Of a stretch of 64,000 nt of DNA, positions 1 to 64,000 are shown piece after piece. The notes under the pieces were generated by a model that did no database searches, was not told the DNA's origin, and worked only from the letters and a program-made list of their open reading frames with translations. The stretch comes from Sulfurimonas crateris. GTDB lineage: Bacteria; Campylobacterota; Campylobacteria; Campylobacterales; Sulfurimonadaceae. A program made the position numbers and the translations under genes. The stretch's first letter is position 1. Each line of letters opens with the position of its first letter. The DNA lies in NCBI RefSeq assembly GCF_005217605.1, contig NZ_SZPX01000001.1:62001-126000 (forward strand), in the 5' to 3' direction.

Positions 1-1358
<1,358 letters not shown>

Positions 1359-1370
1359 TATTTAATATAT

Positions 1371-2786
1371 ATGCTACTTCCAGAGATCAAAGAGAGAGAG
1401 TACCGCTTTAAGTTAGCTCTTAGAATGGTGCTTCCTATTTTTGCTCTCGTCTTCGCTTTAGTTATTCACACTTTTATTACAAGTAAAGATACGATCAGCA
1501 CCTCGTTTTACATTGAATCAATCCTTATTTTAGTATTTAGCATCTATTTTATCTTTTATCTTATATATAAAGGGTTTGACACCAAAATAACAGAGAGTGT
1601 CTCAAAAGCTTTTACAAGAGAGTATATGTACAAGTATCTAAAAAATGAGATCAGAGACTCTAAAGAGTATACGCTCGTGCTTTTAAGTGTTGATAATCTT
1701 TATGAGATAAACAGCCGTTACGGCATTAAGAACGGTGATAACATACTATTTAAAACACTTGAGTGGATAGCCGTGTATTTAAAATCAAAAGACATATACA
1801 ACTTCCCAATAGGGCGCATTAAAGGGGGCGATTTTGTTATCGGACTAAGCGGTGATAAGAGCAGATATAAAACCATTATAGAGTTGATGTGTCTAAAGAG
1901 TGAAGATTTTAAGATCGATGATATTGAAGTGCAGATATCTGGAGCTATAAATGATACAAAATTTTCAAGAGATATTGATTATTTGATAGAGAATCTTTTT
2001 GAGTTGCAGATTAAGAACAGAGACTCCAAATCAGCACTGGAAAGTACCGATGATGTAAATCCGAATGAACTTGAATACGGTGTTATAAATGCAATTAAAA
2101 GAGAAGATCTATTGATCTATACACAGAGTGTTTTTGAAAATGATAGTGAACTCTTTAAAGAGTGTTTTGTTAAGCTAAAGAGAGAAGACGGGACGATAAT
2201 CCATCAAAAAAATTATATGAAAATTTTGGATAAACTGAGATTGATGGGTGATTATGATCTTATTGTTTTGGAAAAAACACTCAAGATGTGCAAGAGGTCA
2301 GATAAAGGTAAGTTTGCCATTCATATCTCTCCTACTTCTCTTAGAAATTATACGGTCTTAACAAAGATAAAAGAGATTTTTGAAAAAAACGAGTGTGTGA
2401 AAAATAGAATTATATTGATATTTGAAGAGAGTGAGTACTATCCAAGGATAGAGAAATTTAACGCTATATTGCAGCAACTTAGAAGTTTAGGGGTTCTTGT
2501 TGCCGTAGATAGACTCGGTTCTCTGCATACAAGCTTTTTATATCTGCGTGATCTGGATATTGATATTGTAAGAATAGATCCATACTATACGAAAGAGAGC
2601 GAAGAGAAAGAGTATAAAAATATTATAAGCGGTTTTAGTGTTATGGCACATGAAAAGGGTGTTAAGACATGGGTAAAGATGATCGAGAGCCAGAGCAGTT
2701 TGGATCTGGCAAAAGAGTTGAAAATTGATTATATGCAGGGCAGATATATTGCGCCTTTAGATAAAAATGAAAATGACAGGAGTTAA
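1371..2786 (+). CDS. membrane protein with degenerate GGDEF and EAL domains
   Basis: The protein has 471 residues. Two membrane segments (about residues 17-70) precede a GGDEF-like domain whose signature is KGGDF instead of GGDEF (near residue 160). A C-terminal EAL-like domain follows, in which the position expected for EAL-LR reads YTQSVFE and the usual catalytic Glu/Asp residues are not apparent. Known precedent for such degenerate tandem proteins is c-di-GMP sensing or protein-protein regulation rather than synthesis or hydrolysis; that role is inferred here. It lies 12 bases after gyrB and its stop is one base before queF, so it is probably co-transcribed with both. No clear Shine-Dalgarno sequence precedes the ATG. 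Confidence 0.75.
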   Translation: MLLPEIKEREYRFKLALRMVLPIFALVFALVIHTFITSKDTISTSFYIESILILVFSIYFIFYLIYKGFDTKITESVSKAFTREYMYKYLKNEIRDSKEYTLVLLSVDNLYEINSRYGIKNGDNILFKTLEWIAVYLKSKDIYNFPIGRIKGGDFVIGLSGDKSRYKTIIELMCLKSEDFKIDDIEVQISGAINDTKFSRDIDYLIENLFELQIKNRDSKSALESTDDVNPNELEYGVINAIKREDLLIYTQSVFENDSELFKECFVKLKREDGTIIHQKNYMKILDKLRLMGDYDLIVLEKTLKMCKRSDKGKFAIHISPTSLRNYTVLTKIKEIFEKNECVKNRIILIFEESEYYPRIEKFNAILQQLRSLGVLVAVDRLGSLHTSFLYLRDLDIDIVRIDPYYTKESEEKEYKNIISGFSVMAHEKGVKTWVKMIESQSSLDLAKELKIDYMQGRYIAPLDKNENDRS

Positions 2787-2787
2787 T

Positions 2788-3165
2788 ATGAAGTATGGTG
2801 AAAAAATAGTTAATGAGTTTGATGTAGAGAAAGATCTGGAAATATGGCCAAATGAGCACAAAAGAGACTATCTTATAAAGATGACGCTTCCGGAGTTCTC
2901 TTGTCTTTGTCCAAGAAGCGGATATCCGGACTATGCGACAATATATTTGGAGTATACGCCTGATGAGTGGGTTGTCGAGTTAAAGGCCATTAAACTATAT
3001 ATAAACTCGTTTAGAGAGAGACATATTTCACATGAGAACAGCGCAAATGAGATATATAGCGTTTTGGAGAGAAAATTAAAGCCAAAATATATGAAAATAG
3101 TGGCTGATTACAATCCTAGAGGAAATGTTCACACCGTTATAGAGATTGACAGTTCAAGACTTTAG
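2788..3165 (+). CDS. queF: NADPH-dependent 7-cyano-7-deazaguanine reductase QueF
   Basis: QueF reduces preQ0 to preQ1 in queuosine biosynthesis. The protein is 125 residues, the short single-domain (Bacillus-type) form. The motif FSCLCPRSGYPDYATI contains the Cys expected to form the thioimide with preQ0 and the Asp of the PDYA segment expected to protonate it; HISHENSAN and the ESK-like region fit the tunnelling fold. The ATG at 2788 is preferred over two in-frame ATGs slightly upstream because AGGAG (2778-2782) lies five bases before it. The 3' end overlaps the convergent CCA enzyme gene by 12 bases. Confidence 0.93.
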   Translation: MKYGEKIVNEFDVEKDLEIWPNEHKRDYLIKMTLPEFSCLCPRSGYPDYATIYLEYTPDEWVVELKAIKLYINSFRERHISHENSANEIYSVLERKLKPKYMKIVADYNPRGNVHTVIEIDSSRL

Positions 3166-4389
3166 GTAGTTTTTTAACCAATTAAGAGCATCTTTATGAC
3201 TCTTAAATTCACCACGCATCTGAGCTTCGTAGGCGCTGTTTAAAATCTCCGAAAATATGGGTGAGGGCTTAAGTCCAAACTCTAAAATATCTTTTCCCGC
3301 CAAAAGTGCGGGAAGCTTTTTATTGAGTATATTTAACTCTTTAGCCCTTTTTTTTACCTCTTCGCCTGCCTTGTAAATTTTAGAGCCACTTTTTGAAAAG
3401 TAGATAGAACTACTCAAAATTAGAAGCTCCTCAATATTTACTTCAGCGGCAAGCTTGTACAATCGGTAATCATTTAAACCTTTTTCGTAAATATTATCTA
3501 TCTCATTATGTTTTTCAATTAACAGAAGAGATCTATTTAAAATCTCTCTCTCATCTGTTAGTTTTTCTATAAAATCCTGCGCCTCTTTTTGAGAAAAATC
3601 ATAACAGAGAGCCGCTAACATTAAAACGATGTTTGTCTGTTTGTTAGCTGTCCGCTCTTTTGCGATTTCATCTATCACAGAGATATTTTGAGTATATAGA
3701 TCACTTCCGAACTCTCTTAAGAGCTCAAATCCGCGTGATGGTTTTTTTGCATAAAGAAGGAGCTTTTTGATCTCCTCAAAAATTCTCTCTTTTGCAAGTT
3801 CGTCTAAGAGTCCATTTGTAACCATATCTTTACACAAAGAAAAAAGATCATTCTCTATTTTCAGTTCAAATCTTGTAGCAAATTGAACAGCTCTTAAAAC
3901 TCTAAGAGGATCCTCTCCAAAACTCTCCAAATTTACGGCTTTAAGTGTTTTGTTCTTAAAATCATCAAGACCGCCAAAGGGGTCCAATATCTTTTTCTCT
4001 ACAACATCATAACCCACAGAGTTCATCGTAAAATCTCTTCTTGATGTTGCAGTTTTAAAATCAAGTGTCGTATCTATAGTTATCTCAAACCCACGATGCC
4101 CTGATTTTACTTTGTTATCACTTCTTGGAAATGAGAAATCAAGATCATACTCCTCAAAATATAGTTTGCAAACCCCAAAACTTTCCCCAACTACATTTAC
4201 GCTGCCGAACTCTTTTAGTATATTTTGCAACTCTGTAAAAGATGAGATGCCATAGAGCTCAATATCTATATCTTTTGACTCAATATCAACAAGGTAGTCT
4301 CTTATATACCCACCTACAATAATAGGTCTAATACCGTGACTCTTTAATTTATCAAATATAGTATCTAGTTTACTCGGGTAATCGATCAT
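3154..4389 (-). CDS. CCA tRNA nucleotidyltransferase / poly(A) polymerase family
   Basis: The protein has 411 residues and a class II nucleotidyltransferase head: GGYIRDYL near residue 27, followed by DIDIELYG carrying the two metal-binding Asp residues. The DFTMNSVGYD segment and the LRAVQFATRFE region of the RNA-binding neck follow. Family members add CCA, or A, to tRNA 3' ends. The encoded tRNA-Ser in this window already has CCA, so a repair or maturation role is likely. The C-terminal half is helical and I see no clear HD phosphohydrolase motif. It converges on queF with a 12-base overlap and is divergent from typA. Whether it adds full CCA or only A cannot be decided from motifs. Confidence 0.88.
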   Translation of the reverse strand: MIDYPSKLDTIFDKLKSHGIRPIIVGGYIRDYLVDIESKDIDIELYGISSFTELQNILKEFGSVNVVGESFGVCKLYFEEYDLDFSFPRSDNKVKSGHRGFEITIDTTLDFKTATSRRDFTMNSVGYDVVEKKILDPFGGLDDFKNKTLKAVNLESFGEDPLRVLRAVQFATRFELKIENDLFSLCKDMVTNGLLDELAKERIFEEIKKLLLYAKKPSRGFELLREFGSDLYTQNISVIDEIAKERTANKQTNIVLMLAALCYDFSQKEAQDFIEKLTDEREILNRSLLLIEKHNEIDNIYEKGLNDYRLYKLAAEVNIEELLILSSSIYFSKSGSKIYKAGEEVKKRAKELNILNKKLPALLAGKDILEFGLKPSPIFSEILNSAYEAQMRGEFKSHKDALNWLKNYLKS

Positions 4390-4430
4390 ACAAATCCTAA
4401 AAATTAGTAGCTTTTCTTGCTTTTGAATGT

Positions 4431-4477
4431 ATTATAACACTACTTTTACGTAGATATAACATTATTTTAGGTATAAT
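4431..4477. promoter_or_regulatory. divergent -10 boxes between the CCA enzyme gene and typA
   Basis: TATAAT at 4472-4477 on the plus strand lies about 57 bases before the typA start. On the minus strand TATAAT reads from 4436 to 4431, ahead of the CCA enzyme gene. No convincing -35 hexamer is visible for either, which is usual for housekeeping promoters in Campylobacterota. Confidence 0.55.
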
Positions 4478-4534
4478 CGCGAAAATTTTTATCTTGGTTT
4501 CATATATTTTTAAGAAACCAAAGAAGGAAGCCTT

Positions 4535-6337
4535 GTGCAAAAGATTAGAAATATTGCAGTAATCGCCCATGTTGACCATGGAAAAACTACACTTGTTGAC
4601 GGATTGTTAGAACAATCAGGAACATTCGGCTCACATGAGCATCATGATGAGCGTGCTATGGATAGCAATGATTTGGAGAGAGAACGCGGTATTACTATTC
4701 TTTCAAAAAATACGGCTATTCGCTATAAAGATTATAAGATCAACATCATAGATACTCCGGGCCACGCCGATTTTGGTGGAGAAGTTGAGCGTGTTTTAAA
4801 GATGGTTGACGGTGTTTTGGTACTTGTTGATGCGTATGAGGGTGTTATGCCTCAAACGAAATTCGTTGTTAAAAAGATGCTTGCACTCGGTAAAAAACCG
4901 ATTGTCGTTATTAACAAAATAGACAAACCTTCTGCTGATCCAGAGCGTGTTGTAGATGAGATGTTTGACCTTTTTGCGGCTATGGATGCAACTGAAGATC
5001 AGCTTGACTTTCCTATTATATACGCAGCGGCACGTGATGGAATTGCTAAGCTTGATATGGCAGATCCTGACGGAAACTTTGAGTGTATATTTGAGACTAT
5101 CTTATCTCAGATCCCTGAACCTGAGGGTGACAGAGAAAATCACACTCAAGCACAGGTATTTACTCTTGACTACGATAACTACGTAGGTAAAATAGGTATT
5201 TCACGTATATTTAACGGTGTTATCAGAAAAGGTGACAACGTTATGCTTGCAAAAGCTGACGGTGAGCTTGTAAAAGGACGTATCTCAAAGCTAATAGGCT
5301 TTCACGGACTTAACCGTATGGAGATCCAAGAAGCTGAAGCGGGTGATATAGTTGCATTTGCAGGTTTAGAGACTGTTGATGTCGGCGATACTGTATGTGA
5401 TCCGGCTAATCCTATGCCTCTTGATCCAATGCACATTGAAGAGCCTACTTTGACGGTTGTATTTTCAGTAAATGACTCTCCTCTTGCAGGACAGGAAGGA
5501 AAGCACGTAACTTCAAACAAGCTAAAAGACAGACTTGAAGCTGAGATGACGACAAACGTTGCTATGAAGCTTGAAGTTGTAGGCGAGGGTAAATTTAAAG
5601 TTTCAGGGCGCGGTGAGCTTCAAATCACTGTTCTTGCAGAAAATATGAGACGTGAAAATTTTGAGTTTGGTGTATCTCGTCCGGAAGTTATCGTTAAAGA
5701 GATCGAAGGTATAAAATGTGAACCGTTCGAGCACCTTGTAATAGATCTTCCTGAAGAGTTCGGCGGTACAATAATCGAGCGTCTTGGAAAAAGAAAAGCT
5801 GAGATGAAGTCTATGGTTCCAATGGGACAGGGTTTCCAAAGAATAGAGTTTGAGATCCCTGCCCGTGCGCTTATCGGTTTTAGAGGACAGTTCTTGACAG
5901 ATACTAAAGGAGAGGGTGTTATGAACCACTCTTTCTTAGAGTTCCGTCCGTTTAGCGGAAGTGTTGAATCAAGAAGTTACGGTGCGCTTATCTCTATGGA
6001 GAACGGCGAAACTCTTGCATATTCACTATTTAACATTCAAGATCGCGGGGTTCTTTTTATCGGGCCACAAACAAAAGTATATGAGGGTATGATCATCGGT
6101 GAACACTCTCGCTCAAACGATCTGGTTGTAAACCCTATTAAAGGAAAAGCGCAATCAAATGTCCGTTCATCAGGAGCAGATGAAGCGATCAAACTTATTC
6201 CGCCGCGTGATATGTCGCTAGAGCGCGCTCTAGAGTGGATAGAGGATGATGAGCTTTTGGAAGTAACACCTAAAAGTATCCGTATTCGTAAAAAGTACTT
6301 AACTGAAAACGAAAGAAAAAGATACTCACGTAAGTAA
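4535..6337 (+). CDS. typA: ribosome-associated GTPase TypA/BipA
   Basis: This is a translational GTPase that binds the 70S ribosome and helps ribosome assembly and stress responses. The protein is 600 residues, a normal family length. Motifs seen are G1 AHVDHGKTT (residues ~10-18), switch region ERERGITI, G3 [12 protein letters not shown] and G4 NKIDKP. The EF-G-like beta-barrel, domains III and V and the BipA-specific C-terminal domain ([12 protein letters not shown]) follow. The start is GTG at 4535, supported by AAGGAAG a few bases upstream. It is monocistronic: its own -10 lies upstream and a strong hairpin follows the stop. Confidence 0.96.
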
Positions 6338-6347
6338 TTTCTACATA

Positions 6348-6372
6348 CTCACACATTAACTTTATGTGTGAG
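6348..6372 (+). terminator. terminator after typA
   Basis: A perfect 9-bp stem (CTCACACAT / ATGTGTGAG) with a 7-base loop begins 10 bases after the typA stop and is followed by a pyrimidine-rich TTTCTCTCTC tail. Confidence 0.7.
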
Positions 6373-6450
6373 GTTTCTCTCTCAAATAATCGTAATTCTG
6401 CTATACTATTTTTCATAAAAATTAAACATAATGCTTCAAAAGGATAGACA

Positions 6451-6717
6451 ATGGAAGGAACTCTATATCTAGTATCCCTTATTGTAGTTGCTATAATGGC
6501 CTTTGCTCTGTATCGTGGAAATAGTTTTAAGTTGATGTTGCTTGTATTGGCAGTGGGTGTTTATATAATATATTCACATGAGACAGGCAATAGCGCCACA
6601 AAATACAAAGATGAAGTGTTGGAGTCTTTAGATAAGTCTGCACGGGACTTTAGTAAATCCCGCGGAGCAGAGGGGTATAATGAGGATAAGATAATAAAAA
6701 AGGTAGTAAAAGATTAG
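6451..6717 (+). CDS. small inner-membrane protein, unknown function
   Basis: The protein has 88 residues. Two hydrophobic helices (about residues 5-20 and 27-44) lead into a charged, Lys/Glu-rich cytoplasmic or periplasmic tail. An AAAAGGATAG Shine-Dalgarno precedes the ATG and a TATACT -10 box lies at 6402-6407, so it is probably expressed alone. I do not recognise a family. It sits between typA and the convergent msrBA gene. The clear ribosome-binding site and promoter argue that it is a real gene. Confidence 0.7.
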   Translation: MEGTLYLVSLIVVAIMAFALYRGNSFKLMLLVLAVGVYIIYSHETGNSATKYKDEVLESLDKSARDFSKSRGAEGYNEDKIIKKVVKD

Positions 6718-6734
6718 AGCTGCTTTTTAAAGCG

Positions 6735-7661
6735 CTAAAATCTTTTCACATAGCCATGACAGTAAGGCTTGCTCCCCTTCTTGTCATAGTAGTCCTGATG
6801 AGACTCATCTGCCGCATAAAACTCTGATCTATCGAGTATTTTTGTGGCAACTCTGTATCCTTTGGCTTCAAGTTTTTCAATAAGAGACTCGACTGTTTTT
6901 CTCTCTTCATCGCTGCTTACAAATATTGCAGAGAGATACTGCTCGCCGATATCAGGACCCTGCCCGTTTGTCTGTGTAGGGTCGTGAATCTCAAAAAATG
7001 TTTTGGCAATCTCTTCGTATGAGATCACACTGCTGTCATAAACTACCTCTACGGTCTCAAGATGCCCTGTATCTGTACGGACTACTTCATAATAGCTTGG
7101 GTTTTTTACATGCCCGCCCATAAATCCTGAGATAACCTCTTTTACGCCATCAAGTTTTTGCAAATAGTACTCGACTCCCCAAAAACATCCACCTGCAAAG
7201 TATGCATAAGAGAGGTTGTTATCTTTGGCATCCGGTTTTTTTACAAGGTTAAGAGATATTGAGTTCACGCAGTGTCTTGTATTTTTTGCCGTAAAGCCTT
7301 CGCCTTCAAAAACGTGACCCAGATGCGCTCCGCAGTTGGCGCAGACGATCTCTACTCTTCTGCCATCAGCATCGGGAATTCTCTTGATGGCGCCCTCTAT
7401 AGCATCGTCAAAACTTGGCCATCCGCTGCCTGAATCAAACTTCGTGCTTGAATCGTAAAGCGGAGCGTCACAAACCTTGCAGGTGTAGATACCTCTTGAC
7501 TTTTCATTCGTATATTTGCCGACAAAAGGTCTCTCTGTACCTTTGTGAATCAGTACGTTTTTCTCCTCATCGCTCAGCTGTTCTATCTTTTTTGTCCATG
7601 GTTTAAAATCAGATGCATTCATTGTTGTAATTATAAGCATGAAAAATATAAAAATTTTCAC
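6735..7661 (-). CDS. secreted peptide methionine sulfoxide reductase MsrB-MsrA fusion
   Basis: This enzyme repairs both methionine sulfoxide epimers in proteins. The 308-residue product has an N-terminal signal peptide (hydrophobic residues 2-16), so it should act outside the cytoplasm. The MsrB domain comes first: zinc pairs CKVC and CANC, catalytic Cys in RHCVNSISL. The MsrA domain follows with GGCFWGVE at about residue 157. This MsrB-then-MsrA order is the reverse of the order in Neisseria PilB and occurs in Helicobacter and Treponema. It has its own minus-strand promoter region opposite nrdB. A periplasmic electron donor is not encoded next to it. Confidence 0.93.
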   Translation of the reverse strand: MKIFIFFMLIITTMNASDFKPWTKKIEQLSDEEKNVLIHKGTERPFVGKYTNEKSRGIYTCKVCDAPLYDSSTKFDSGSGWPSFDDAIEGAIKRIPDADGRRVEIVCANCGAHLGHVFEGEGFTAKNTRHCVNSISLNLVKKPDAKDNNLSYAYFAGGCFWGVEYYLQKLDGVKEVISGFMGGHVKNPSYYEVVRTDTGHLETVEVVYDSSVISYEEIAKTFFEIHDPTQTNGQGPDIGEQYLSAIFVSSDEERKTVESLIEKLEAKGYRVATKILDRSEFYAADESHQDYYDKKGSKPYCHGYVKRF

Positions 7662-7784
7662 ACACTACTCCTTATTTTACTTATTTAACACAATTATAGG
7701 GGGTAAAGTTATATTAAAAAATAGTCTATTTTAACTATATTGATTTATAAAGTTAGTTTTATGAAAACGAAATATTCATAAAGA

Positions 7785-7790
7785 TATAAT
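7785..7790 (+). promoter_or_regulatory. -10 box of nrdB
   Basis: TATAAT lies 27 bases before the nrdB ATG, with AGGAGAAG as ribosome-binding site between them. No clear -35 or NrdR box was recognised. Confidence 0.5.
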
Positions 7791-7816
7791 CATAAACTTA
7801 AATTTTAGGAGAAGAG

Positions 7817-8839
7817 ATGAACAGAAAAAAGATATATAATCCTGAATCAAATGAAAGTGCAAATGATAGAAGAATATTCGGCGGCAATCCAACCGGCATA
7901 TTTGAACTAAACGATATCAAGTACCAGTGGGCATACAATCTTTGGGAGATGATGTTAAACAATACATGGTTCCCAAAAGAGGTTGATATGACGCGTGACG
8001 TTAGCGACTATAAGCAGATAACCGATGTGGAAAAAGCTGCTTACGATAAAGCTCTTTCACAACTCATTTTTATGGATTCTCTTCAAACAAACAATATTAT
8101 GGACAATATAAATCCCTATGTAACATCTCCGGAGATAAACCTTATCTTGGTTCGTCAGGCTTATGAAGAGGCGCTTCACTCACAAAGCTACGCCGTAATG
8201 GTTGACAGCATCTCTGTAAACTCCAAAGAGATATATGATCTTTGGCGCCGCGATATGATGCTAAAGAGCAAGAATGACGCAATAGCTGCAGTTTATGATG
8301 AGCTCTCAAAAAATCCGACAGAACACAACTTTGTAAAAGCGTGTTTTGCGAACCAGATCTTAGAAGGGATCTATTTCTACAGCGGTTTTGCATACATCTA
8401 TACGCTTGCAAGAAGCGGAAAGATGCTTGGTTCCGCACAGATGATAAGATTTATCCAAAGAGATGAAGTGACTCACCTTGTCCTTTTTCAAAACCTTATA
8501 AATTCACTTAGAAAAGAGAGACCTGATCTTTTTACAGAGCAGTTAAAAAGCGAAGTAGTAGAGATGTTTAAAGAGGCGGTCAGACTCGAATCCGACTGGG
8601 GAAAATATATTACCGGCGGACAGGTACTGGGTCTAACAGACGCGATCATAGAGCAGTACATCAAGTATTTGGCGGATGACAGACTCTCAAGCGTAGGATT
8701 TCCAAAACTTTACAATGTCTCAAATCCTATAAAATGGGTTGATGACTTCTCAAAGTTCAATGACCAGAAGACAAACTTTTTTGAGGGAACGGTCGCCAAC
8801 TACTCAAAAGGAAGCTTAAGCTTTGACGACGACTTCTAA
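7817..8839 (+). CDS. nrdB: class I ribonucleotide reductase beta subunit
   Basis: This subunit carries the diiron-tyrosyl cofactor that starts reduction of ribonucleotides to deoxyribonucleotides. The protein has 340 residues. Metal ligands are recognisable: Asp in FMDSLQTNN, Glu and His in [12 protein letters not shown], and the later Glu/His pair around [10 protein letters not shown]. The Tyr of HSQSY matches the radical Tyr122 of E. coli R2, so a class Ia-type cofactor is expected. The C-terminus ends in Asp/Phe-rich residues, like the R2 tail that docks on NrdA. No nrdA is nearby. The last 17 bases overlap the next gene. Confidence 0.95.
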
Positions 8840-9566
8840 GCAGAGCGGGTATAAGCTCTGCTCGCTTCTTTTTGAAACCACAAAAAACTACGAAGCCAAT
8901 CTGCAAAAACTTTTAGATCTGGTAAACGAAAGAGAAAATAGATCCCTTATTGTCGCTCCTGAAGTCTGTTTAACGGGCTTTGACTACGAAAATTACGATG
9001 AAGCGGTAGAGTTTTCACACAGAGCAGACGCAGAGCTTAAAAAAGCGTCGGAGGATAAGATAATAATCCTTACAATGCTAGAGAGAAGAGACAAAGAGAT
9101 CTTTAACTTTGCCAAGATATTTCATAACGGCGAAATAGTCTATGAGAGAGCAAAGGTCAAGCTGTTTCGTTTTGGAGATGAGCATAAATATATGTCGGAG
9201 GGAAGTGCAGATGAGATCAATATCATTGAGATCGAGGGTATAAAGATAGGCATCCTGATCTGCTTTGAGCTACGTTTTAAAGAGCTTTGGCAGAAGCTTG
9301 AGGGGTGTGACGTTATAGCGGCTCCTTCATGGTGGGGAGTTTTAAGAACAGAGCATTTTAAGATCATAACTCAGGCACTGGCTGTTATAAACCAGTGTTA
9401 TGTGGTGGCAAGCGATTCGTTAAACGACGAATGTACCAAAATGAGCGGCATAATAACTCCTCAGGGTGAAGATGAGAGAAATGAGAATAGGGCTTGCTTA
9501 GAGCTGAAGTACAATAAAAACGAGATAATTAAGATGAGAAGATATATGGATGTCGGCATTGGATAG
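8823..9566 (+). CDS. carbon-nitrogen hydrolase (nitrilase superfamily)
   Basis: The protein has 247 residues and the Glu-Lys-Cys triad of the nitrilase superfamily: Glu in [11 protein letters not shown], Lys in [11 protein letters not shown] and Cys in [13 protein letters not shown]. The CFELRF context resembles omega-amidase and NIT-like members, but the substrate cannot be fixed. The start is a TTG at 8823 inside the nrdB 3' end; AAAAGGAAG about 8 bases upstream supports it, and no ATG or GTG occurs in frame before the conserved core. It overlaps nrdB by 17 bases and pcm by 17, which points to one translationally coupled operon. A metabolite-repair role is an inference from its neighbours. 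Confidence 0.85.
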
Positions 9567-10197
9567 AATAACAGCAACAAAGACCGCAAAACTGGCCGAG
9601 GAGTGCCACAAGAAGTTCTCTCTGAGCGAGAGTGTAAAGAGTGCCATTGCAAAAACCAACAGAGAGGAGTTCGTTCCGGCAGGATTTAGACACAATGCCT
9701 ACAAACTTGATGCTCTGCCGATGGGCTCTGCACAGTGGATAAGCTCCCCTTTGACGGTTGCGAAGATGACTGAGTATTTAGAGCCAAAAGGTGCGGACAG
9801 AGTTCTTGAGATAGGGTGCGGAAGCGGTTATCAAGCGGCAGTTTTGTCGCATCTTTTCCGCGGTGTTTTTACGATCGAGAGAATAGAGCCGCTTATACTT
9901 GAGGCAAAATCACGTTTTAGAAAACTGGGCATTGGCAATATCCATACACGTCTGGATGATGGACAAAACGGCTGGGCTCAGTATGCTCCCTATGACAGAA
10001 TCCTTTTCTCGGCAACCGCAAAAGAGATACCGCAAAAGCTTTTTGAGCAGCTAGGTGAGGGAGGAGTTCTGATCGCTCCTATGCAGGTCGGCTCAAAGCA
10101 GATAATAACACGTTTTAAAAAGAGTGGAGGTTCTCTGAAAAAAGAGGAGCTCGAAGAGTGTGATTTTGTTCCGATTTTAGACGGAGTTCAGAAGTGA
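9550..10197 (+). CDS. pcm: protein-L-isoaspartate O-methyltransferase
   Basis: The enzyme methylates isoaspartyl residues with S-adenosylmethionine to start repair of aged proteins. The protein has 215 residues. The SAM-binding motif I is VLEIGCGSGYQAAVL (about residue 93). The PCMT substrate loop QWISSPLTVAKM corresponds to the usual Q-T-I-S-Q-P region, with a slightly altered sequence, and the GGVLIAPM motif III follows. It starts within the C-N hydrolase gene (17-base overlap) and is followed 49 bases later by thyX. The pairing with a C-N hydrolase suggests a damage-repair operon. Confidence 0.92.
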   Translation: MSALDRITATKTAKLAEECHKKFSLSESVKSAIAKTNREEFVPAGFRHNAYKLDALPMGSAQWISSPLTVAKMTEYLEPKGADRVLEIGCGSGYQAAVLSHLFRGVFTIERIEPLILEAKSRFRKLGIGNIHTRLDDGQNGWAQYAPYDRILFSATAKEIPQKLFEQLGEGGVLIAPMQVGSKQIITRFKKSGGSLKKEELEECDFVPILDGVQK

Positions 10198-10246
10198 CTC
10201 TAAGCTTATTGTTGTAAAATAATACGAATACAAAGCAGGATAGACT

Positions 10247-11080
10247 ATGGAAGAGATGTACGGTATCAAATACTCAAAGCCCGAAGTTGTTTTAATGCAA
10301 GAGACAGGAATAGGTGTGGCTGAAGCTGCGGCTAGAACCTGTTACGACTCATTTGCAAAAAGTGAAAATGAGGCGATAAAATATATTGAGACTCATATGC
10401 CCGATGATGCTACCTGTTCTAAAATAAACGAGATAGAGGAGTCAAATCTGCTCCATGATCTGGCTTGGACGCATTTTCATCACTCTATTTTAGAGCATGC
10501 AAATCTCAGCTTTCTTGTAAGAGGAACAAGCAGAGGCGTACTTCAGGAGCATGCACGCCACCGCATACAGGCCATAAGTGTAAGAAGTACGCGTTATACT
10601 ATGAGCTCTGTTATAAATGCTTTTGTCGCTTCGCAGACGGCAGAAGAGAGGGAGTTCTTTATAGAAAAAGTTTTGAGCTTCGATATGTTAGTAACTTGCG
10701 ATGAAGAGTACAACAGAATCGAGATAGGCGCAATTTACGATAAGCTAAAGTATCAATCAAAAACTCTAGAGAACTTTAACGAGATTGCCGTAGCAAAAAG
10801 CTCACTGCCGCTTTTAGAAGAGTTTGCGGGAGATGCAAAAGCGCTTTACGGGGCACTGGAATCGGGAAAAAAGAAGCGCAATGTCGGAGATGCTTTTAAG
10901 CATATCATAACCGACAACGTAAAGGTCGATATGGTGGTAACGTTTAATCTTCGCAGTCTGAAAAACTATCTTACACTAAGAGACAGCGGAGCGGCATATT
11001 TTCAGATAAGATGGCTGGCTCAGGAGATGATGAGAAAGACACCGTCAAAATATTTAGATCTAATAATTAAAAAAGGTTGA
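10247..11080 (+). CDS. thyX: flavin-dependent thymidylate synthase
   Basis: ThyX makes dTMP from dUMP using methylene-tetrahydrofolate, FAD and NADPH. The 277-residue protein carries the diagnostic RHRX7S motif (RHRIQAISVRS, near residue 105), the HHSILEHA segment and the FNLRSLKNYLTLR C-terminal signature. The ATG at 10247 follows AGGAT with normal spacing; an in-frame ATG three codons later is less likely. Campylobacterota commonly rely on ThyX and lack ThyA. Together with nrdB upstream and the dGTPase-like gene downstream it forms a dNTP-metabolism neighbourhood. The next gene starts 5 bases after its stop. Confidence 0.96.
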   Translation: MEEMYGIKYSKPEVVLMQETGIGVAEAAARTCYDSFAKSENEAIKYIETHMPDDATCSKINEIEESNLLHDLAWTHFHHSILEHANLSFLVRGTSRGVLQEHARHRIQAISVRSTRYTMSSVINAFVASQTAEEREFFIEKVLSFDMLVTCDEEYNRIEIGAIYDKLKYQSKTLENFNEIAVAKSSLPLLEEFAGDAKALYGALESGKKKRNVGDAFKHIITDNVKVDMVVTFNLRSLKNYLTLRDSGAAYFQIRWLAQEMMRKTPSKYLDLIIKKG

Positions 11081-11084
11081 GTTC

Positions 11085-11297
11085 ATGTGGAAATATATTT
11101 TAGTAGCGAGTTTTCTCTTTAGCGGATGTTCATATTTTGAGTTTAACGCTGCAATGTGTGAAAATATCGGACCAAACGATGACCCTCAAAAGATTGAGGA
11201 GTGTAGAAACTATAATGAGGAAGAGGCGCAAAAAGCTTTTGACAATACAAAATCAAAACCTGCAAGCGATGAAGATATATTAGAGTTTAAAAAGTAA
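11085..11297 (+). CDS. small lipoprotein, unknown function
   Basis: The product has 70 residues. A short hydrophobic N-terminus ends in the lipobox LFSGC, with the lipidation Cys at residue 15, so it should be anchored in the periplasmic leaflet. The mature part is acidic and has two more Cys residues (MCENIG and EECRNY) that could form a disulfide. The start follows the thyX stop by four bases with AAAAAGGTTGAG as ribosome-binding site. I do not recognise a family. Confidence 0.75.
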   Translation: MWKYILVASFLFSGCSYFEFNAAMCENIGPNDDPQKIEECRNYNEEEAQKAFDNTKSKPASDEDILEFKK

Positions 11298-11310
11298 GAT
11301 AGGAGAGAAT

Positions 11311-11868
11311 ATGAGTATAGAAAAAGAGTTAGAAAACAGAAGCGGTGGCGTATGTGAACTTTGCGGAAGCAGTGATGGGCTTAGTGTTTTAGAAGTAGCA
11401 CCTTCGGACGGAAGTGCCCAGCAGTCGATATATGTGTGCACAACGTGTAAAGAGCAGATACAAAACCCTCAAAAGATGGATGAGACCCACTTTAACTGCC
11501 TAAATGACAGTATGTGGAGTGAAGTTCCTGCAGTTGCAGTTATGTCATACAGACTCCTAAAAGCTCTTGGAAGAGAAGATCTTGTTGATATGATGTATAT
11601 GGAAGATGATGTCAAAAGCTGGGCCGAAGCAGGTTTAAGCAGTGCATCTGAGAATGTTGTCGTAAGAGACTCAAACGGAGTTGTTTTAAATGCGGGCGAC
11701 AGCGTTGTTATCATTAAGGATCTAGATGTCAAAGGTGCAGGCTTTACTGCAAAGAGAGGCACTACGGTCAGAAATATAACGATCCCTCAGGATGTTGCAG
11801 ACCACATAGAAGGTCGTGTGAACGGAACAAAAATCTACTTAAAAACAGAGTTTTTGAAAAAAGCGTAA
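11311..11868 (+). CDS. PhnA-family zinc-ribbon protein
   Basis: The protein has 185 residues. The N-terminus has a zinc ribbon made from CELCG and CTTC (about residues 14 and 43). The C-terminus carries the PhnA/YjdM domain: VVRDSNGVVLNAGDSVVIIKDLDVKG, then the basic TAKRGTTVRNI stretch and an SH3-like end. Despite the historical name (alkylphosphonate utilisation), the cellular role of this widespread family is not established. It lies 13 bases after the lipoprotein gene, has AGGAGAG before the ATG and is probably in the same transcript. Confidence 0.88.
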   Translation: MSIEKELENRSGGVCELCGSSDGLSVLEVAPSDGSAQQSIYVCTTCKEQIQNPQKMDETHFNCLNDSMWSEVPAVAVMSYRLLKALGREDLVDMMYMEDDVKSWAEAGLSSASENVVVRDSNGVVLNAGDSVVIIKDLDVKGAGFTAKRGTTVRNITIPQDVADHIEGRVNGTKIYLKTEFLKKA

Positions 11869-11906
11869 TCTGCTCTGTGGCGGTTGGCTTTATATAAAAG
11901 GCATAT

Positions 11907-13073
11907 ATGAACTCTTTAAAATCAGTAGCCCTAAATATATCGATACCGTTTTTTATATCTTTAATATTCGCATTTATCGCATACTACGGAGCCAAGATAC
12001 CTGAGATAATCTTTGATCTGGTTCCATACCTTTTTTATGCCATAAGCGCACTTATTTTATGGGTTTCGTGGCACTTTAACCGCAATAGGTTTATATTTAT
12101 CATCATACCTCTGTTGCTCATAAGTCTCGGATTTGAGTATCTGAGTGCAAAAAAAGCGACAGCTCTTTTTTTATACGCCTCTTTGCTCTATCCTCTTCAT
12201 CTTCTTATATTTTTATCTCTGAGGGAGAGAGGGCTTTTTTCGATCTGGGGTATCTTAAAGATAGTCTTCTTTTTGCTTGAGATAGGAGTTGTAGCGTATT
12301 TTGTGGCTTATCCAGACGATAATCTAACAGCTCTGTTAAAGAGTAAGCTCTTTGCCGCTTCTTTTTATCCGCTGCAGGATATCTCTGTTGCGGCAGGAAT
12401 CTTTGTACTCTTTATAATGAGCGTGCTTTTGCTCTTTAACAGGTATCTGATCTACAACGGTTCATTTTTTATAATTACCGTTACCTTTTATGCAGGTTTT
12501 TACTTTATAAAAACAGCTCATGCTTATGAGCTCTCAATGCTCTCTATCGGTATAATAATCTTTATTTTGCTTATACGAGAGTCCTACCGCTTGGCCTTTT
12601 ACGATGAGCTGACATCTCTTCCGGGGAGAAGAGCGCTTGTTGAAGATATGGCAAAACTGGGGATGAAGTACTCGCTTGCTATGATAGATATTGATCATTT
12701 CAAGAAGTTTAACGACACGTACGGACACGATACGGGTGATGAGGTCTTAAAGATGGTCGCTTCAAGGCTTGCGAACGTGGGCGGAGGCGGAAAAGCTTAC
12801 AGATACGGAGGAGAAGAGTTTGTTCTTCTCTTTCCTTCAAAAGATGTAGATGAGTCATACACTCATACAGATATTTTAAGAGATACGATCGCAAAGAGCC
12901 CTTTTACAATTAGAAACAAGAAGAGCTCTAAAACGATATATATAAACATCTCATCGGGAATCGTGCAAAAAAGCTCAAAAGACAGAGATCCGTTTGCAGT
13001 TATGAAAAGAGCCGACAATGCCTTGTACAAGGCAAAGAAAGCGGGAAGAAACCAAGTTATAAAAGAGGTATAA
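11907..13073 (+). CDS. membrane-bound diguanylate cyclase
   Basis: The 388-residue protein has about seven or eight hydrophobic helices in residues 1-225 and then a complete GGDEF domain beginning FYDELTSLPGRRAL. The active-site signature is YGGEEF, with the metal-binding IDIDHFKKFND segment intact, so c-di-GMP synthesis is expected. The RxxD inhibitory site usually found a few residues before the signature is missing (sequence there is NVGGGGKAYRYGGEEF), which suggests no classical product inhibition. The membrane region probably senses a signal, unknown which. The gene is one base from the next one. Confidence 0.9.
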   Translation: MNSLKSVALNISIPFFISLIFAFIAYYGAKIPEIIFDLVPYLFYAISALILWVSWHFNRNRFIFIIIPLLLISLGFEYLSAKKATALFLYASLLYPLHLLIFLSLRERGLFSIWGILKIVFFLLEIGVVAYFVAYPDDNLTALLKSKLFAASFYPLQDISVAAGIFVLFIMSVLLLFNRYLIYNGSFFIITVTFYAGFYFIKTAHAYELSMLSIGIIIFILLIRESYRLAFYDELTSLPGRRALVEDMAKLGMKYSLAMIDIDHFKKFNDTYGHDTGDEVLKMVASRLANVGGGGKAYRYGGEEFVLLFPSKDVDESYTHTDILRDTIAKSPFTIRNKKSSKTIYINISSGIVQKSSKDRDPFAVMKRADNALYKAKKAGRNQVIKEV

Positions 13074-13074
13074 G

Positions 13075-14172
13075 ATGGAAGCAAACTATAGATTTTACGA
13101 GATAGACAAAGATTTTAGAAATCCGTATGCAAGGGATAGAGACAGGGTTATTCACTCGGGGAGTTTTAGAAAACTGGAGTATAAGACACAGGTTTTTTTA
13201 AATCAGGAGGGGGACTTTTTCCGTACGCGTCTGACCCACTCCATCGAGGTCTCCCAAATTGCACGCTCTATAACTTCACACTTGGGGCTAAACGAGTCGC
13301 TTGCCGAAGCGATCGCTCTTTCACACGATCTGGGACATACCCCATTTGGTCATATCGGCGGAGATACACTTGATGAGTGCTTGAAGGATGATGGATTTGT
13401 TAACGGCTTTGAGCACAATTTTCAAAGCTTCAGGGTTGTATCATCGCTTGAGAAGAGATATAACGGATTTAATGGCTTAAATCTTACATTCGCGACTCTG
13501 GAGGGGATCCTTAAGCACTCATACCCGTATAAAAAAAGCTTTCTTCCTCCTATCATAGATGAGCAGTTCAATTTAGATACCCATCCGAGCATAGAGGCGA
13601 TGATAGTTGACCGTGCAGATGAGATAGCCTATATTACTCATGATATAGATGACGGTGTGAATTCTGGTTTGATCAGTTTTGATGACCTGCAAGAGAGTGA
13701 GTTGATAATAGAGATACTTGATAAGGTAAAAAAAGAGGGTGTGCTGCAGCGTGATGATGAGATGTTTAGGTACCGCTTCGTCTCACACCTTATAAACCAC
13801 CTTGTCTACTCGCTAATAGAGTACTCAAAAGATAGGGTCGATAACTCTGAGATAATGTGTGCAAAGATAGATAGCAAAACAGAGCTCCCTATCGGTTTTG
13901 AGCCAAAGTTAGAGACAGAGATAAAAAAACTCAAAAAAATACTATTCTCAAAACTCTATCAGCACAAAGATATAATGGTAAAGATGTTTGCAGGAAAACA
14001 GGCAATACGTGGTCTATACAGCGGCTTAAACGAAGAGCCTAAGATGTTGCCGACGTTTTATCGTACTCAGTTATCAAGCAGAAATAAACACAGAGTTATA
14101 GCCGACTATATAGCTTCAATGAGCGATAGACACGCGTTGTCGTTTTATAATGAGATGTACGGGAAATTGTAG
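13075..14172 (+). CDS. dGTP triphosphohydrolase-like HD-domain enzyme
   Basis: The 365-residue protein matches deoxyguanosinetriphosphate triphosphohydrolase-like proteins, which split dNTPs to deoxynucleoside and triphosphate. HD-superfamily metal ligands are visible: His in THSIEVSQIARSI, the His-Asp pair in ALSHDLGHTPFGHIG, and Asp in RADEIAYITHDIDDG. The N-terminal YARDRDRVIHSGSFRKLEYKTQV stretch is typical of this family. Substrate specificity within dNTPs is not predictable. The ATG (13075) begins one base after the cyclase stop codon, so the two genes are co-expressed. Confidence 0.9.
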   Translation: MEANYRFYEIDKDFRNPYARDRDRVIHSGSFRKLEYKTQVFLNQEGDFFRTRLTHSIEVSQIARSITSHLGLNESLAEAIALSHDLGHTPFGHIGGDTLDECLKDDGFVNGFEHNFQSFRVVSSLEKRYNGFNGLNLTFATLEGILKHSYPYKKSFLPPIIDEQFNLDTHPSIEAMIVDRADEIAYITHDIDDGVNSGLISFDDLQESELIIEILDKVKKEGVLQRDDEMFRYRFVSHLINHLVYSLIEYSKDRVDNSEIMCAKIDSKTELPIGFEPKLETEIKKLKKILFSKLYQHKDIMVKMFAGKQAIRGLYSGLNEEPKMLPTFYRTQLSSRNKHRVIADYIASMSDRHALSFYNEMYGKL

Positions 14173-14212
14173 TTTGAATAAGATTGAAAAAATATAAGCC
14201 CGAAGGCTTATA

Positions 14213-14425
14213 CTATAGGCGTGATTCGTAACGTCTCATCATATAAAGACGTTTAAGCATTTTCTTACGAGATGCTATTTTGAACTTCTTACGCTTTTCA
14301 GTTTCCGTTTCATGGAAACGGCGAGCACGAGCTTCTGTAACGATTAAGTTACGGTCGGTCTGCTTCTTGAAACGGCGGTAAGATGCATCAAAATTATCAT
14401 CACTGCGTAGTACGATACCTGGCAT
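14213..14425 (-). CDS. rpsU: 30S ribosomal protein S21
   Basis: The 70-residue, strongly basic protein has the S21 core: [37 protein letters not shown]21 is the last small-subunit protein to bind and helps recognition of initiation sites. The ribosome-binding site GTAGGTG precedes the ATG on the minus strand, and a TACAAT -10 (plus-strand ATTGTA, 14462-14467) lies about 40 bases upstream. It points away from dnaG, so the classical rpsU-dnaG operon is split here into divergent genes. Confidence 0.95.
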
Positions 14426-14569
14426 ATCACATCACCTACTTTCTTTAAAATTTGGAGTCGAATTGTAGCATAAATATCTTCAACTAAGATTTTATTTGGC
14501 AAAAGCATCGATTTTTTTTAAAATTGATACAAGTCAATGAGTCAAATTTCTAAATCAGATAAAATTCAT

Positions 14570-14765
14570 CCGATTTAAGAATTAAGAGCGTAATGCGTTC
14601 TTTCCAGAGGAAGCTGAATGAATTATATTCATTTTAGTCGTTTGTAGCGTTGGGTGTCCACCAAGCTTAGAGTGTTGCTTATCGCAATGCCGAAGTCAAA
14701 TACTCAGATTGATGTACCGGATCATGAGAGTAGAGATATTTACCGATATCTCAAATTTTATTTCT
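14570..14765 (+). ncRNA. candidate structured RNA between rpsU and dnaG
   Basis: This 430-base gap has no long open frame but is dense in stems. Seen in order are AGAGCGT-AAT-GCGTTCT (14584-14600), AATGAAT-TAT-ATTCATT (about 14617-14633), a GC-TTGG stem closed by CCAAGC, a TTGC/GCAA stem, and GAGATAT-TTACCG-ATATCTC followed by AAATTTTATTT, which looks like an intrinsic terminator. A TAAAAT -10-like box at about 14559 would place the 5' end near 14570. A tiny frame MNYIHFSRL (14618-14647) with a good AGAGGAAG site lies inside it, so a leader peptide is an alternative. It is not recognisable as tmRNA, RNase P RNA or SRP RNA; 6S RNA cannot be excluded. Strand is inferred from the terminator. Confidence 0.45.
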
Positions 14766-14769
14766 CCTT

Positions 14770-14800
14770 CTAAAATAGGTCTTACCATGACCTGTTTTAG
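14770..14800. terminator. strong bidirectional hairpin before dnaG
   Basis: CTAAAATAGGTC pairs with GACCTGTTTTAG across a 7-base loop: 12 bp with one G-T pair. It has U-rich arms in either direction. It would insulate dnaG from upstream transcription and could end the candidate RNA. Confidence 0.6.
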
Positions 14801-14846
14801 TGACCTTTATATATATTTTCCAAACTCTCTTTAACTAACAATTCTG

Positions 14847-14852
14847 TATAAT
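14847..14852 (+). promoter_or_regulatory. -10 box of dnaG, six bases from its ATG
   Basis: TATAAT is followed by TTTCTT and then the dnaG ATG at 14859. Normal start-site spacing would put the transcript 5' end on or beside the A of the start codon, and no Shine-Dalgarno sequence is present. Confidence 0.5.
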
Positions 14853-14858
14853 TTTCTT

Positions 14859-16511
14859 ATGATTGCACAAGACTCCATTGAAGCCCTAAAAGCACGCCTT
14901 GACATTGTTGATGTAGTAGGTTCATACGTAGAACTTAGAAAAGCGGGTGCTAATTATAAGGCTCCGTGCCCTTTTCATGATGAAAAGACAGCTTCGTTCG
15001 TGGTAAGTCCCGCAAAGCAGATATATCACTGTTTTGGATGCGGTGCCGGCGGTGATGGCATCAAGTTTGTTATGGAGTATGAAAAGCTGAGTTATCCGGA
15101 AGCTTTGGAGAAACTCGCCTCTTCATACAACTTCTCTCTCTCATACAGTGAGGGCAAAAGAGACAGACCTCGTTCACAGTTTATGGAGAAGATAAGCAGC
15201 TGGTACCAATATCTGCTTACAAATAACCAAACTGCACTCTCATACTTAAAAGAGCGCGGCATCTATGACAGCAGTATAGAGAAGTTCTCTATAGGCTACG
15301 CACCCGATTCAAACAGCACTATAAACTATATAAAATCTCAATTTTTAAATATGGGTGAAGCCATTGAGATGGGTGTTGTGGGGAGCGACGGGGCAAAGAG
15401 CTATGCAAGGTTTATTGAGCGCATCATCTTTCCTATACACTCTGCAAACGGGACCATAGTAGGTTTTGGAGGCAGAACCATAACAGGGCATCAGGCAAAG
15501 TATGTAAACTCTCCCGAAACTCCATACTTTAACAAATCACGTCTTCTCTACGCCTATCATCTTGCGAAGCAGAGCATACATAAAACAAAACAGATCATCA
15601 TAACAGAGGGGTATCTTGATGTTATTATGCTGCATCAGGCGGGATTTGACAATGCCGTTGCAACGCTGGGTACGGCACTAACAGCTGAGCATCTTCCGCT
15701 TTTAAGAAAGGGTGAACCCGATATCGTAATGGCGTATGACGGTGATAAAGCCGGCCGCGCAGCTGCTCTTAAAGCGTCAAAACTACTGAGTGCAGGTGGT
15801 TTTAGCGGAGGGGTTATTATATTTGGCGAGGGCATCGACCCTGCGGACATGGTAAAAAAAGGTGCTCTTGAGGAGCTCTCGGAGATGTTTAGAACTCCTC
15901 AGCCATTTATCGAGTTTGTACTAGATGAGATAATATCTCTTTACAATCTTCGTGACCCAAAATCCAAAGAGCTCTGTATGCAAGAGGCGGTAGGTTATCT
16001 TAAAACGCTATCTGCCATGCTTCAAGACAGATATAAAACATATTTGGCGCAAAGACTCGGCATAAACCCCTCTTTTGTAAAACTGACTAACCAGACTAAC
16101 ACTAACTATAACAAACCTCTGGATGATAGAAGCCGCCATAAAGATATGTGGGAGCTCACGCTTATAAAAACCGTTTTGGAACATCCAGAATTTGTAGATC
16201 AGATACTCGATGTACTGGATCCGTCGCTTCTGCAGTTTCACTCATATGAGTTTGCTCTCTCGCTTAGAGGAAAATTTGACGATCCCTCTTTGATGGCGAT
16301 CTCTGTGGATGAACAGATAAAACCTCTTAGGGATGAGGAGGCTCTCAAAGCGGAGCTGATCGCATTTTTAACAAAACATTATGAGAGGGAGTATAAGAAG
16401 GTAAATATGCAAAAAGATATCTCTTTTGAACAAAAGGCTTTTTTTATACGTAAGTACAGAGGGATAATCTCGCAGCTTAAAAGAGGCGAGCTCGTAGCCT
16501 TTAAGAGCTAG
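14859..16511 (+). CDS. dnaG: DNA primase
   Basis: The 550-residue primase makes RNA primers at the replication fork. Its N-terminal zinc domain has CPFHDEKTASFVV and YHCFGCGAGGD (CHC2 ligands). The TOPRIM domain carries ITEGYLDVIML (metal Glu) and AYDGDKAGRAAALK (Asp-x-Asp). The C-terminal part is a helical DnaB-interaction domain with low conservation. The start is the ATG at 14859: residues MIAQDSIEALKARLDIVDVV match family N-termini, although there is no ribosome-binding site. The stop overlaps the convergent half-helicase gene by 11 bases. Confidence 0.96.
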   Translation: MIAQDSIEALKARLDIVDVVGSYVELRKAGANYKAPCPFHDEKTASFVVSPAKQIYHCFGCGAGGDGIKFVMEYEKLSYPEALEKLASSYNFSLSYSEGKRDRPRSQFMEKISSWYQYLLTNNQTALSYLKERGIYDSSIEKFSIGYAPDSNSTINYIKSQFLNMGEAIEMGVVGSDGAKSYARFIERIIFPIHSANGTIVGFGGRTITGHQAKYVNSPETPYFNKSRLLYAYHLAKQSIHKTKQIIITEGYLDVIMLHQAGFDNAVATLGTALTAEHLPLLRKGEPDIVMAYDGDKAGRAAALKASKLLSAGGFSGGVIIFGEGIDPADMVKKGALEELSEMFRTPQPFIEFVLDEIISLYNLRDPKSKELCMQEAVGYLKTLSAMLQDRYKTYLAQRLGINPSFVKLTNQTNTNYNKPLDDRSRHKDMWELTLIKTVLEHPEFVDQILDVLDPSLLQFHSYEFALSLRGKFDDPSLMAISVDEQIKPLRDEEALKAELIAFLTKHYEREYKKVNMQKDISFEQKAFFIRKYRGIISQLKRGELVAFKS

Positions 16512-17325
16512 GCTCTTCGCTCTTTTTCTCTTTGCGCTCTTTGATCGGTATTACTCTTCCGACATTTTTAGGAGCAGGGGCATCTTTTGGTTTTCCGTCA
16601 AAACGGTGATTTCTCTCTCCGCTTTTGCCGGAAAATTTCGCCTTTCCGCTCTCATCTTTGCCTAAGAATTTATTTGGTTTTTTATCAGACTTTGCGAATT
16701 TATTGAACTTCTTATCTTTGTTCTCTTCATCTCTTTTAGGTTTGTCATACTTTGGTTTGTCAAATGCTTTGCGCTCAGGTTTTTCACCCTCTTTTTTTGC
16801 TCTCTCATATTTTGGTTTGTCGAATTGCTTTTTCTCGTACTTTGGTTTTTCGCCTGCATCCGGATTAAAAGCGTACTCTCTCTTTTGAGCAGGTTTTGGA
16901 GCTATTTTCATCTTCTGTTCTTCATACGCAAACCCCTCAACAATCTCCTGTCTTATAACTCTTTTGAGAAGAGTCTCTACGGGATAGAGCTCTTTTTGTT
17001 CACTCGCATCAAGCAGTATTACCGCACCCTCTGTAGCTTTTGCCATTCTTGATAGGTATGTCATGGCATCTTGCGGCAGATCGTAACTTATAAGAAGTTC
17101 GCATTTTAACTCAGGCATACCTGAGAGTTCATCATCGCTAAGAACTTGAATCTTCTCATTGTTAAGTGCCTCTTTGATAAGATCGCTCTTTTGTGCTGTT
17201 GCAACCAAAATATCAAGATCGGCGTTCTGCTCTATTAGCAAGTTAAGAAGCGATAATTTTTTGTCGCTGGGACATGGATGAACTCGGTGTTTGTTATGTT
17301 TTAGAGTTATTTGAGTGAATGGCAT
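16501..17325 (-). CDS. half-helicase-like protein with long Lys-rich disordered tail
   Basis: The protein has 274 residues. The first ~125 resemble the second RecA-like lobe of DEAD-box helicases: LDILVATAQKSDLIKEAL, then ELLISYDLPQDAMTYLSRMAKATEGAVILL, which parallels the INYDLPQ...[10 protein letters not shown] part of motifs V-VI but lacks the Arg fingers. No ATP-binding first lobe exists. Residues ~140-274 are low-complexity Lys/Glu/Pro with repeats of the type FDKPKYE, FDKPKYD and KKFNKF, typical of RNA-binding disordered tails. It is divergent from a complete DEAD-box helicase, so origin by duplication and loss, or a partner role, is plausible. I do not know a characterised homologue. 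Confidence 0.65.
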   Translation of the reverse strand: MPFTQITLKHNKHRVHPCPSDKKLSLLNLLIEQNADLDILVATAQKSDLIKEALNNEKIQVLSDDELSGMPELKCELLISYDLPQDAMTYLSRMAKATEGAVILLDASEQKELYPVETLLKRVIRQEIVEGFAYEEQKMKIAPKPAQKREYAFNPDAGEKPKYEKKQFDKPKYERAKKEGEKPERKAFDKPKYDKPKRDEENKDKKFNKFAKSDKKPNKFLGKDESGKAKFSGKSGERNHRFDGKPKDAPAPKNVGRVIPIKERKEKKSEEPSS

Positions 17326-17422
17326 AAGATGTCCTAGGAGAGGTTTTTAAATTTAGCTTGCATTATATCTCACATTAGCATAAATTATGCTATTATGTAT
17401 TAATATTAAATTCAGGAATACA

Positions 17423-18694
17423 ATGTCATTTAGCACGTTAGGTTTATCAGCTCCTTTACTAAAAGCTGTCAAAGAACAAGGGTATAGCGAGCCCACACCC
17501 ATCCAAAAACAAGCAATCCCGGTCATTTTAAGCAAAAAAGATATTTTAGCAGGTGCTCAAACAGGAACCGGTAAGACTGCAGGCTTTACACTCCCTCTGC
17601 TTGAACTACTAAGCAGCACAAAACCCGCAAAGCCAAAGCAGAGCATAAGAGCGCTTATTTTAACGCCCACAAGAGAGCTCGCGGCACAGGTCGGCGAGAG
17701 CGTCGAGGTTTACGGAAAGTATCTTCCTTTTAAATCTGCAATTATATTCGGTGGAGTAAAAATAAATCCTCAGTTGGTCAAGCTAAAAAAAGGGGTTGAC
17801 ATAGTTATAGCAACTCCCGGGCGACTTTTGGACCATATATCACAAAAGAGCATCGATCTGAGAGATGTTGAGTTTCTTATACTCGATGAAGCGGACAGAA
17901 TGCTCGATATGGGTTTTATAAACGATATTAAAAAAATATTGGCAATTCTTCCAAAACAGAAGCAGACACTTCTCTTTTCTGCTACCTACTCCGATGAGAT
18001 CAAAAAACTCTCTGACAAACTGCTAAATTCACCTGTGCTTATAGAGGTCGCGCGTCCAAACAGAGCTTCTGAGATCGTAAAACAGATAGTCTACCCTGTT
18101 GACAGGGAGCGCAAGCGCGAGCTTTTGACCCATCTTATAAACGAGGGAAAATGGAAGCAGGTTTTAGTCTTTACCAGAACAAAACATGGAGCAAACCGCC
18201 TGAGCACTCAACTTGAAAAAGATGGCATAACCGCTGTTGCCATACATGGTAACAAGAGCCAAAACGCAAGAACAAAAGCGCTCGCTGACTTTAAAGCGGG
18301 CGAGGTAAGAGTTTTGGTCGCAACCGATATCGCGGCAAGAGGAATAGACATTGACCAGCTTCCGCATGTCATAAACTATGAGCTGCCAAACGTCTCGGAA
18401 GATTATGTACACAGAATAGGGCGAACGGGACGTGCAGGAAATGAGGGAGAAGCGATATCCCTTGTCTGTATAGATGAGCATGAGTATTTGGCAAATATAG
18501 AGAAGCTGATAAAAAAAGATATTCAAAAAGTGTGGTTAAAAGATTTTAAACCAGACCCCAGCATTAAAGCGGAGCCGATAAACAGAGGCGGAAACAGAGG
18601 TCAGCGAGCTCAAAAACCTTCAGGTAAACCAGAGGGAGGCAAATCGTCTCAAGGCTCATCAAGAGGCTCTTCTGGCAGAAGAAGAGATAAGTAG
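17423..18694 (+). CDS. DEAD-box ATP-dependent RNA helicase (RhlE-like)
   Basis: The 423-residue RNA helicase has all motifs: [11 protein letters not shown] (Q), AQTGTGKT (I), PTRELAAQV (Ia), TPGRLLDH (Ib), DEADRM (II), FSATYS (III), FTRTKHGAN (IV), [11 protein letters not shown] (V) and [10 protein letters not shown] (VI). A Gly/Ser/Arg-rich basic tail (about residues 390-423) follows and likely binds RNA. The start is the ATG at 17423, preceded by CAGGAAT; an upstream in-frame ATG at 17387 would add a Cys/Ile-rich extension not seen in RhlE-type proteins. Roles in ribosome assembly, RNA decay or cold response are family-level inferences. Confidence 0.94.
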
Positions 18695-18738
18695 TGTATA
18701 ATTCTATAAAATAAACTATTGATTTTAGAAGGAAGAAG

Positions 18739-19716
18739 ATGAAAGCAATCGCACTATTTAGCGGTGGATTAGACTCAACTTTAGCGATGAAACTTATAAT
18801 AGATCAGGGTATTGAGGTCGTGGCAGTAAATATCAATACCGGTTTTGGAAGTACTAAAGACAGACTTGAACATATGCAAAATATGTGCTCTCAAGTCGGT
18901 GCAGAGCTTAAGATAGTAGATATAGAGAGTGAATTTTTACAAGATGTTCTATTTGATCCAAAACATGGGTACGGTAAAAATTTCAACCCGTGCATAGATT
19001 GCCATGCAAAGATGTTTACGGTAGCAAAAAGGGTTATGGAAGCGGAGGGAGCTTCATTTTTAATAAGCGGTGAAGTTTTAGGACAGCGTCCTATGAGTCA
19101 GAATAAGGATGCGCTTCAAACCGTTTTAAATGAGAGTAATTGTGACGGCCTGCTCCTCCGCCCACTCTCTGCAAAGGCGCTTAACCCTACAATTGCTGAG
19201 ATAGAGGGATGGGTAGATAGAGAAAAACTTGAAGGCATTACAGGAAGAAGCCGCGACAGACAGCTTGAACTTGTAAAAGAGATAGGGCTTGAAGATTTTG
19301 AGAGCCCTGGCGGAGGCTGTCTTTTAACAGATGAGAACTTTGCAAAGAAGATGTTTGATTTTATCAAATATGATGCATTTGAGGTAAAAGATATACCGGT
19401 TATGAAGTTTGGACGCCATCTAAGACTTCCTGACGGCGCAAAGCTGGTGGTAGGGAGAAACAAAGATGAGAATGCACATCTGCAAAATATACAGAATGAT
19501 AAATATTACCACATAAAAACTATCGGTCTGCCGGGTCCGCACTCTCTTCTTAGCAAAAATGCGACTAAAGAAGACAAAGAGCTTGCGGCTAGAATAATTT
19601 TAACATACTGCAAAACTCAAGAGAGCAAAACATATACGCTTAGCTCTGATGAAGAGGAGCTAAAGGCTATGCCGTTTGATTCAAGGGATGAGCTAAAGCC
19701 ATACACGATAATGTAA
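18739..19716 (+). CDS. PP-loop ATPase, ThiI/MnmA-like tRNA-thiolation family
   Basis: The protein has 325 residues. The N-terminal PP-loop is FSGGLDSTLAMKL (residues ~7-19), which adenylates tRNA uridines in related enzymes. NPCIDCHAKMF resembles the catalytic-Cys region of MnmA, SGEVLGQRPMSQ resembles the ThiI GESLGQVASQ block, and ESPGGGCLLTD supplies another conserved Cys. The C-terminal third matches the small domain found in archaeal and Campylobacterota ThiI-like proteins. A role in tRNA sulfur modification is likely; which nucleotide is not known. GAAGGAAGAAG precedes the ATG. It follows the helicase after 44 bases and may share its transcript. Confidence 0.75.
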   Translation: MKAIALFSGGLDSTLAMKLIIDQGIEVVAVNINTGFGSTKDRLEHMQNMCSQVGAELKIVDIESEFLQDVLFDPKHGYGKNFNPCIDCHAKMFTVAKRVMEAEGASFLISGEVLGQRPMSQNKDALQTVLNESNCDGLLLRPLSAKALNPTIAEIEGWVDREKLEGITGRSRDRQLELVKEIGLEDFESPGGGCLLTDENFAKKMFDFIKYDAFEVKDIPVMKFGRHLRLPDGAKLVVGRNKDENAHLQNIQNDKYYHIKTIGLPGPHSLLSKNATKEDKELAARIILTYCKTQESKTYTLSSDEEELKAMPFDSRDELKPYTIM

Positions 19717-19768
19717 GGTTTTATATTTTTGGATATACTTTAGGCAAATTTTAAAAGTGGAGCAATAT

Positions 19769-20185
19769 ATGGCGGGGATACATTTTGGATTTGACAACTT
19801 TAGGCAACTTCTTGATCTTAGCATAGGTCTAGCCGAGAGGCTTGATGAGAACCGTGCTGAGAGTTTTACCCTTTTGTATTGCGATTTCTCATCTGTTGAG
19901 GCTTCTGTTATAAAAAGCTCTTTGGAGCATATACTTAGAAACTCTGATGCTATAGTACATAGTGAATCTGATTACTTTTTTCTGCTTCCATACACCGACA
20001 AATATGGAGCTAGAATCGTTAAAGATATGTTTGAAGAGTTTTTTGCCAGAGATCTAAACAACTCTATGGTAAGTTATCCCGTAGACGGAGAGAGTTCAAG
20101 AACGCTTGTTGAAGAGCTTGCAAACAACATAAGTACCACATACAAAAAAGATCTTAAATGTCTTGGTGACTTTAATCTTTACTAA
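19769..20185 (+). CDS. small protein resembling a degenerate GGDEF fold
   Basis: The protein is about 138 residues if it starts at the ATG at 19769, which has GTGGAG six bases upstream; a GTG at 19757 is the alternative. The pattern LLYCDFSSVEASVIKSSLEHILRNSDAIVHSESDYFFLLPYTDK is reminiscent of GGDEF-domain strands (an IDID-like strand, then a helix, then RYGGDEF-like R/H-x-E-S-D-Y-F), but all catalytic residues are replaced. Function is unknown, and the fold assignment is an inference from the hydrophobic pattern only. It overlaps the convergent small secreted-protein gene by 14 bases. Confidence 0.5.
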   Translation: MAGIHFGFDNFRQLLDLSIGLAERLDENRAESFTLLYCDFSSVEASVIKSSLEHILRNSDAIVHSESDYFFLLPYTDKYGARIVKDMFEEFFARDLNNSMVSYPVDGESSRTLVEELANNISTTYKKDLKCLGDFNLY

Positions 20186-20417
20186 AACTATACTCTCTGG
20201 AGTTTTTATAAAACTCCAGGGCATCTGATATCTTCTGCTCTTTATATACTTTTTTATCGCACACATACCTGCATTTTATTTTACTGTTATTCCCTGCCAT
20301 AACATTCAGCTCACTTTTTTTTGTCTCATAAGCAGACATATCAAAGCTGTGTCTCTTTGACTCGAAAGGGCTCCCGGCAATTAACAGTAGCGGAAATAGC
20401 AAGAATAATAATTTCAT
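20172..20417 (-). CDS. small secreted protein, unknown function
   Basis: The product has 81 residues. A clear signal peptide (MKLLFLLFPLLLIAGS) is followed by a basic mature part of about 65 residues with two close Cys residues (KCRYVCDKK), suggesting a disulfide or metal site in the periplasm. It is convergent with the preceding gene. Its upstream region lies next to the fliK sigma-54 promoter, which points the other way. No family is recognised. Confidence 0.6.
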   Translation of the reverse strand: MKLLFLLFPLLLIAGSPFESKRHSFDMSAYETKKSELNVMAGNNSKIKCRYVCDKKVYKEQKISDALEFYKNSREYSFSKD

Positions 20418-20457
20418 AATCCAAAATTATAGCTATATTTTTTTAATATGATCGATA

Positions 20458-20474
20458 TTGGAATAATTTGTGCT
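20458..20474 (+). promoter_or_regulatory. sigma-54 promoter of the fliK-flgD-flgE2 operon
   Basis: TTGGAATAATTTGTGCT has the -24 GG and -12 GC separated by exactly 10 bases, as RpoN requires. Hook and rod genes in Campylobacterota are known class II sigma-54 genes. The expected start is near 20485. Confidence 0.8.
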
Positions 20475-20515
20475 ATCTCTTTTAAAAATCTATGATTATA
20501 AAGGCGGTGCACAAA

Positions 20516-22135
20516 ATGATATTGTTAGATGGCAAAAGTAAAAATAGCTCATCGTCACCCCTTTCTTTAGTTACTCCAAAGAGTGAGAAGGGTATCTCTT
20601 TTTCGGATCTTTTAAAGGGAGTCAGTGAAAAAAAAGATGCTAAAGGTGTTCAAAACGGCTCTCTTATTCTCTCTCTAGGCAGTGAAGCAAAAAATGTTAA
20701 GCCTCTGCAGGTTGATCTAAAAGCAGAAAGAAGCATAAATCTAAAAGGGAGTGATGATCTAACTCTCCTGCAAGATGATGAAGAGTTATCGGCATTAAAC
20801 CCAAAACTTCTCTCTTCGCTTACAAAAGAGGAGATGAAGGCACTGAGCATAGAAGCAAAAAACTATCTAAAAGATCAGATCCAAAATAGTGACGGTTATA
20901 AAAAAGCTCAGATAAAAGAGCTGCCAAAGACTTTAAGCGGACTGGTAGAGGTTGCTAAAAAGTTTGATATAGATATAAGCAAGATAAGCTTTGAGGAGTT
21001 AAAAGGTACGCTAAAAGATAATACAAACCTTAAAGAGGTGCGAAGTGAGATCGTAAAAGAGATCTCGTCTGCTAAAGGTCAAGCTTCGCAAAAAGAGCCG
21101 ACTCAAGAGACGCTTACAAAAGAGGCGGTATCGCAAGCAAATGAAAACTCTAAAAAAGAGGCTCATAAAGAGGTGCGTCAAGAGATGCCAAAAGAGGCTC
21201 TAAAAGAGGTGCTAACTCAAACAAAAGAGACAACAACATCTATAAAAAACACTGACTCTCAAGAGAAAGATGCACAAAGAGCAGCTGCAAATGCACAAGC
21301 TTCACAAGAGATAAGTAAAGATGAAAAATTCACACAGGTGCAAAAAGAGATCAAAGAGACACCTCTGTTTAAGGCACAAACTCCGCAGCAGCATGCGACG
21401 ACAGAGCAGATAGTTCAGGTCAAAGCAAACACTGTGCATAATAAAACGGAAGAAAAAACGCCTAAAACAAAAGCGGACGAGACACTTAAACTCCTTCTTC
21501 GGGAAGAGAAGCCGTCTCTAAACACTATGGCGCTAACGGCTGATTTTTCAGTGGCTACAGCCAAAGTAATTGCACCAAATCCTACACAAGATGGTGTGAA
21601 AACACTCGAACAGCTTCTCAATAGAGATTTTGCTTCTTTTGAACAGAACACATCATCTGCAAAAACAGAATCACTTACAACGCATAAAGCTGATAGTTTT
21701 GAAGTTAAACTAAACGAAGCAAAGCAGATGATCAAGTATCTCTCCAATGATGTGAAAAATGCAATCGATGATTACAAATCGCCCTTTACAAGAGTTAAGA
21801 TCCAACTAAATCCTGCTCATCTTGGAGAGGTTGATCTAACAGTAGTGCAAAGAGGCAAGAATCTGCATGTAAACATCAGTTCAAATAACGTAGCTGTTAA
21901 TACTTTGGCAATGAATGCAAATGAGCTAAGAGTGCAGCTAAACAACAGTGGAATAAATAATGCTACATTAAATTTTAGTGACGGGGGGCAAAGTGGCGAT
22001 ACAAATGCAGGTGGACAACATCAGCAGAGACAAAATGAGCAGAGAGCTCATGAAGAGTATAGTTATTTTGAAAACGAAGAGATGCATGAAGAGACACTAA
22101 GCTCTTTAGAGATCGTGGTCCCTAGATACATATAA
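20516..22135 (+). CDS. fliK: flagellar hook-length control protein FliK
   Basis: FliK measures hook length and switches the flagellar export apparatus to late substrates. The long N-terminal part is Lys/Glu/Ser-rich and low in hydrophobics, as expected of the molecular ruler. The C-terminal Flg_hook domain contains LNPAHLGEVDLTVVQRG and later NELRVQLNNSGINNATLNFS. The tail is Gln/His/Glu-rich. I prefer the ATG at 20516 (AAGG upstream, about 30 bases after the predicted sigma-54 start). The ATG at 20492 would be almost leaderless and add eight residues. It corresponds in context to Cj0041 of Campylobacter jejuni. Confidence 0.9.
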   Translation: MILLDGKSKNSSSSPLSLVTPKSEKGISFSDLLKGVSEKKDAKGVQNGSLILSLGSEAKNVKPLQVDLKAERSINLKGSDDLTLLQDDEELSALNPKLLSSLTKEEMKALSIEAKNYLKDQIQNSDGYKKAQIKELPKTLSGLVEVAKKFDIDISKISFEELKGTLKDNTNLKEVRSEIVKEISSAKGQASQKEPTQETLTKEAVSQANENSKKEAHKEVRQEMPKEALKEVLTQTKETTTSIKNTDSQEKDAQRAAANAQASQEISKDEKFTQVQKEIKETPLFKAQTPQQHATTEQIVQVKANTVHNKTEEKTPKTKADETLKLLLREEKPSLNTMALTADFSVATAKVIAPNPTQDGVKTLEQLLNRDFASFEQNTSSAKTESLTTHKADSFEVKLNEAKQMIKYLSNDVKNAIDDYKSPFTRVKIQLNPAHLGEVDLTVVQRGKNLHVNISSNNVAVNTLAMNANELRVQLNNSGINNATLNFSDGGQSGDTNAGGQHQQRQNEQRAHEEYSYFENEEMHEETLSSLEIVVPRYI

Positions 22136-22144
22136 ATAAAACCT

Positions 22145-22185
22145 GCCGCTTTATGCGGCAAGCTTCAGTGCCACAGCGGCTAGCG
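22145..22185 (+). promoter_or_regulatory. structured element ahead of flgD (shared with flgE leader)
   Basis: Stem GCCGC-TTTAT-GCGGC is followed 7 bases later by AGTGCC-N5-GGCTAGCG. The same order and spacings occur upstream of flgE with a different stem sequence (GCCTC/GAGGC). A further GTAAAAAG/CTTTTTAC hairpin follows at 22188-22211. The element sits in the 134-base fliK-flgD gap and is therefore probably an RNA signal inside the operon. Confidence 0.55.
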
Positions 22186-22269
22186 AAGTAAAAAGGACTT
22201 GTTCTTTTTACGGATAATAAATAGGGGAAGGTTCCCTTAAATTTATGAAATAAAATTAAGGAGTTAATT

Positions 22270-22935
22270 ATGGCAATCACATCAACAGGCTTAAATGCTG
22301 CTACAAATGCGGAGTATGCTGCTCCGACAACGGTCGAGGACAAGTCGGTTCTAGACAAAGATGACTTTATGACCCTTTTGTTGGTTGAGCTTCAAAATCA
22401 AGATCCGACAGAGCCGATGGATAGCGAAAAGATCTTAACTCAAACTTCACAGCTTGCAACGTTAGAAGCTACTGAAAATACAAATAAAGCACTCTCGGAT
22501 TTGGCTGCATCACTTGGTATTTCACAGCAGTTTAGTACAATATCTGCTATTGGAAAAACAGCCGATACAGGAAGCAACGCAATTGTTTTTGAAGAGGGGA
22601 GCGAGACTATTTTTGAGATCTATTTTCCCGATGATATAGAACAGGGAAGCGTTGAGATGCTTGATGTAAACGGAAACATATTAAAGACATTGGATGTCGG
22701 CACAAACCCTAAGGGTGTTTACCAGTTTACATGGGACGGAACCGATGCAAACGGCAATACCGTAAACAGTGGAATATATTACGCAACTGCTTCATATAAA
22801 AATCCAAATGGCGATGATCTGACTACAAGAATCGGGGCGTATCCTATAGAGTCGGTTAAGTTTGAGGGTAATGAGACCTACTTTAAAGTAGGCTCCAGCT
22901 ATGTATCTCTCTCAGACGTAGCAGAGATTTACTAA
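22270..22935 (+). CDS. flgD: flagellar hook capping protein FlgD
   Basis: FlgD caps the growing hook and guides FlgE polymerisation. The 221-residue protein shows the conserved N-terminal export/cap region LDKDDFMTLLLVELQNQDPTEPMDSEKILTQTSQLATLE. The C-terminal half has the FlgD Ig/Tudor-like folds, with the hallmark WDGTDANGNTVNSGIYYA. TTAAGGAG precedes the ATG. It lies in the sigma-54 operon between fliK and flgE2, 134 bases after fliK and 16 bases before flgE2. Confidence 0.95.
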   Translation: MAITSTGLNAATNAEYAAPTTVEDKSVLDKDDFMTLLLVELQNQDPTEPMDSEKILTQTSQLATLEATENTNKALSDLAASLGISQQFSTISAIGKTADTGSNAIVFEEGSETIFEIYFPDDIEQGSVEMLDVNGNILKTLDVGTNPKGVYQFTWDGTDANGNTVNSGIYYATASYKNPNGDDLTTRIGAYPIESVKFEGNETYFKVGSSYVSLSDVAEIY

Positions 22936-22951
22936 AAAGAGGTACACACAA

Positions 22952-24208
22952 ATGATGAGCCAAGCTTTTTATACGGGAATAAACGGAATTAAAGCGCATC
23001 AGTATGGTATTGATGTCATTTCTGATAATTTAGCAAATATAAGTACGGTCGGATTTCGTGGCTATACGACAGAGTTCTCATCGCTTTTTGAAGAGGCTCT
23101 AGTTACAGCTTCATCTTTTTCAAATGCAAGCAGCGGTGTAGGGATAGGAACAAAATTAAATGCAGTTGCTATGAATGAGAGCAAAGGTGTTTTACAGCTC
23201 AGCGATAGAAGTACGGATCTGGCAATTTTGGGCGATGGCTGGTTTGGTATTCAAGGAGAAGGGAAACCTCTATATACACGTGATGGCGCTTTTACGTTCG
23301 ATAAAAATAGAGACTTGGTTACAAATGACGGTTACTATGTTTTAGGAACTATGGGAAACAATATAAATAACGGAGTTTTGACACAACAGCTGGCCGAGGT
23401 AGAACTTGGGGCTGTAGATGCGCAACAAAAACTTCAGTTTCCAGAAGATCTTCTTTTTCCTGTTCAGCCTACGACAGAGGCGAAATTTTACGGTAATTTG
23501 ACCGCGCTGGATGAGACAAGAGTTATAAGCTCAGGAATAATCGATGCACAAAACAACAGAAATAACTTAAGGTTAGAGTTTACAAAGAGCATCCCGCAAG
23601 TATCTCCTGGTTCACAGTGGGATATAACTGCTACCGTTGAGAATCTAGAAGGCACTAAGATCTACTCTACAAGTAGCGGCGTTGCAAGCTTTGATGCTGC
23701 TGGGGCGCTTATCTCCAACACTCTTACATCAATTAATAATAACGGAACAAATGTAGCGATAGATCTTGGAAGCGGATATGACGGTGTTATAGCGATGGGA
23801 GACGAATTTAGCGCTTCAAGCTCTGCAAACGGTCTTGAAGCAGGTGATCTTTTGGGTTATGATATAAACAAAAATGGAGAGGTAATAGCAACCTTTTCAA
23901 ACGGTATGCAGAGTGCAGTCGGAATGGTTGCCGTATACCATTTTCAAAATGACAGAGGACTTGAGCGTGTAAGCGGTTCAAGATTTGCAGAGTCGCAAAA
24001 TAGTGGCAGAGCAATATTTTTTCAAGATGAAAACGGTAAAAATATTATAGGAACGGATATGACAAACTTTAAGCTCGAGGGCTCAAATGTTGATATGACA
24101 GTCGGTCTTACGGAGATTATTATTATGCAGAGATCATACGATGCAAACTCAAAGTCCATAACTACAGCAGACGAGATGCTTCAAAAAGCATTGAGTATGG
24201 ATGCATAA
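22952..24208 (+). CDS. flgE2: flagellar hook-family protein FlgE2
   Basis: The 418-residue protein of the rod/hook/filament axial family has the N-terminal rod domain (AFYTGINGIKAHQYGIDVISDNLANISTVGFRG). The central DGWFGIQGEGKPLYTRDGAFTFDKN is typical of FlgE/FlgG. The C-terminal motif is SNVDMTVGLTEIIIMQRSYDANSKSITTADEMLQKAL. It is shorter than the major hook protein downstream. Its position after fliK-flgD matches flgE2 of Campylobacter (Cj0043). Whether it is a minor hook or junction component is not established. Confidence 0.85.
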   Translation: MMSQAFYTGINGIKAHQYGIDVISDNLANISTVGFRGYTTEFSSLFEEALVTASSFSNASSGVGIGTKLNAVAMNESKGVLQLSDRSTDLAILGDGWFGIQGEGKPLYTRDGAFTFDKNRDLVTNDGYYVLGTMGNNINNGVLTQQLAEVELGAVDAQQKLQFPEDLLFPVQPTTEAKFYGNLTALDETRVISSGIIDAQNNRNNLRLEFTKSIPQVSPGSQWDITATVENLEGTKIYSTSSGVASFDAAGALISNTLTSINNNGTNVAIDLGSGYDGVIAMGDEFSASSSANGLEAGDLLGYDINKNGEVIATFSNGMQSAVGMVAVYHFQNDRGLERVSGSRFAESQNSGRAIFFQDENGKNIIGTDMTNFKLEGSNVDMTVGLTEIIIMQRSYDANSKSITTADEMLQKALSMDA

Positions 24209-24213
24209 TAAAG

Positions 24214-24230
24214 TTGGAACATTAAATGCT
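24214..24230 (+). promoter_or_regulatory. sigma-54 promoter of flgE
   Basis: TTGGAACATTAAATGCT has GG and GC spaced by 10 bases and closely matches the TGGCAC-N5-TTGCW consensus. It begins five bases after the flgE2 stop. The expected transcript start is near 24241, giving a leader of about 115 bases. Confidence 0.85.
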
Positions 24231-24258
24231 AATTATTCTTACTAATAAAAATAATTTT

Positions 24259-24298
24259 GCCTCTTTTGAGGCAGGCGAGAGTGCCGATACGGCTAGCG
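24259..24298 (+). promoter_or_regulatory. structured element in the flgE 5' leader
   Basis: Stem GCCTC-TTTT-GAGGC, a 7-base linker, then AGTGCC-GATAC-GGCTAGCG. This is the second copy of the element found upstream of flgD, with stem bases changed on both sides. A GTCAA...TTGAC hairpin follows (24301-24327) and the ribosome-binding site AAAGGA lies after it. Confidence 0.6.
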
Positions 24299-24356
24299 TG
24301 GTCAAGGGTAGTTTTTCTTACTTTGACGTTAACTACTTAATAACAAAGGATTTAAG

Positions 24357-26516
24357 ATGTTAAAATCTCTTTTTGCCGGTGTATCCGGACTACAGTCGCA
24401 TCAAGTCGCGATGGACGTAGAATCAAACAATATCGCAAACGTAAATACTATAGGTTTTAAATATTCACGTGCAAATTTCTCAGACCTTCTTGCTCAAACC
24501 AAGGCGATAGCTACTGCTCCGCAAGGCGCTCTTGGGGGTAAAAACCCGGTACAGGTAGGTCTTGGGGCAAGTGCAAGTTCGGTAACTAAGATTTTTGCAC
24601 AGGGTTCAGTTCAAAACTCGGATAAAAATACAGACGTTGCCATTCAGGGAGATGGTTTTTTTATAGTCTCTCCAGATGGCGGAAACACTTATAAATATAC
24701 ACGTTCCGGCGACTTTAAGTTTGATGCTGGCGGTAACTTTGTTGATAACAACGGATTTATTGTTCAGGGGTGGTTGAGAGATCCGGTAACAGGGTATGTT
24801 GACGCTACAGCGCCTATTACAAATATAAACATACCGCCGGGGCTTACTACTCCTGCTTCTCCTACGCAGAATGTAGTTATTAAAGCAAACCTGAACTCAG
24901 GTCCGCGCGTCGATAACTATTCAGCTGCATATAGAGTGGAGAGTTATCCGGCAGGAACGGCAATTCCTTCACCTGCTGCGATTGATGAAAATGGAAACCC
25001 TATAGAATCGGGCGATATGGGCGTAATGTTCAACGAATCTGGTGAAGCTTTCAGCCTTCAAGCAGGTCAAGGTATATGGGCATCATTTGTAGATACAACT
25101 ACGACTGCTTCTGCACCGGTTACCGCCAATACCAATCTAGATATTACATTTGAACTGGATAACGGTACGACAAAGCAGATAACAAGCAATGCTCCAGGTG
25201 GAGAGACTCAGGCTCAGACCGCTTCAAGATTTGTCTCAGCCATCAATGCTCAAACATCTGTAACGGGCATTGAAGCTGTTTATGATGCAGGAACGGGAGA
25301 GATCACGCTTACAAACAGCAACTCTAACTCAAATGCTTCTCATAATATTAGAATAAGCGCAGTCGGTGGAGCGGATGGAAGTGGTTTTGTCGTGGGAGAT
25401 TCAGCTACTACGGCTTATAGATACCAGTATGATCCGACAGGCGCTACGACGGCAGAAGGGTTTGACAAAAAATTTAGAACCATAGCCGATCTTCGCGAAG
25501 GTTTAGAAAAAGAGGCTAGAGCAACTGCCGGCGACGGCGACCTTGATGGTCTTTTTGAAAACAATATAGAGGTAATCATTAATGAGCAGGGTAAATTTGA
25601 ACTATCAAATCCAGGCGGTTCCATAGATGGCGATTATGATATAAATCTCTCTATTACGGGTATGAACGCAAACAGTGTTGTCGGTGGCGGAATAAGTGAA
25701 AATACTAAGTTTACAAGGAGCATGGAAGCGCTTAATGCAACTCTACCTTCAGGTAGTACTGCAACTGCATTTTCACAAGGTTTTAATGCGGCGACACACT
25801 CTGCTAGTATTGATATTTTTGACTCTTTAGGTTCAAAACATACTTTAAGAACAGAGTTTAGAAAAGTTGCCGTTGATCCTTCTACGGGAAGTACTTGGAA
25901 TATGAAAATAAGTGTTCCGGAACCCGCTACCATAGATACGATAACACCATACAACGAAAAGACAGGTTTTATTAGATTTAACAGCGACGGCTCATTGGCT
26001 ACTTATAACCCGCCAAACGTCTCGTTTACGGCAAATAACGGTTCTGCTCCAAATCAGCAGGTTGCAATAAGTCTCGGTACATCAAATGCTTTTGACGGTA
26101 TGACAAGTTTTGACTCTGCTTCATCGACCTCAGGAATAAGCCAAGACGGTTTTACCGGAGGAGATTTAGTAGGTATCAGAATTGATCAGAGCGGTACGCT
26201 TGTGGGTTCATTTAGTAACGGACGCTCTTTTGGTTTGGCACAGATCGGTATGGCAAAGTTTACTAATAACGAAGGTCTTACAACTGAGGGCGGAAACGTA
26301 TTTATTCAGACCGCCAACTCGGGAGACCCTATTATAGGAACGGCTGCAACGGCAGGACGCGGGTTTATGCAAGCAGCTGCATTAGAGGCTTCAAACGTTG
26401 ACTTATCACGCTCTTTGACGCAGCTTATCATCATCCAAAGAGGGTATCAGGCGAACGGTAAAACGATTACCACTTCAGATACGCTTCTTGAGACACTTAT
26501 CGGATTAAAACGATAA
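24357..26516 (+). CDS. flgE: flagellar hook protein FlgE
   Basis: This is the major hook subunit, 719 residues, long as in Campylobacter and relatives. The N-terminal MLKSLFAGVSGLQSHQVAMDVESNNIANVNTIGFK and C-terminal ASNVDLSRSLTQLIIIQRGYQANGKTITTSDTLLETLIGLKR helices form the D0 coiled-coil core. The middle (roughly residues 150-560) is the variable surface-exposed insertion rich in Thr/Ser/Asn. Start: ATG at 24357 with AAAGGATTTAAG upstream. It has its own sigma-54 promoter, separate from the fliK operon. Confidence 0.95.
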   Translation: MLKSLFAGVSGLQSHQVAMDVESNNIANVNTIGFKYSRANFSDLLAQTKAIATAPQGALGGKNPVQVGLGASASSVTKIFAQGSVQNSDKNTDVAIQGDGFFIVSPDGGNTYKYTRSGDFKFDAGGNFVDNNGFIVQGWLRDPVTGYVDATAPITNINIPPGLTTPASPTQNVVIKANLNSGPRVDNYSAAYRVESYPAGTAIPSPAAIDENGNPIESGDMGVMFNESGEAFSLQAGQGIWASFVDTTTTASAPVTANTNLDITFELDNGTTKQITSNAPGGETQAQTASRFVSAINAQTSVTGIEAVYDAGTGEITLTNSNSNSNASHNIRISAVGGADGSGFVVGDSATTAYRYQYDPTGATTAEGFDKKFRTIADLREGLEKEARATAGDGDLDGLFENNIEVIINEQGKFELSNPGGSIDGDYDINLSITGMNANSVVGGGISENTKFTRSMEALNATLPSGSTATAFSQGFNAATHSASIDIFDSLGSKHTLRTEFRKVAVDPSTGSTWNMKISVPEPATIDTITPYNEKTGFIRFNSDGSLATYNPPNVSFTANNGSAPNQQVAISLGTSNAFDGMTSFDSASSTSGISQDGFTGGDLVGIRIDQSGTLVGSFSNGRSFGLAQIGMAKFTNNEGLTTEGGNVFIQTANSGDPIIGTAATAGRGFMQAAALEASNVDLSRSLTQLIIIQRGYQANGKTITTSDTLLETLIGLKR

Positions 26517-26534
26517 CTTTTAAATCTATTTTGT

Positions 26535-26540
26535 TATAAT
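26535..26540 (+). promoter_or_regulatory. -10 box of purT
   Basis: TATAAT placed so that transcription would start near 26547, just before the structured leader. It gives a leader of about 139 bases. Confidence 0.5.
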
Positions 26541-26561
26541 TCCTTTAACTCAACAAAGTAG

Positions 26562-26667
26562 TTTTAACTCTCTTGCTATACTTAACTTAGGCTTCACCTT
26601 GGGTGCCCCAAAATCAAAGATTTTGACCCTAAGGTTGCAGAATCGTTCGTATAGCATGTAGTTAAAA
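26562..26667 (+). promoter_or_regulatory. structured leader RNA of purT, riboswitch-like
   Basis: Nested stems are visible. Outer stem: TTTTAAC (26562-26568) with GTTAAAA (26661-26667), and GCTATAC with GTATAGC inside it. Next: ACCTT with AAGGT, then GGGT with ACCC. Terminal hairpin: CAAAATC-AAA-GATTTTG. Unpaired segments are TTAGGCTTC (5' side) and TGCAGAATCGTTCG (3' side). The same unpaired segments recur in the znuA leader at 58521-58632 (minus strand) with different but still pairing stems. It ends 18 bases before the purT ATG. It does not match TPP, ZTP, PRPP, folate or purine riboswitch consensus sequences as I know them. Confidence 0.65.
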
Positions 26668-26685
26668 TATTTACAAGGAATTATT

Positions 26686-27849
26686 ATGCGTTTCTCCGCT
26701 CCTCTAAAATCAAACTCAAAAAAAATTATGCTTCTAGGCTCAGGCGAACTCGGCAAGGAAGTTGCTATTGAAGCTCAAAGACTCGGTCTTGAAGTCATAG
26801 CAGTCGATAGATATCAAAATGCACCTGCACATCATGTAGCACACAGAAGCTATGTTGTAAATATGCAGGATAAATATGCAGTTTTGGAGATCATCCACCG
26901 TGAAAAGCCTGATTATATTCTGCCTGAGATCGAGGCTATAAGTATTGATGCCCTTTTTGCGGCAGAGGATAAAGGTTATAACGTTATTCCAAACGCAAGT
27001 GCCGTTAGTAAGACGATGAACAGAAAAAATATCCGTACATTCGCGGCGGAAGTTTTAGGTTTAAAAACAGGTCCTTATGAGTTTGTCACAACAAAAGAGG
27101 GTTTAAAAGATGCGGCCGAGCGTCTTGGTTTTCCTTGTGTTATTAAGCCTGTTATGAGCTCTTCGGGACATGGGCAGAGTGTAGCTAAAAGTGCAGAGGA
27201 TATCGATGCTTCATGGGAGATAGCAAAAGAGGCGCGCGGTGATGCAAGCGAGCTTATTGTAGAGGCTTTTATAGATTTTGATTATGAGATAACGATGCTA
27301 ACTGCAAGAAACGGCAGCGAGACCGTTTTTTGCGAGCCGATAGGGCATGAGCAAAAAGGCGGCGACTATGTGTTCTCATGGCAGCCTATGCAGATGAGCC
27401 CGCTTGCAAAAGAGCGCTCACAGGAGATCGCTAAAAAGATAACTGACGGTCTTGGCGGGCGCGGTCTTTTTGGCGTTGAACTATTCATAAAAGGTGATGA
27501 GGTCTACTTTTCCGAAGTATCTCCTCGTCCTCACGATACGGGGATGGTAACGCTTATTACTCAGTCTCAAAGCGAGTTTGCACTTCACCTAAGAGCCGTT
27601 CTTGGTCTTCCGCTTGGTTTTACCTTCTACGGTGAAGGGGCAAGTGCCGCATTTAAATCGGAAGTTCACAGTTACGCTCCTGTTATAAGTGTCGATGAGA
27701 GCCTCTTTAGTGACAACAGTTTTGTTAGAATTTTTTCTAAACCTGAAGCGCATAAAGGCAGAAGATTGGCGGTCGCACTTGTCTTTGATCAGGCAGATAA
27801 AGCACTAGAGAGAGCAAGAGAGCTGATCCAAAACATAAAGGACAGCTAA
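26686..27849 (+). CDS. purT: formate-dependent phosphoribosylglycinamide formyltransferase
   Basis: PurT makes formyl-GAR from GAR, formate and ATP in purine biosynthesis, independent of folate. The 387-residue ATP-grasp protein has the N-terminal [30 protein letters not shown] and the IEAISIDAL segment. The ATP-grasp loop is [14 protein letters not shown], and the metal-binding region FFGVELF-like ([27 protein letters not shown]) has the expected Glu residues. AAGGA precedes the ATG at 26686. It follows a structured leader and is followed immediately by a dehydrogenase gene (next ATG at 27850), so the two are coupled. Confidence 0.95.
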
Positions 27850-28779
27850 ATGAAGATTGTTATCCTTGATGCGCTTACTTTTGGCGACACATCTCTTGGC
27901 GGATTTTTCAAGCTTGGAGATGTCGATGTTTTTCAGACAACTTCGCCCCAGCAGACACAGGAGCGTATAACCCATGCGGATGTTATAGTTACTAACAAGG
28001 TTGTTATAACATCTGAGCACATCTCAAACTCTCCCGCTCTAAAACTTATCTGTGTTGCCGCAACTGGGATGAACAATGTGGACATTGATGCCGCAAAAAA
28101 GAGAGGCATTGAGGTAAAGAACGTCTCAGGATACTCAACCGATTCCGTTATTCAGCACACTTTTTCTATGCTATTTTACCTTGTTGGACACCCCAGATAT
28201 TATGATGAGTATGTAAAAGATGGCTCTTACGCAAAAAGCCAAATCTTTACAGATGTCTCACAACCGTTTTTTGAGATCAAGGGTAAAAGATGGGGAATCA
28301 TAGGCTTGGGTGAGATCGGACGCGGCGTTGCAAGGGTGGCAGAGGCGTTCGGCGCAGATGTCTGTTACTTCTCCACAAGCGGCAAGAACTCAAATGCAGA
28401 GTACAAGCAAGTTGAACTTGAAGAGCTTTTAAAAAGATCTCATATTATCTCCATACATGCACCGCTAAATGATAAAACAGCGAATCTTTTAGGTTATGAA
28501 CAGTTGTTAATGTGCAGAGAAGAAGCTGTGGTTCTAAATCTTGGACGTGGCGGTATCATCGATGAGGCGGCAGTTGCGAGAGTAGTTGATGAGAAAAATA
28601 TCTCTTTTGGTCTAGATGTTCTTAGTCGTGAGCCGATGGAAGAGAGCCATCCGCTCTTAAGCGTAAAAAACAGAGACAACCTCTACATAACACCGCATAT
28701 TGCATGGACAAGCGTTGAAGCGAGACAGAAGCTTATAGCGGGCGTTATAGAAAATATCAAATCATCAATAAGCAGATAA
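27850..28779 (+). CDS. D-2-hydroxyacid dehydrogenase (glycerate/hydroxypyruvate reductase-like)
   Basis: The 309-residue NAD(P)-dependent dehydrogenase has the Rossmann motif GIIGLGEIGRGVARVAEAFG (residues ~148-167). The catalytic Arg is in LNLGRGGIIDE, Glu in LSREPMEESHPLL and His in YITPHIAWTS. The pattern resembles hydroxypyruvate/glycerate dehydrogenases; the substrate is not certain. Its ATG follows directly on the purT stop codon, and GACAGCTAA gives little ribosome-binding site, so translation probably depends on purT. A glyoxylate, serine or one-carbon link with purT is only an inference. Confidence 0.88.
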   Translation: MKIVILDALTFGDTSLGGFFKLGDVDVFQTTSPQQTQERITHADVIVTNKVVITSEHISNSPALKLICVAATGMNNVDIDAAKKRGIEVKNVSGYSTDSVIQHTFSMLFYLVGHPRYYDEYVKDGSYAKSQIFTDVSQPFFEIKGKRWGIIGLGEIGRGVARVAEAFGADVCYFSTSGKNSNAEYKQVELEELLKRSHIISIHAPLNDKTANLLGYEQLLMCREEAVVLNLGRGGIIDEAAVARVVDEKNISFGLDVLSREPMEESHPLLSVKNRDNLYITPHIAWTSVEARQKLIAGVIENIKSSISR

Positions 28780-28780
28780 C

Positions 28781-29185
28781 ATAGCGGAGCTTACTCTTTT
28801 TCTATCCGCTTTCTTAGCGGCTACTATATTCCCTTTTAGTTCTGAGGTTGCTTTTGTCGCAGCTCTCTCAAGTGGTATGCCTGAGTTAAACGCACTCCTT
28901 TTTGCCTCAAGCGGAAATATTCTTGCAATCATTGTGAACTACTTTTTGGGCTACCTGCTTTACGAGAAGAGTAAAACAAAGCTTTTGGCATCCAAAACGG
29001 GTGCAAAAGCCTACGGTTACGGACATAAATACGGCTACTATGCACTTCTTCTCTCATGGCTTCCTGTTATCGGCGATCCTCTCACACTTGTTGCCGGTGT
29101 CGCCAGGCTAAGGTTTATTTGGTTTGTTTTAATTGCAGGAAGTTTGAGGATAGCAAGGTACTACTTTTTGACTCTTGTGGTATAA
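28781..29185 (+). CDS. YqaA/DedA-like membrane protein, start codon non-standard or uncertain
   Basis: The recognisable family N-terminus ELTLFLSAFLAATIFPFSSEVAFVAAL lies upstream of the first ATG (28877). Between the preceding in-frame stop (28769-28771) and 28877 there is no ATG, GTG or TTG; ATA at 28781 is the most plausible initiation codon. The body has ASSGNILAIIVNYFLGY and a GYYALLLSWLPVIGDPLTLVAGVARL SNARE-associated segment. About four membrane helices are present. It begins one base after the preceding gene's stop, so translational coupling is possible. If only the ATG at 28877 is used, the product is a truncated 102-residue protein. The role is unknown; membrane homeostasis is suspected for the family. 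Confidence 0.6.
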   Translation: MAELTLFLSAFLAATIFPFSSEVAFVAALSSGMPELNALLFASSGNILAIIVNYFLGYLLYEKSKTKLLASKTGAKAYGYGHKYGYYALLLSWLPVIGDPLTLVAGVARLRFIWFVLIAGSLRIARYYFLTLVV

Positions 29186-29213
29186 TCTACTACATTCAAA
29201 AATTCGGAATTTG

Positions 29214-31808
29214 ATGAAATATATATTTACTCTTATGCTAATTGTTGCTTCTCTTTGTGCCGCTGCAAAACCTATGCAGAAGGTATCTCTGCAACTTCAA
29301 TGGCTTGACCAGTTTCAGTTTGCGGGATACTATATGGCAAAAGAGAAGGGTTTTTACGCAGATGCCGGCTTTGATGTAGAGATAAAAAAGTTTACTAATG
29401 AAACAGATGTAATAGGTGATGTTTTAAGCGGAAAAACAACATACGGCATAGGGCGTTCAAGCCTAATCTGGAGCTATGCAAGAGGAGAAGAGATCTCTCT
29501 TCTGAGCGCAATATTTCAATCCTCACCCCTCACACTCATAGCACTGAAAACCTTAAATATAGAGAATATAAAAGATTTTAGCGGCAAAAAGATCATGATA
29601 ACAGAGGATGCTGTTGAGACAGCATCTGTCCATGCTATGATAAAGTCTTCAAAAATAGATGAGGGGAGTATTGAGTTTACAAGACATACTTTTGATCTTG
29701 AAGATCTTATTGATGGAAAAGTAGATATCTACACAGGCTACATCTCAAACGAGCCTTTTGTGCTGCAAGAAAAAGGTATAAAATATAAGCTTTTCTCTCC
29801 AAGGGAGAGAGGTTTTGATTTTTACAGCGATATACTTTTTACTTCACAAGAGAATGTGCGTAAAAATCCCCAGAGTGTCAACAGTTTTAACAATGCATCC
29901 ATAAAAGGGTGGGAGTATGCCTTTAGAAATATAGACGAGACAGTTGAGCTTATTTATAAAAAGCATAACCCAGCAAAAAAGACAAGAGCCGCTCTGATAT
30001 TTGAAGCATTTGAGTTGAAAAAATTAGCATATGTAAAAGATATTCCATTTGGAAGTGTCAGAAAGAGCAAGATAGAGAGAATACTAGATATATACAGAGT
30101 TATGGGGTTTGTAGAGTCTGATGTAGATGTAAATGAGCTTATATTTAGCAATAGAGATGCATTTTTAACAAAAGAGGAGAAGGAGTATCTTATAAACAAG
30201 CAAGAGGTAAAGGTCTGCGCCATATCATCAATGCTCCCTCTTAGTGACCTTGAACATGATGAGTTCATAGGTGTCGCTGCTGATATTTTAAAGCTTACAA
30301 AAGAGAATATAAACTTAGAATACAGCTTTGTGCAAAACAGCGGTTGGGAAGACGCTATGCGAAAGATATCGAACAAAGAGTGCGATATTTTGCCTATGTC
30401 CGTTCCAAATAGAGGATATAAAGATATAAGATACACCACTGTTTATCACAATGAACCGCTTGTTATCGTAACTAGAAAATCTCAAAATTACATAGTTGAT
30501 GTAGACAGCACTATAGATAAAGAGTTTGTCGTGGCAAAAGAAAATCCTTTTATAGAGGATCTAAAAAAGAAGCATCCGTGGATAAAACTAAACTATGTAG
30601 ATTCATTGAAGGATGGTTTTAGAGCCGTCGAGAGAGGAGAGTATTACGGCTATATTGATACTCTTATAAGTACTGCTTACGCTTTTAAGAACACCTCCAA
30701 CGGACATCTAAAAATATCCGGTCAGTTTGACGATAAGATCGGCATCTCTTTTGGGGTAAGAGACGATGATATTGCTCTTTTTAATATCTATGAAAAACTC
30801 TCAAGAAATCTCAAGCATCCCGATGTTCACAATTTTTTTAACAACTGGGTATCAGTGAACTATGTGAACAATGTAAAGTTCGAGTATTTAAAAGAGATAC
30901 TCTTTTTGATTTTTGTCACTGTTTTTATATTTTTCTATCGTCAGCATATTCTCAAGAAGAAAAACAGTGAGCTAGAGGAGTTAAAGGACAAACTGCTTGA
31001 GCTCAACCAAACGCTGGAGCTTAAGATATCTGATGCGGTAAACGAGATGCAGAAAAAAGATACCTATATGCTTCATAAATCGCGTTTGGCACAGATCGGA
31101 GAGATCGTAAGTATGATCGCTCACCAGTGGAAACAGCCCCTTAGTACAATATCGGCTCTTAATATATCTATGATCATGGCAATAGAGCTTGAACAGTATG
31201 ATCTCTCTGATGAAAAGCAGAGAAAAGAGTTTTTGGATTTCTTGGATAAAAAGCTCAAAAAAATTGAGTTCTATACAAATAATATGGGGCAGATCATAAC
31301 CGATTTTAGTGATTTTTACAGACCAAACAAACATCAGGAAGAGTGTACTTTAAACGACCCTGTTTTTCAGGTCTACTGGCTGTTGGAGGGTAGTTTGGCA
31401 TCCGAAAATATTGACCTCTCCTTAGAACTCGGTTCTACAAGCAGAGTCAAGCTTTTTAAAAATGAGTTTGTTCAGGTCTTGGTAAATATTATAAACAATG
31501 CAAGAGAGCAGTTTAATGAAAAAGAGATAAAGGATGCTCAGATATCTATAAAAAGTTACGACAGAGACGGTGTTGCGGTTATGGAGATAAGTGATAACGC
31601 AGGAGGGATAGACGAAGAGATAATAGATAAGGTATTTGACCCATACTTCTCTACAAAGTTCGACAAAAACGGCACTGGATTGGGTCTGCATATGTCAAAA
31701 AATATCATCAAGCAGCACAAGGACGGAAAGCTCTATGTCGAGAATATTAAAGACGGGGCAAAATTTACAATCGAAGTAGGTATAAGCGAGGATAGTGATG
31801 AAGAGTAG
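29214..31808 (+). CDS. sensor histidine kinase with two periplasmic substrate-binding domains
   Basis: The protein is about 864 residues. A signal peptide or anchor is followed by an NMT1/SsuA-like binding domain (SLQLQWLDQFQFAGYYMAKEKGFY, residues ~22-280). A second, SBP_bac_3-like domain starts near KVCAISSMLPLS and includes DILPMSVPNRGY. One membrane helix (FLIFVTVFIFFY, ~570) leads to a coiled coil and the kinase: AHQWKQPLSTISALN (phospho-His ~636), N-box INNAREQF, DNAGGID and GTGLGLHM. The ligand is probably a small amine, thiamine-precursor or sulfonate-like compound by fold, unproven. No response regulator is adjacent. The ATG at 29214 gives a good signal peptide. It overlaps the flavoprotein gene by 11 bases. 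Confidence 0.87.
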   Translation: MKYIFTLMLIVASLCAAAKPMQKVSLQLQWLDQFQFAGYYMAKEKGFYADAGFDVEIKKFTNETDVIGDVLSGKTTYGIGRSSLIWSYARGEEISLLSAIFQSSPLTLIALKTLNIENIKDFSGKKIMITEDAVETASVHAMIKSSKIDEGSIEFTRHTFDLEDLIDGKVDIYTGYISNEPFVLQEKGIKYKLFSPRERGFDFYSDILFTSQENVRKNPQSVNSFNNASIKGWEYAFRNIDETVELIYKKHNPAKKTRAALIFEAFELKKLAYVKDIPFGSVRKSKIERILDIYRVMGFVESDVDVNELIFSNRDAFLTKEEKEYLINKQEVKVCAISSMLPLSDLEHDEFIGVAADILKLTKENINLEYSFVQNSGWEDAMRKISNKECDILPMSVPNRGYKDIRYTTVYHNEPLVIVTRKSQNYIVDVDSTIDKEFVVAKENPFIEDLKKKHPWIKLNYVDSLKDGFRAVERGEYYGYIDTLISTAYAFKNTSNGHLKISGQFDDKIGISFGVRDDDIALFNIYEKLSRNLKHPDVHNFFNNWVSVNYVNNVKFEYLKEILFLIFVTVFIFFYRQHILKKKNSELEELKDKLLELNQTLELKISDAVNEMQKKDTYMLHKSRLAQIGEIVSMIAHQWKQPLSTISALNISMIMAIELEQYDLSDEKQRKEFLDFLDKKLKKIEFYTNNMGQIITDFSDFYRPNKHQEECTLNDPVFQVYWLLEGSLASENIDLSLELGSTSRVKLFKNEFVQVLVNIINNAREQFNEKEIKDAQISIKSYDRDGVAVMEISDNAGGIDEEIIDKVFDPYFSTKFDKNGTGLGLHMSKNIIKQHKDGKLYVENIKDGAKFTIEVGISEDSDEE

Positions 31809-33405
31809 AGTAGTAGTTGTCGGAGCAGGCGGAGCAGGACTTGTCGCCGCTTTAAATGCCCATCAAAACGGTGCAGAGGTAGTTTTAGTGACAAAAGAGT
31901 ATCCGACAAGGAGTCAGACCTGTATGGCTCAGGGAGGGATAAATGCTGTTTTGAATGAAACAGACGGCGACAGCGTGGAGCTACACATTCAAAATACGCT
32001 CAAGTCTGCAAATGCTCTTGCAGACGAGAGTGCAGTTAGCTATATGTGCCAAGAAGCACCAAAGGCTGTTGCATGGCTTGATAGCATAGGTGTCCCTTTT
32101 AGCAGAACGCCAAACTCCAAAATAGCCCAGAGAAAGCTCGGCGGCGCTTACGGGGCTCGTGCCTGTTACGCTCAGGATTATACGGGTCTGAAGATTCTTC
32201 ACACGCTTTATGACAGATGTCTGGCTGAGGGAATTGAGATACTCAATGAGAGGTATTTGCTTGAACTTCTTACCGAACCTGAACAGAGCGGTAAAAAATA
32301 TATACGCGGCGTAAGTCTGCTTAACAAAAGAAGCGGCGAGGTTGAGATATTGGAGGCTTCAAGCGTCATTTTGGCAACGGGAGGATATAGCAGGGTCTAT
32401 AACACCTACTCGACAAACTCGCTATCTTCAACAGGTGATGGAATTGCCGCAGCACTGCGCGCGGGGGCAAGAGTGAGCGATATGGAGTTTGTGCAGTTTC
32501 ATCCAACAGCACTTAAAGGCTCATCAATTCTTATCTCCGAGAGTGCCAGAGGTGCGGGCGGACATCTTTTAAACTCTAAGGGTGAGAGGTTTGTGGATGA
32601 ACTTCTGCCGCGCGATGAGGTCTCAAAAGCGATCCATGATGAGATTGCAAAGGGTGAGAATATTTATCTTGACATCCGTCATTTGGGCGTAGAGTTTATA
32701 GAAAAAGAGCTTCCTCAAGAGGCAAAACTCGCAAAACTTTATGAAAATGTGGACCCTGCAGATGATCTTATCCCGATAAAACCCGCAGCGCACTACACTA
32801 TGGGAGGCATAGAGGTTGATTCTAACTCTTCAACATCAATTGAGGGACTCTTTGCAGCGGGAGAGTGTGCAAACCATAGAGTTCACGGAGCGAACAGACT
32901 TGGCGGAAACTCTCTGTTGGAGATTGTGGTCTTTGGCAAAGAGGCAGGGATAAACGCTGCCAAATATGCAAAAAATGCCACTAAAGATGAAGCTATTTTA
33001 GAAGCAAAAGAGTTATCTGAGAATGAGATCGCAGAGATAAAGAGATATGCAAATGAGATAAGCTTTTATGAGAAACAAGCAATTTTGGGTGAGATTTTTT
33101 ATAAAAATGTAGGAATAAAGAGAGACAAAGGGGCACTGCAAGAGGCTTTAAAAGAGGTGCAAGAGATGAAAAGCTCTCTGCCGAAGATGGGTGTTAGCGA
33201 TAAAACAAAAGAGTATAACACCAATCTTATAGAGTTTTTGGAGTTTAAAAATATGCTCACGGTTGCAGAGACGATCCTGCTTAGTGCCATTAGCAGGCAG
33301 GAGAGCAGAGGTGCGCACTTTAGAGTAGATTTTCCTGCTACAGATAAAAAATTTAGAGCGCATACGATCGTAGATGCGGAGGGGGTAGTGAGCTATGAAA
33401 ATTAA
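31798..33405 (+). CDS. succinate dehydrogenase/fumarate reductase flavoprotein subunit
   Basis: The 535-residue flavoprotein has the FAD fold VVVGAGGAGLVAALNAHQNGAEVVLVTKE. Active-site elements are FHPTAL, SARGAGGHLLNSKGERF, LPRDEVSKAI and HYTMGG, with a second FAD motif ANRLGGNSLLEIVVFGK. The histidine that binds FAD covalently in SdhA/FrdA (RSHT-x-x-QGG) is replaced by Gln (RSQTCMAQGG), so flavin may be non-covalent. L-aspartate oxidase was considered, but the iron-sulfur subunit next door argues for a fumarate/succinate enzyme. Start: ATG at 31798 (GAGGA six bases upstream), overlapping the kinase gene. A membrane anchor gene is absent. Confidence 0.85.
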   Translation: MKSRVVVVGAGGAGLVAALNAHQNGAEVVLVTKEYPTRSQTCMAQGGINAVLNETDGDSVELHIQNTLKSANALADESAVSYMCQEAPKAVAWLDSIGVPFSRTPNSKIAQRKLGGAYGARACYAQDYTGLKILHTLYDRCLAEGIEILNERYLLELLTEPEQSGKKYIRGVSLLNKRSGEVEILEASSVILATGGYSRVYNTYSTNSLSSTGDGIAAALRAGARVSDMEFVQFHPTALKGSSILISESARGAGGHLLNSKGERFVDELLPRDEVSKAIHDEIAKGENIYLDIRHLGVEFIEKELPQEAKLAKLYENVDPADDLIPIKPAAHYTMGGIEVDSNSSTSIEGLFAAGECANHRVHGANRLGGNSLLEIVVFGKEAGINAAKYAKNATKDEAILEAKELSENEIAEIKRYANEISFYEKQAILGEIFYKNVGIKRDKGALQEALKEVQEMKSSLPKMGVSDKTKEYNTNLIEFLEFKNMLTVAETILLSAISRQESRGAHFRVDFPATDKKFRAHTIVDAEGVVSYEN

Positions 33406-34093
33406 TATTCAAAGAGAGAGCGTTGTAACTTATGAGGTAAATATGGAGGGCGCGACGCTTTTAGAGGTGCTAAATGAGATCAAAAGAGCACAAGACCCAT
33501 CCCTTGCTTATAGCAGCGGTTGCAGAAGCGGAGTTTGCGGAAGCTGCGCAGTGAGAGTGAACGGACGCGAGGTTTTGGCGTGTTCACATAATGCAAAAGA
33601 CGGCGACTTGGTAGAGCCGCTTCGCAACACTCCCATTCTTCGTGATCTCGTCGTTGATATGGAGAAGGCTTACTCTTTTAATGCGAAGGCAAAAGCGTGG
33701 CAGAGTTCATTAGCTGATAATATAGAGCTCTCGGAGGAGAATCAGCAAATAAACGAACTTCAAAGCGACTGTATATTGTGTGCTTCTTGTTATAGCGCTT
33801 GTCCTGTATATGCGGTAAACGAAGAGTTTTTAGGACCGTTCTCACTAACAAGAGTTTGGCGCTATGTTAGCGATAAAAGGGAGTCAGATCCAAAAGAGAA
33901 GATAGACGTGGCGCAGACAAACGGTGTCTGGGACTGTACTCTGTGTAATGAGTGCACGCTTGTCTGCCCGCAGGGAATCTCAAGCAAGGCAGATATTGAA
34001 AAACTAAGGTCAAAAAGCTCTATGTTCGGCTATATGGACCCAAGTTTTAGCAATTTTGGCGGCGGCTTTAATGACGGCAGCCCTGTTTTTTAA
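33395..34093 (+). CDS. succinate dehydrogenase/fumarate reductase iron-sulfur subunit
   Basis: The 232-residue protein carries the [2Fe-2S] ferredoxin domain with SGCRSGVCGSCAVRVNG and a later Cys (EVLACSH). Two further cluster motifs follow: CILCASCYSACP and CTLCNECTLVCPQG, for the [4Fe-4S] and the third cluster. It would pass electrons between the flavoprotein and a quinone-reactive or soluble partner. The gene overlaps the flavoprotein gene by 11 bases. No anchor subunit (SdhC/D or SdhE/FrdC) follows; the next gene is yajQ after 210 bases. The C-terminus ends in a Gly/Phe/Ser-rich tail. Confidence 0.88.
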   Translation: MKINIQRESVVTYEVNMEGATLLEVLNEIKRAQDPSLAYSSGCRSGVCGSCAVRVNGREVLACSHNAKDGDLVEPLRNTPILRDLVVDMEKAYSFNAKAKAWQSSLADNIELSEENQQINELQSDCILCASCYSACPVYAVNEEFLGPFSLTRVWRYVSDKRESDPKEKIDVAQTNGVWDCTLCNECTLVCPQGISSKADIEKLRSKSSMFGYMDPSFSNFGGGFNDGSPVF

Positions 34094-34129
34094 AACAGCT
34101 AACACACTTTAAAATATGTTATAATCTGC

Positions 34130-34135
34130 AATAAT
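34130..34135 (+). promoter_or_regulatory. -10 box of yajQ
   Basis: TATAAT after the flavoprotein operon. It predicts a transcript start near 34142 and a 5' leader of about 160 bases, unusually long for this compact genome. Confidence 0.5.
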
Positions 34136-34153
34136 TGTTATAAATATAAATAA

Positions 34154-34248
34154 AAAGAACTAGTTCTTTGAGTTTTACGCTGAGTACTAGGTGCCCCTTG
34201 AGGGTAAAACCAAGCGTTAGCATAGGTGTCGGAATTACTTCCGATACC
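34154..34248 (+). promoter_or_regulatory. structured 5' leader of yajQ
   Basis: The leader contains a perfect 16-base palindrome (AAAGAACTAGTTCTTT, 34154-34169). GTTTTAC (34172-34178) can pair with GTAAAAC (34204-34210), while the overlapping ACGCT (34177-34181) can pair with AGCGT (34213-34217); the two pairings compete. A GGT...ACC / CCC...GGG stem and a 10-bp hairpin GGTGTCGGAA-TTAC-TTCCGATACC (34225-34248) follow. The competing helices look switch-like. No known riboswitch class is recognised. The ribosome-binding site TTAAGGA lies about 45 bases downstream. Confidence 0.45.
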
Positions 34249-34303
34249 GTGATGAATAGATAAAGAGTTACTTCATTTTATGAAATAAAATTAAGGAATA
34301 GAG

Positions 34304-34801
34304 ATGGCAAAAGAACACTCGTTTGATATTAGCGCAAAGATCGATATGCAGAACTTTAAAAATGCTATAAATCTTGTGGACAAAGAGGTTGCAAACCGTT
34401 ACGACTTTAAGGGAACGGCTTATGAGATCAACTACAGGGAGAAGGATAAGCTTCTGGTACTTGTTGCCTCAAGCGATAACAAACTCGATGCACTCAAAGA
34501 TATTGTTATAGCTAAGCTTTTAAAACAAAACCTCTCCTCAAAAGTTCTTGAAGAGCTAAAGACGGAAGACTCAAGCGGCAACAACAGAAAAGTGACATTT
34601 AAAATAGTTGACTACATTGAGTCAAAAGAGGCTAAAAAAATCGCAGCAGAGATAAAAAATCTCAAACTAAAGGTCACTGCCCAGATAGAGGGCGATTCAA
34701 TAAGAGTCAAGGGGGCTAAGCTGGACGATTTGCAAAAAGTTATTGCAACTATCCGTTCTATGGAGTGGGAAGCTCCGCTTGTCTTTGAAAATATGAGATA
34801 G
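34304..34801 (+). CDS. yajQ: YajQ-family nucleotide-binding protein
   Basis: The 165-residue DUF520 protein has the typical N-terminus KEHSFDISAKIDMQNFKNAINLVDKEVANRYDFKG and C-terminal DDLQKVIATIRSMEWEAPLVFENMR. Family members in other bacteria bind c-di-GMP or tRNA/rRNA and act as regulators; which applies here is unknown. With several GGDEF/EAL genes and LapD in the window, c-di-GMP binding is reasonable but inferred. It has its own promoter and a long structured leader, and is followed 11 bases later by a DNA-binding protein gene. Confidence 0.9.
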   Translation: MAKEHSFDISAKIDMQNFKNAINLVDKEVANRYDFKGTAYEINYREKDKLLVLVASSDNKLDALKDIVIAKLLKQNLSSKVLEELKTEDSSGNNRKVTFKIVDYIESKEAKKIAAEIKNLKLKVTAQIEGDSIRVKGAKLDDLQKVIATIRSMEWEAPLVFENMR

Positions 34802-34812
34802 GGGAGTGTTTT

Positions 34813-35451
34813 ATGATTAAACTAACTATTTCAGATGCCGCCGAGAAACTTGGAGTCTCCAAAGAGGCGATCCATAACCGCATTAGAAGAGGCTCACTTG
34901 AGAGTGTTATGGAAGATGGGGTAAAGTTCGTTTTGATTAGCAAAGATAAAAGCTCAAATGCTCAGCCTCTAAGAACTGCTGCCAGAAAAACAGCACCGCA
35001 ATCAGATGAGAGATACTATAAGTTTTTAGAAGAGCAGAATGCAAAACTTCAGCAAAAAGTTGAGACCCTGCAGGGTGAGACAAGAACTCTAAGAGACCAA
35101 AAAGAGCAGATGCTTATAGAAGAGAGAAGAAAGATCGAGCAGATATATAAAGATAAAGATGAGCAGTTAAAAGGCATCATAAACGCGATCTCTTCAAAGT
35201 TTATCTTAAATGCTCCGCAAGAGCCTCTTGAAGCAGAGATAGAGCACATTCAAAAAGAGGATACGGCAGAGGAGAAGAGGCTTATTCCACTTGGAAAATA
35301 TCTAAAGAGCAAAAACTTCTCAAAGAAAAAAAGAGCAAAGATAAAAGATGAGTTCAAAGCAAGAGCGCAGAATGATCCAAGGGTTATTGAGATAGACAAA
35401 AAGTACTATATTGACCTGCAAAAATATGACTATAGCGATTTTTCACTCTAA
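34813..35451 (+). CDS. DNA-binding protein with MerR/excisionase-like HTH and coiled coil
   Basis: The 212-residue protein begins with a helix-turn-helix (LTISDAAEKLGVSKEAIHNRIRRGSLESVMEDGVKFV). A long coiled coil follows (residues ~65-125, rich in Glu/Gln/Lys heptads), then a basic C-terminus (KSKNFSKKKRAKIKDEFKARAQ). This pattern fits chromosome- or envelope-associated DNA-binding proteins in Campylobacterota, but no function is assigned. It is co-directional with yajQ, 11 bases apart, and is the last host gene before tRNA-Ser and the integrated element. GGGGAGTG precedes the ATG. Confidence 0.7.
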   Translation: MIKLTISDAAEKLGVSKEAIHNRIRRGSLESVMEDGVKFVLISKDKSSNAQPLRTAARKTAPQSDERYYKFLEEQNAKLQQKVETLQGETRTLRDQKEQMLIEERRKIEQIYKDKDEQLKGIINAISSKFILNAPQEPLEAEIEHIQKEDTAEEKRLIPLGKYLKSKNFSKKKRAKIKDEFKARAQNDPRVIEIDKKYYIDLQKYDYSDFSL

Positions 35452-35511
35452 AAAAGAGCATCTTTAGAGCTACCCTTAAGGGTTTTGAGGGTAAAATTGC
35501 ACCTCCTAAAT

Positions 35512-35599
35512 GGACAGCTGGCCGAGTGGTCGAAGGCGCACGCCTGGAACGCGTGTATAGGGCAACCTATCGAGGGTTCGAATCCCTCGCTGTCCACCA
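35512..35599 (+). tRNA. tRNA-Ser (anticodon GGA)
   Basis: The acceptor stem GGACAGC pairs with GCTGTCC and encoded CCA follows discriminator A. The anticodon stem-loop is CACGC-CTGGAAC-GCGTG, so the anticodon is GGA (reads UCC/UCU). A long variable arm (ATAGG-GCAA-CCTAT) identifies a class II tRNA, and the T-loop is GTTCGAAT. The length is 88 bases. Its 3' end is the insertion site of the downstream element. Confidence 0.97.
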
Positions 35600-35601
35600 C
35601 A
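35589..35601 (+). repeat. attL-type 13-bp repeat at the tRNA-Ser 3' end
   Basis: GCTGTCCACCACA covers the 3' acceptor strand and CCA of tRNA-Ser. The identical 13 bases recur at 43385-43397 with different flanks on both sides, defining the ends of the integrated element. Confidence 0.88.
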
Positions 35602-35704
35602 TAAAAAGAAATCCTTTTAATCCCATTTAGCCCTATATAAGCCATTAATCAGGGTTTGCAAAATCCTTTTAGTTCCGTTATAATCTCTTAAATACTATTT
35701 CATT

Positions 35705-35744
35705 GTTACCTATTTGTTACCTTTTTAATGAAATACGTGTTACC
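35705..35744 (+). repeat. three GTTACC repeats, left arm-type sites
   Basis: GTTACC occurs at 35705, 35716 and 35739, each followed by a T-rich run in two cases. The first two are 11 bases apart, one helical turn. The right end of the element has the same pair. The arrangement fits arm-binding sites of the tyrosine integrase encoded next to them. Confidence 0.6.
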
Positions 35745-35762
35745 TTTTTTTGAGGCTCTTTT

Positions 35763-36920
35763 ATGGCAGACACTAAAGATATACAATATGATAAAGATTA
35801 TCCAACTAAGTATGATGGGGTATATTTCCGCTATTCAAAGAAGAAAAAGTACAATGGAAAACCAGATAAATCTTTTAAAATTCGTTATCGTGTAAACGGT
35901 CGCTCAAAAAATGAACGGATAGGATGGCAGTCAGATGGATATAGTGCTGAGTTCGCTAAAAATATAAGAGCAGAAAGGATAGTAGCTATAAGGCATGGAG
36001 GAGATCTTCCAAACACTAAAAAGCTAATATTTAAAGAAGCTGCAAAAAGATACCTTGATGATCATAGCTCTAAAAAATCCATAAGAGAAGATAGATACAG
36101 ATACAATGATCTAAAACATTTAGATGATATGGAAATATCTGATATTACTATAAGCGATTTAAAAAAAGTACATGCAGTTATGAGGGCTCGTGGTGTAAAG
36201 CATATAACATATATAAAGGTAGAGGAGTTTTACAACAAAGTTGTAAAGTATGCCAGTGAAATAAATCTTATAAAGCCTCAACCAAGTTTAAAAATCCCAA
36301 TACCACGTGCTAAAGAAAAGTTGACAGAGATATATACAGATGAGATGTTACAGAATTATTTATCTATTATAGAGCAGTATCCATACAGGATAGTTTCCGA
36401 TATAGTAGAATTGATTTATTATACGGGAATGCGTAGATCTGAGCCATTAAAAATAAAATGGAGTGATTACAATAAAGAGGAAAAGAGTGTAATAATCAGA
36501 GATGCAAAGAGTGGTCGAGACGAAAGGAAGTTGCTATCTTCAGAGAGTATTAATATTATTGAACGGCAGCGTGGAAAATCCAAAGTTTATATTTTTGAAA
36601 ATGGAAATGAGCCAGTACGAGCACAATACTTAAGTTATCATTCACGAAGAATAGCAGATATGGCGGGAATACCATCTCATTATAGACCTTTGCACAGTTT
36701 ACGGCATAATGTTGGTACTAGAATGGCATTGCAGGGGACACCTGCTGCTATAATAAAAGAATTTTTAAATCATAAAAATTTAGAGACGACACAAAGGTAT
36801 ATTGACATTGCAGAACCTGTAATGCAAGGACATATAGATATGCTTGAGAGCGGACTTAAAAAGAGTAGTAAAGTTTCTCTAAATATTAAACGAGTAGATA
36901 CAGAGGTTAAGAATGGTTAG
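35763..36920 (+). CDS. int: tyrosine-family site-specific integrase
   Basis: The 385-residue integrase starts 163 bases from the tRNA end. The N-terminal arm-binding part (FRYSKKKKYNGKPDKSFKIRYRV) and a SAM-like core-binding domain precede the catalytic domain: Arg in YYTGMRRSEPLKIKW, His-x-x-Arg in LHSLRHNVGTRMA, His in LNHKNLETTQRY and the nucleophilic Tyr of TQRYIDIAE. It should recombine the 13-bp att core. The gene overlaps the next by 8 bases. The upstream repeats probably also regulate it. Confidence 0.92.
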   Translation: MADTKDIQYDKDYPTKYDGVYFRYSKKKKYNGKPDKSFKIRYRVNGRSKNERIGWQSDGYSAEFAKNIRAERIVAIRHGGDLPNTKKLIFKEAAKRYLDDHSSKKSIREDRYRYNDLKHLDDMEISDITISDLKKVHAVMRARGVKHITYIKVEEFYNKVVKYASEINLIKPQPSLKIPIPRAKEKLTEIYTDEMLQNYLSIIEQYPYRIVSDIVELIYYTGMRRSEPLKIKWSDYNKEEKSVIIRDAKSGRDERKLLSSESINIIERQRGKSKVYIFENGNEPVRAQYLSYHSRRIADMAGIPSHYRPLHSLRHNVGTRMALQGTPAAIIKEFLNHKNLETTQRYIDIAEPVMQGHIDMLESGLKKSSKVSLNIKRVDTEVKNG

Positions 36921-37665
36921 TTTTTTAATGGATGAGAATGGGAAAAAGACGCATGCGGTCATTCCTATTGAAGAATGGGAAAAGATAGAACTTTACATAC
37001 AGCAAGATGAACAGAGTGAGATATCGCTGTATCCAAGTTTTCACATTAAAAATGTATTGTCATTTATTAAAGAGCATAATGATCTTAGTCTTTCTGAATG
37101 GCAAACAGTATATGAAAATTTTTATAGTTATTATAAAAAATTAGATATTAAAGATGTCATGGCATTACAGCTTTTTCGTGCTGGTATATTAGGTAGAGCA
37201 TACATAGAAAATAATATTGTAGTCTATGAGGAGTTATTTAAACCAAGACCGATAAAGTTTTTAATAGAAAAAGATGGCTCTCCTATAAAAGAAAAATCAT
37301 TAAAAATATTAAGAGAGGCAGTTGCCAATTGTTCTGAATATAATTTTTTAGATATATTTAATAAGACTGTTTCTTTTGATCCAGATCTAATTTCAGATTA
37401 CAGATCGGAATATAAAAGGCTAAGACGAGATGCTGAAAGAGATAGAATGTTCATTTATGATTTAGATGTATTGTATTCTATCCAAATGTTTAATAGTGAT
37501 AAAGAGTTCCAACAAATTTTTACCAATGATGAGAACATTAGCATAGGAGAGTTCAGAGGTTTAATAAACAAATATATAGCTGAACATTTATATAATGGGA
37601 ATGTATCACAGGTTTATAGGGCAGCTAAAGAAGGGGCAGAAAGAGTTCAAAACATATTAATATAA
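36913..37665 (+). CDS. unknown element protein with antitoxin-like N-terminus
   Basis: The 250-residue protein starts inside the integrase gene (8-base overlap). Its first ~35 residues (MDENGKKTHAVIPIEEWEKIELYI) resemble the Phd/YefM-type antitoxin strand-helix that contacts DNA. The remaining 215 residues are helical, with YRSEYKRLRRDAERDRMF and no catalytic motif that I recognise. Tight coupling to the integrase suggests a regulator of integration or of element copy number; that is a guess. Codon use is AT-rich like the rest of the element. Confidence 0.6.
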   Translation: MVSFLMDENGKKTHAVIPIEEWEKIELYIQQDEQSEISLYPSFHIKNVLSFIKEHNDLSLSEWQTVYENFYSYYKKLDIKDVMALQLFRAGILGRAYIENNIVVYEELFKPRPIKFLIEKDGSPIKEKSLKILREAVANCSEYNFLDIFNKTVSFDPDLISDYRSEYKRLRRDAERDRMFIYDLDVLYSIQMFNSDKEFQQIFTNDENISIGEFRGLINKYIAEHLYNGNVSQVYRAAKEGAERVQNILI

Positions 37666-37763
37666 ACAAATTAGACTACTAAGTGTAACTAAATAGCACT
37701 ATTTATATCCAGTTAAGCTTCTTAACTGTATCATTTTATATCTTCAATAGAGAAAGGTATGAC

Positions 37764-37988
37764 ATGAGCACAGAGATAACAGAGGCAATACCTCCAACCA
37801 AAGAATTAATGACACCACAGGAAGTTTCCGAATTGACAGGCTATAGCTTAAAAGCATTGGCAAGCCATAGAGGCAGTAAAACAGGCTTCCCTTACTATAA
37901 ATTTAATCGTAGAATATTTTATAAGCAATCTGAAATTATGGCTGCTATAGAAAAAACCAAAGTAGAGACCTCTGCAAAGGCTTTATAA
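37764..37988 (+). CDS. excisionase/AlpA-like helix-turn-helix protein
   Basis: The 74-residue protein has a winged-helix MerR/AlpA pattern: MTPQEVSELTGYSLKALASHRGSKTGFPYYKFNRRIFYKQSEIMAAIEK. Such proteins act as recombination directionality factors or activators of integrase and prophage-like elements. AGAAAGG precedes the ATG. Its stop codon overlaps the start of the Xer-like gene by one base (TAATG), so the two are translationally coupled and this protein probably partners that recombinase. Confidence 0.75.
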   Translation: MSTEITEAIPPTKELMTPQEVSELTGYSLKALASHRGSKTGFPYYKFNRRIFYKQSEIMAAIEKTKVETSAKAL

Positions 37989-38854
37989 TGGATGCTGCAA
38001 AAGAAAAAGTTTATAACGGTTATTTGGAGCATCTACTTATAAAAGGTCTTGCAAAGAGCACAGTAGAGTTATATGCAAAAGAAGCAAAGTCTTTTATAGA
38101 GTTTGTAGATGATCTAGAGTCTATAAACAACTCTATAGTTTACAACTATTTGCAAAAATACTCTCATTTAGGAAATGATGGCAAAAACAAGCATGGCAGT
38201 GCTTTAAGAGTTTTTCTTAGACATCTTTCTAAAAATGTCTATTTTAACATGAACAAAGTCAACATCCCCTATGTTAAGGGCAGTCGTAAGCTTCCTGAAA
38301 TCTTAGATCAAGATGAGTTTATTAAAAGGCTTAATGAACTAAAGAAGACCGCTGAAATGTCAAATAGTTGGAAGATCAAGAGAAATTATGCGCTTACTAT
38401 ACTTCTGTATGCAACTGGTATGAGAGTATCGGAAGCTCTGGCTTTTGATAGAAACAATATTGAAAATGGTTGGGCACGGATTGACAGCGGCAAAGGTTTA
38501 AAAGACAGAGTCGTTCCGATTGCTAAAGAGGCAGTAGAAGCACTTGACGCTTATATGAGAACGTGTCCGTTTCCTCTGGGAAAAGGTTTCTTTGTTAATT
38601 ATAAAGGCACTTCAATGTCAAGAGTTCAAGTTTATAAGATCCTCAAAGACTCCATAGATCTTAATCCGCACAGTATGAGACATCATTTTGCAACGCATAT
38701 GATCATTAACGGATGTGATGTAAGCGTAGTATCTGAACTGCTTGGTCATTCAAGTCTAATCACAACACAAATATATACGCACATAAAAAAGCCTCAATTA
38801 CTAAAAACCGTAAATGCATGTCATCCAATGGCAGAGGAGAATATCAATGCATAG
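37988..38854 (+). CDS. Xer-like tyrosine recombinase
   Basis: The 288-residue recombinase has a SAM-like N-terminal domain (YLEHLLIKGLAKSTVELYAKEAKSFIEF). The full catalytic set is present: Arg in YATGMRVSEALAF, Lys in DSGKGLKDRVVPI, His-Arg in NPHSMRHHFATHM, His in LLGHSSLITTQIYTH and Tyr of QIYTHIKKPQ. It resembles XerC/XerH, not the phage-type integrase upstream. Possible jobs are dimer resolution of an excised circular form or excision itself. It starts one base into the excisionase-like stop and overlaps the next gene by 8 bases. Confidence 0.9.
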   Translation: MDAAKEKVYNGYLEHLLIKGLAKSTVELYAKEAKSFIEFVDDLESINNSIVYNYLQKYSHLGNDGKNKHGSALRVFLRHLSKNVYFNMNKVNIPYVKGSRKLPEILDQDEFIKRLNELKKTAEMSNSWKIKRNYALTILLYATGMRVSEALAFDRNNIENGWARIDSGKGLKDRVVPIAKEAVEALDAYMRTCPFPLGKGFFVNYKGTSMSRVQVYKILKDSIDLNPHSMRHHFATHMIINGCDVSVVSELLGHSSLITTQIYTHIKKPQLLKTVNACHPMAEENINA

Positions 38855-39365
38855 TACAGATATTTACTTAGGGCAAGAGACCCCGGAGAGCATAAATAAA
38901 GATATAGAAGCATGTCTTATGAATGGGAGCAAAGTTGAAACTATTGCTAAAAGCTTTTTGGGAACAGAAAAAGCGAAAATCATCATAACTAAGTGGGAGG
39001 GTGCACACATTAGTGAGCTTAGTGAAGCTGAACAGATAGAAATACTTATTGCATATATAAGCGAGCTGCAAAGCAACATCAAAAGCAGTCGCGGCAGCTG
39101 TGTGAGTCAAGATATTAAAAAGTTGATGGAGGATAACTATTACGGCATAGATGTAGATGAATATGGTGATTATCTTACGGAGCTTATTAATAGCCCGGGG
39201 TATCAAAAAGTTAACCATCATATAGCCAATATTATGGCGTGTTTCAAACAATATATGCAAGAACAGCATCCCGAAGAGTTTAAAAGCATGAGTGTTAAAG
39301 AGTTAGAAGTTGCATTGGTAAAGTTTGTAAAAGAACATTTACAGGTATGCAGCGAGAAAGAATAG
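38847..39365 (+). CDS. unknown element protein
   Basis: The product is 172 residues from the ATG at 38847, chosen because GAGGAGA lies 7 bases upstream; an earlier ATG at 38814 would read 11 codons through the Xer gene end. The protein is acidic, helical and soluble, with CMNGSKVETIAKSFLGTEKAKIIITKWEGAHISELSEAEQIEILIAYI resembling a possible small helix-turn-helix in its first third. No family is recognised. It overlaps the recombinase gene by 8 bases and precedes the DUF3987-like gene by 62, so it is part of the same operon. Confidence 0.6.
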   Translation: MHSTDIYLGQETPESINKDIEACLMNGSKVETIAKSFLGTEKAKIIITKWEGAHISELSEAEQIEILIAYISELQSNIKSSRGSCVSQDIKKLMEDNYYGIDVDEYGDYLTELINSPGYQKVNHHIANIMACFKQYMQEQHPEEFKSMSVKELEVALVKFVKEHLQVCSEKE

Positions 39366-39427
39366 TAATTTAAAATAATTTATGAAAGGAAACAAGAGCA
39401 AGCCATAATTGCTCTTGTAATGTAATA

Positions 39428-41182
39428 ATGCGAGAGAATTATAACATATATGACGAACAGGCAGAATATGCCGTACTAAATAGTATTATATTTGAGCCTA
39501 AGAACTATAGCAAGCATAAAGATATGTTAGAGCCTGATATGTTTTTCATGGCAACCAGTAAAGACATATATAAAGCAATAGCCGAACTTGATGCAAAAGG
39601 TAAGCCTATAGATGAAGAGTTTATCAAAAAAGAGCTAGAAAAACAGAATAAGTTCAACCCTGAAATTTTGTTAAATATACTGTCTAAAAACCCGTATCAT
39701 AATATTTTAGGATACATAAAAGAGCTGCAGGAGCTACACAGAAAAAGAGCGGCATTAGAAGCTACAACGCTTTTTAGAAATGGCGAGATAGATATACAAA
39801 AGCTTATCTCTACATGTACAGCTGCTAAAAATATGTATGTGACGGAAGAAGCACAGCAAGTTACAAAACATGAATATAAACATATAACACCGTTTATGAG
39901 AAGTTTATTGCAAGATCTAAAAAGCATTAATGACTACCCTGACTCTATGGTGTGGGCTGTGATGCTTCCCTCAATGGCTGGATTAATAGGTGCAAGAGCA
40001 AAAATAACCAATGGCATAAATTTAACAGTTTTTCCAGTTATATGGTCGATGATAGTAGCCCCATCTTCATTAGCAGCTAAATCAACACTGTACAGAAAGG
40101 CAAAGGATTGTATTTTTGGAGATATGCAAAAAGAGTTTTATAGGGAGTATGAAGAGAGCAGAGTAAACCATAAAACACGTTATAAAGAGTATTTGGCTCT
40201 GCCAAAAGAAGAAAAATTACAAACAGATGAGCCTGAGCCTCCAACGTTGAAGCAAATCATATTTCATGCAGGAGGAACACCGGAGGCGAAGATAAAAAGT
40301 CTTCAACATAACCCAAATGGCGGAGTAGTCTATTTTGATGAAATGAAAGCAGAACTAGAGCTTACAAATGCAAATCAAGCATACAAAGCATTGAAAACTT
40401 CTATCTTTGATGGAGAGACATATCACAAAGAGCTTGTTAACGGTGGAACAATAATTTTATACAGCCCAATATTGAGTGAAGTTGGATTGATCACTAAGCC
40501 GTGGTTGCTCGAAGTGGCACAAAAGAATGACGTAGCAAGCGGTTTTATGGCTAGATATTTGTTTAGTGTTAATTCAAGACATGACTTTAAGCCATTAAAG
40601 ATAAATGAAAATTTTATAGATACTAAAAAATACTCCAAAGTAGGAGAGTTTATTGTTGAAATGTTTAAGAACTGTGAGGAGACGATTACCTTCAAGCTCT
40701 CAGATGAGGCAAGGCTAAAGCATAAGGAGTGGTTTGATGAGTATTCTGAAACGGTTTATGACACGGAGACAGACGAAGAAGCTACGGCATCATATAGATT
40801 AAGTACGTATGTATTGAAATTTATGTTAATTAGCTACATATTTAATAATGCTCAAAATTTAATAGATGTGGTAGCAAGTGATAATATGCTGATCATAGGC
40901 AAAGAGTATTTTGATGAAGCATTAGAGATTATGGAGCTATTTAGAAATGAGAGTCATAAGCTACTGCAACTATTTGAGAGTTCAAATAAGCTTAACTTCA
41001 AAATAGATGATAATGCAGTCAAGATTTATAAAAAGATAGACAGATCGGAGCACAGAAAAATAACTAGGTCAGAAGCAAATAATATCAGAGGGATAGATAA
41101 GCAAATAATTGATTATCTAATTGAAACTGGAATGCTTATATCAAACAAAGTGGATAGAACGGAATATTTAAGTAAACCATAA
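39428..41182 (+). CDS. DnaB-N plus DUF3987-like replication protein
   Basis: The 584-residue protein begins with a DnaB N-terminal-like helical domain (YDEQAEYAVLNSIIFEPKNYSKHKDMLEPDMFFMATSKDIYKAIAELDAKG, residues ~6-105). The middle matches DUF3987-type ATPases: a degenerate P-loop in IVAPSSLAAKSTLYRKA (Lys-Ser-Thr kept, the Gly residues missing), a Walker-B-like strand GGVVYFDEMKAEL, and long helical stretches. The end resembles a winged helix (KITRSEANNIRGIDKQIIDYLIETG). DUF3987 proteins occur in satellites, prophages and plasmids and are linked with primase/helicase functions. A replication-initiator role here is supported by the iteron region 0.9 kb downstream but is not proven. Confidence 0.72.
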   Translation: MRENYNIYDEQAEYAVLNSIIFEPKNYSKHKDMLEPDMFFMATSKDIYKAIAELDAKGKPIDEEFIKKELEKQNKFNPEILLNILSKNPYHNILGYIKELQELHRKRAALEATTLFRNGEIDIQKLISTCTAAKNMYVTEEAQQVTKHEYKHITPFMRSLLQDLKSINDYPDSMVWAVMLPSMAGLIGARAKITNGINLTVFPVIWSMIVAPSSLAAKSTLYRKAKDCIFGDMQKEFYREYEESRVNHKTRYKEYLALPKEEKLQTDEPEPPTLKQIIFHAGGTPEAKIKSLQHNPNGGVVYFDEMKAELELTNANQAYKALKTSIFDGETYHKELVNGGTIILYSPILSEVGLITKPWLLEVAQKNDVASGFMARYLFSVNSRHDFKPLKINENFIDTKKYSKVGEFIVEMFKNCEETITFKLSDEARLKHKEWFDEYSETVYDTETDEEATASYRLSTYVLKFMLISYIFNNAQNLIDVVASDNMLIIGKEYFDEALEIMELFRNESHKLLQLFESSNKLNFKIDDNAVKIYKKIDRSEHRKITRSEANNIRGIDKQIIDYLIETGMLISNKVDRTEYLSKP

Positions 41183-41538
41183 TTGCCCTAGAAATCATTT
41201 TATAAGTGTAAGTGTACATCTGAGTTATAAAAATGGCTTGTAGAGAGAATATAAAAGTGCCATATCCCAGCTTTTCGGACTTCCGTTAGTAAGGGATTGG
41301 TTTATTAAATGGGTAAAGGATGGGATAGTGGAGTTTAGCTAAGTAGAGTAAGGTATTCTTATGGGCTTTAGGTACTGCATAGATAAAACATGGTGAGGAG
41401 TAACACCTAAAAACATCTGAATATAAAAGAGGAGGTTCATAAATTTAAATGATTTGTCAGTAAGCTTGAGGTGTCGGAGTGCCATCCGACAACACAAAGA
41501 CTGTAAAAGTCTATAGCAACATAAGAAAAGGACGTTTT
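41183..41538. other. non-coding stretch inside the element
   Basis: No open frame longer than about 18 codons with a ribosome-binding site was found here, in particular no antitoxin gene before the YafQ-like toxin. A nested stem (ATCCC...GGGAT around CGG...CCG, about 41267-41301) and a TGTCGG/CCGACA hairpin at about 41472-41492 are present. It may be a long 5' leader, an RNA gene or decayed coding sequence. Confidence 0.4.
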
Positions 41539-41814
41539 ATGTTTACTATTTTAGAAACAAAGAAGTATATCAAAGATATACGAAAATTACAGCTAGAAAC
41601 ACTTCAAAATGTAAGGTTAAATATATATTTACAAGCTCTCAGGAACGGTTATAGACTTGACCCTGCAGCAAGATGTAAAAAACTACGCAATGAGTGGAGT
41701 GGATTTTATGAGATCTCTCTTGGATTGGATCTAAGATTGATCTATAGAATTAGTGAAGATACGCTAGAACTCATAAGAATAGGCACGCATGCTCAACTCT
41801 TTAGATCTCTATAA
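41539..41814 (+). CDS. YafQ/RelE-family toxin-like protein without visible antitoxin
   Basis: The 91-residue basic protein has the YafQ-type C-terminus: GFYEISLGLDLRLIYRISEDTLELIRIGTHAQLF, where the DLRLIYRI and IGTH segments match ribosome-dependent endoribonucleases. The start is the ATG at 41539 (AAAAGGA upstream); the longer frame from a GTG at 41479 would add residues across the hairpin. No DinJ-like antitoxin gene lies on either side. It might be antitoxin-independent, inactive or controlled by a distant gene. Conservation of the catalytic His in the IGTHAQLF segment suggests it could still be active. Confidence 0.75.
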   Translation: MFTILETKKYIKDIRKLQLETLQNVRLNIYLQALRNGYRLDPAARCKKLRNEWSGFYEISLGLDLRLIYRISEDTLELIRIGTHAQLFRSL

Positions 41815-41819
41815 AAGGT

Positions 41820-41838
41820 CGGTGCAAAATATGCACCG
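41820..41838. terminator. terminator between the YafQ-like gene and the convergent small gene
   Basis: CGGTGCA-AAATA-TGCACCG, a 7-bp GC-rich stem six bases after the toxin stop. On the minus strand it is followed by a T-run, so it can serve both convergent genes. Confidence 0.6.
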
Positions 41839-41844
41839 GCTTAT

Positions 41845-42018
41845 TTAGAAAAGATCTTTTACATACTGAATAATGTCAGTCCAATAGTATATTTGATATT
41901 CTCCCGCAAAAGTAATGCCTCCATCATAAATATCATAACTAACGGCAATAATCAATCCGATTATCACACTTGATAAATAAAACAATACCGTTTTAAATTT
42001 GGCAGATAGTGTGTTCAT
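41845..42018 (-). CDS. 57-residue membrane protein, unknown function
   Basis: This short frame has the sequence start MNTLSAKFKTVLFYLSSVII, one strong membrane helix (residues ~10-27) and a 30-residue tail rich in Tyr/Asp. The ribosome-binding site GAGGAAAAAAG precedes the ATG on the minus strand at 42018, and a terminator follows the stop. It is transcribed away from the iteron region. A real gene is likely because start signals and hydrophobic pattern agree; the function is not known. Confidence 0.6.
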   Translation of the reverse strand: MNTLSAKFKTVLFYLSSVIIGLIIAVSYDIYDGGITFAGEYQIYYWTDIIQYVKDLF

Positions 42019-42093
42019 CTTTTTTCCTCATATTTTAGAAATTATAACGACTTTTCTTAAAGATACTAGAGGGGGATAAAAAAGGGCATTGTA

Positions 42094-42363
42094 AAAAAGT
42101 GTATAAATGTACCAATTATAAAAAAATAAATAAATATATTCCTATATATAGGGCTTTATAGACTCTTTTTACCCCTTTTTCGTTTATACAAGATTTATAC
42201 AACTTATACATTTTGTATTAATCTCAACTTTTTTGTATCAATACGTTTATACACTTTGTATCATCATGTATCAATGATGTATCAATCTGAATTTGATAAA
42301 AAGCCCTAAAATTAGGACTTTGTAAAGTCTTATGGCTGAGATTGGTACATTTATACACTTTTT
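42094..42363. repeat. iteron-rich AT-rich region framed by a 23-bp inverted repeat; candidate origin
   Basis: A perfect 23-base inverted repeat occurs at 42094-42116 and 42341-42363. Between the arms lie four direct TGTATCA copies (42234, 42257, 42267, 42278) and TTTATACA copies (42183, 42194, near 42203, 42246); TTTATACA also occurs inside each arm. Several copies are 10-11 bases apart, one helical turn. A very AT-rich block (about 42115-42160) resembles a DNA unwinding element. There is no coding frame with support. The region looks like a plasmid- or satellite-type origin, or a multi-site operator. Confidence 0.6.
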
Positions 42364-42632
42364 GAGGGTGTGGGAGAGAAGAGGAGAGTATGATCAGAAA
42401 ACTTAAACGGGGAAATCTATATTGCCTCTCCTTTTTTTTCCTTTGTATCCCGCTTGTAAAATTGTAAATATTACAAAGGTCGCATATTTTAAAAAAACAG
42501 CCCCTAACCCCACCGTTTAGCGTGTTGGAAGATGATTTTGCGGGAAAGGGAATTAGTACAGGGGCGGATAAGAGGATGGTTAAGGGAGTGAAGCAGGAAA
42601 CACAAACTTGTGTAATGGTAGAAAGAAGATGG

Positions 42633-42638
42633 TATAAT
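42633..42638 (+). promoter_or_regulatory. -10 box of mntA, six bases from its ATG
   Basis: TATAAT is followed by TTTGGC and the ATG at 42645. A TTGTGT at 42609-42614 could serve as -35 with 18-base spacing. No Shine-Dalgarno sequence is visible, so the toxin-antitoxin mRNA may be leaderless. Confidence 0.5.
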
Positions 42639-42644
42639 TTTGGC

Positions 42645-42953
42645 ATGAACAAAGAATCAATAATCAATTATTTAATCAATGTTAAAGAAGTTTATGCTCA
42701 AGAGGGCTTTTTGATAAAAGCACTTTTTGGTTCATACTCTCGTGATGAAGCTGATGAGAAGAGCGACGTAGATATCCTTGTTGAAGCTACTCCTGAATTT
42801 GCCAGTAAGTACGGTTTTGGTGCGATAAAACGTATCAAAGAGATACAAGCGGAGATAAGCAAGGCTATAGGGCTTCCTGTTGATCTTGCAGATAGTACAG
42901 GCATGGGCAAAACTGGCAAAAAATTTATTATAGACAGAGCTATATATGTCTAA
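42645..42953 (+). CDS. mntA: MntA-like nucleotidyltransferase antitoxin
   Basis: The 102-residue minimal nucleotidyltransferase carries exactly the MntA signature GSX10DXD (GSYSRDEADEKSDVDILVEA, residues ~25-44). In characterised MntA/HepT pairs this enzyme AMPylates a Tyr of the HEPN toxin and silences it. The start is the ATG at 42645, right after a -10 box; the longer frame from 42522 lacks support. It overlaps the HEPN gene by 8 bases. It is the last operon of the integrated element and is probably a stabilisation or anti-phage module. Confidence 0.87.
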   Translation: MNKESIINYLINVKEVYAQEGFLIKALFGSYSRDEADEKSDVDILVEATPEFASKYGFGAIKRIKEIQAEISKAIGLPVDLADSTGMGKTGKKFIIDRAIYV

Positions 42954-43299
42954 AGAGTCTATTAGCAAAGTATATTTGATACTTGAAAAAATAGAGTATA
43001 TTGAAGAGATAGTTAAAAACAGCGGAAGCATTACCGGAGCGTTAGAAGACCAAGTGACCAGCAGACCGGCAATCTTGATGCATCTCACAGCGATAGCAGA
43101 ACAGTTTAACAAGCTTAAAAGAGAACATGCGGATGATATTTTAAGTGCTTTTGATAATAACGATGTCAAGGGTATGTATGATGTCAGAACTTACATAGCA
43201 CATGATTATGAAGGTGTTAACCTAGCGATAATCGAGTGGATCATAAGAGAAGGTCTACCTAAGTTTAAAAAGCAGTGCAAAACCATTATAAACGAGTAG
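42946..43299 (+). CDS. hepT: HepT-like HEPN ribonuclease toxin
   Basis: The 117-residue HEPN protein has the RX4HXY motif (VRTYIAHDYEGV, near residue 87), where Arg and His form the RNase site and Tyr is the residue modified by MntA in known systems. The alpha-helical context DQVTSRPAILMHLTAIAEQFNKL is typical of the HepT (DUF86) family. The 8-base overlap with mntA gives coupled synthesis. The gene ends 5 bases before the right-end GTTACC repeats. Confidence 0.87.
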   Translation: MSKESISKVYLILEKIEYIEEIVKNSGSITGALEDQVTSRPAILMHLTAIAEQFNKLKREHADDILSAFDNNDVKGMYDVRTYIAHDYEGVNLAIIEWIIREGLPKFKKQCKTIINE

Positions 43300-43303
43300 C
43301 AGC

Positions 43304-43320
43304 GTTACCTATATGTTACC
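43304..43320 (+). repeat. paired GTTACC repeats, right arm-type sites
   Basis: GTTACC at 43304 and 43315, 11 bases apart and followed by a T-run. This is the same layout and orientation as at the left end of the element (35705/35716), supporting integrase arm sites at both ends. Confidence 0.6.
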
Positions 43321-43384
43321 TTTTTTTAAGTACTGTTTTGTATAGTACCTAAAACAAGGCATTTCAGAGCTATATAGAAGTGGT

Positions 43385-43397
43385 GCTGTCCACCACA
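43385..43397 (+). repeat. attR-type 13-bp repeat
   Basis: GCTGTCCACCACA is identical to the tRNA-Ser 3' end at 35589-35601. The upstream bases are unrelated to tRNA-Ser, so this is the recombined right junction and not a second tRNA. Confidence 0.88.
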
Positions 43398-43412
43398 ACT
43401 TCAAACTTTTAC

Positions 43413-43814
43413 TTAATCATCCAAAGAGTAGCCCATTAATGAACTGATCTTCTCGTTTATTGTATCTATATTTTCACTATTGTCGCAGCCGTGAGCCATA
43501 GCAAATTTTAAAAGGTAGTCTGTTTCAGTGTCGTGAATTTTTTCATGAAGAAAAAGTGTATTTGGAGCATTTAGTCTTTTCATTGACTCTTCTCTTATGC
43601 CAAAGAGGTTATTTACTGACACTTCAATAATGCCAGCCTCTTCTATCTTCTTTTGATTCTCCTGATACTCTTGGGAGTTTTTATATTCACCGGTCTCAAT
43701 TTTCGCGGTCTCTTTTTTTATCTCTTTTATATACTTATATTTGTCCTGAAAAACAAGGAACATACCTGCGCTAAAAAGCCCTATTGAAATTATTATCAAT
43801 ACTATTATTTCCAT
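43413..43814 (-). CDS. membrane-anchored protein, unknown function
   Basis: The product has 133 residues. One N-terminal membrane helix (EIIVLIIISIGLFSAGMFLVF) is followed by a charged helical, probably coiled-coil segment and a C-terminal part containing HEKIHDTETDYLLKFAMAHGCD. No family is recognised. It lies immediately outside the integrated element, convergent towards the tRNA-Ser side, so before insertion it would have been the neighbour of tRNA-Ser. The GGAAAG upstream of its ATG is an acceptable ribosome-binding site. Confidence 0.6.
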   Translation of the reverse strand: MEIIVLIIISIGLFSAGMFLVFQDKYKYIKEIKKETAKIETGEYKNSQEYQENQKKIEEAGIIEVSVNNLFGIREESMKRLNAPNTLFLHEKIHDTETDYLLKFAMAHGCDNSENIDTINEKISSLMGYSLDD

Positions 43815-43937
43815 AACGTTACTTTCCTTTTTTCTCTATTTTGACGATTATAACTTTGTACGAATTCTATTTTGCTTAATAGGGTGTTGTTTTAATAGGT
43901 TTTATTTTTTGTTGGGTATAATAACTAAAAAAGAGCG

Positions 43938-44423
43938 GTGGCAGTGGAAACAGAGTTTATTATAAAAGCGATTATCGGACTCATTATAGTTTTGGCTATT
44001 TTAATCTTTTTACTTTTTTTAGAGCCAAACAAAGATGCAAAAGGTGAGCAAAAGCAACAGAGTGCACCGGAAGTAAAAAAAGAGAGTAAAGAGGAGAGGA
44101 AAGAAGAGGAAGCCTCTTCTGTCAATACCGATCTGTTTCATCTGGTCGATGTCATCAAAAACAGAAGATCAAATGCAGAGACTCTCTCAGAAGCGCTTGA
44201 GCTTGTTATAAAGCATCATGGAAGGGTGCATAAAAAGCTCGGTCTTAGACCTCATCCTGATTTTGACACATATATAGACATCCTCTTTACGATATGCAGA
44301 CATCCAAACGCCAATAAGGATATGATTATAACTTTTGACAGAGAGCTTGAGAGGCTCAATCCAGAGTATAAAAAAGAGATAAACGAGGCGATAGCAAAAG
44401 GTCTCAACTCTAGAGGGTTTTAA
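43938..44423 (+). CDS. membrane-anchored helical protein, unknown function
   Basis: The product is 161 residues from a GTG at 43938; a second in-frame GTG at 43944 has better spacing to AAGAG. One membrane helix (residues ~8-28) and a Lys/Glu linker of about 30 residues lead into a helical C-terminal domain (LFHLVDVIKNRRSNAETLSEALELVIKHHGRVHKKLG...DTYIDILFTICRHPNANKDMIITFDRELERLNP). The domain is conserved-looking but not assigned. A TATAAT lies at 43917-43922, close to the start. The gene converges on lapD with a 4-base overlap. Confidence 0.6.
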   Translation: MAVETEFIIKAIIGLIIVLAILIFLLFLEPNKDAKGEQKQQSAPEVKKESKEERKEEEASSVNTDLFHLVDVIKNRRSNAETLSEALELVIKHHGRVHKKLGLRPHPDFDTYIDILFTICRHPNANKDMIITFDRELERLNPEYKKEINEAIAKGLNSRGF

Positions 44424-46345
44424 GCCAGCTCTAGAGTCTCTGTTACCTCTCCTTGTACTATATAGACACCTTTCTCTTTTATCATATCAAGCGTGTCGAT
44501 ATCGCTTACTCCGACTGCAATAAGCGAGATTCCTACACTGTCGGTAATTAACCTTAGTGATGAGATAGACTGATCGCTTTGCGTCAAGAAGTAGCTGCTC
44601 TCCGCTTTTATATATGAAGGTCTTAGATCTTGAAGATATTGATAATCTTCGCTCTCTCCGATGAACTCAAATATACCTATATCTATGCTGTATCTTCTAA
44701 AGAGCTCTATATACTCTCTGATGTTTTTAGAGTCTTGACGTACAAGTCTGTCTGGAAGCTCTATAATAAGCTTGAACGGAAGCATAGCCGCATTTGCACG
44801 AAGAAGGTCGCTTATATTGAGGTAGGTATCCTCTTTTTCTAGATACTCTTGCGGAAGTCTTAGTGAGTATGTCGAAGTGCTAAGAAGAGTATGAGAGTCA
44901 TTAAAGAGCATTGTTACAATTTTTTTGTAGATATCACAGCTAAGACCGGATTGGATTGCTGGAGCCATAAATTGCGCATATCCATAAGAGCTGTTTTTAT
45001 CTAAAACAAGATGTATGCTTAGAACATTATGGACTAATTTTCTGTTTTTTGTATCTATAACACTCCATGAGACAAAGTTAAATCTGTTCTTCTCTATGGC
45101 GTTTTTAATAATAAGCTTCCAAGCCTCTTTGCCCATGACTTCAACAGCAGTGTCGGCTTTCTCCAGATGTATATGTTCACGATTGAACTTTGCCTGTGCC
45201 AGTGCGTTGTCTGAGCGTGAAAAGAGCTCAGAGATACTGTCTTTATGATTATACTCATATATTCCTATAGAGATAAAAGTCTCATGCTGGTCAAGCCCTG
45301 CAGAGTCTATTGCGTTAAAGCAGCTTTTTTGTATGCTTCTTGCAAGCTCAATTGCATCACTTCCTGTGTAACCAGGAAGAAAGATAGAAAATTCAGTACC
45401 ATTAATTCTTGCGACTATGGAATCATTTATATCTTTTGTACTTTTTCTAAATATCTCTGCAACCGCTATGAGCAGTTTGTCTACCTGCTGATGACCTATC
45501 TTCTCGTTGGCTTCGATTATCCCTCCAAAGGCTACGATCATGTTTACGCCTTTCTCATAGGGGGAGTCGACTTTAAGGTATGCCGGAAGTCTGTCGATAA
45601 GGTATTTGCGATTTTTCAGCTGAGTGTTCTCATCCGTGTATTCAAGCTCTTTGTGTGCTTTTAATTCCTCATTTCCTTTGTCGAACATTGCTTTTACTTT
45701 TGAGACCATGTTGTTCATTCCGAGAACGACATCAGCAAGTTCTTTGGTGTAAGGTATGTTCTCTTGGATAATGAACTCGTTTTTGGTGATCGCCGCTGCC
45801 TGTTTTTGCACCTCTTTAAGAGGTCTGAGAATAGCATGCAAGAGTAGGTTCAGGGCTGTAAGAGATAGTAAAGCAATGACTATGAACGATATGAGCAGGT
45901 CTATTAAAATTGTGTACAGTTGTTTATATGCATATGTCGAGTCGCTTTGTACGCTCAGTATGCCTACTTGACTCCAACCCGCAGAAACATTCGCCGATGC
46001 AACAGGTGCTTTTAGACTTACTAACTCTCTAAACCACTCAGGAACAACTATGATATCACTCTCCAACACTCTTTCGTAAAGTATATTGTTTTCAATATCA
46101 ACAAGCAATATTTTACGGTAGTTTCCGCTATCAAAGGTCGCATTTATCATGGTAGACATGATAGAGAGATCTCCATTGGCGCCTCCTAGCGGAAGACTAA
46201 GCGAAGTTGCTGTATTTTTGGCATCTTCATAGAGTCTGTCTTGAACGCCTCTATTCGCACTTTGAAAGTTTAGTATAAGTACAGTTGTCAAAATAATAAG
46301 TAAAAATAGCGATAGCAGTAAAGCCATCTGTTTAAAAAGCGTCAT
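44420..46345 (-). CDS. lapD: LapD-like c-di-GMP receptor (inner membrane, degenerate GGDEF/EAL)
   Basis: The protein has 641 residues. An N-terminal membrane helix, a periplasmic LapD/MoxY-type domain (GNYRKILLVDIENNILYERV; PEWFRELVSLKAPVASANVSAGWSQVGILSV), a second helix and HAMP precede a degenerate GGDEF domain (ARINGTEFSIF). A degenerate EAL domain follows (FNFVSWSVID where EALLR is expected). In Pseudomonas, c-di-GMP bound to the EAL domain lets the periplasmic domain hold protease LapG, preventing adhesin release. The neighbouring lapG-like gene supports this assignment. It overlaps lapG by 4 bases (ATGA). Confidence 0.88.
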   Translation of the reverse strand: MTLFKQMALLLSLFLLIILTTVLILNFQSANRGVQDRLYEDAKNTATSLSLPLGGANGDLSIMSTMINATFDSGNYRKILLVDIENNILYERVLESDIIVVPEWFRELVSLKAPVASANVSAGWSQVGILSVQSDSTYAYKQLYTILIDLLISFIVIALLSLTALNLLLHAILRPLKEVQKQAAAITKNEFIIQENIPYTKELADVVLGMNNMVSKVKAMFDKGNEELKAHKELEYTDENTQLKNRKYLIDRLPAYLKVDSPYEKGVNMIVAFGGIIEANEKIGHQQVDKLLIAVAEIFRKSTKDINDSIVARINGTEFSIFLPGYTGSDAIELARSIQKSCFNAIDSAGLDQHETFISIGIYEYNHKDSISELFSRSDNALAQAKFNREHIHLEKADTAVEVMGKEAWKLIIKNAIEKNRFNFVSWSVIDTKNRKLVHNVLSIHLVLDKNSSYGYAQFMAPAIQSGLSCDIYKKIVTMLFNDSHTLLSTSTYSLRLPQEYLEKEDTYLNISDLLRANAAMLPFKLIIELPDRLVRQDSKNIREYIELFRRYSIDIGIFEFIGESEDYQYLQDLRPSYIKAESSYFLTQSDQSISSLRLITDSVGISLIAVGVSDIDTLDMIKEKGVYIVQGEVTETLELA

Positions 46346-46962
46346 ATTTTTTTCCTTTGCATGTTGAGTTTTAGTTCATCCCATTTTTTGTGGGATTTTT
46401 CATTGTCGCCTATTTCATCGAGTATATCACCGTTAAAGTTATAGATAGGGGTCAGATCTTTTCTTTGTGATGCGGGAAATATTTTGCGGTTATAGTTGTC
46501 TAAAACAAGCGGCTCGCTTTTTGGTGTTTCAAAGTAGGTTAAAACCATATGAGGCTCTTTAAATTTTGTAGAACGGACATATGTAAAGAAGAGTTTTTTA
46601 TAGTCTACTCCGAGATATTTCAGAGCAAAATATTTGCTGATAACATAATCTTCGCAATCCCCTCTATCCTTACCCAAAAACTCCCAAGGTGTCGCCCAAT
46701 AGTCGCTTTTGCCATATACTTTCATATCGCTGGAGTATCTGACCTCATTGTAAAAATCATTTATTGCCTCAAGTTTTTCAATGTCCGTTTTATCCCTTAC
46801 ACTATCTAGAGTATCTTGAAGCAGAATAAATCTCTTTTTTGCATATATTTTATATTTATTGTTTATTTTTTCCAGAAGAGAGTCTTCCACATACGGTGCA
46901 TCCGCAAGGGTTGTGTATGCAAACAGCAGCGATAGGATCAAGAGCACTTTTAGTTTAAACAT
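46342..46962 (-). CDS. lapG: LapG-like periplasmic transglutaminase-type cysteine protease
   Basis: The 206-residue protein has a signal peptide (residues 1-20) and the bacterial transglutaminase-like Cys protease core. Cys is in KDRGDCEDYVISKYFAL, His in KEPHMVLTYF and Asp in LVLDNYNRK. The Trp-rich DYWATPWEFLGK before the Cys is typical of LapG. It should cleave the N-terminus of a large surface adhesin when not held by LapD. The adhesin gene is not in the window. It is co-transcribed with lapD and possibly with the radical SAM gene 29 bases upstream. Confidence 0.9.
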   Translation of the reverse strand: MFKLKVLLILSLLFAYTTLADAPYVEDSLLEKINNKYKIYAKKRFILLQDTLDSVRDKTDIEKLEAINDFYNEVRYSSDMKVYGKSDYWATPWEFLGKDRGDCEDYVISKYFALKYLGVDYKKLFFTYVRSTKFKEPHMVLTYFETPKSEPLVLDNYNRKIFPASQRKDLTPIYNFNGDILDEIGDNEKSHKKWDELKLNMQRKKI

Positions 46963-46991
46963 GTGATGATTATATCTAAAAATCTCTGATA

Positions 46992-48491
46992 TTACTGCTG
47001 TCTTTTGTTGAAACCGGACGTTCCTTCTCTATTTTGTATAGTTATAGTTTTGGCATATCTCTTTAGGTAACTCGGAACCGCTCTGCCTTTGATTTTCATC
47101 ATATCCTCAAGCATATTTTTTGCAACGAACTCTTCATCTATTTTTTTTATTTCACAAAGATATTTAAACATAAGTTCGCCGAGTCTCTGCAAAGAGATCT
47201 GCCATGTGGAATCGGTCTGAGAGTATATCCAGATGCTAAAGTCGTAAAAGTTTTCAAACACGCTCTCATCTTCCCAGATCATTCCAACGCTCTGTTTAAA
47301 GTTGCCGCTGTTGTAGGTAAGGTCCCAAAATCTTGCAAATCTCTTCATTATCTGTATATCCATAAATGACAGAGTTGAAGTCTGAAGAACGTCGTAGGGC
47401 GGTATATCACTATATACCATCTTACACTCTATGTCGTGACGATTTATATATGTGCCTGAGAGTTTTTTAAGAATCCCTATCTGTATCTCACTATCGCTCA
47501 ACCTTACCAACTCATCCAGATTGTCTCCAAAGCTCTCAAGTGTCTCGCCAGGAAGCCCTACAATCAGATCAAGGTGCATATGTGCATGGCTTCTCTCTTG
47601 CAAAAAGCCTATATTCTCTTTTATCTTCTCAATTTTTAAAGGTCTTGAGATGTTTGCGGCGATCTGTGTGTTGAGAGTCTGTATACCTATCTCAAGTTGC
47701 AGAGCACCTTCAGGAAATAGGGCGATCTTAGCCTTTAGCGAATCTGGAAAATGGTCAGGGACAACTTCAAAATGGGCAAAATATGGAGGCTCTTTTGCTA
47801 AAAAAAAGTCCAGCAGTCTGTTGGCGGTCTTAATGTTTAGATTAAAGGTTCTATCTATAAATTTAAACGCTCTTGCCCCTCTTTGCCAAAGAAGCTCAAA
47901 CTCCTCCAGGAGTTTATCAAGGTCGAATGCTCTTACCTTCTCATCCATGGAAGAGAGGCAGAACTCGCACTCAAATGGGCATCCACGCGACGCCTCTACA
48001 TAGATATACCTGTTTTTTATATCATCATCTGTGTAAAACTTGTACGGTAGCTCTATGTTTTTAAGAGAGGGCATGCTCATTTTAACAACTCTTTCATTGG
48101 CAGAGTTGTTAATGATTTTAATGCAGAGTTCATAAAATGCTATATCGCCCTCACCCTGAATGATAAAGTCTGCACTGTCAAGATTTACTCTAAATGGCTC
48201 ATGCGAGACCTCAGGTCCTCCCAAGATTATCTTTGTTTGCGGAGATACTTTTTTGATGATGTGAATAAGTTCACCTACATAAGAGACGTTCCATATATAG
48301 ACGCCAATGCCTATGATCTCAGGTTGATGTACAAGAAGCTTCTCTGCAATGCTTTGTACTGCATCATTGATGCTGAACTCAAGTATCATAGCATCATCTT
48401 GGAGCTCTTTTAGGTTTGCATATAGATATCTAAGTGCAATAGAAGTATGTGTAAATCTTGAGTTTAGAGTTGTCAGTATGATTTTTTTCAT
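46992..48491 (-). CDS. B12-binding-domain radical SAM protein
   Basis: The 499-residue protein has an N-terminal cobalamin-binding-like Rossmann domain (EIIGIGVYIWNVSYVGELIHIIKKVSPQTKIILGGPEVS). The radical SAM core has ASRGCPFECEFCLSS (CX3CX2C, [4Fe-4S]-SAM site, about residue 174) followed by LEIGIQTLN and HLDLIVGLPGE. The C-terminus matches DUF4080, common in this group. Substrate and reaction are unknown; such proteins are often methylases or modifying enzymes. Its product is unlikely to be part of Lap signalling, though the gene is immediately upstream of lapG. Confidence 0.88.
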   Translation of the reverse strand: MKKIILTTLNSRFTHTSIALRYLYANLKELQDDAMILEFSINDAVQSIAEKLLVHQPEIIGIGVYIWNVSYVGELIHIIKKVSPQTKIILGGPEVSHEPFRVNLDSADFIIQGEGDIAFYELCIKIINNSANERVVKMSMPSLKNIELPYKFYTDDDIKNRYIYVEASRGCPFECEFCLSSMDEKVRAFDLDKLLEEFELLWQRGARAFKFIDRTFNLNIKTANRLLDFFLAKEPPYFAHFEVVPDHFPDSLKAKIALFPEGALQLEIGIQTLNTQIAANISRPLKIEKIKENIGFLQERSHAHMHLDLIVGLPGETLESFGDNLDELVRLSDSEIQIGILKKLSGTYINRHDIECKMVYSDIPPYDVLQTSTLSFMDIQIMKRFARFWDLTYNSGNFKQSVGMIWEDESVFENFYDFSIWIYSQTDSTWQISLQRLGELMFKYLCEIKKIDEEFVAKNMLEDMMKIKGRAVPSYLKRYAKTITIQNREGTSGFNKRQQ

Positions 48492-48646
48492 GAAAGAAGT
48501 GTAGCATAATTATCCACCCCTAAAGGGGGGAGGAAGGAATGGATAATAAAATAATTTATAGGTTGTATTGTCTCAAAAATGAAAGGGGTTGAACATAATT
48601 GAGATGCATAATTATATTAATTATAAGTTAATAGCGAGTAAATAAT

Positions 48647-50074
48647 TTAAAATTCTTTCACAATATTGTCAAGTTGTTTAAACATCTCATCTGCAGCCTC
48701 TTCCATCTCTTTAAAATTCTGAACTATCGTATCGACATTTTCACTCTTAAAGGTCGTGTTATTCTTGATAAAAGAGAGATTGCCCGCAATTGAGCTATGA
48801 ATATTTTTATGAACCTGCCCGATAACTCTGTAAGCGTTAGTATGTCCAAAATACTCTGCTCCTTCATTGGTATACCATTGACCTATGTTACAGCTCGTAT
48901 GGTCTTTGTATACGTAAGACTCTTTTGAGTCAAATATTGATGAGTAGGCATCTGTTTTAAATAGAGCAAGTTCTACTTTCATTGAAGTCGCCATAAGTCT
49001 GCTCTCGATTTTTCTAGATGTATCGGCTGATTGCTCAGCTGACGTGTTTAGTTGAGAGAATGTCTGCTCAAACTCGTTTACAACGCTGTTGGATTTTTGC
49101 GCAATATCCGAGATGTTGTCAGAATTTGCGCGTATGTCGTTGGAGTCTTGCTGGAGCGTAGATATCGTTATCTCGATCTCATTTGTAGCTTTTTGAGTTC
49201 TCTCCGCCAGTTTTCTTACCTCATCGGCAACAACGGCAAAGCCTCTTCCGTGCTCACCTGCACGAGCTGCTTCAATTGCGGCATTAAGTGCAAGAAGGTT
49301 TGTCTGATCGGCTATATCTTTGATAAGCCCTACTACGACCGAGATCTCGTTTGATCTGTGTTCAAGGTTTACGATTGCGTCATGAGAAGATGAGATAAGG
49401 TTTACAAGAGTGTTGAAGCTATCACTTATCTCTTGAACATCTTGCAGGCTCTTTGATGAGAGAGCCGCCGTTGTTTTTGATACGTCCGCAATTGCGGTCG
49501 AGTCTTGCTGTGCAAGAACGATATCGCTATGGATGGTTTCAAAAGCGTTGCTCGCTCCGCCGCTTAGATTGTTTAGCTTTTGCGAGAGTTCGCCTTTTAT
49601 CTTTGAAGTGTAGCCCTCTGCAATATAGCCCATAATACCGTTTAGCTCTTTTGACGTGCTGTAGAAACTTCCGTGAAGTCCAGATGCGTATGTAAGCCTG
49701 TAATTTTTACCGCGTGAAGCGTAATCTACTGATGCGTGTACATCTCTCATAAATGCTTCAAGCTGATCAAGAGCATCGTTCAGGCTCCATGCAAACTGTG
49801 ATTCTATAGAGTCGTTGTCGGGTATATGAGTAACACGTCCCTCAAGGTCTCCATTTGCAACCTCTTTTAAAACCTTTATCATCGACTGGTAAGTCGGAGA
49901 TTTTAGCTCGCAGTCGTTGTCCACTCTTATAAAAGCAGAAGCTGCTAAAGCCAGAAGAATCAAGCCTAAAAGGATAAAGTTTTGAATAATTAGTGCATAG
50001 ACTCCAACAGATATAACTGTTAAAAAGAGTAGGGTGCTTTGTCTATTTTTGAAGAGAGATGATAAGTTCGTCAT
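48647..50074 (-). CDS. membrane chemoreceptor with C-terminal CZB zinc-binding domain
   Basis: The 475-residue MCP has two hydrophobic helices at residues ~13-48 and no periplasmic domain, a HAMP-like region and the conserved signalling hairpin [38 protein letters not shown]. The C-terminal CZB domain has [13 protein letters not shown] and conserved His residues (VHKNIHSS), which bind zinc in other chemoreceptors and sense metal or oxidants. The paired PAS gene overlaps its start by 32 bases. The design resembles CetA of Campylobacter, whose input comes from a separate PAS protein. Confidence 0.9.
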
Positions 50075-50528
50075 AACCTACTCCTTTTTCTTGTAATATG
50101 TCCGTTAGAACTTTAAATGAAGCCTCAACGCCTTCGCTTTTTTCAACCCTTAGCATCTCTTTGTAAAGAGGGATGATTACTTTTAGGGCTTCAGGATTTG
50201 GCTTTCTTCTAACAGAGTAGTAGCCGATGATCTTGCCGTTATTATCAACAGAAGCGGTCACGTTGGTAAATACCCAGTAGTGATTATCATTTTTTGTTCT
50301 GTTTACGACAAATGCAAACACCTCTTGTTTTGTAGGAATAGTGTCCCATAGATATTTGAAAACAGCTTTTGGCATATCTGGATGTCTTATGATATTGTGC
50401 GGCTCTCCAAGCAGTTCTTCTTCCTTGTACTCAGCCATCTTCATAAATATTTTATTGCAGTAGGTTATTTTACCCTTCAGGTCTGTTTTAGATACAATAA
50501 AGTCATTATCTGCCATCTCTTTTAGCAT
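50043..50528 (-). CDS. PAS-domain energy-taxis sensor (CetB/Aer-like), copy 1
   Basis: The 161-residue single-PAS protein has the Aer-type signature [49 protein letters not shown], followed by [28 protein letters not shown]. These residues line an FAD site in Aer/CetB. A C-terminal helical tail (about residues 120-161) may dock on the MCP. It lies directly upstream of, and overlapping, the membrane MCP. Redox or energy taxis is the expected role. Confidence 0.88.
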
Positions 50529-50717
50529 AAAAATACCTTTTAATTAATTAGTGCGATCCACTTTGTCTTTCAATAATCCTTGAAATATTGTCAGAATTGT
50601 AGCATAAGTTTAAAATTTTTAAGATAATTTTTATACTAAATTATAAAAAAAAGTGATAATAAATAGGGAATAGAAGAGGGTTAGAGAGGTTGTAGGTATG
50701 TTAATAAATATATTATG

Positions 50718-52028
50718 CTATTTTTTAATAGACTCTTCAACCATCTCATCGAGTTTTGAAAAAAGCTTGTCTGAGGCATTTTCCATATCTATAAAGTTTT
50801 TGATTATAAATTCAGGATTATCTTTTTTCAGTACACTGTTCTCTTTTATGAAAATCAGATTTTTAAAAACGGCATTATGAAGCTCTGCATGCAGAGGCTC
50901 GATCTCTTTAAATGCTTTTATATCTCCAAACTCTTCTCTTCCTGCTCCTTTGTACCATATGCCCATTCTGCAGTTGTCGTGGTCGACAAAGGTTTTTTGT
51001 GCATCTTGATCTAAAACCGCACTGTAGGCTGTTGACTTAAATAGAACGTGATCAACTTTTAAAAGTGTTGTAAGCATTCTGTTTTGAATCTTTACGGAGG
51101 CATCAGATGATTGGTTTGCGTAGGAGTTTAGGTCGTTAAACGTCTCTTCAAATTCATTGATGACTTCGCTTGAACTTTGTGCGATTTCAGATATTTTATC
51201 AGAGTTTGAACGCATCTCATTTGCTTCTTGTTGAAGAGTAGAAATATTTATCTCTATCTCCTGAGTTGCTTTTTGGGTTCTCTCTGCCAGTTTTCTTACC
51301 TCATCGGCAACAACGGCAAAGCCTCTTCCGTGCTCACCTGCACGAGCCGCTTCGATCGCGGCATTGAGTGACAGAAGGTTCGTCTGATCTGTTATATCTT
51401 TTATCAGAGCCGCTACATGCGAGATCTCCTGACTTCTTTGTTCAAGACTTATGATGGCACTGTGCGATGAGGAGATGGAGTCTACAAGAGTGGTTAATTT
51501 TTTGCCTATCTCTATAACGCTTTGCAGACTTTTTTCAGATGAGAGAGCTGTTTTTCTGGAGAGCTCTGCAATCTCCGTTGAATCGTTTTGCGAGTTATTT
51601 ATATCTTTTTGTATAACTTCAAGACCCGCACCTATGCCGCCGCCCAGTTCGCTCAGTTTTGATGATAGATTGCCTTTGATCTTTGTCTCGTAGTCGTTGG
51701 CTATGCATGAGATCGCCATATTTAACTTCTCGGATGTGGAGCGGAATATTCCATGCAGACCGGTCGGATTGGTAATTCTATATGTCTCTCCCACAGAGGC
51801 GCTCTCTATTGATGTCTCTACATCTCTCATAAATGCTTCAAACTGATCAAGGACATTGTTTATAGTCCATGCAAAGGCAGCCTCTTTAGAGCCGTCGTTT
51901 GGTATGTTGGTGATTCTTCCGCTAAGTTTGCCTTCAGCAGCATCTTTTAGCACATTTATCATAAGCTCCTGCATACGATGATGCGTAGTTTTGTTACTGC
52001 TGGTTTTGAAGAGAGATAATAAGCTCAT
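50718..52028 (-). CDS. soluble chemoreceptor with C-terminal CZB domain
   Basis: The 436-residue MCP closely resembles the neighbouring receptor in its signalling region ([42 protein letters not shown]) and CZB end ([16 protein letters not shown]). It lacks the membrane helices: residues 1-20 ([20 protein letters not shown]) are hydrophilic. It should therefore be cytoplasmic or recruited by its partner. A PAS gene overlaps its start by 35 bases. Apparently this is the duplicate of the other pair, with loss or gain of the membrane anchor. Confidence 0.9.
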
Positions 52029-52485
52029 TGTATCCGATCCCTTTTTCTTGTAAGATGTCCGTTAAAATTTTAAATGAGGCATCGACGCCAACGCTTTTTT
52101 CTGCGTCAAGCATTTTTGCATAGAGGGGAGTGATAACGTCCAGTGCTTTTTGGTTTGGTTTTCTTCTGATAGAGTAGTAGTCTGTAATATTCCCGTTTGC
52201 ATCAACAGAAGCCGTTATGTTTGCATATACCCAGTAGTCGTTGTCGTTTTTGGTCTTATTTACAACGTAGGCAAAGACCTCCTGTTTTTTTGGGATGGTC
52301 TCCCATAGGTATCTGAAAACCGCTTTTGGCATATCAGGATGCCTGATTATATTATGAGCTTTGCCGATAAGCTCATACTCCTCAAACTCAGCCATCTCCA
52401 TAAATATCTGGTTGCAGTATGTTATGCGTCCTTTTAGATCGGTTTTAGAGACTATAAAGTCTTCATCGCGTAAAGTTTTTAACAT
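51994..52485 (-). CDS. PAS-domain energy-taxis sensor (CetB/Aer-like), copy 2
   Basis: The product is 163 residues from the ATG at 52485, chosen because AAGGAG lies 7-8 bases upstream; a longer frame to 52599 adds a non-conserved hydrophobic stretch. The PAS motif [49 protein letters not shown] matches copy 1 closely, as does the C-terminal tail ending in [16 protein letters not shown]. It is likely FAD-binding. It is the first gene of the tandem chemotaxis array on the minus strand. Confidence 0.88.
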
Positions 52486-52626
52486 CCCAATCTCCTTTTT
52501 TTTGCAGCTTCTAAAATTATATATAAAAATTGTCTTTAAATTGTCATTAAGGTGAAATATTATATATAGAATTAAGTTTAAATGACTCTCGTATAACATC
52601 TTTATATCTTTAAGATATAATCTCGC

Positions 52627-53742
52627 ATGTCATTTTTATTAGCAATTTTTTACTTTTTTTACTTCTCGATCATCGGGGTTTATATAATATTTCTGCCGAA
52701 GGTACTCTCCATTGCAGGCTACTCTGCAAGCGATATAGGCATTATATTTGCGGCGGCTCCGCTTGTGCGTTTTGTTGTTCCGTTTGCATTTATAAAGGGA
52801 CTTAAAATAAATGTGACAAGCTTTAATATATCGCTTCTTGTAATGTGTTTTAGCGCCGTATCATTTTACTTCTCACTTGATAGTTTTTATAAACTTCTTT
52901 TCTCAAATATTGCTCTTGGAGTAGGTCTTAGTATTGTTCTTCCATACGTCGAGCTTATATCGCTTAAGCATCTGGGCAAAGAGGAGTATGGAAAGATCAG
53001 GCTCTTTGGCTCTGTAGGTTTTATTTTGGTGGCAATGGTTCTGGTAAAGTTCTTAAGCTCTCCGAGCGTCGCACTTAGTTACTTGCTTGTTTTAACTTTT
53101 GTCACATCCGCTTTTGCTTATGTGATCGCAAAACGTGCGGACGCACTTCTGGAGAGAAGCGAAGATGTTACAAATGATATAAATATTTTAAAGGATTGGA
53201 GACTCTGGGCAGGACTAACACTTATGCAGGTGAGTTTCGGCTCGTTTTACAACTTCTTTACCATCTATGTGACGGATCATGGCGTTACTCTTGATATAGC
53301 AGTCTATCTCTGGAGCTTTGGAGTTGTTGTCGAGATATTTATGCTCTATTTTCAAGGAGCACTTCTTCGCAGAAATCTTCTGTTGATACTTCAATTTACT
53401 ACTTTTGCGACCGCTCTTAGATGGCTTATACTCTTTATATTCCCCGATAACGTCACTATGCTCTTTGTATCTCAGGCTCTTCACGCTCTTAGTTTCGCAC
53501 TCTTTCACTCTGCGGCGATCAGCTATCTCTTTTATCTTTACAAGCATAAATCGCTTGCACAGCAGTTTTTCTCAGGGATAACGTACGGCTTTGGGGCATT
53601 TGCGGGGGCTCTTATTGCAGGATATGTATATGAGCTCTATCCAAGGTACCTCTTTTTAAGTGCGACTCTAATCGCACTTGGGGCAGCTTATTCTCTATAT
53701 CTTTGGGGAACTGAACAAAAAAAGATCAGTAGTCGGCAATAA
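52627..53742 (+). CDS. MFS transporter (HcaT/MFS_1-like)
   Basis: The 371-residue integral membrane protein has about 11-12 helices. The cytoplasmic loop KHLGKEEYGKIRLFGSVGFILVAMVLVKFL, with conserved Gly-Lys-x-Arg-x-Phe-Gly-Ser, is typical of the MFS_1-like group that includes HcaT and the nucleoside-symporter group. The substrate is unknown. It starts with the ATG at 52627, divergent from the PAS gene. The stop overlaps the convergent DUF481 gene by 17 bases. Confidence 0.8.
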   Translation: MSFLLAIFYFFYFSIIGVYIIFLPKVLSIAGYSASDIGIIFAAAPLVRFVVPFAFIKGLKINVTSFNISLLVMCFSAVSFYFSLDSFYKLLFSNIALGVGLSIVLPYVELISLKHLGKEEYGKIRLFGSVGFILVAMVLVKFLSSPSVALSYLLVLTFVTSAFAYVIAKRADALLERSEDVTNDINILKDWRLWAGLTLMQVSFGSFYNFFTIYVTDHGVTLDIAVYLWSFGVVVEIFMLYFQGALLRRNLLLILQFTTFATALRWLILFIFPDNVTMLFVSQALHALSFALFHSAAISYLFYLYKHKSLAQQFFSGITYGFGAFAGALIAGYVYELYPRYLFLSATLIALGAAYSLYLWGTEQKKISSRQ

Positions 53743-54595
53743 GACTGAAAGAGAAGATCCTGTCTGTAGATGTTTTACCAAAAGCCGGCTTGTTTATATA
53801 ATCTACATAGTAGTTGACGCCCGCCGAGAAAATATCAGATATTTTAAGCGAGAGAGCACTTTTTGAGTAGACAAAGTAGTTGTCTGCATCAGAGAACTCT
53901 GATCTGTAGCTAAGCGTTTGGTTAAACTTCATATTTTCTTTTATCTGAGCGCTGTATAGAAGCTGTGCTCTATATGCCGCGTAAGAGTTTGTATAACCGT
54001 CGTTTTGGCTTACGCTTCCTGCAGGGTAAGGGTATGAAACCGGCACGCCGCCAAGAGTATATGTGTCTTCTATGTCATCATATGCATAGAGTATACTTCC
54101 ATCTAGCGACAACTCTTGAGTCTTGGTTTTTAAAACTTTATATTTTGTACCGGGTCCAGTATATATCTGGTAGTTATAGCCTGAAAATTTGTCATCTTTA
54201 TAACCGAGAAGGTAGTTTATAGAGAGTCTCTCGCTAAGCGCATATTCATATAGAAGTTCGCTTAAAAACCTGTTTCTGCTCTCAATGCCGTCTTGTTCGC
54301 TATATTGATATAGCAGTGAGAGCTCAAGAGAGTGGTTGTCAAAACGATTCTTAATTTTTGTATCGACGTTAAAAGCTTCAGAGTCGGAGTTTCCTGAGTT
54401 TAGGATATAACCGAGTTCCATACGTGCATTGAGTTCGTATCTAGGTTTCGGAAGTTGAGACTCTAAGCGCTTTATATTTTCATTTAGTTTTGCTATCTCA
54501 GCTTTTGTGCTCTCTATCTCGCTCTTGATCTGTGCTTCATCTGCGATCAGGGCAGATGCTGCGATAAGAGATAAAACGACTACAGTTTTTTTCAT
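53726..54595 (-). CDS. DUF481-family outer-membrane protein with coiled-coil N-terminus
   Basis: The 289-residue protein has a signal peptide (ending about ASALIADE), a short coiled coil (IKSEIESTKAEIAKLNENIKRLESQL) and a DUF481 beta-barrel (YELNARMELGYILNSGNSDSEAFNVDTKIKNRF...NRFLSELLYEYALSERLSINYLLGYKDDKFSGY). The protein ends in a Phe-rich strand (IFSFSLIADY). Function is not established for the family; salt or osmotic stress has been suggested for E. coli YdiY relatives. It overlaps mscS by 4 bases, so both are co-expressed. Confidence 0.85.
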   Translation of the reverse strand: MKKTVVVLSLIAASALIADEAQIKSEIESTKAEIAKLNENIKRLESQLPKPRYELNARMELGYILNSGNSDSEAFNVDTKIKNRFDNHSLELSLLYQYSEQDGIESRNRFLSELLYEYALSERLSINYLLGYKDDKFSGYNYQIYTGPGTKYKVLKTKTQELSLDGSILYAYDDIEDTYTLGGVPVSYPYPAGSVSQNDGYTNSYAAYRAQLLYSAQIKENMKFNQTLSYRSEFSDADNYFVYSKSALSLKISDIFSAGVNYYVDYINKPAFGKTSTDRIFSFSLIADY

Positions 54596-55413
54596 TTTTG
54601 TTCCTCTTTTTGTATATGTATATTCATCTGCGGGAATGGTATGGAGATACCCTCTGCATCAAAGGCAAGCTTTACTTTTTCTATCATATGAAAGTGTACA
54701 TCCCAATACTGTTCTGTTTTTACCCAAAGGCGAACGACAAAGTTTACGCTATTGTCAGCGAGCTCACCGACTGCAACGAAAGGAGCAGGGTCTTGAAGAA
54801 CTCTCTCATCTTCGTTTGCAATACGAGTTAGTATCTCTTTTGCAAGTTTTAGGTCATCATTGTAGTCAATTCCAAAAACAAGATTTACTCTGCGTGTAGG
54901 CTTGCTTGAGTAGTTTGTTATATTTGAGCTTATGACCGAAGCATTTGGGATCATTATGGTTTTATTGTCCGGTGTCGCCATGATGGTCGAGAAGAGATTT
55001 ATTTGTTCTACTTTACCAGATGCGCCTGCGGCATCAATAAAATCCCCTACTCTAAAAGGCTTAAAGATGATGATAAGCACTGCAGCGCCTATGTTTGAGA
55101 GGGAGTCTTTGAGTGCTAGACCTATAGCTAAAGATGCCGCACCGAAAACTGCTAAGAATGAGGTAGTGTTAATACCAAGTGCATTTAAAGATGCCAAGAT
55201 AATAACGATAAGTAGAGCAAAGTAGATAACGTTTTCTAAAAATTCGACAAGCGTGAGGTCGACCTCGGCTTTTAGCATCAGCTTTTTTGTAAAGGTAGTG
55301 AACTTTCTAACACCCCACTTCCCTATAAGAAATATAGCTATTGCAGCAATAACTTTTAAACCGTATTCGCTTGCATAAACAATAGCCAAATCGCTATATT
55401 TTGAGATATCCAT
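54592..55413 (-). CDS. MscS-family mechanosensitive channel
   Basis: The 273-residue channel has three membrane helices (about residues 15-100) and the pore-lining segment AVFGAASLAIGLALKDSLSNIGAAVLIIIFKPFRVGDFIDAAGASGKVEQINLFSTIMATPDNKTIMIPNASVISSNITNYS. This is a full MscS TM3/beta-domain signature. It should release solutes on hypo-osmotic shock. The 4-base overlap with the DUF481 gene downstream suggests an envelope-stress operon. Confidence 0.93.
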   Translation of the reverse strand: MDISKYSDLAIVYASEYGLKVIAAIAIFLIGKWGVRKFTTFTKKLMLKAEVDLTLVEFLENVIYFALLIVIILASLNALGINTTSFLAVFGAASLAIGLALKDSLSNIGAAVLIIIFKPFRVGDFIDAAGASGKVEQINLFSTIMATPDNKTIMIPNASVISSNITNYSSKPTRRVNLVFGIDYNDDLKLAKEILTRIANEDERVLQDPAPFVAVGELADNSVNFVVRLWVKTEQYWDVHFHMIEKVKLAFDAEGISIPFPQMNIHIQKEEQK

Positions 55414-55458
55414 GCTCTATCCTTTATTTAATGTCTGCGGATTATAGCAAAAGGGAAA

Positions 55459-56211
55459 TTAAAAGTTAAAGATAAAAGAGGTGTTTTGCGTAAAGTCGTA
55501 TCTCTCAACGCTTACGGGAGGCTTGCTGTCTGTATCGTAGGAGAGAGTGAACTTTAAAAAAAGATTTTTATAGATGCTTAGTTTCAGCTCCACTTCATGA
55601 GACTGAACGTTATCGCTGAAGTCATTTAGTTTTGGCTGATAGTAGAGCGTATATGCGATCGATGAGTCGCTGCTGAAATTTATAGAGTATGCAAAATATG
55701 CGTTTGCTCTTATATTCTCTTCAGATGGATTGATAAGCGGATTGTTGTAGGTTATATCTTCGTAAAAAGCGCCTAGACCGAGGTAGCCCCTTGAGTCTTC
55801 AATTATATCTTTGAGTTTAAATCTTCCGCCAATGCCCGCCAGAGCTCTGCTGTTGATATGTTTAAATTCATCATTTTCAAGCTGCAAAAAAGCTTCGCCT
55901 CTGACTATCTCTTTGGTGATGGTGTGAATATATCTTGCGTGCGAGAAGAGTTTGTTCGTGTTCTCCTCCCCGTTTGCTTTGCCGTAAGCTCCCGATATCT
56001 CTGCCCATGAAACATAGGTCGTGTTGCTGTCGTAGGTTACTCTTGCCGAAGCTTTGTAGCTGTCTGTATCGCTATTGCCTCTTTTTGTTTCAAGGGCGGC
56101 TTCGATAGTGCTGGAAAATCCGGGTTTATCACCGATCTCAACAGGAGAGATCGTAACAAGAGCAAAAAGATATTGTGTAGCAAAGAGCGTAATCAGCAGT
56201 AAAAGTTTCAT
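55459..56211 (-). CDS. DUF481-like outer-membrane protein
   Basis: The 250-residue protein has a signal peptide (MKLLLLITLFATQYLFA) followed by alternating beta-strand sequence: FSSTIEAALETKRGNSDTDSYKASARVTYDSNTTYVSWAEISGAYG, then LGLGAFYEDITYN and an aromatic terminal strand (NTSFIFNF). The GNSDT...Y pattern matches DUF481. It is a second paralogue in the same minus-strand stretch, 45 bases upstream of mscS. The ligand or exact role is unknown. Confidence 0.75.
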   Translation of the reverse strand: MKLLLLITLFATQYLFALVTISPVEIGDKPGFSSTIEAALETKRGNSDTDSYKASARVTYDSNTTYVSWAEISGAYGKANGEENTNKLFSHARYIHTITKEIVRGEAFLQLENDEFKHINSRALAGIGGRFKLKDIIEDSRGYLGLGAFYEDITYNNPLINPSEENIRANAYFAYSINFSSDSSIAYTLYYQPKLNDFSDNVQSHEVELKLSIYKNLFLKFTLSYDTDSKPPVSVERYDFTQNTSFIFNF

Positions 56212-56228
56212 AGCGCGAATTTTACCCG

Positions 56229-56555
56229 CTACTTTATAAAACTCTTCTTGATTCGCTCTATTTCATCTATGATAAGAAGATATTTTTCTTTGTGTATGGA
56301 GTCTGTAGAATGGATAAGATCTCTGTATTTGAGGTAGTTGTTCCAAACTTTTTGTGAGGCTTCTGTTTTGCCTTTTTTGTGAAGTTCAAAACAGACGGAG
56401 GCGTTGATGAATCCTTTGAGAAGTTTTACTTCATCAGACTCTTCAAATCTTCTCTCATACCAAAGAACTTCCAGATCCTCATGCGCATCGTAGAAGTTCT
56501 GTTTTTGCAGATTTTGTACAAAAAGCTCTAGTTGTTTTTCATGCCTACTCATCAA
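56229..56555 (-). CDS. DUF309-family protein
   Basis: The 108-residue helical protein has the DUF309 signature FYDAHEDLEVLWYERR (conserved His-Glu-x-x-Glu-x-x-Trp) and GFINASVCFELHKKGKTEAS. The His/Glu pattern could bind a metal but the function is unknown. The start is one of two adjacent ATG codons (56555 or 56552), overlapping the upstream rhodanese-like gene by about 10 bases. It lies in the same transcription unit as the znu-like genes. Confidence 0.8.
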   Translation of the reverse strand: MMSRHEKQLELFVQNLQKQNFYDAHEDLEVLWYERRFEESDEVKLLKGFINASVCFELHKKGKTEASQKVWNNYLKYRDLIHSTDSIHKEKYLLIIDEIERIKKSFIK

Positions 56556-56868
56556 AAACCATCATATTTTCTCTCCAGTAGCCTCTGCCGCCCTTTAGAG
56601 ATATGCAGTGATGTTTTGGGAATTTTGCTTTGAACTCTTTTAGCCTGTTAAGGGTCGCTTTTCCCGTGTCGCAGTAAAAGACAAAAACACTCCCCTGTGG
56701 CTCATTTCTTAGCTCAAAAGGGTTGTATAAAACGGTGTCGGCATTGTCAATTGGTGCGAGGATGGTATCGATTAGGAGTACTTTTACACCTTCTGCTTCA
56801 AGCTTTTTTTTGTTCTGTAAAAACTCTTTTTGCGTCCACTCGTTTGGAAATTCCATATCAATTCTCAT
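56545..56868 (-). CDS. rhodanese-like domain protein
   Basis: The product is about 108 residues if it starts at the ATG at 56868; an ATG at 56856 is equally plausible. The core VLLIDTILAPIDNADTVLYNPFEL and VFYCDTGKATLNRLKEFKAKFPKHHCISLKGGRGYWRE match a rhodanese homology domain, with the possible catalytic Cys in FYCDTGKA and the closing LKGG-x-x-x-W. The active-site loop is one residue shorter than in classical sulfurtransferases, so activity is uncertain. It overlaps the 3' end of the znuB-like gene. Confidence 0.65.
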   Translation of the reverse strand: MRIDMEFPNEWTQKEFLQNKKKLEAEGVKVLLIDTILAPIDNADTVLYNPFELRNEPQGSVFVFYCDTGKATLNRLKEFKAKFPKHHCISLKGGRGYWRENMMVFDE

Positions 56869-57607
56869 CTGCTTTTTTTGATGTTGCCAAAACAGCAACA
56901 GCGGTTAAAAATGCGCCTAAAAAGACTACGCTGTAACCAGTCGGTAAATCATAAAAGTATGATAGTGTAATTGCGCTTATACTAAAAAACCATCCAAAAA
57001 AGAAACTGCCCAGCAAAGGTTTTTTAAAGTTTAAAGAGAGCGCTACAAAAGGCGGTGCGATAAGAAGCACAAAAACCACAAAAACTCCAGCAAGCGCAAC
57101 CGAAGAGGTAACGGTAATGGCAAGAAGCGAGAAGAATAGAAGCTCCTTTAAAAAACCGCTGAGTTTTGGGTAGATAAAGTAGAGAGCAAGGGCGATAAAT
57201 GAGTATATAACAGCACTCTTTGCAACTTCAACCGGAGGGGTAAAGAGTATATCGCTTGCCAGAAGTGATTTGAAATGCTCCATCCCCTCAGCCGAGTGAG
57301 AGAGCACCATCATAATCCCGCTCGCCCCCAAAACGTAAAGTATCCCTATAAAGGCCTCAAGATGGAGTTTTCTAGTTGAAGCAAATGCTATAAGAAAGGC
57401 GCTTAGAAGTGCAAAACCAAGTGTTAAGATATAGAAGTGCTCTTCGTGAAAATAGCCAAGGCTGATGGATGAGCCAAGGGCTGCGAACTGTGCGATGGCA
57501 AGGTCGGTAAAGATGATGCCGCGTTTTAGTATCTCCATGCCAAAGTAGGAGTGAAGCATCACAAGTATGATGACAAGCGCAATGGGAACAAGCAGGATAT
57601 CTATCAT
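56858..57607 (-). CDS. znuB: metal ABC transporter permease (ZnuB-like)
   Basis: The 249-residue permease of the ABC-3 (zinc/manganese) family has about seven helices and typical segments MEILKRGIIFTDLAIAQFAALGSSISL and EAFIGILYVLGASGIMMVLSHSAEGMEHFKSLLASDIL. The SVALAGVFVVFVLLIAPPFVAL segment is also conserved. The start overlaps the znuA-like stop by 4 bases. No ATPase subunit gene (znuC) is adjacent, so it must be encoded elsewhere. Zinc is the likeliest substrate but manganese or iron cannot be excluded. Confidence 0.88.
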   Translation of the reverse strand: MIDILLVPIALVIILVMLHSYFGMEILKRGIIFTDLAIAQFAALGSSISLGYFHEEHFYILTLGFALLSAFLIAFASTRKLHLEAFIGILYVLGASGIMMVLSHSAEGMEHFKSLLASDILFTPPVEVAKSAVIYSFIALALYFIYPKLSGFLKELLFFSLLAITVTSSVALAGVFVVFVLLIAPPFVALSLNFKKPLLGSFFFGWFFSISAITLSYFYDLPTGYSVVFLGAFLTAVAVLATSKKADEN

Positions 57608-58482
57608 TTTATCGCACTTGTCAGATGGTCAAAGAGGGCGCTCAGGTTGTCAATATTCTCAAGCGCTTCTATATCGTGAGGCATTAAAACAACCTTGATT
57701 CCTGCCTTTTGGCTTATAAAATCGGCTGTTTTTGTTGAGTGGTAAACATCATGTAGTATGCAGCAAGGACCCTCTTTTTTTATAAGCTCTATCGTTTCAA
57801 TCACATGTTTTGAAGATGGCGGAATGCCAGGCAAAGGCTCTATAGTACCAATGTTTATAACTCCGTACGCTTTGTTAAAGTAAGCCAAGTTGTCATGAAA
57901 CTGTATGACTTTTAGACCTTTTTTATCACTCATCTTTTGGCTCCACTCGCGCATCTTTTGGTTCCACATCTTTGAAAATTCGGCATAGTTTTTTTCATAG
58001 ACTTCTTTATCAACTCTGTCGATAGAGATTAAAAACTCTTTAATTGTATTTGCCAGATGCAGAATATTTTTTGGGTCAAGATGAAAGTGCGGATTGCCAT
58101 CAGGATGGATGTCGCCATCTTTTCTATCGACTTCACTTGGCTTGTTTATAAGCTCTACATGATGCGAGAGATTTAAAAATGTTGCAGATGATGGCGAAGT
58201 TTTCGGATTGCCTGCGCGGTTTATAAGAGGGGGAAGCCAGCCGATTTCAAGCTGTCCTCCGTTCATAATGAGCGCATCAGCATTTCTAACTTTTGCGATT
58301 AGCGAAGGGCGCGGAATGATAAAGTGCGGGTCCCAGTTTCCCTTTGCTAAAACCGTAGTCGTAATATGCTCCCCGCCTATTGTTTTAGTAAGCGCCCCAA
58401 TGTATGGGTAGCTTACTGCGATATTTAGATGAGCTAACAGTGTTAGCGGCAGCAGTGTTATAAGTGTTAGTAGTTTTTTCAA
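57604..58482 (-). CDS. znuA: metal ABC transporter substrate-binding protein (ZnuA-like)
   Basis: The protein is about 292 residues with an N-terminal signal peptide (MKKLLTLITLLPLTLLAHL). Metal-site histidines of cluster A-I proteins are seen: His in WDPHFIIPRPSLIAK, His in GNPHFHLDPKN, and His in IQFHDNLAYF. The EPLPGIPPSSKH loop is characteristic. I chose the TTG at 58482 because GGAG lies five bases upstream and a good signal peptide follows; a TTG at 58503 has no such site. It sits behind a structured leader and upstream of znuB, in the metal-handling cluster. Confidence 0.88.
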   Translation of the reverse strand: MKKLLTLITLLPLTLLAHLNIAVSYPYIGALTKTIGGEHITTTVLAKGNWDPHFIIPRPSLIAKVRNADALIMNGGQLEIGWLPPLINRAGNPKTSPSSATFLNLSHHVELINKPSEVDRKDGDIHPDGNPHFHLDPKNILHLANTIKEFLISIDRVDKEVYEKNYAEFSKMWNQKMREWSQKMSDKKGLKVIQFHDNLAYFNKAYGVINIGTIEPLPGIPPSSKHVIETIELIKKEGPCCILHDVYHSTKTADFISQKAGIKVVLMPHDIEALENIDNLSALFDHLTSAIK

Positions 58483-58520
58483 ATGTACTCCAATCTGCCT
58501 CAAATGAGGCTAATAAATTT

Positions 58521-58632
58521 CTTTTATAACCTTACGAAGCGAATGATTCTGCAACGGAAGGGTCAAATCTCGCACGGCGAGATTTGGGGTACCCACCGTG
58601 AAGCCTAAATGAGCGAGTATGTGTTATAAAAG
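58521..58632 (-). promoter_or_regulatory. structured leader RNA ahead of znuA, same class as purT leader
   Basis: Read on the minus strand, outer stem CTTTTATAAC / GTTATAAAAG (10 bp) encloses TTAGGCTTCAC, ACGG/CCGT, TGGGT, CCCCAAA, a hairpin TCTCGC-CGT-GCGAGA, TTTGACCC and GTTGCAGAATCATTCG. Unpaired blocks equal those in the purT leader, while the ACGG/CCGT stem (ACCTT/AAGGT in purT), the terminal hairpin and the outer stem differ but still pair. It lies between the porin stop and the znuA start, 39 bases before the latter. It may act inside the operon or after an undetected promoter. Confidence 0.65.
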
Positions 58633-58641
58633 ATTTTCTAA

Positions 58642-59910
58642 TTAAAAACTATGAGCACCGTGCGCGCCGATAGAGATATTTGCCTGAAGGATGATAGTGT
58701 TTATCTTCTCTCTTTGACCGTCTTCGTTGAACATTGCATAATCTTGGCTGTACTGCAGTCTGAATCTTGCAAACTCGCTTGTGTGATACTCTACCATTGC
58801 CGTGTATTTGTCAAGACCGTCTGGCTGTTCTACGTCAAAACCCGCTTTAGTAACATCATTTTTCAAAATAGTATCGTATCTTAGACCCATTTTCCAGTTT
58901 TTATCGTGCGTATAGATAAGCTGTGAGTAGAGACCGCTCTGTTTTTTAAGCATAGATGGCGAGCCTGTTACGTTTCCGTCCACATCCAGTGCAAATTGAG
59001 TACCGTCAAGCTCTCTCTCCAAATATTCACTCTGCCATTTTATAGAGCTGTATGAATCCAAAGAGTGTAAAAGTACAAAATCCGCACCGTATAGTTTTGC
59101 ATCGCCTGAAAATGCATGCGGGTTCTCTGCGTCTGCGCTGTGGTCAATTCTTGATGTACCTTGCGCATAAGAGATACCGCCGAGGATTGTTGTGTCGCCT
59201 ATATCGTGAGAGGCTTTGATGTAGCCTACATAAAGAGCAGGACCATCTTCGCCCTCTGCTATCGGGTTTTCAACATCGCCGATAGTCTCTTTGCCGAACA
59301 TCTGCTCGTTTTCGCCCTGAAGTATCTCAAAACCTGCCATCAGGTAAAAAGGAGTAGGCGCTGTCCATTGAATCTGTGCACCTACTTCATTGATACCGTG
59401 CATTCCTAAAAATGACTCATAAACCAAAGGCATATCTGCAAAATCCCAAGAATGATGGTGATGTTCGTTGAGGTAACCGAAGTTTGAGTTAAACTTCCCG
59501 CCCTTCAGTTTTGTGCCGTGCCCAAGAGCATTTGAGGTAAAGAAAAGCTCCTCAATTTCAACGCCGTTCTCTGAGAAGTGAAATATACCGTCCATTGTAA
59601 AGAACGGGTCAACCGAGCTAGATAACACAAGCTCTGCATAGTTTAGGTTAAATCCATTCTCTGCATTGTAAGTCGCATGATTGTCATCGCCATGAGAGTG
59701 TGAACCAAGCAGACCGTGAACCACACCAGGGACTTCGAGGTGCCCAACTTCTGCATCTTTTACACTTCTATCAACATAAGAAGCATCCATGACCAAAGAG
59801 ATATCTGGAATAAATTTTGACTGATCAAAAGTTCTTTTTTCTACCGGAAGTACATCCGCACCATAAACTAAAGTCGCGCATAGTGCGCTTGATAATAATA
59901 TTTTTTTCAT
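58642..59910 (-). CDS. His-rich outer-membrane porin-like protein
   Basis: The 422-residue beta-barrel protein has a signal peptide (ends near VYGAD), many aromatic amphipathic strands and a terminal Phe (GAHGAHSF). Several His clusters stand out: GLLGSHSHGDDNHAT and YLNEHHHHSWDFADMP. They suggest metal binding or metal passage at the surface. The family resembles uncharacterised porins found next to zinc-uptake genes. It is followed by the znuA leader and genes, so an outer-membrane partner for metal uptake is the likely role, but this is an inference. Confidence 0.72.
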   Translation of the reverse strand: MKKILLSSALCATLVYGADVLPVEKRTFDQSKFIPDISLVMDASYVDRSVKDAEVGHLEVPGVVHGLLGSHSHGDDNHATYNAENGFNLNYAELVLSSSVDPFFTMDGIFHFSENGVEIEELFFTSNALGHGTKLKGGKFNSNFGYLNEHHHHSWDFADMPLVYESFLGMHGINEVGAQIQWTAPTPFYLMAGFEILQGENEQMFGKETIGDVENPIAEGEDGPALYVGYIKASHDIGDTTILGGISYAQGTSRIDHSADAENPHAFSGDAKLYGADFVLLHSLDSYSSIKWQSEYLERELDGTQFALDVDGNVTGSPSMLKKQSGLYSQLIYTHDKNWKMGLRYDTILKNDVTKAGFDVEQPDGLDKYTAMVEYHTSEFARFRLQYSQDYAMFNEDGQREKINTIILQANISIGAHGAHSF

Positions 59911-59971
59911 AATTTTCTATCCTAAGGAATAATATATTTTTTTGTTTTTGTAATGATTGTTTTTTTGGGGT

Positions 59972-60238
59972 TTAGGATAGAGCGGGTGGTGCGCGGTTCT
60001 GGTTGGAGTAACTCTCTATATGAAGATATGAAATAGGCGCTTTGTGAGCGATCGCTTCAAAGTGAAAAATCTCAATATCTGATGCAAATTTAATTGCATC
60101 ATCAGATACTAGGTTGTTATTAACAGTACATACCAAACAGGTTGATGCGTCGTTATGCTCAATATGCTCTACCTCATGGATAGCAGCAAAGCTTGTAACA
60201 ATGGCAAAGATAATGCAAAGCAGTACGTTAAATTTCAT
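59972..60238 (-). CDS. small periplasmic protein with His and CxxC motif
   Basis: The product is about 88 residues from the ATG at 60238 (a longer frame starting at 60346 would overlap the divergent ATPase start). The N-terminus MKFNVLLCIIFAIVTSFAAIHEVEHIEHNDASTCLVCTVNNN has a signal peptide, then HEVEHIEHND and CLVC, a pattern recalling DUF2946-like metal proteins. It lies 61 bases upstream of the porin gene, so it heads the metal-handling unit. Metal chelation in the periplasm is a reasonable guess. Confidence 0.6.
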   Translation of the reverse strand: MKFNVLLCIIFAIVTSFAAIHEVEHIEHNDASTCLVCTVNNNLVSDDAIKFASDIEIFHFEAIAHKAPISYLHIESYSNQNRAPPALS

Positions 60239-60298
60239 AAGTGCAATTTTAGCATATTTTTTATCTCTTGTTGAAGTCTGATTTAAGGTTTTAAAAAC

Positions 60299-60314
60299 TA
60301 TGATGACAATCATA
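60299..60314. promoter_or_regulatory. operator-like palindrome in the divergent control region
   Basis: TATGAT-GACA-ATCATA, a perfect 6-bp inverted repeat between the metal cluster and the P-type ATPase gene. It resembles the ATGAT-ATCAT core of Fur-family sites, with wider spacing. The regulator is unknown. Confidence 0.4.
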
Positions 60315-60333
60315 CAGAGCATAGGAGTAAAGA

Positions 60334-62901
60334 GTGTTTCATACAAAAAGCGCAGAAGAGACTCTTGGGGGTTTAGAGTGCAGCGTTGATGGGCTAAGTA
60401 GTGAGGAGGTTGCGCTTCGCGCTCGTCACTACGGTAAAAATGTTTTACCCGAGGGTGAGAAGCGCACTCTTTTAAATATATTTATTGAACAGTTTAAAAG
60501 CCCTGTCATCTATGTTCTGCTTATCGCTGCCGTTATATCTCTGGCTATCAAAGAGTTCAGTGATGCCGGTTTTATTATGGCGGCGCTTCTTGTCAATGCC
60601 GTAGTTGGAACATATCAGGAGTACAATGCCGGCGAGAGGGCGGATGCTCTTAAAAAAGTGATTAAGACCTATGTGAATGTCTTAAGAGACGGCAACAAAG
60701 TAGAGATACTAAGCGAAGATGTGACATTAGGCGATATTGTCTTTTTTGAATCAGGCGTAAAGGCTCCCGCCGATATACGTCTTATAAAAACAAATGATCT
60801 GCAAGTAAATGAATCGCTTCTTACAGGCGAGTCTATCGAAGTAAGCAAAAATCCACAATATATCTCTCAGGACGAAGATGAACCCATAGGAGAGAGACAG
60901 AATATGCTCTACGCCGGCTCTTTGGTTACAAAAGGTCGGGCATTTGGAGTTGTAACAGCGATCGCACAGCAGACGGAAGTCGGTAAAATAGCCTCTCTTC
61001 TGGCAGAGGCAAAGATCGCAAAACCGCCGTTGATGCTTAGAATGGAGAAGTTCTCTTTCAACATCTCTAAAATAATAAGCGGCGTTGCGCTGCTTATCAT
61101 CATGCTCGGCGTTTATCAGGATATGCCGCTAAAAGATATCTTTTTTCTCACGGTAGCTCTTGCGGTATCCGCCATTCCCGAAGGGCTTCCTGTCGCAATT
61201 ACTGTCGCGCTTAGCGTTGCAAGCAGTGTAATGAGCAAGAGAAATGTAATTGTGCGCAAGCTCTCCGCAATTGAAGGGCTTGGTTCATGTACATTTATAG
61301 CAAGTGACAAAACAGGAACTATGACGCAAAACCGTCTAAGCGTTGAACACTTTATAACTCCCGAAAAAACTTATAGCAGCAGCGAGGCAGTAGATGAGCA
61401 TATAGTTTTAAGTGCTCTTTTATGCAATGAATCAACTCATCGTAAGGAGGAGGGAGAGTATCTCTTTATAGGCGATCAGGTGGATATAGCACTATCGAGA
61501 TATGCCCTGCTGCTTGACGAGACTCTTTTTAAAAAGTTTGAAAACATAAAGCCAATCGCACAGATCCCTTACGAACCTCTCAATAAATACTCGGCCTCAA
61601 GCTATGAGATCGATGGCAAAAAAGTTGATTTTATTAAAGGCTCACCTGAGGTCATTCTTGCCAAAAGCGAACTTGCCAATGATGAGAAAGAGCACGCTTT
61701 AAAACAGGTTGATGAGTGGGCGGCTAACGGGTTTAGAAACATAGCTTTGGCATACAGAGTGAACAGCGGCAGTGGCATCGCAGAGGATGGTTATGTATAT
61801 CTTGGATTTGCGGCTATAACCGATCCGCTCAGAGAGGGAGTTAAAGAGGCTCTGCGCACTGCAGAAGAGGCGGGAATTGAGGTGGTTATGGTTACTGGCG
61901 ATCACCCAAATACCGCATTTTATATAGCTAGAGAACTCGGTATTGCCGTAAGTAGAGATGAGATAATGGACGGAGTGGCGATCGCTCACTGGAAGGAGAG
62001 GGGAGCGCAAAAAGAGGAGATAGCAAGCAAGCGCGTCTTTGCAAGGGTTTCTCCCGAGCAGAAGCAGCTTATAGTCAAAACATTTCAAGAACTCGGTCAC
62101 TTTGTAGCGGTAACGGGTGACGGTGTAAATGACGCGCCCGCACTTAAGTTTGCAAACATCGGTATAGCTATGGGCAAAAGCGGTACGGATGTAGCCCGTG
62201 AATCAAGTGACTTGATACTCACAGATGACCACTTCGGTTCTATCGTTAACGGTGTTGAAGAGGGGCGCGTAGCGTATGACAATATCAGAAAGGTCATCCA
62301 TCTTCTTATAGCTACGGGGTTTGCAGAGATAGTGCTCGTGCTCCTCTCGATCATATTTTTTATCCCCATTCCGCTTCTGCCCGTACAAATACTCTGGCTA
62401 AACCTTGTTGCAAACGGCATACAGGATGTCGCACTGGCCGTTGAGAAGGCTGAACCGGGAGTGTTAAAACGAAAGCCGCGCGATCCAAAAGAGCCTATAT
62501 TTAACAGGACTATGATAAGCAGGGTGGTTGTGGGCGGTTTGCACATGGGTATCTCGGCATTTGCTCTTTTTTATACACTGCTTGAGTTTGGGTATCAAGA
62601 GGAGGCGGCAAGAAATATCACACTGCTTATGATGGTACTTTTTGAGAATGTTCACGCTTTTAATTCACGCAGCGAGAACAGATCAATCTTCAAGATCGAC
62701 CACGCTAAAAATATGCTTTTTTGGATATCCGTCATCTCTGCACAAGGCATTCATATGATAGCGATGTACACACCTTTTATGCAGTCCATACTCAGTGTTC
62801 AACCGGTTAGTTTGGAGATGTGGGCAACACTGCTGCTCATTGCCCTGACCTTGGTAGCGGTGATGGAAGCAGAGAAGTTTTTTAGAAAAAAATTATATTG
62901 A
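60334..62901 (+). CDS. P2-type cation-transporting ATPase
   Basis: The 855-residue pump has the cation-ATPase N-terminal domain, LLTGESIEVSKN (actuator), VSAIPEGLPVAITVAL (M4 with Glu, as in P2 calcium- or magnesium-type pumps), SDKTGTMTQN (phosphorylated Asp), TGDHPNTAFYIA and TGDGVNDAPALKFANIGIAMG. Ten membrane helices are expected. The absence of N-terminal CxxC domains and of a CPC motif excludes P1B heavy-metal pumps. The start is the GTG at 60334 (GGAG seven bases upstream). Divergent orientation to the zinc-type cluster suggests shared metal control. The ion (Ca2+, Mn2+ or other) is undecided. Confidence 0.92.
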   Translation: MFHTKSAEETLGGLECSVDGLSSEEVALRARHYGKNVLPEGEKRTLLNIFIEQFKSPVIYVLLIAAVISLAIKEFSDAGFIMAALLVNAVVGTYQEYNAGERADALKKVIKTYVNVLRDGNKVEILSEDVTLGDIVFFESGVKAPADIRLIKTNDLQVNESLLTGESIEVSKNPQYISQDEDEPIGERQNMLYAGSLVTKGRAFGVVTAIAQQTEVGKIASLLAEAKIAKPPLMLRMEKFSFNISKIISGVALLIIMLGVYQDMPLKDIFFLTVALAVSAIPEGLPVAITVALSVASSVMSKRNVIVRKLSAIEGLGSCTFIASDKTGTMTQNRLSVEHFITPEKTYSSSEAVDEHIVLSALLCNESTHRKEEGEYLFIGDQVDIALSRYALLLDETLFKKFENIKPIAQIPYEPLNKYSASSYEIDGKKVDFIKGSPEVILAKSELANDEKEHALKQVDEWAANGFRNIALAYRVNSGSGIAEDGYVYLGFAAITDPLREGVKEALRTAEEAGIEVVMVTGDHPNTAFYIARELGIAVSRDEIMDGVAIAHWKERGAQKEEIASKRVFARVSPEQKQLIVKTFQELGHFVAVTGDGVNDAPALKFANIGIAMGKSGTDVARESSDLILTDDHFGSIVNGVEEGRVAYDNIRKVIHLLIATGFAEIVLVLLSIIFFIPIPLLPVQILWLNLVANGIQDVALAVEKAEPGVLKRKPRDPKEPIFNRTMISRVVVGGLHMGISAFALFYTLLEFGYQEEAARNITLLMMVLFENVHAFNSRSENRSIFKIDHAKNMLFWISVISAQGIHMIAMYTPFMQSILSVQPVSLEMWATLLLIALTLVAVMEAEKFFRKKLY

Positions 62902-62923
62902 AGAACTAAAACATACAGTTGGT

Positions 62924-62949
62924 ATATTATGCCATTTATGGCATAATAT
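62924..62949. promoter_or_regulatory. perfect palindromic operator of the HTH-Fic operon
   Basis: A 12-bp inverted repeat ATATTATGCCAT / ATGGCATAATAT with a 2-base centre lies 15 bases before the HTH gene start and overlaps -10-like TATTAT/CATAAT sequence. It is a likely autorepression site for the encoded HTH protein. Confidence 0.65.
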
Positions 62950-62964
62950 GCTTAAAGGACATTT

Positions 62965-63345
62965 ATGACAAGAGCAGAATTGATAAATAAGATAAAACAT
63001 AGAAAAAAAGAGCTTAACATCACTATGGAAAATCTAGCCAAATTGTCAGATATTGGGATGAGAACGCTCAATAGATTTTTTGCCGGTGACGATGTAAAAC
63101 TCAGCACGGTTGAAAAGATAACAAATATACTTGGTCTTGATTTTGCAGGAAATGAGATCATTTCACTTAATAAACTTAAAGCAAAAAGAGCCAAAGAAAA
63201 AGCGATCTTTATGGTATCACTTGTTCAAAGCACATCTGCTCTTGAAATGCAGGGGTTAGAAAAAAGCAGTATAGATAAAATGATTTATAAATTTGAGCAA
63301 GAGTTTTTAAGCGGTCAATATAAAGATAGGCTTTGGGTGGCGTGA
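62965..63345 (+). CDS. XRE-family HTH regulator/antitoxin paired with Fic
   Basis: The 126-residue protein has an N-terminal Xre helix-turn-helix (ELNITMENLAKLSDIGMRTLNRFFAGDDVKLSTVEKITNILGL) and a C-terminal helical segment (AIFMVSLVQSTSALEMQGLEKSSIDKMIYKFEQEFLSGQYKDRLW) that may contact the Fic protein. AAAGGAC precedes the ATG. Its TGA overlaps the Fic start by one base (TGATG). It resembles the A partner of the mobile mystery protein A/B pair, although shorter. It probably represses from the upstream palindrome. Confidence 0.85.
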   Translation: MTRAELINKIKHRKKELNITMENLAKLSDIGMRTLNRFFAGDDVKLSTVEKITNILGLDFAGNEIISLNKLKAKRAKEKAIFMVSLVQSTSALEMQGLEKSSIDKMIYKFEQEFLSGQYKDRLWVA

Positions 63346-63947
63346 TGATAGATTCTACTAAGCCTATCGATGACGCAACACCCATCAATGATGTATCGGG
63401 TTTAAAACTTCCAAAAGGAAAAGTTTATACACTTAAAGAGATACATGAAAAAGAAGCCCAGAATATTGCAAAAGCAATACTGAAATATCTCTCAGCCACA
63501 CCTTCAACAAAAGAAGCACCTTTTAGTTATAGCTGGATGATGGAGTTGCATTATGAGATGTTTGGCGATGTATGGGAGTGGGCTGGAAAATTTAGAAAAA
63601 TAGAGCTCTCCATAGGTATTCAAGCTTATCGTGTGTCGATGGAGCTTAAAAATCTGTGTGATGATGTGGAGTATTGGAGTAAAAACAAGACATATGATCT
63701 GTTTGAGATAGCTACAAGGATGCATCATCGAGCAGTTCAAATTCACCCATTTCAAAATGGAAATGGTAGATGGAGCAGAATGTTGGCAAATATTTATTTA
63801 AGACAACATGGCAAAATGCCTGTTCGTTGGCAAGAGGATTTATTAGCTAAAGAAAATCCCAAAAGAAGTAAGTATATCAGCGCTTTAAAAAAGGCTGACA
63901 ATGGGGATTATAGTAAACTGATTGAGATGCACAGAGTGACATATTAA
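63345..63947 (+). CDS. Fic/DOC-family protein (mobile mystery protein B-like)
   Basis: The 200-residue Fic protein has the complete active-site motif HPFQNGNGR (near residue 135). The phosphate loop and preceding MHHRAVQIHPF helix are intact, so AMP-transfer activity is possible. The N-terminus DATPINDVSGLKLPKGKVYTLKEIHEKEAQNI and FGDVWEWAGKFRK match the mobile-mystery-B subgroup. The start is the ATG at 63345, one base into the HTH stop; an upstream TTG/GTG gives a few more residues. No Fic inhibitory (S/T)xxxE(G/N) helix was recognised. Together with the HTH it looks like a toxin-antitoxin or defence pair. Confidence 0.88.
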   Translation: MIDSTKPIDDATPINDVSGLKLPKGKVYTLKEIHEKEAQNIAKAILKYLSATPSTKEAPFSYSWMMELHYEMFGDVWEWAGKFRKIELSIGIQAYRVSMELKNLCDDVEYWSKNKTYDLFEIATRMHHRAVQIHPFQNGNGRWSRMLANIYLRQHGKMPVRWQEDLLAKENPKRSKYISALKKADNGDYSKLIEMHRVTY

Positions 63948-63950
63948 TCA

Positions 63951-63979
63951 GACAAAGCGGGTCACAGAACTGCTTTGTC
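63951..63979 (+). terminator. terminator after the Fic gene
   Basis: GACAAAGC and GCTTTGTC form a perfect 8-bp stem beginning three bases after the Fic stop codon, followed by a pyrimidine-rich CCACTTTCTTCTCTTCC tail. Confidence 0.6.
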
Positions 63980-64000
63980 CACTTTCTTCTCTTCCAAATC

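Follow-up and report, generated by a model that had tools for sequence, protein, structure and literature searches.

We find that the leaders upstream of purT and znuA in Sulfurimonas crateris are probably copies of a MITE-like palindromic mobile element with a conserved structured core, and that they most likely do not constitute a shared metabolite switch. Both lie within the window, by which we mean the whole 64,000-nt stretch of contig NZ_SZPX01000001.1 analyzed here (positions 62,001 to 126,000), and an earlier note had described them as a riboswitch-like leader RNA in front of the two genes. Each leader would be a short, non-autonomous palindromic element of about 80-170 nt that was presumably mobilized in trans by a transposase of the IS5 type. 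In the less decayed families, sequence matches show its outer arms to be terminal inverted repeats of IS5-family insertion sequences. The conserved core, made up of an internal loop, P2, P3 with its CCCC bulge, and the apical hairpin P4, occupies the apex of the long hairpin. A resident copy may alter leader folding or mRNA stability, by analogy with ERIC, for which an effect on mRNA stability is reported in a review (PMC2229807).

The purT-side copy is read on the plus strand, with a left outer arm at 26562-26585 that pairs in the predicted fold with the right outer arm at 26650-26667. Its core at 26586-26649 (internal-loop strands, P2, P3, CCCC bulge, and P4) is assigned from a match to the covariance model R1 (G000:C1:88586-88649) and from covariation, and purT itself, encoding formate-dependent phosphoribosylglycinamide formyltransferase, follows at 26686-27849 (plus strand) as a neighbor outside the element. 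The znuA-side copy is read on the minus strand and comprises a core at 58540-58609 (R1 match G000:C1:120540-120609), a 5' outer arm at 58610-58632 placed by the fold and by terminal-repeat similarity, and a 3' outer arm at 58521-58539 placed by the fold and the arm test. It sits between the gene for a 422-aa protein (58642-59910, minus strand), which gave no Pfam or NCBIfam match, and a znuA-like metal-binding protein gene (57604-58503, minus strand; PF01297), likewise outside the element. A third copy in the same genome, the last of its three R1 matches, lies between gpmI and fabG. Reading both window stretches confirms the near-identical unpaired blocks noticed earlier, which are TTAGGCTTCAC, GGGT-N-CCCCAAA, TTTGACCC, and TTGCAGAATC-N-TTCG. 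It equally confirms stems that are unlike in sequence and still pair (ACCTT/AAGGT versus ACGG/CCGT, and an apical hairpin of 7 bp versus 10 bp), in agreement with the covariation across relatives. The pattern TTAGGCTTCACN{2,6}GGGTNCCCC matches exactly twice in the window against a mean of 0.00 in 100 shuffles, and the folding of the two stretches beats 200 of 200 shuffles (z of -5.2 and -4.8).

The model R1, built from the three copies of this genome, recovered many relatives, and the motif and its covariation are both present in them, which the covariance-model search of related genomes proposed by the earlier note was meant to test. The core is laid out as GGCTTC - P2 - GGGT - NCCCC - P4 - GACCC - P2' - TTGCAGA within long outer arms. 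Among 99 distinct aligned copies (alignment A7, drawn from 100 sources of our own choosing and having sources in common with alignment A6), the covariation score is 0.408 against 0.136 when shuffled, a value reached by 0 of 500 shuffles, and it falls to at most 0.084 when the partners are slid; as the alignments were fitted to the model, these figures lean towards it. In A7, 96.2% of cells pair and 11 of 14 pairs show changes on both sides, while further pair types do not rise above shuffles (24 vs 23.4); an overlapping set of 76 distinct copies scores 0.244 against 0.072. RNAalifold, run unaided, calls P2 and P4, with 10 of 12 pairs changed on both sides, does not call P3, and adds to P4 a single C-G pair that reaches into the bulge. 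The covariation shows that P2 and P4 exist as stems; since P3 (GGGT/ACCC) is nearly invariant, its pairing is one that we only infer. The claim of a conserved, covarying structure is thereby borne out.

No family in Rfam 15 matches either window copy, the matches at E up to 10 being weak and far under the gathering scores of their families, and none matches the elements in ten further loci, which agrees with the earlier judgment that the leaders fit no known riboswitch class. Searches for such elements in these bacteria, in literature mostly outside subscription journals, listed no paper on them by title, which is not proof that they are undescribed.

The distribution is patchy and multicopy. 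At least one copy was recovered by R1 in 10 of 60 genomes in the search of relatives and in 51 of 398 Campylobacterales genomes, the window's genome being included in both. The largest number, 30, occurs in Sulfurospirillum sp. bin3007 (G062), several of them at contig ends; the 398-genome scan applied the stricter filters of Infernal and a ceiling of 13 scored candidates in each genome, so that its copy numbers are to be taken as minima. An exact-pattern scan of contigs found at least 80 loci, and among the matches listed all were Campylobacterota records. A viral or plasmid origin was rejected, as one exact pattern gave 0 matches in viral contigs and blastn gave none in plasmids and phages. 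After exclusion of L015 (26 bits, E 0.0017) and, as duplicates, of L183 and doubly fetched loci, 168 distinct copies were left. Flanks of 60 nt or more on each side were available for 156, which entered the arm tests, and of 600 nt or more for 133, which were used for neighboring genes. Two copies stand inverted about 50 nt apart at L182 (G417:C1:2407350-2407522), and the same is seen in G429. The family is thus short, non-coding, palindromic, and multicopy, as bacterial MITEs are.

Neighboring genes were assigned by a longest-open-frame rule, not from annotation. Ten of the 133 well-flanked copies lie inside an open frame and one has no neighbors; the 122 classified copies are tandem and co-oriented with both neighbors (49), divergent (29), tandem and opposite (27), or convergent (17). 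Regulation of purT and znuA by a genuine riboswitch or other cis-acting leader would agree with the conserved structure, with the position of both window copies, which end 37-55 nt before the start codon, and with the co-oriented gene downstream of 78 of the 122 copies, an excess for which we do not account. Yet 44 of the 122 have no co-oriented downstream gene, 17 of these being the copies between convergent genes, and the downstream and neighboring genes, once listed as the earlier note had proposed, prove unrelated and widely differing, with no constant class.

Comparison loci point the same way. After searching 60 genomes of the genus for the sequences flanking the three sites and aligning the loci, we found an R1 copy at 0 of 22 purT, 0 of 5 znuA, and 0 of 14 fabG loci. 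Outside these counts, the fabG copy is also found in G004, G023, E10, and KA11 and the znuA copy in KA11; at the fabG site and at a further site at rnhB, a few species share the element. Orientation, the variety of genes, and the orthologous leaders, together with the lack of an Rfam class, are accordingly at odds with a riboswitch of purT and znuA, a reading that fails and that we give next to no credence. Most relatives have these genes without the element, so that the idea of a leader belonging to purT and znuA is not supported, and an element dispersed in every orientation requires no ligand common to the two. Of the accompanying statement that this is a conserved structured RNA rather than a repeated DNA element, the first half holds in that the structure is conserved and covaries, whereas the second does not, the element being dispersed, multicopy, present in all orientations, and in many copies furnished with IS-type ends.

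The sites themselves illustrate how the element may have arrived. The purT leader of many relatives is a plain hairpin (in G004, ATAATTCCTTCAT-loop-ATGAAGGAATTAT) with a stem that varies on both sides between species. In the window's genome the element sits within the loop of this original hairpin, the plus-strand stem halves of which are retained at 26536-26545 (ATAATTCCTT) and 26675-26684 (AAGGAATTAT). Sulfurimonas sp. UBA6792 (G069) carries an 86-nt short-core relative in the same purT loop in the opposite orientation (L278), a further point against a purT riboswitch. At L084, the site minus the element and one TA is a perfect 26-nt palindrome. Such cases hint at insertion into the loops of hairpins or the centers of palindromes. 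At the L105 site, G076 lacks the element, and G069 also lacks it but keeps a short stretch resembling the end of an arm; with the comparison loci, this constitutes presence/absence variation at orthologous sites as in MITEs.

Several of these sites show other features. The purT leader hairpin of relatives (L140, L144, L150, L152, and L153) includes the ribosome-binding stretch, and this hairpin may itself be regulatory. At the gpmI-fabG site of G011 (L142), arms are present without a core, reflecting either an exact loss of the core or an older hairpin that lacked one. Insertion of the core alone into ready-made hairpins, which the G011 case brings to mind, was not adopted as the leading interpretation, since the purT insert has arms of its own and the G011 arrangement could have come about by deletion between short direct repeats. 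A different structured-looking repeat (GCTCATTCTC...CGAGTGCTTAATTTTAC...GCCCTCGAACCGCTC) occurs at the znuA site of G023 (L172) and at the fabG site of G020 (L176), so these intergenic sites attract several repeat families.

The arms connect the family to insertion sequences. Their complementarity exceeds the 99% level of shuffles in 104 of 156 copies, and in many copies they match the terminal repeats GACTTCTTGCATAACC and TTGAACCCTCTGAATAA of IS5-family elements (NCBIfam NF033581, transpos_IS5_4); the element differs from these in having no transposase gene, and its core was not seen in the ISs examined. The arm sequence of some Sulfurimonas copies, TIR1 (GACTTCTTGCAAAAC), gives 92 matches with at most one mismatch in 16 of 22 genomes, compared with 9 matches in 6 genomes for the reversed control, often as inverted pairs 76-906 nt apart. 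Among the TIR1-ended forms are L272, an insertion sequence of 906 nt that has two open frames, a deletion form of 334 nt, and MITEs whose lengths range over 76-266 nt. The L272 frames match PF13359 and PF13613 as well as portions of the IS5 model of NCBIfam, each alone falling below cut-off. The window's own genome has a 266-nt MITE with TIR1 at both ends and another interior, located before fabZ (L288, G000:C6:27674-27939). TIR2 (TTGAACCCTCTGAATAA) is the arm sequence in a Sulfurospirillum-like family and ends the ISs at 7 of 13 examined IS5-model loci (two in G259 and one each in G205, G124, G439, G408, and G194), these elements measuring 1.22-1.25 kb with one at a contig edge. Four of the remaining loci have other ends and two have no clear ends.

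In 64 of 156 copies, both arms match TIR1 or TIR2 better than the 99% level of shuffles, copies from the same genome not being independent, so that with the IS ends the family as a whole carries the terminal inverted repeats of an autonomous element, as expected of MITEs. Matches to the IS5 model are present in 14 of the 51 genomes that bear the element and in 34 of the other 347 (p=0.001, with no correction for kinship). On the other side, 92 of the 156 copies do not pass this test, and in the present genome, where the IS5 model is not matched at E 1e-10, only the znuA copy matches IS5-type terminal repeats, its 5' arm being TIR1-like in a decayed form (p about 0.0045); the purT copy, with a left arm whose TIR1 match is not above chance (p about 0.09), and the fabG copy (0.89) show no clear terminal repeat. 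Moreover, the arms of the 13 copies in G124 are unlike TIR2 even though this genome contains a TIR2-bearing IS, and no clean target duplication is evident, TA at both ends being seen in 12 of 16 listed TIR1 pairs (one spurious) and in only 6 of 18 and 5 of 31 core-bearing copies. An origin of the core within an IS was rejected after three 8-9 nt motifs, with at most one mismatch allowed, gave one stray match in eight ISs. Nor was an autonomous element recognized between close inverted copy pairs, the open frames there resembling ordinary genes as judged by eye. Multiple and patchy copies, all gene orientations, unoccupied sites, and IS5-type arm matches nonetheless argue for a MITE-like element, against these points and against the excess of co-oriented copies.

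It could also be speculated that the hairpin is REP-like or IS200/IS605-like and moves as a single strand by means of a Y1 transposase, which would suit its strand-asymmetric folding and a slight enrichment of Y1_Tnp (30 of 51 element-bearing versus 153 of 347 other genomes, p=0.052). This is very unlikely, as the arms match IS5-type repeats instead and PF01797 has no match in the copy-rich G124, G020, G310, G148, and G216 or in the window's genome; with so weak an association, a Y1/RAYT mover was rejected.

Another point against a MITE-like origin is that the cores at orthologous sites are more conserved than a dead repeat predicts. At the fabG site, cores differ by 1.6-11.1% where fourfold sites differ by 31-42% (10 pairs), and at the rnhB site by 1.6-6.6%, gaps left out, versus 56-59% (3 pairs). 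In L052 and L080, which occupy the same site, 68 of 69 core bases are identical while the arms are much changed and still complementary; in L050 and L062, and in part L104 and L006, it is the inner hairpin that is replaced, with arms hardly changed. Upstream of rnhB (L029/L075, L066, and L020), the core stands with little or no outer arm in three species, about 35 nt before the gene, and may there be a copy taken into host use; the rnhB-site copy of G016 has some 41 additional bases in its apical hairpin.

The strand on which such a core would act can be approached from mismatches. A.C mismatches are less well tolerated by a folded strand than G.T or G.U ones. Among 118 copies with an arm alignment score of at least 12, A.C mismatches in the arms outnumber G.T by 98 to 48, and A.C-rich arms prevail over G.T-rich ones in 22 versus 8 genomes (p=0.016), one genome supplying 25 to 4. 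In 37 of 53 genomes (p=0.009), it is the reverse complement that gives the better fold. Given this tolerance, the A.C excess modestly suggests that the relevant folded strand is probably opposite to the one first read.

It can therefore be hypothesized that the 63-70-nt core is an undescribed functional structure, RNA or single-stranded DNA and probably of the opposite strand, that is kept in place by selection (fabG, rnhB) and spread on the apices of IS5-derived hairpins, the mobile arms being a mere vehicle, replaced yet complementary. The similarity of the fabG- and rnhB-site cores relative to fourfold sites, the covariation of P2 and P4, and the strand asymmetries all favor such a role; we nevertheless consider it doubtful, though a genuine candidate. 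Likeness of the core at orthologous sites could arise from selection in place, hot-spot re-insertion, conversion between copies, or palindrome template-switch correction, and at the fabG site P3 no longer pairs in the G004 copy. As to the strand, core mismatches (28 A.C to 7 G.T) shrink to 10 to 7 minus one pair, and in the purT copy the first-read strand folds slightly better than its reverse complement.

Placing the MITE-like element among known systems gives additional context. A review (PMC2229807) describes bacterial repeats that measure 100-200 bp, carry terminal inverted repeats, have TA at their ends, and form long stem-loops, and a mobile palindromic repeat is, by that account, an already known kind of element. 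Like the ERIC/IRU/RU-1, Correia/NEMIS, RUP, and RPE repeats covered there, ours is small, non-coding, and dispersed, with terminal inverted repeats in the family as a whole, TA ends in part of the copies, and a long stem-loop, ERIC being likened to it by described properties only. Unlike those MITEs, it has a core with covarying multi-loop conservation common to families with different terminal repeats, and its host range here is the Campylobacterales. It shares intergenic hairpins, at times in inverted pairs (L182), with the REP/BIME elements of RAYT transposases, but is much longer and without a convincing Y1 transposase link. With riboswitches it shares conserved unpaired blocks and covarying stems, and it differs from them in having no constant gene class or orientation, in its absence from most orthologous leaders, and in the lack of an Rfam match.

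A strongly covarying "orphan riboswitch" can thus turn out to be a mobile repeat, and orientation, unoccupied sites, and terminal repeats are simple tests that separate the two. As a repeat family with a conserved fold, this one will recur in the annotation of Sulfurimonas, Sulfurospirillum, and Arcobacter and in riboswitch searches there. Its unusual trait is the core, which recurs in families whose ends differ, is alike at orthologous sites, and may serve some role itself. If so, a structured RNA or single-stranded DNA module would be travelling on the ends of a transposon, and if the conservation in place reflects selection, the element would be a good case of a mobile hairpin possibly recruited into host service.
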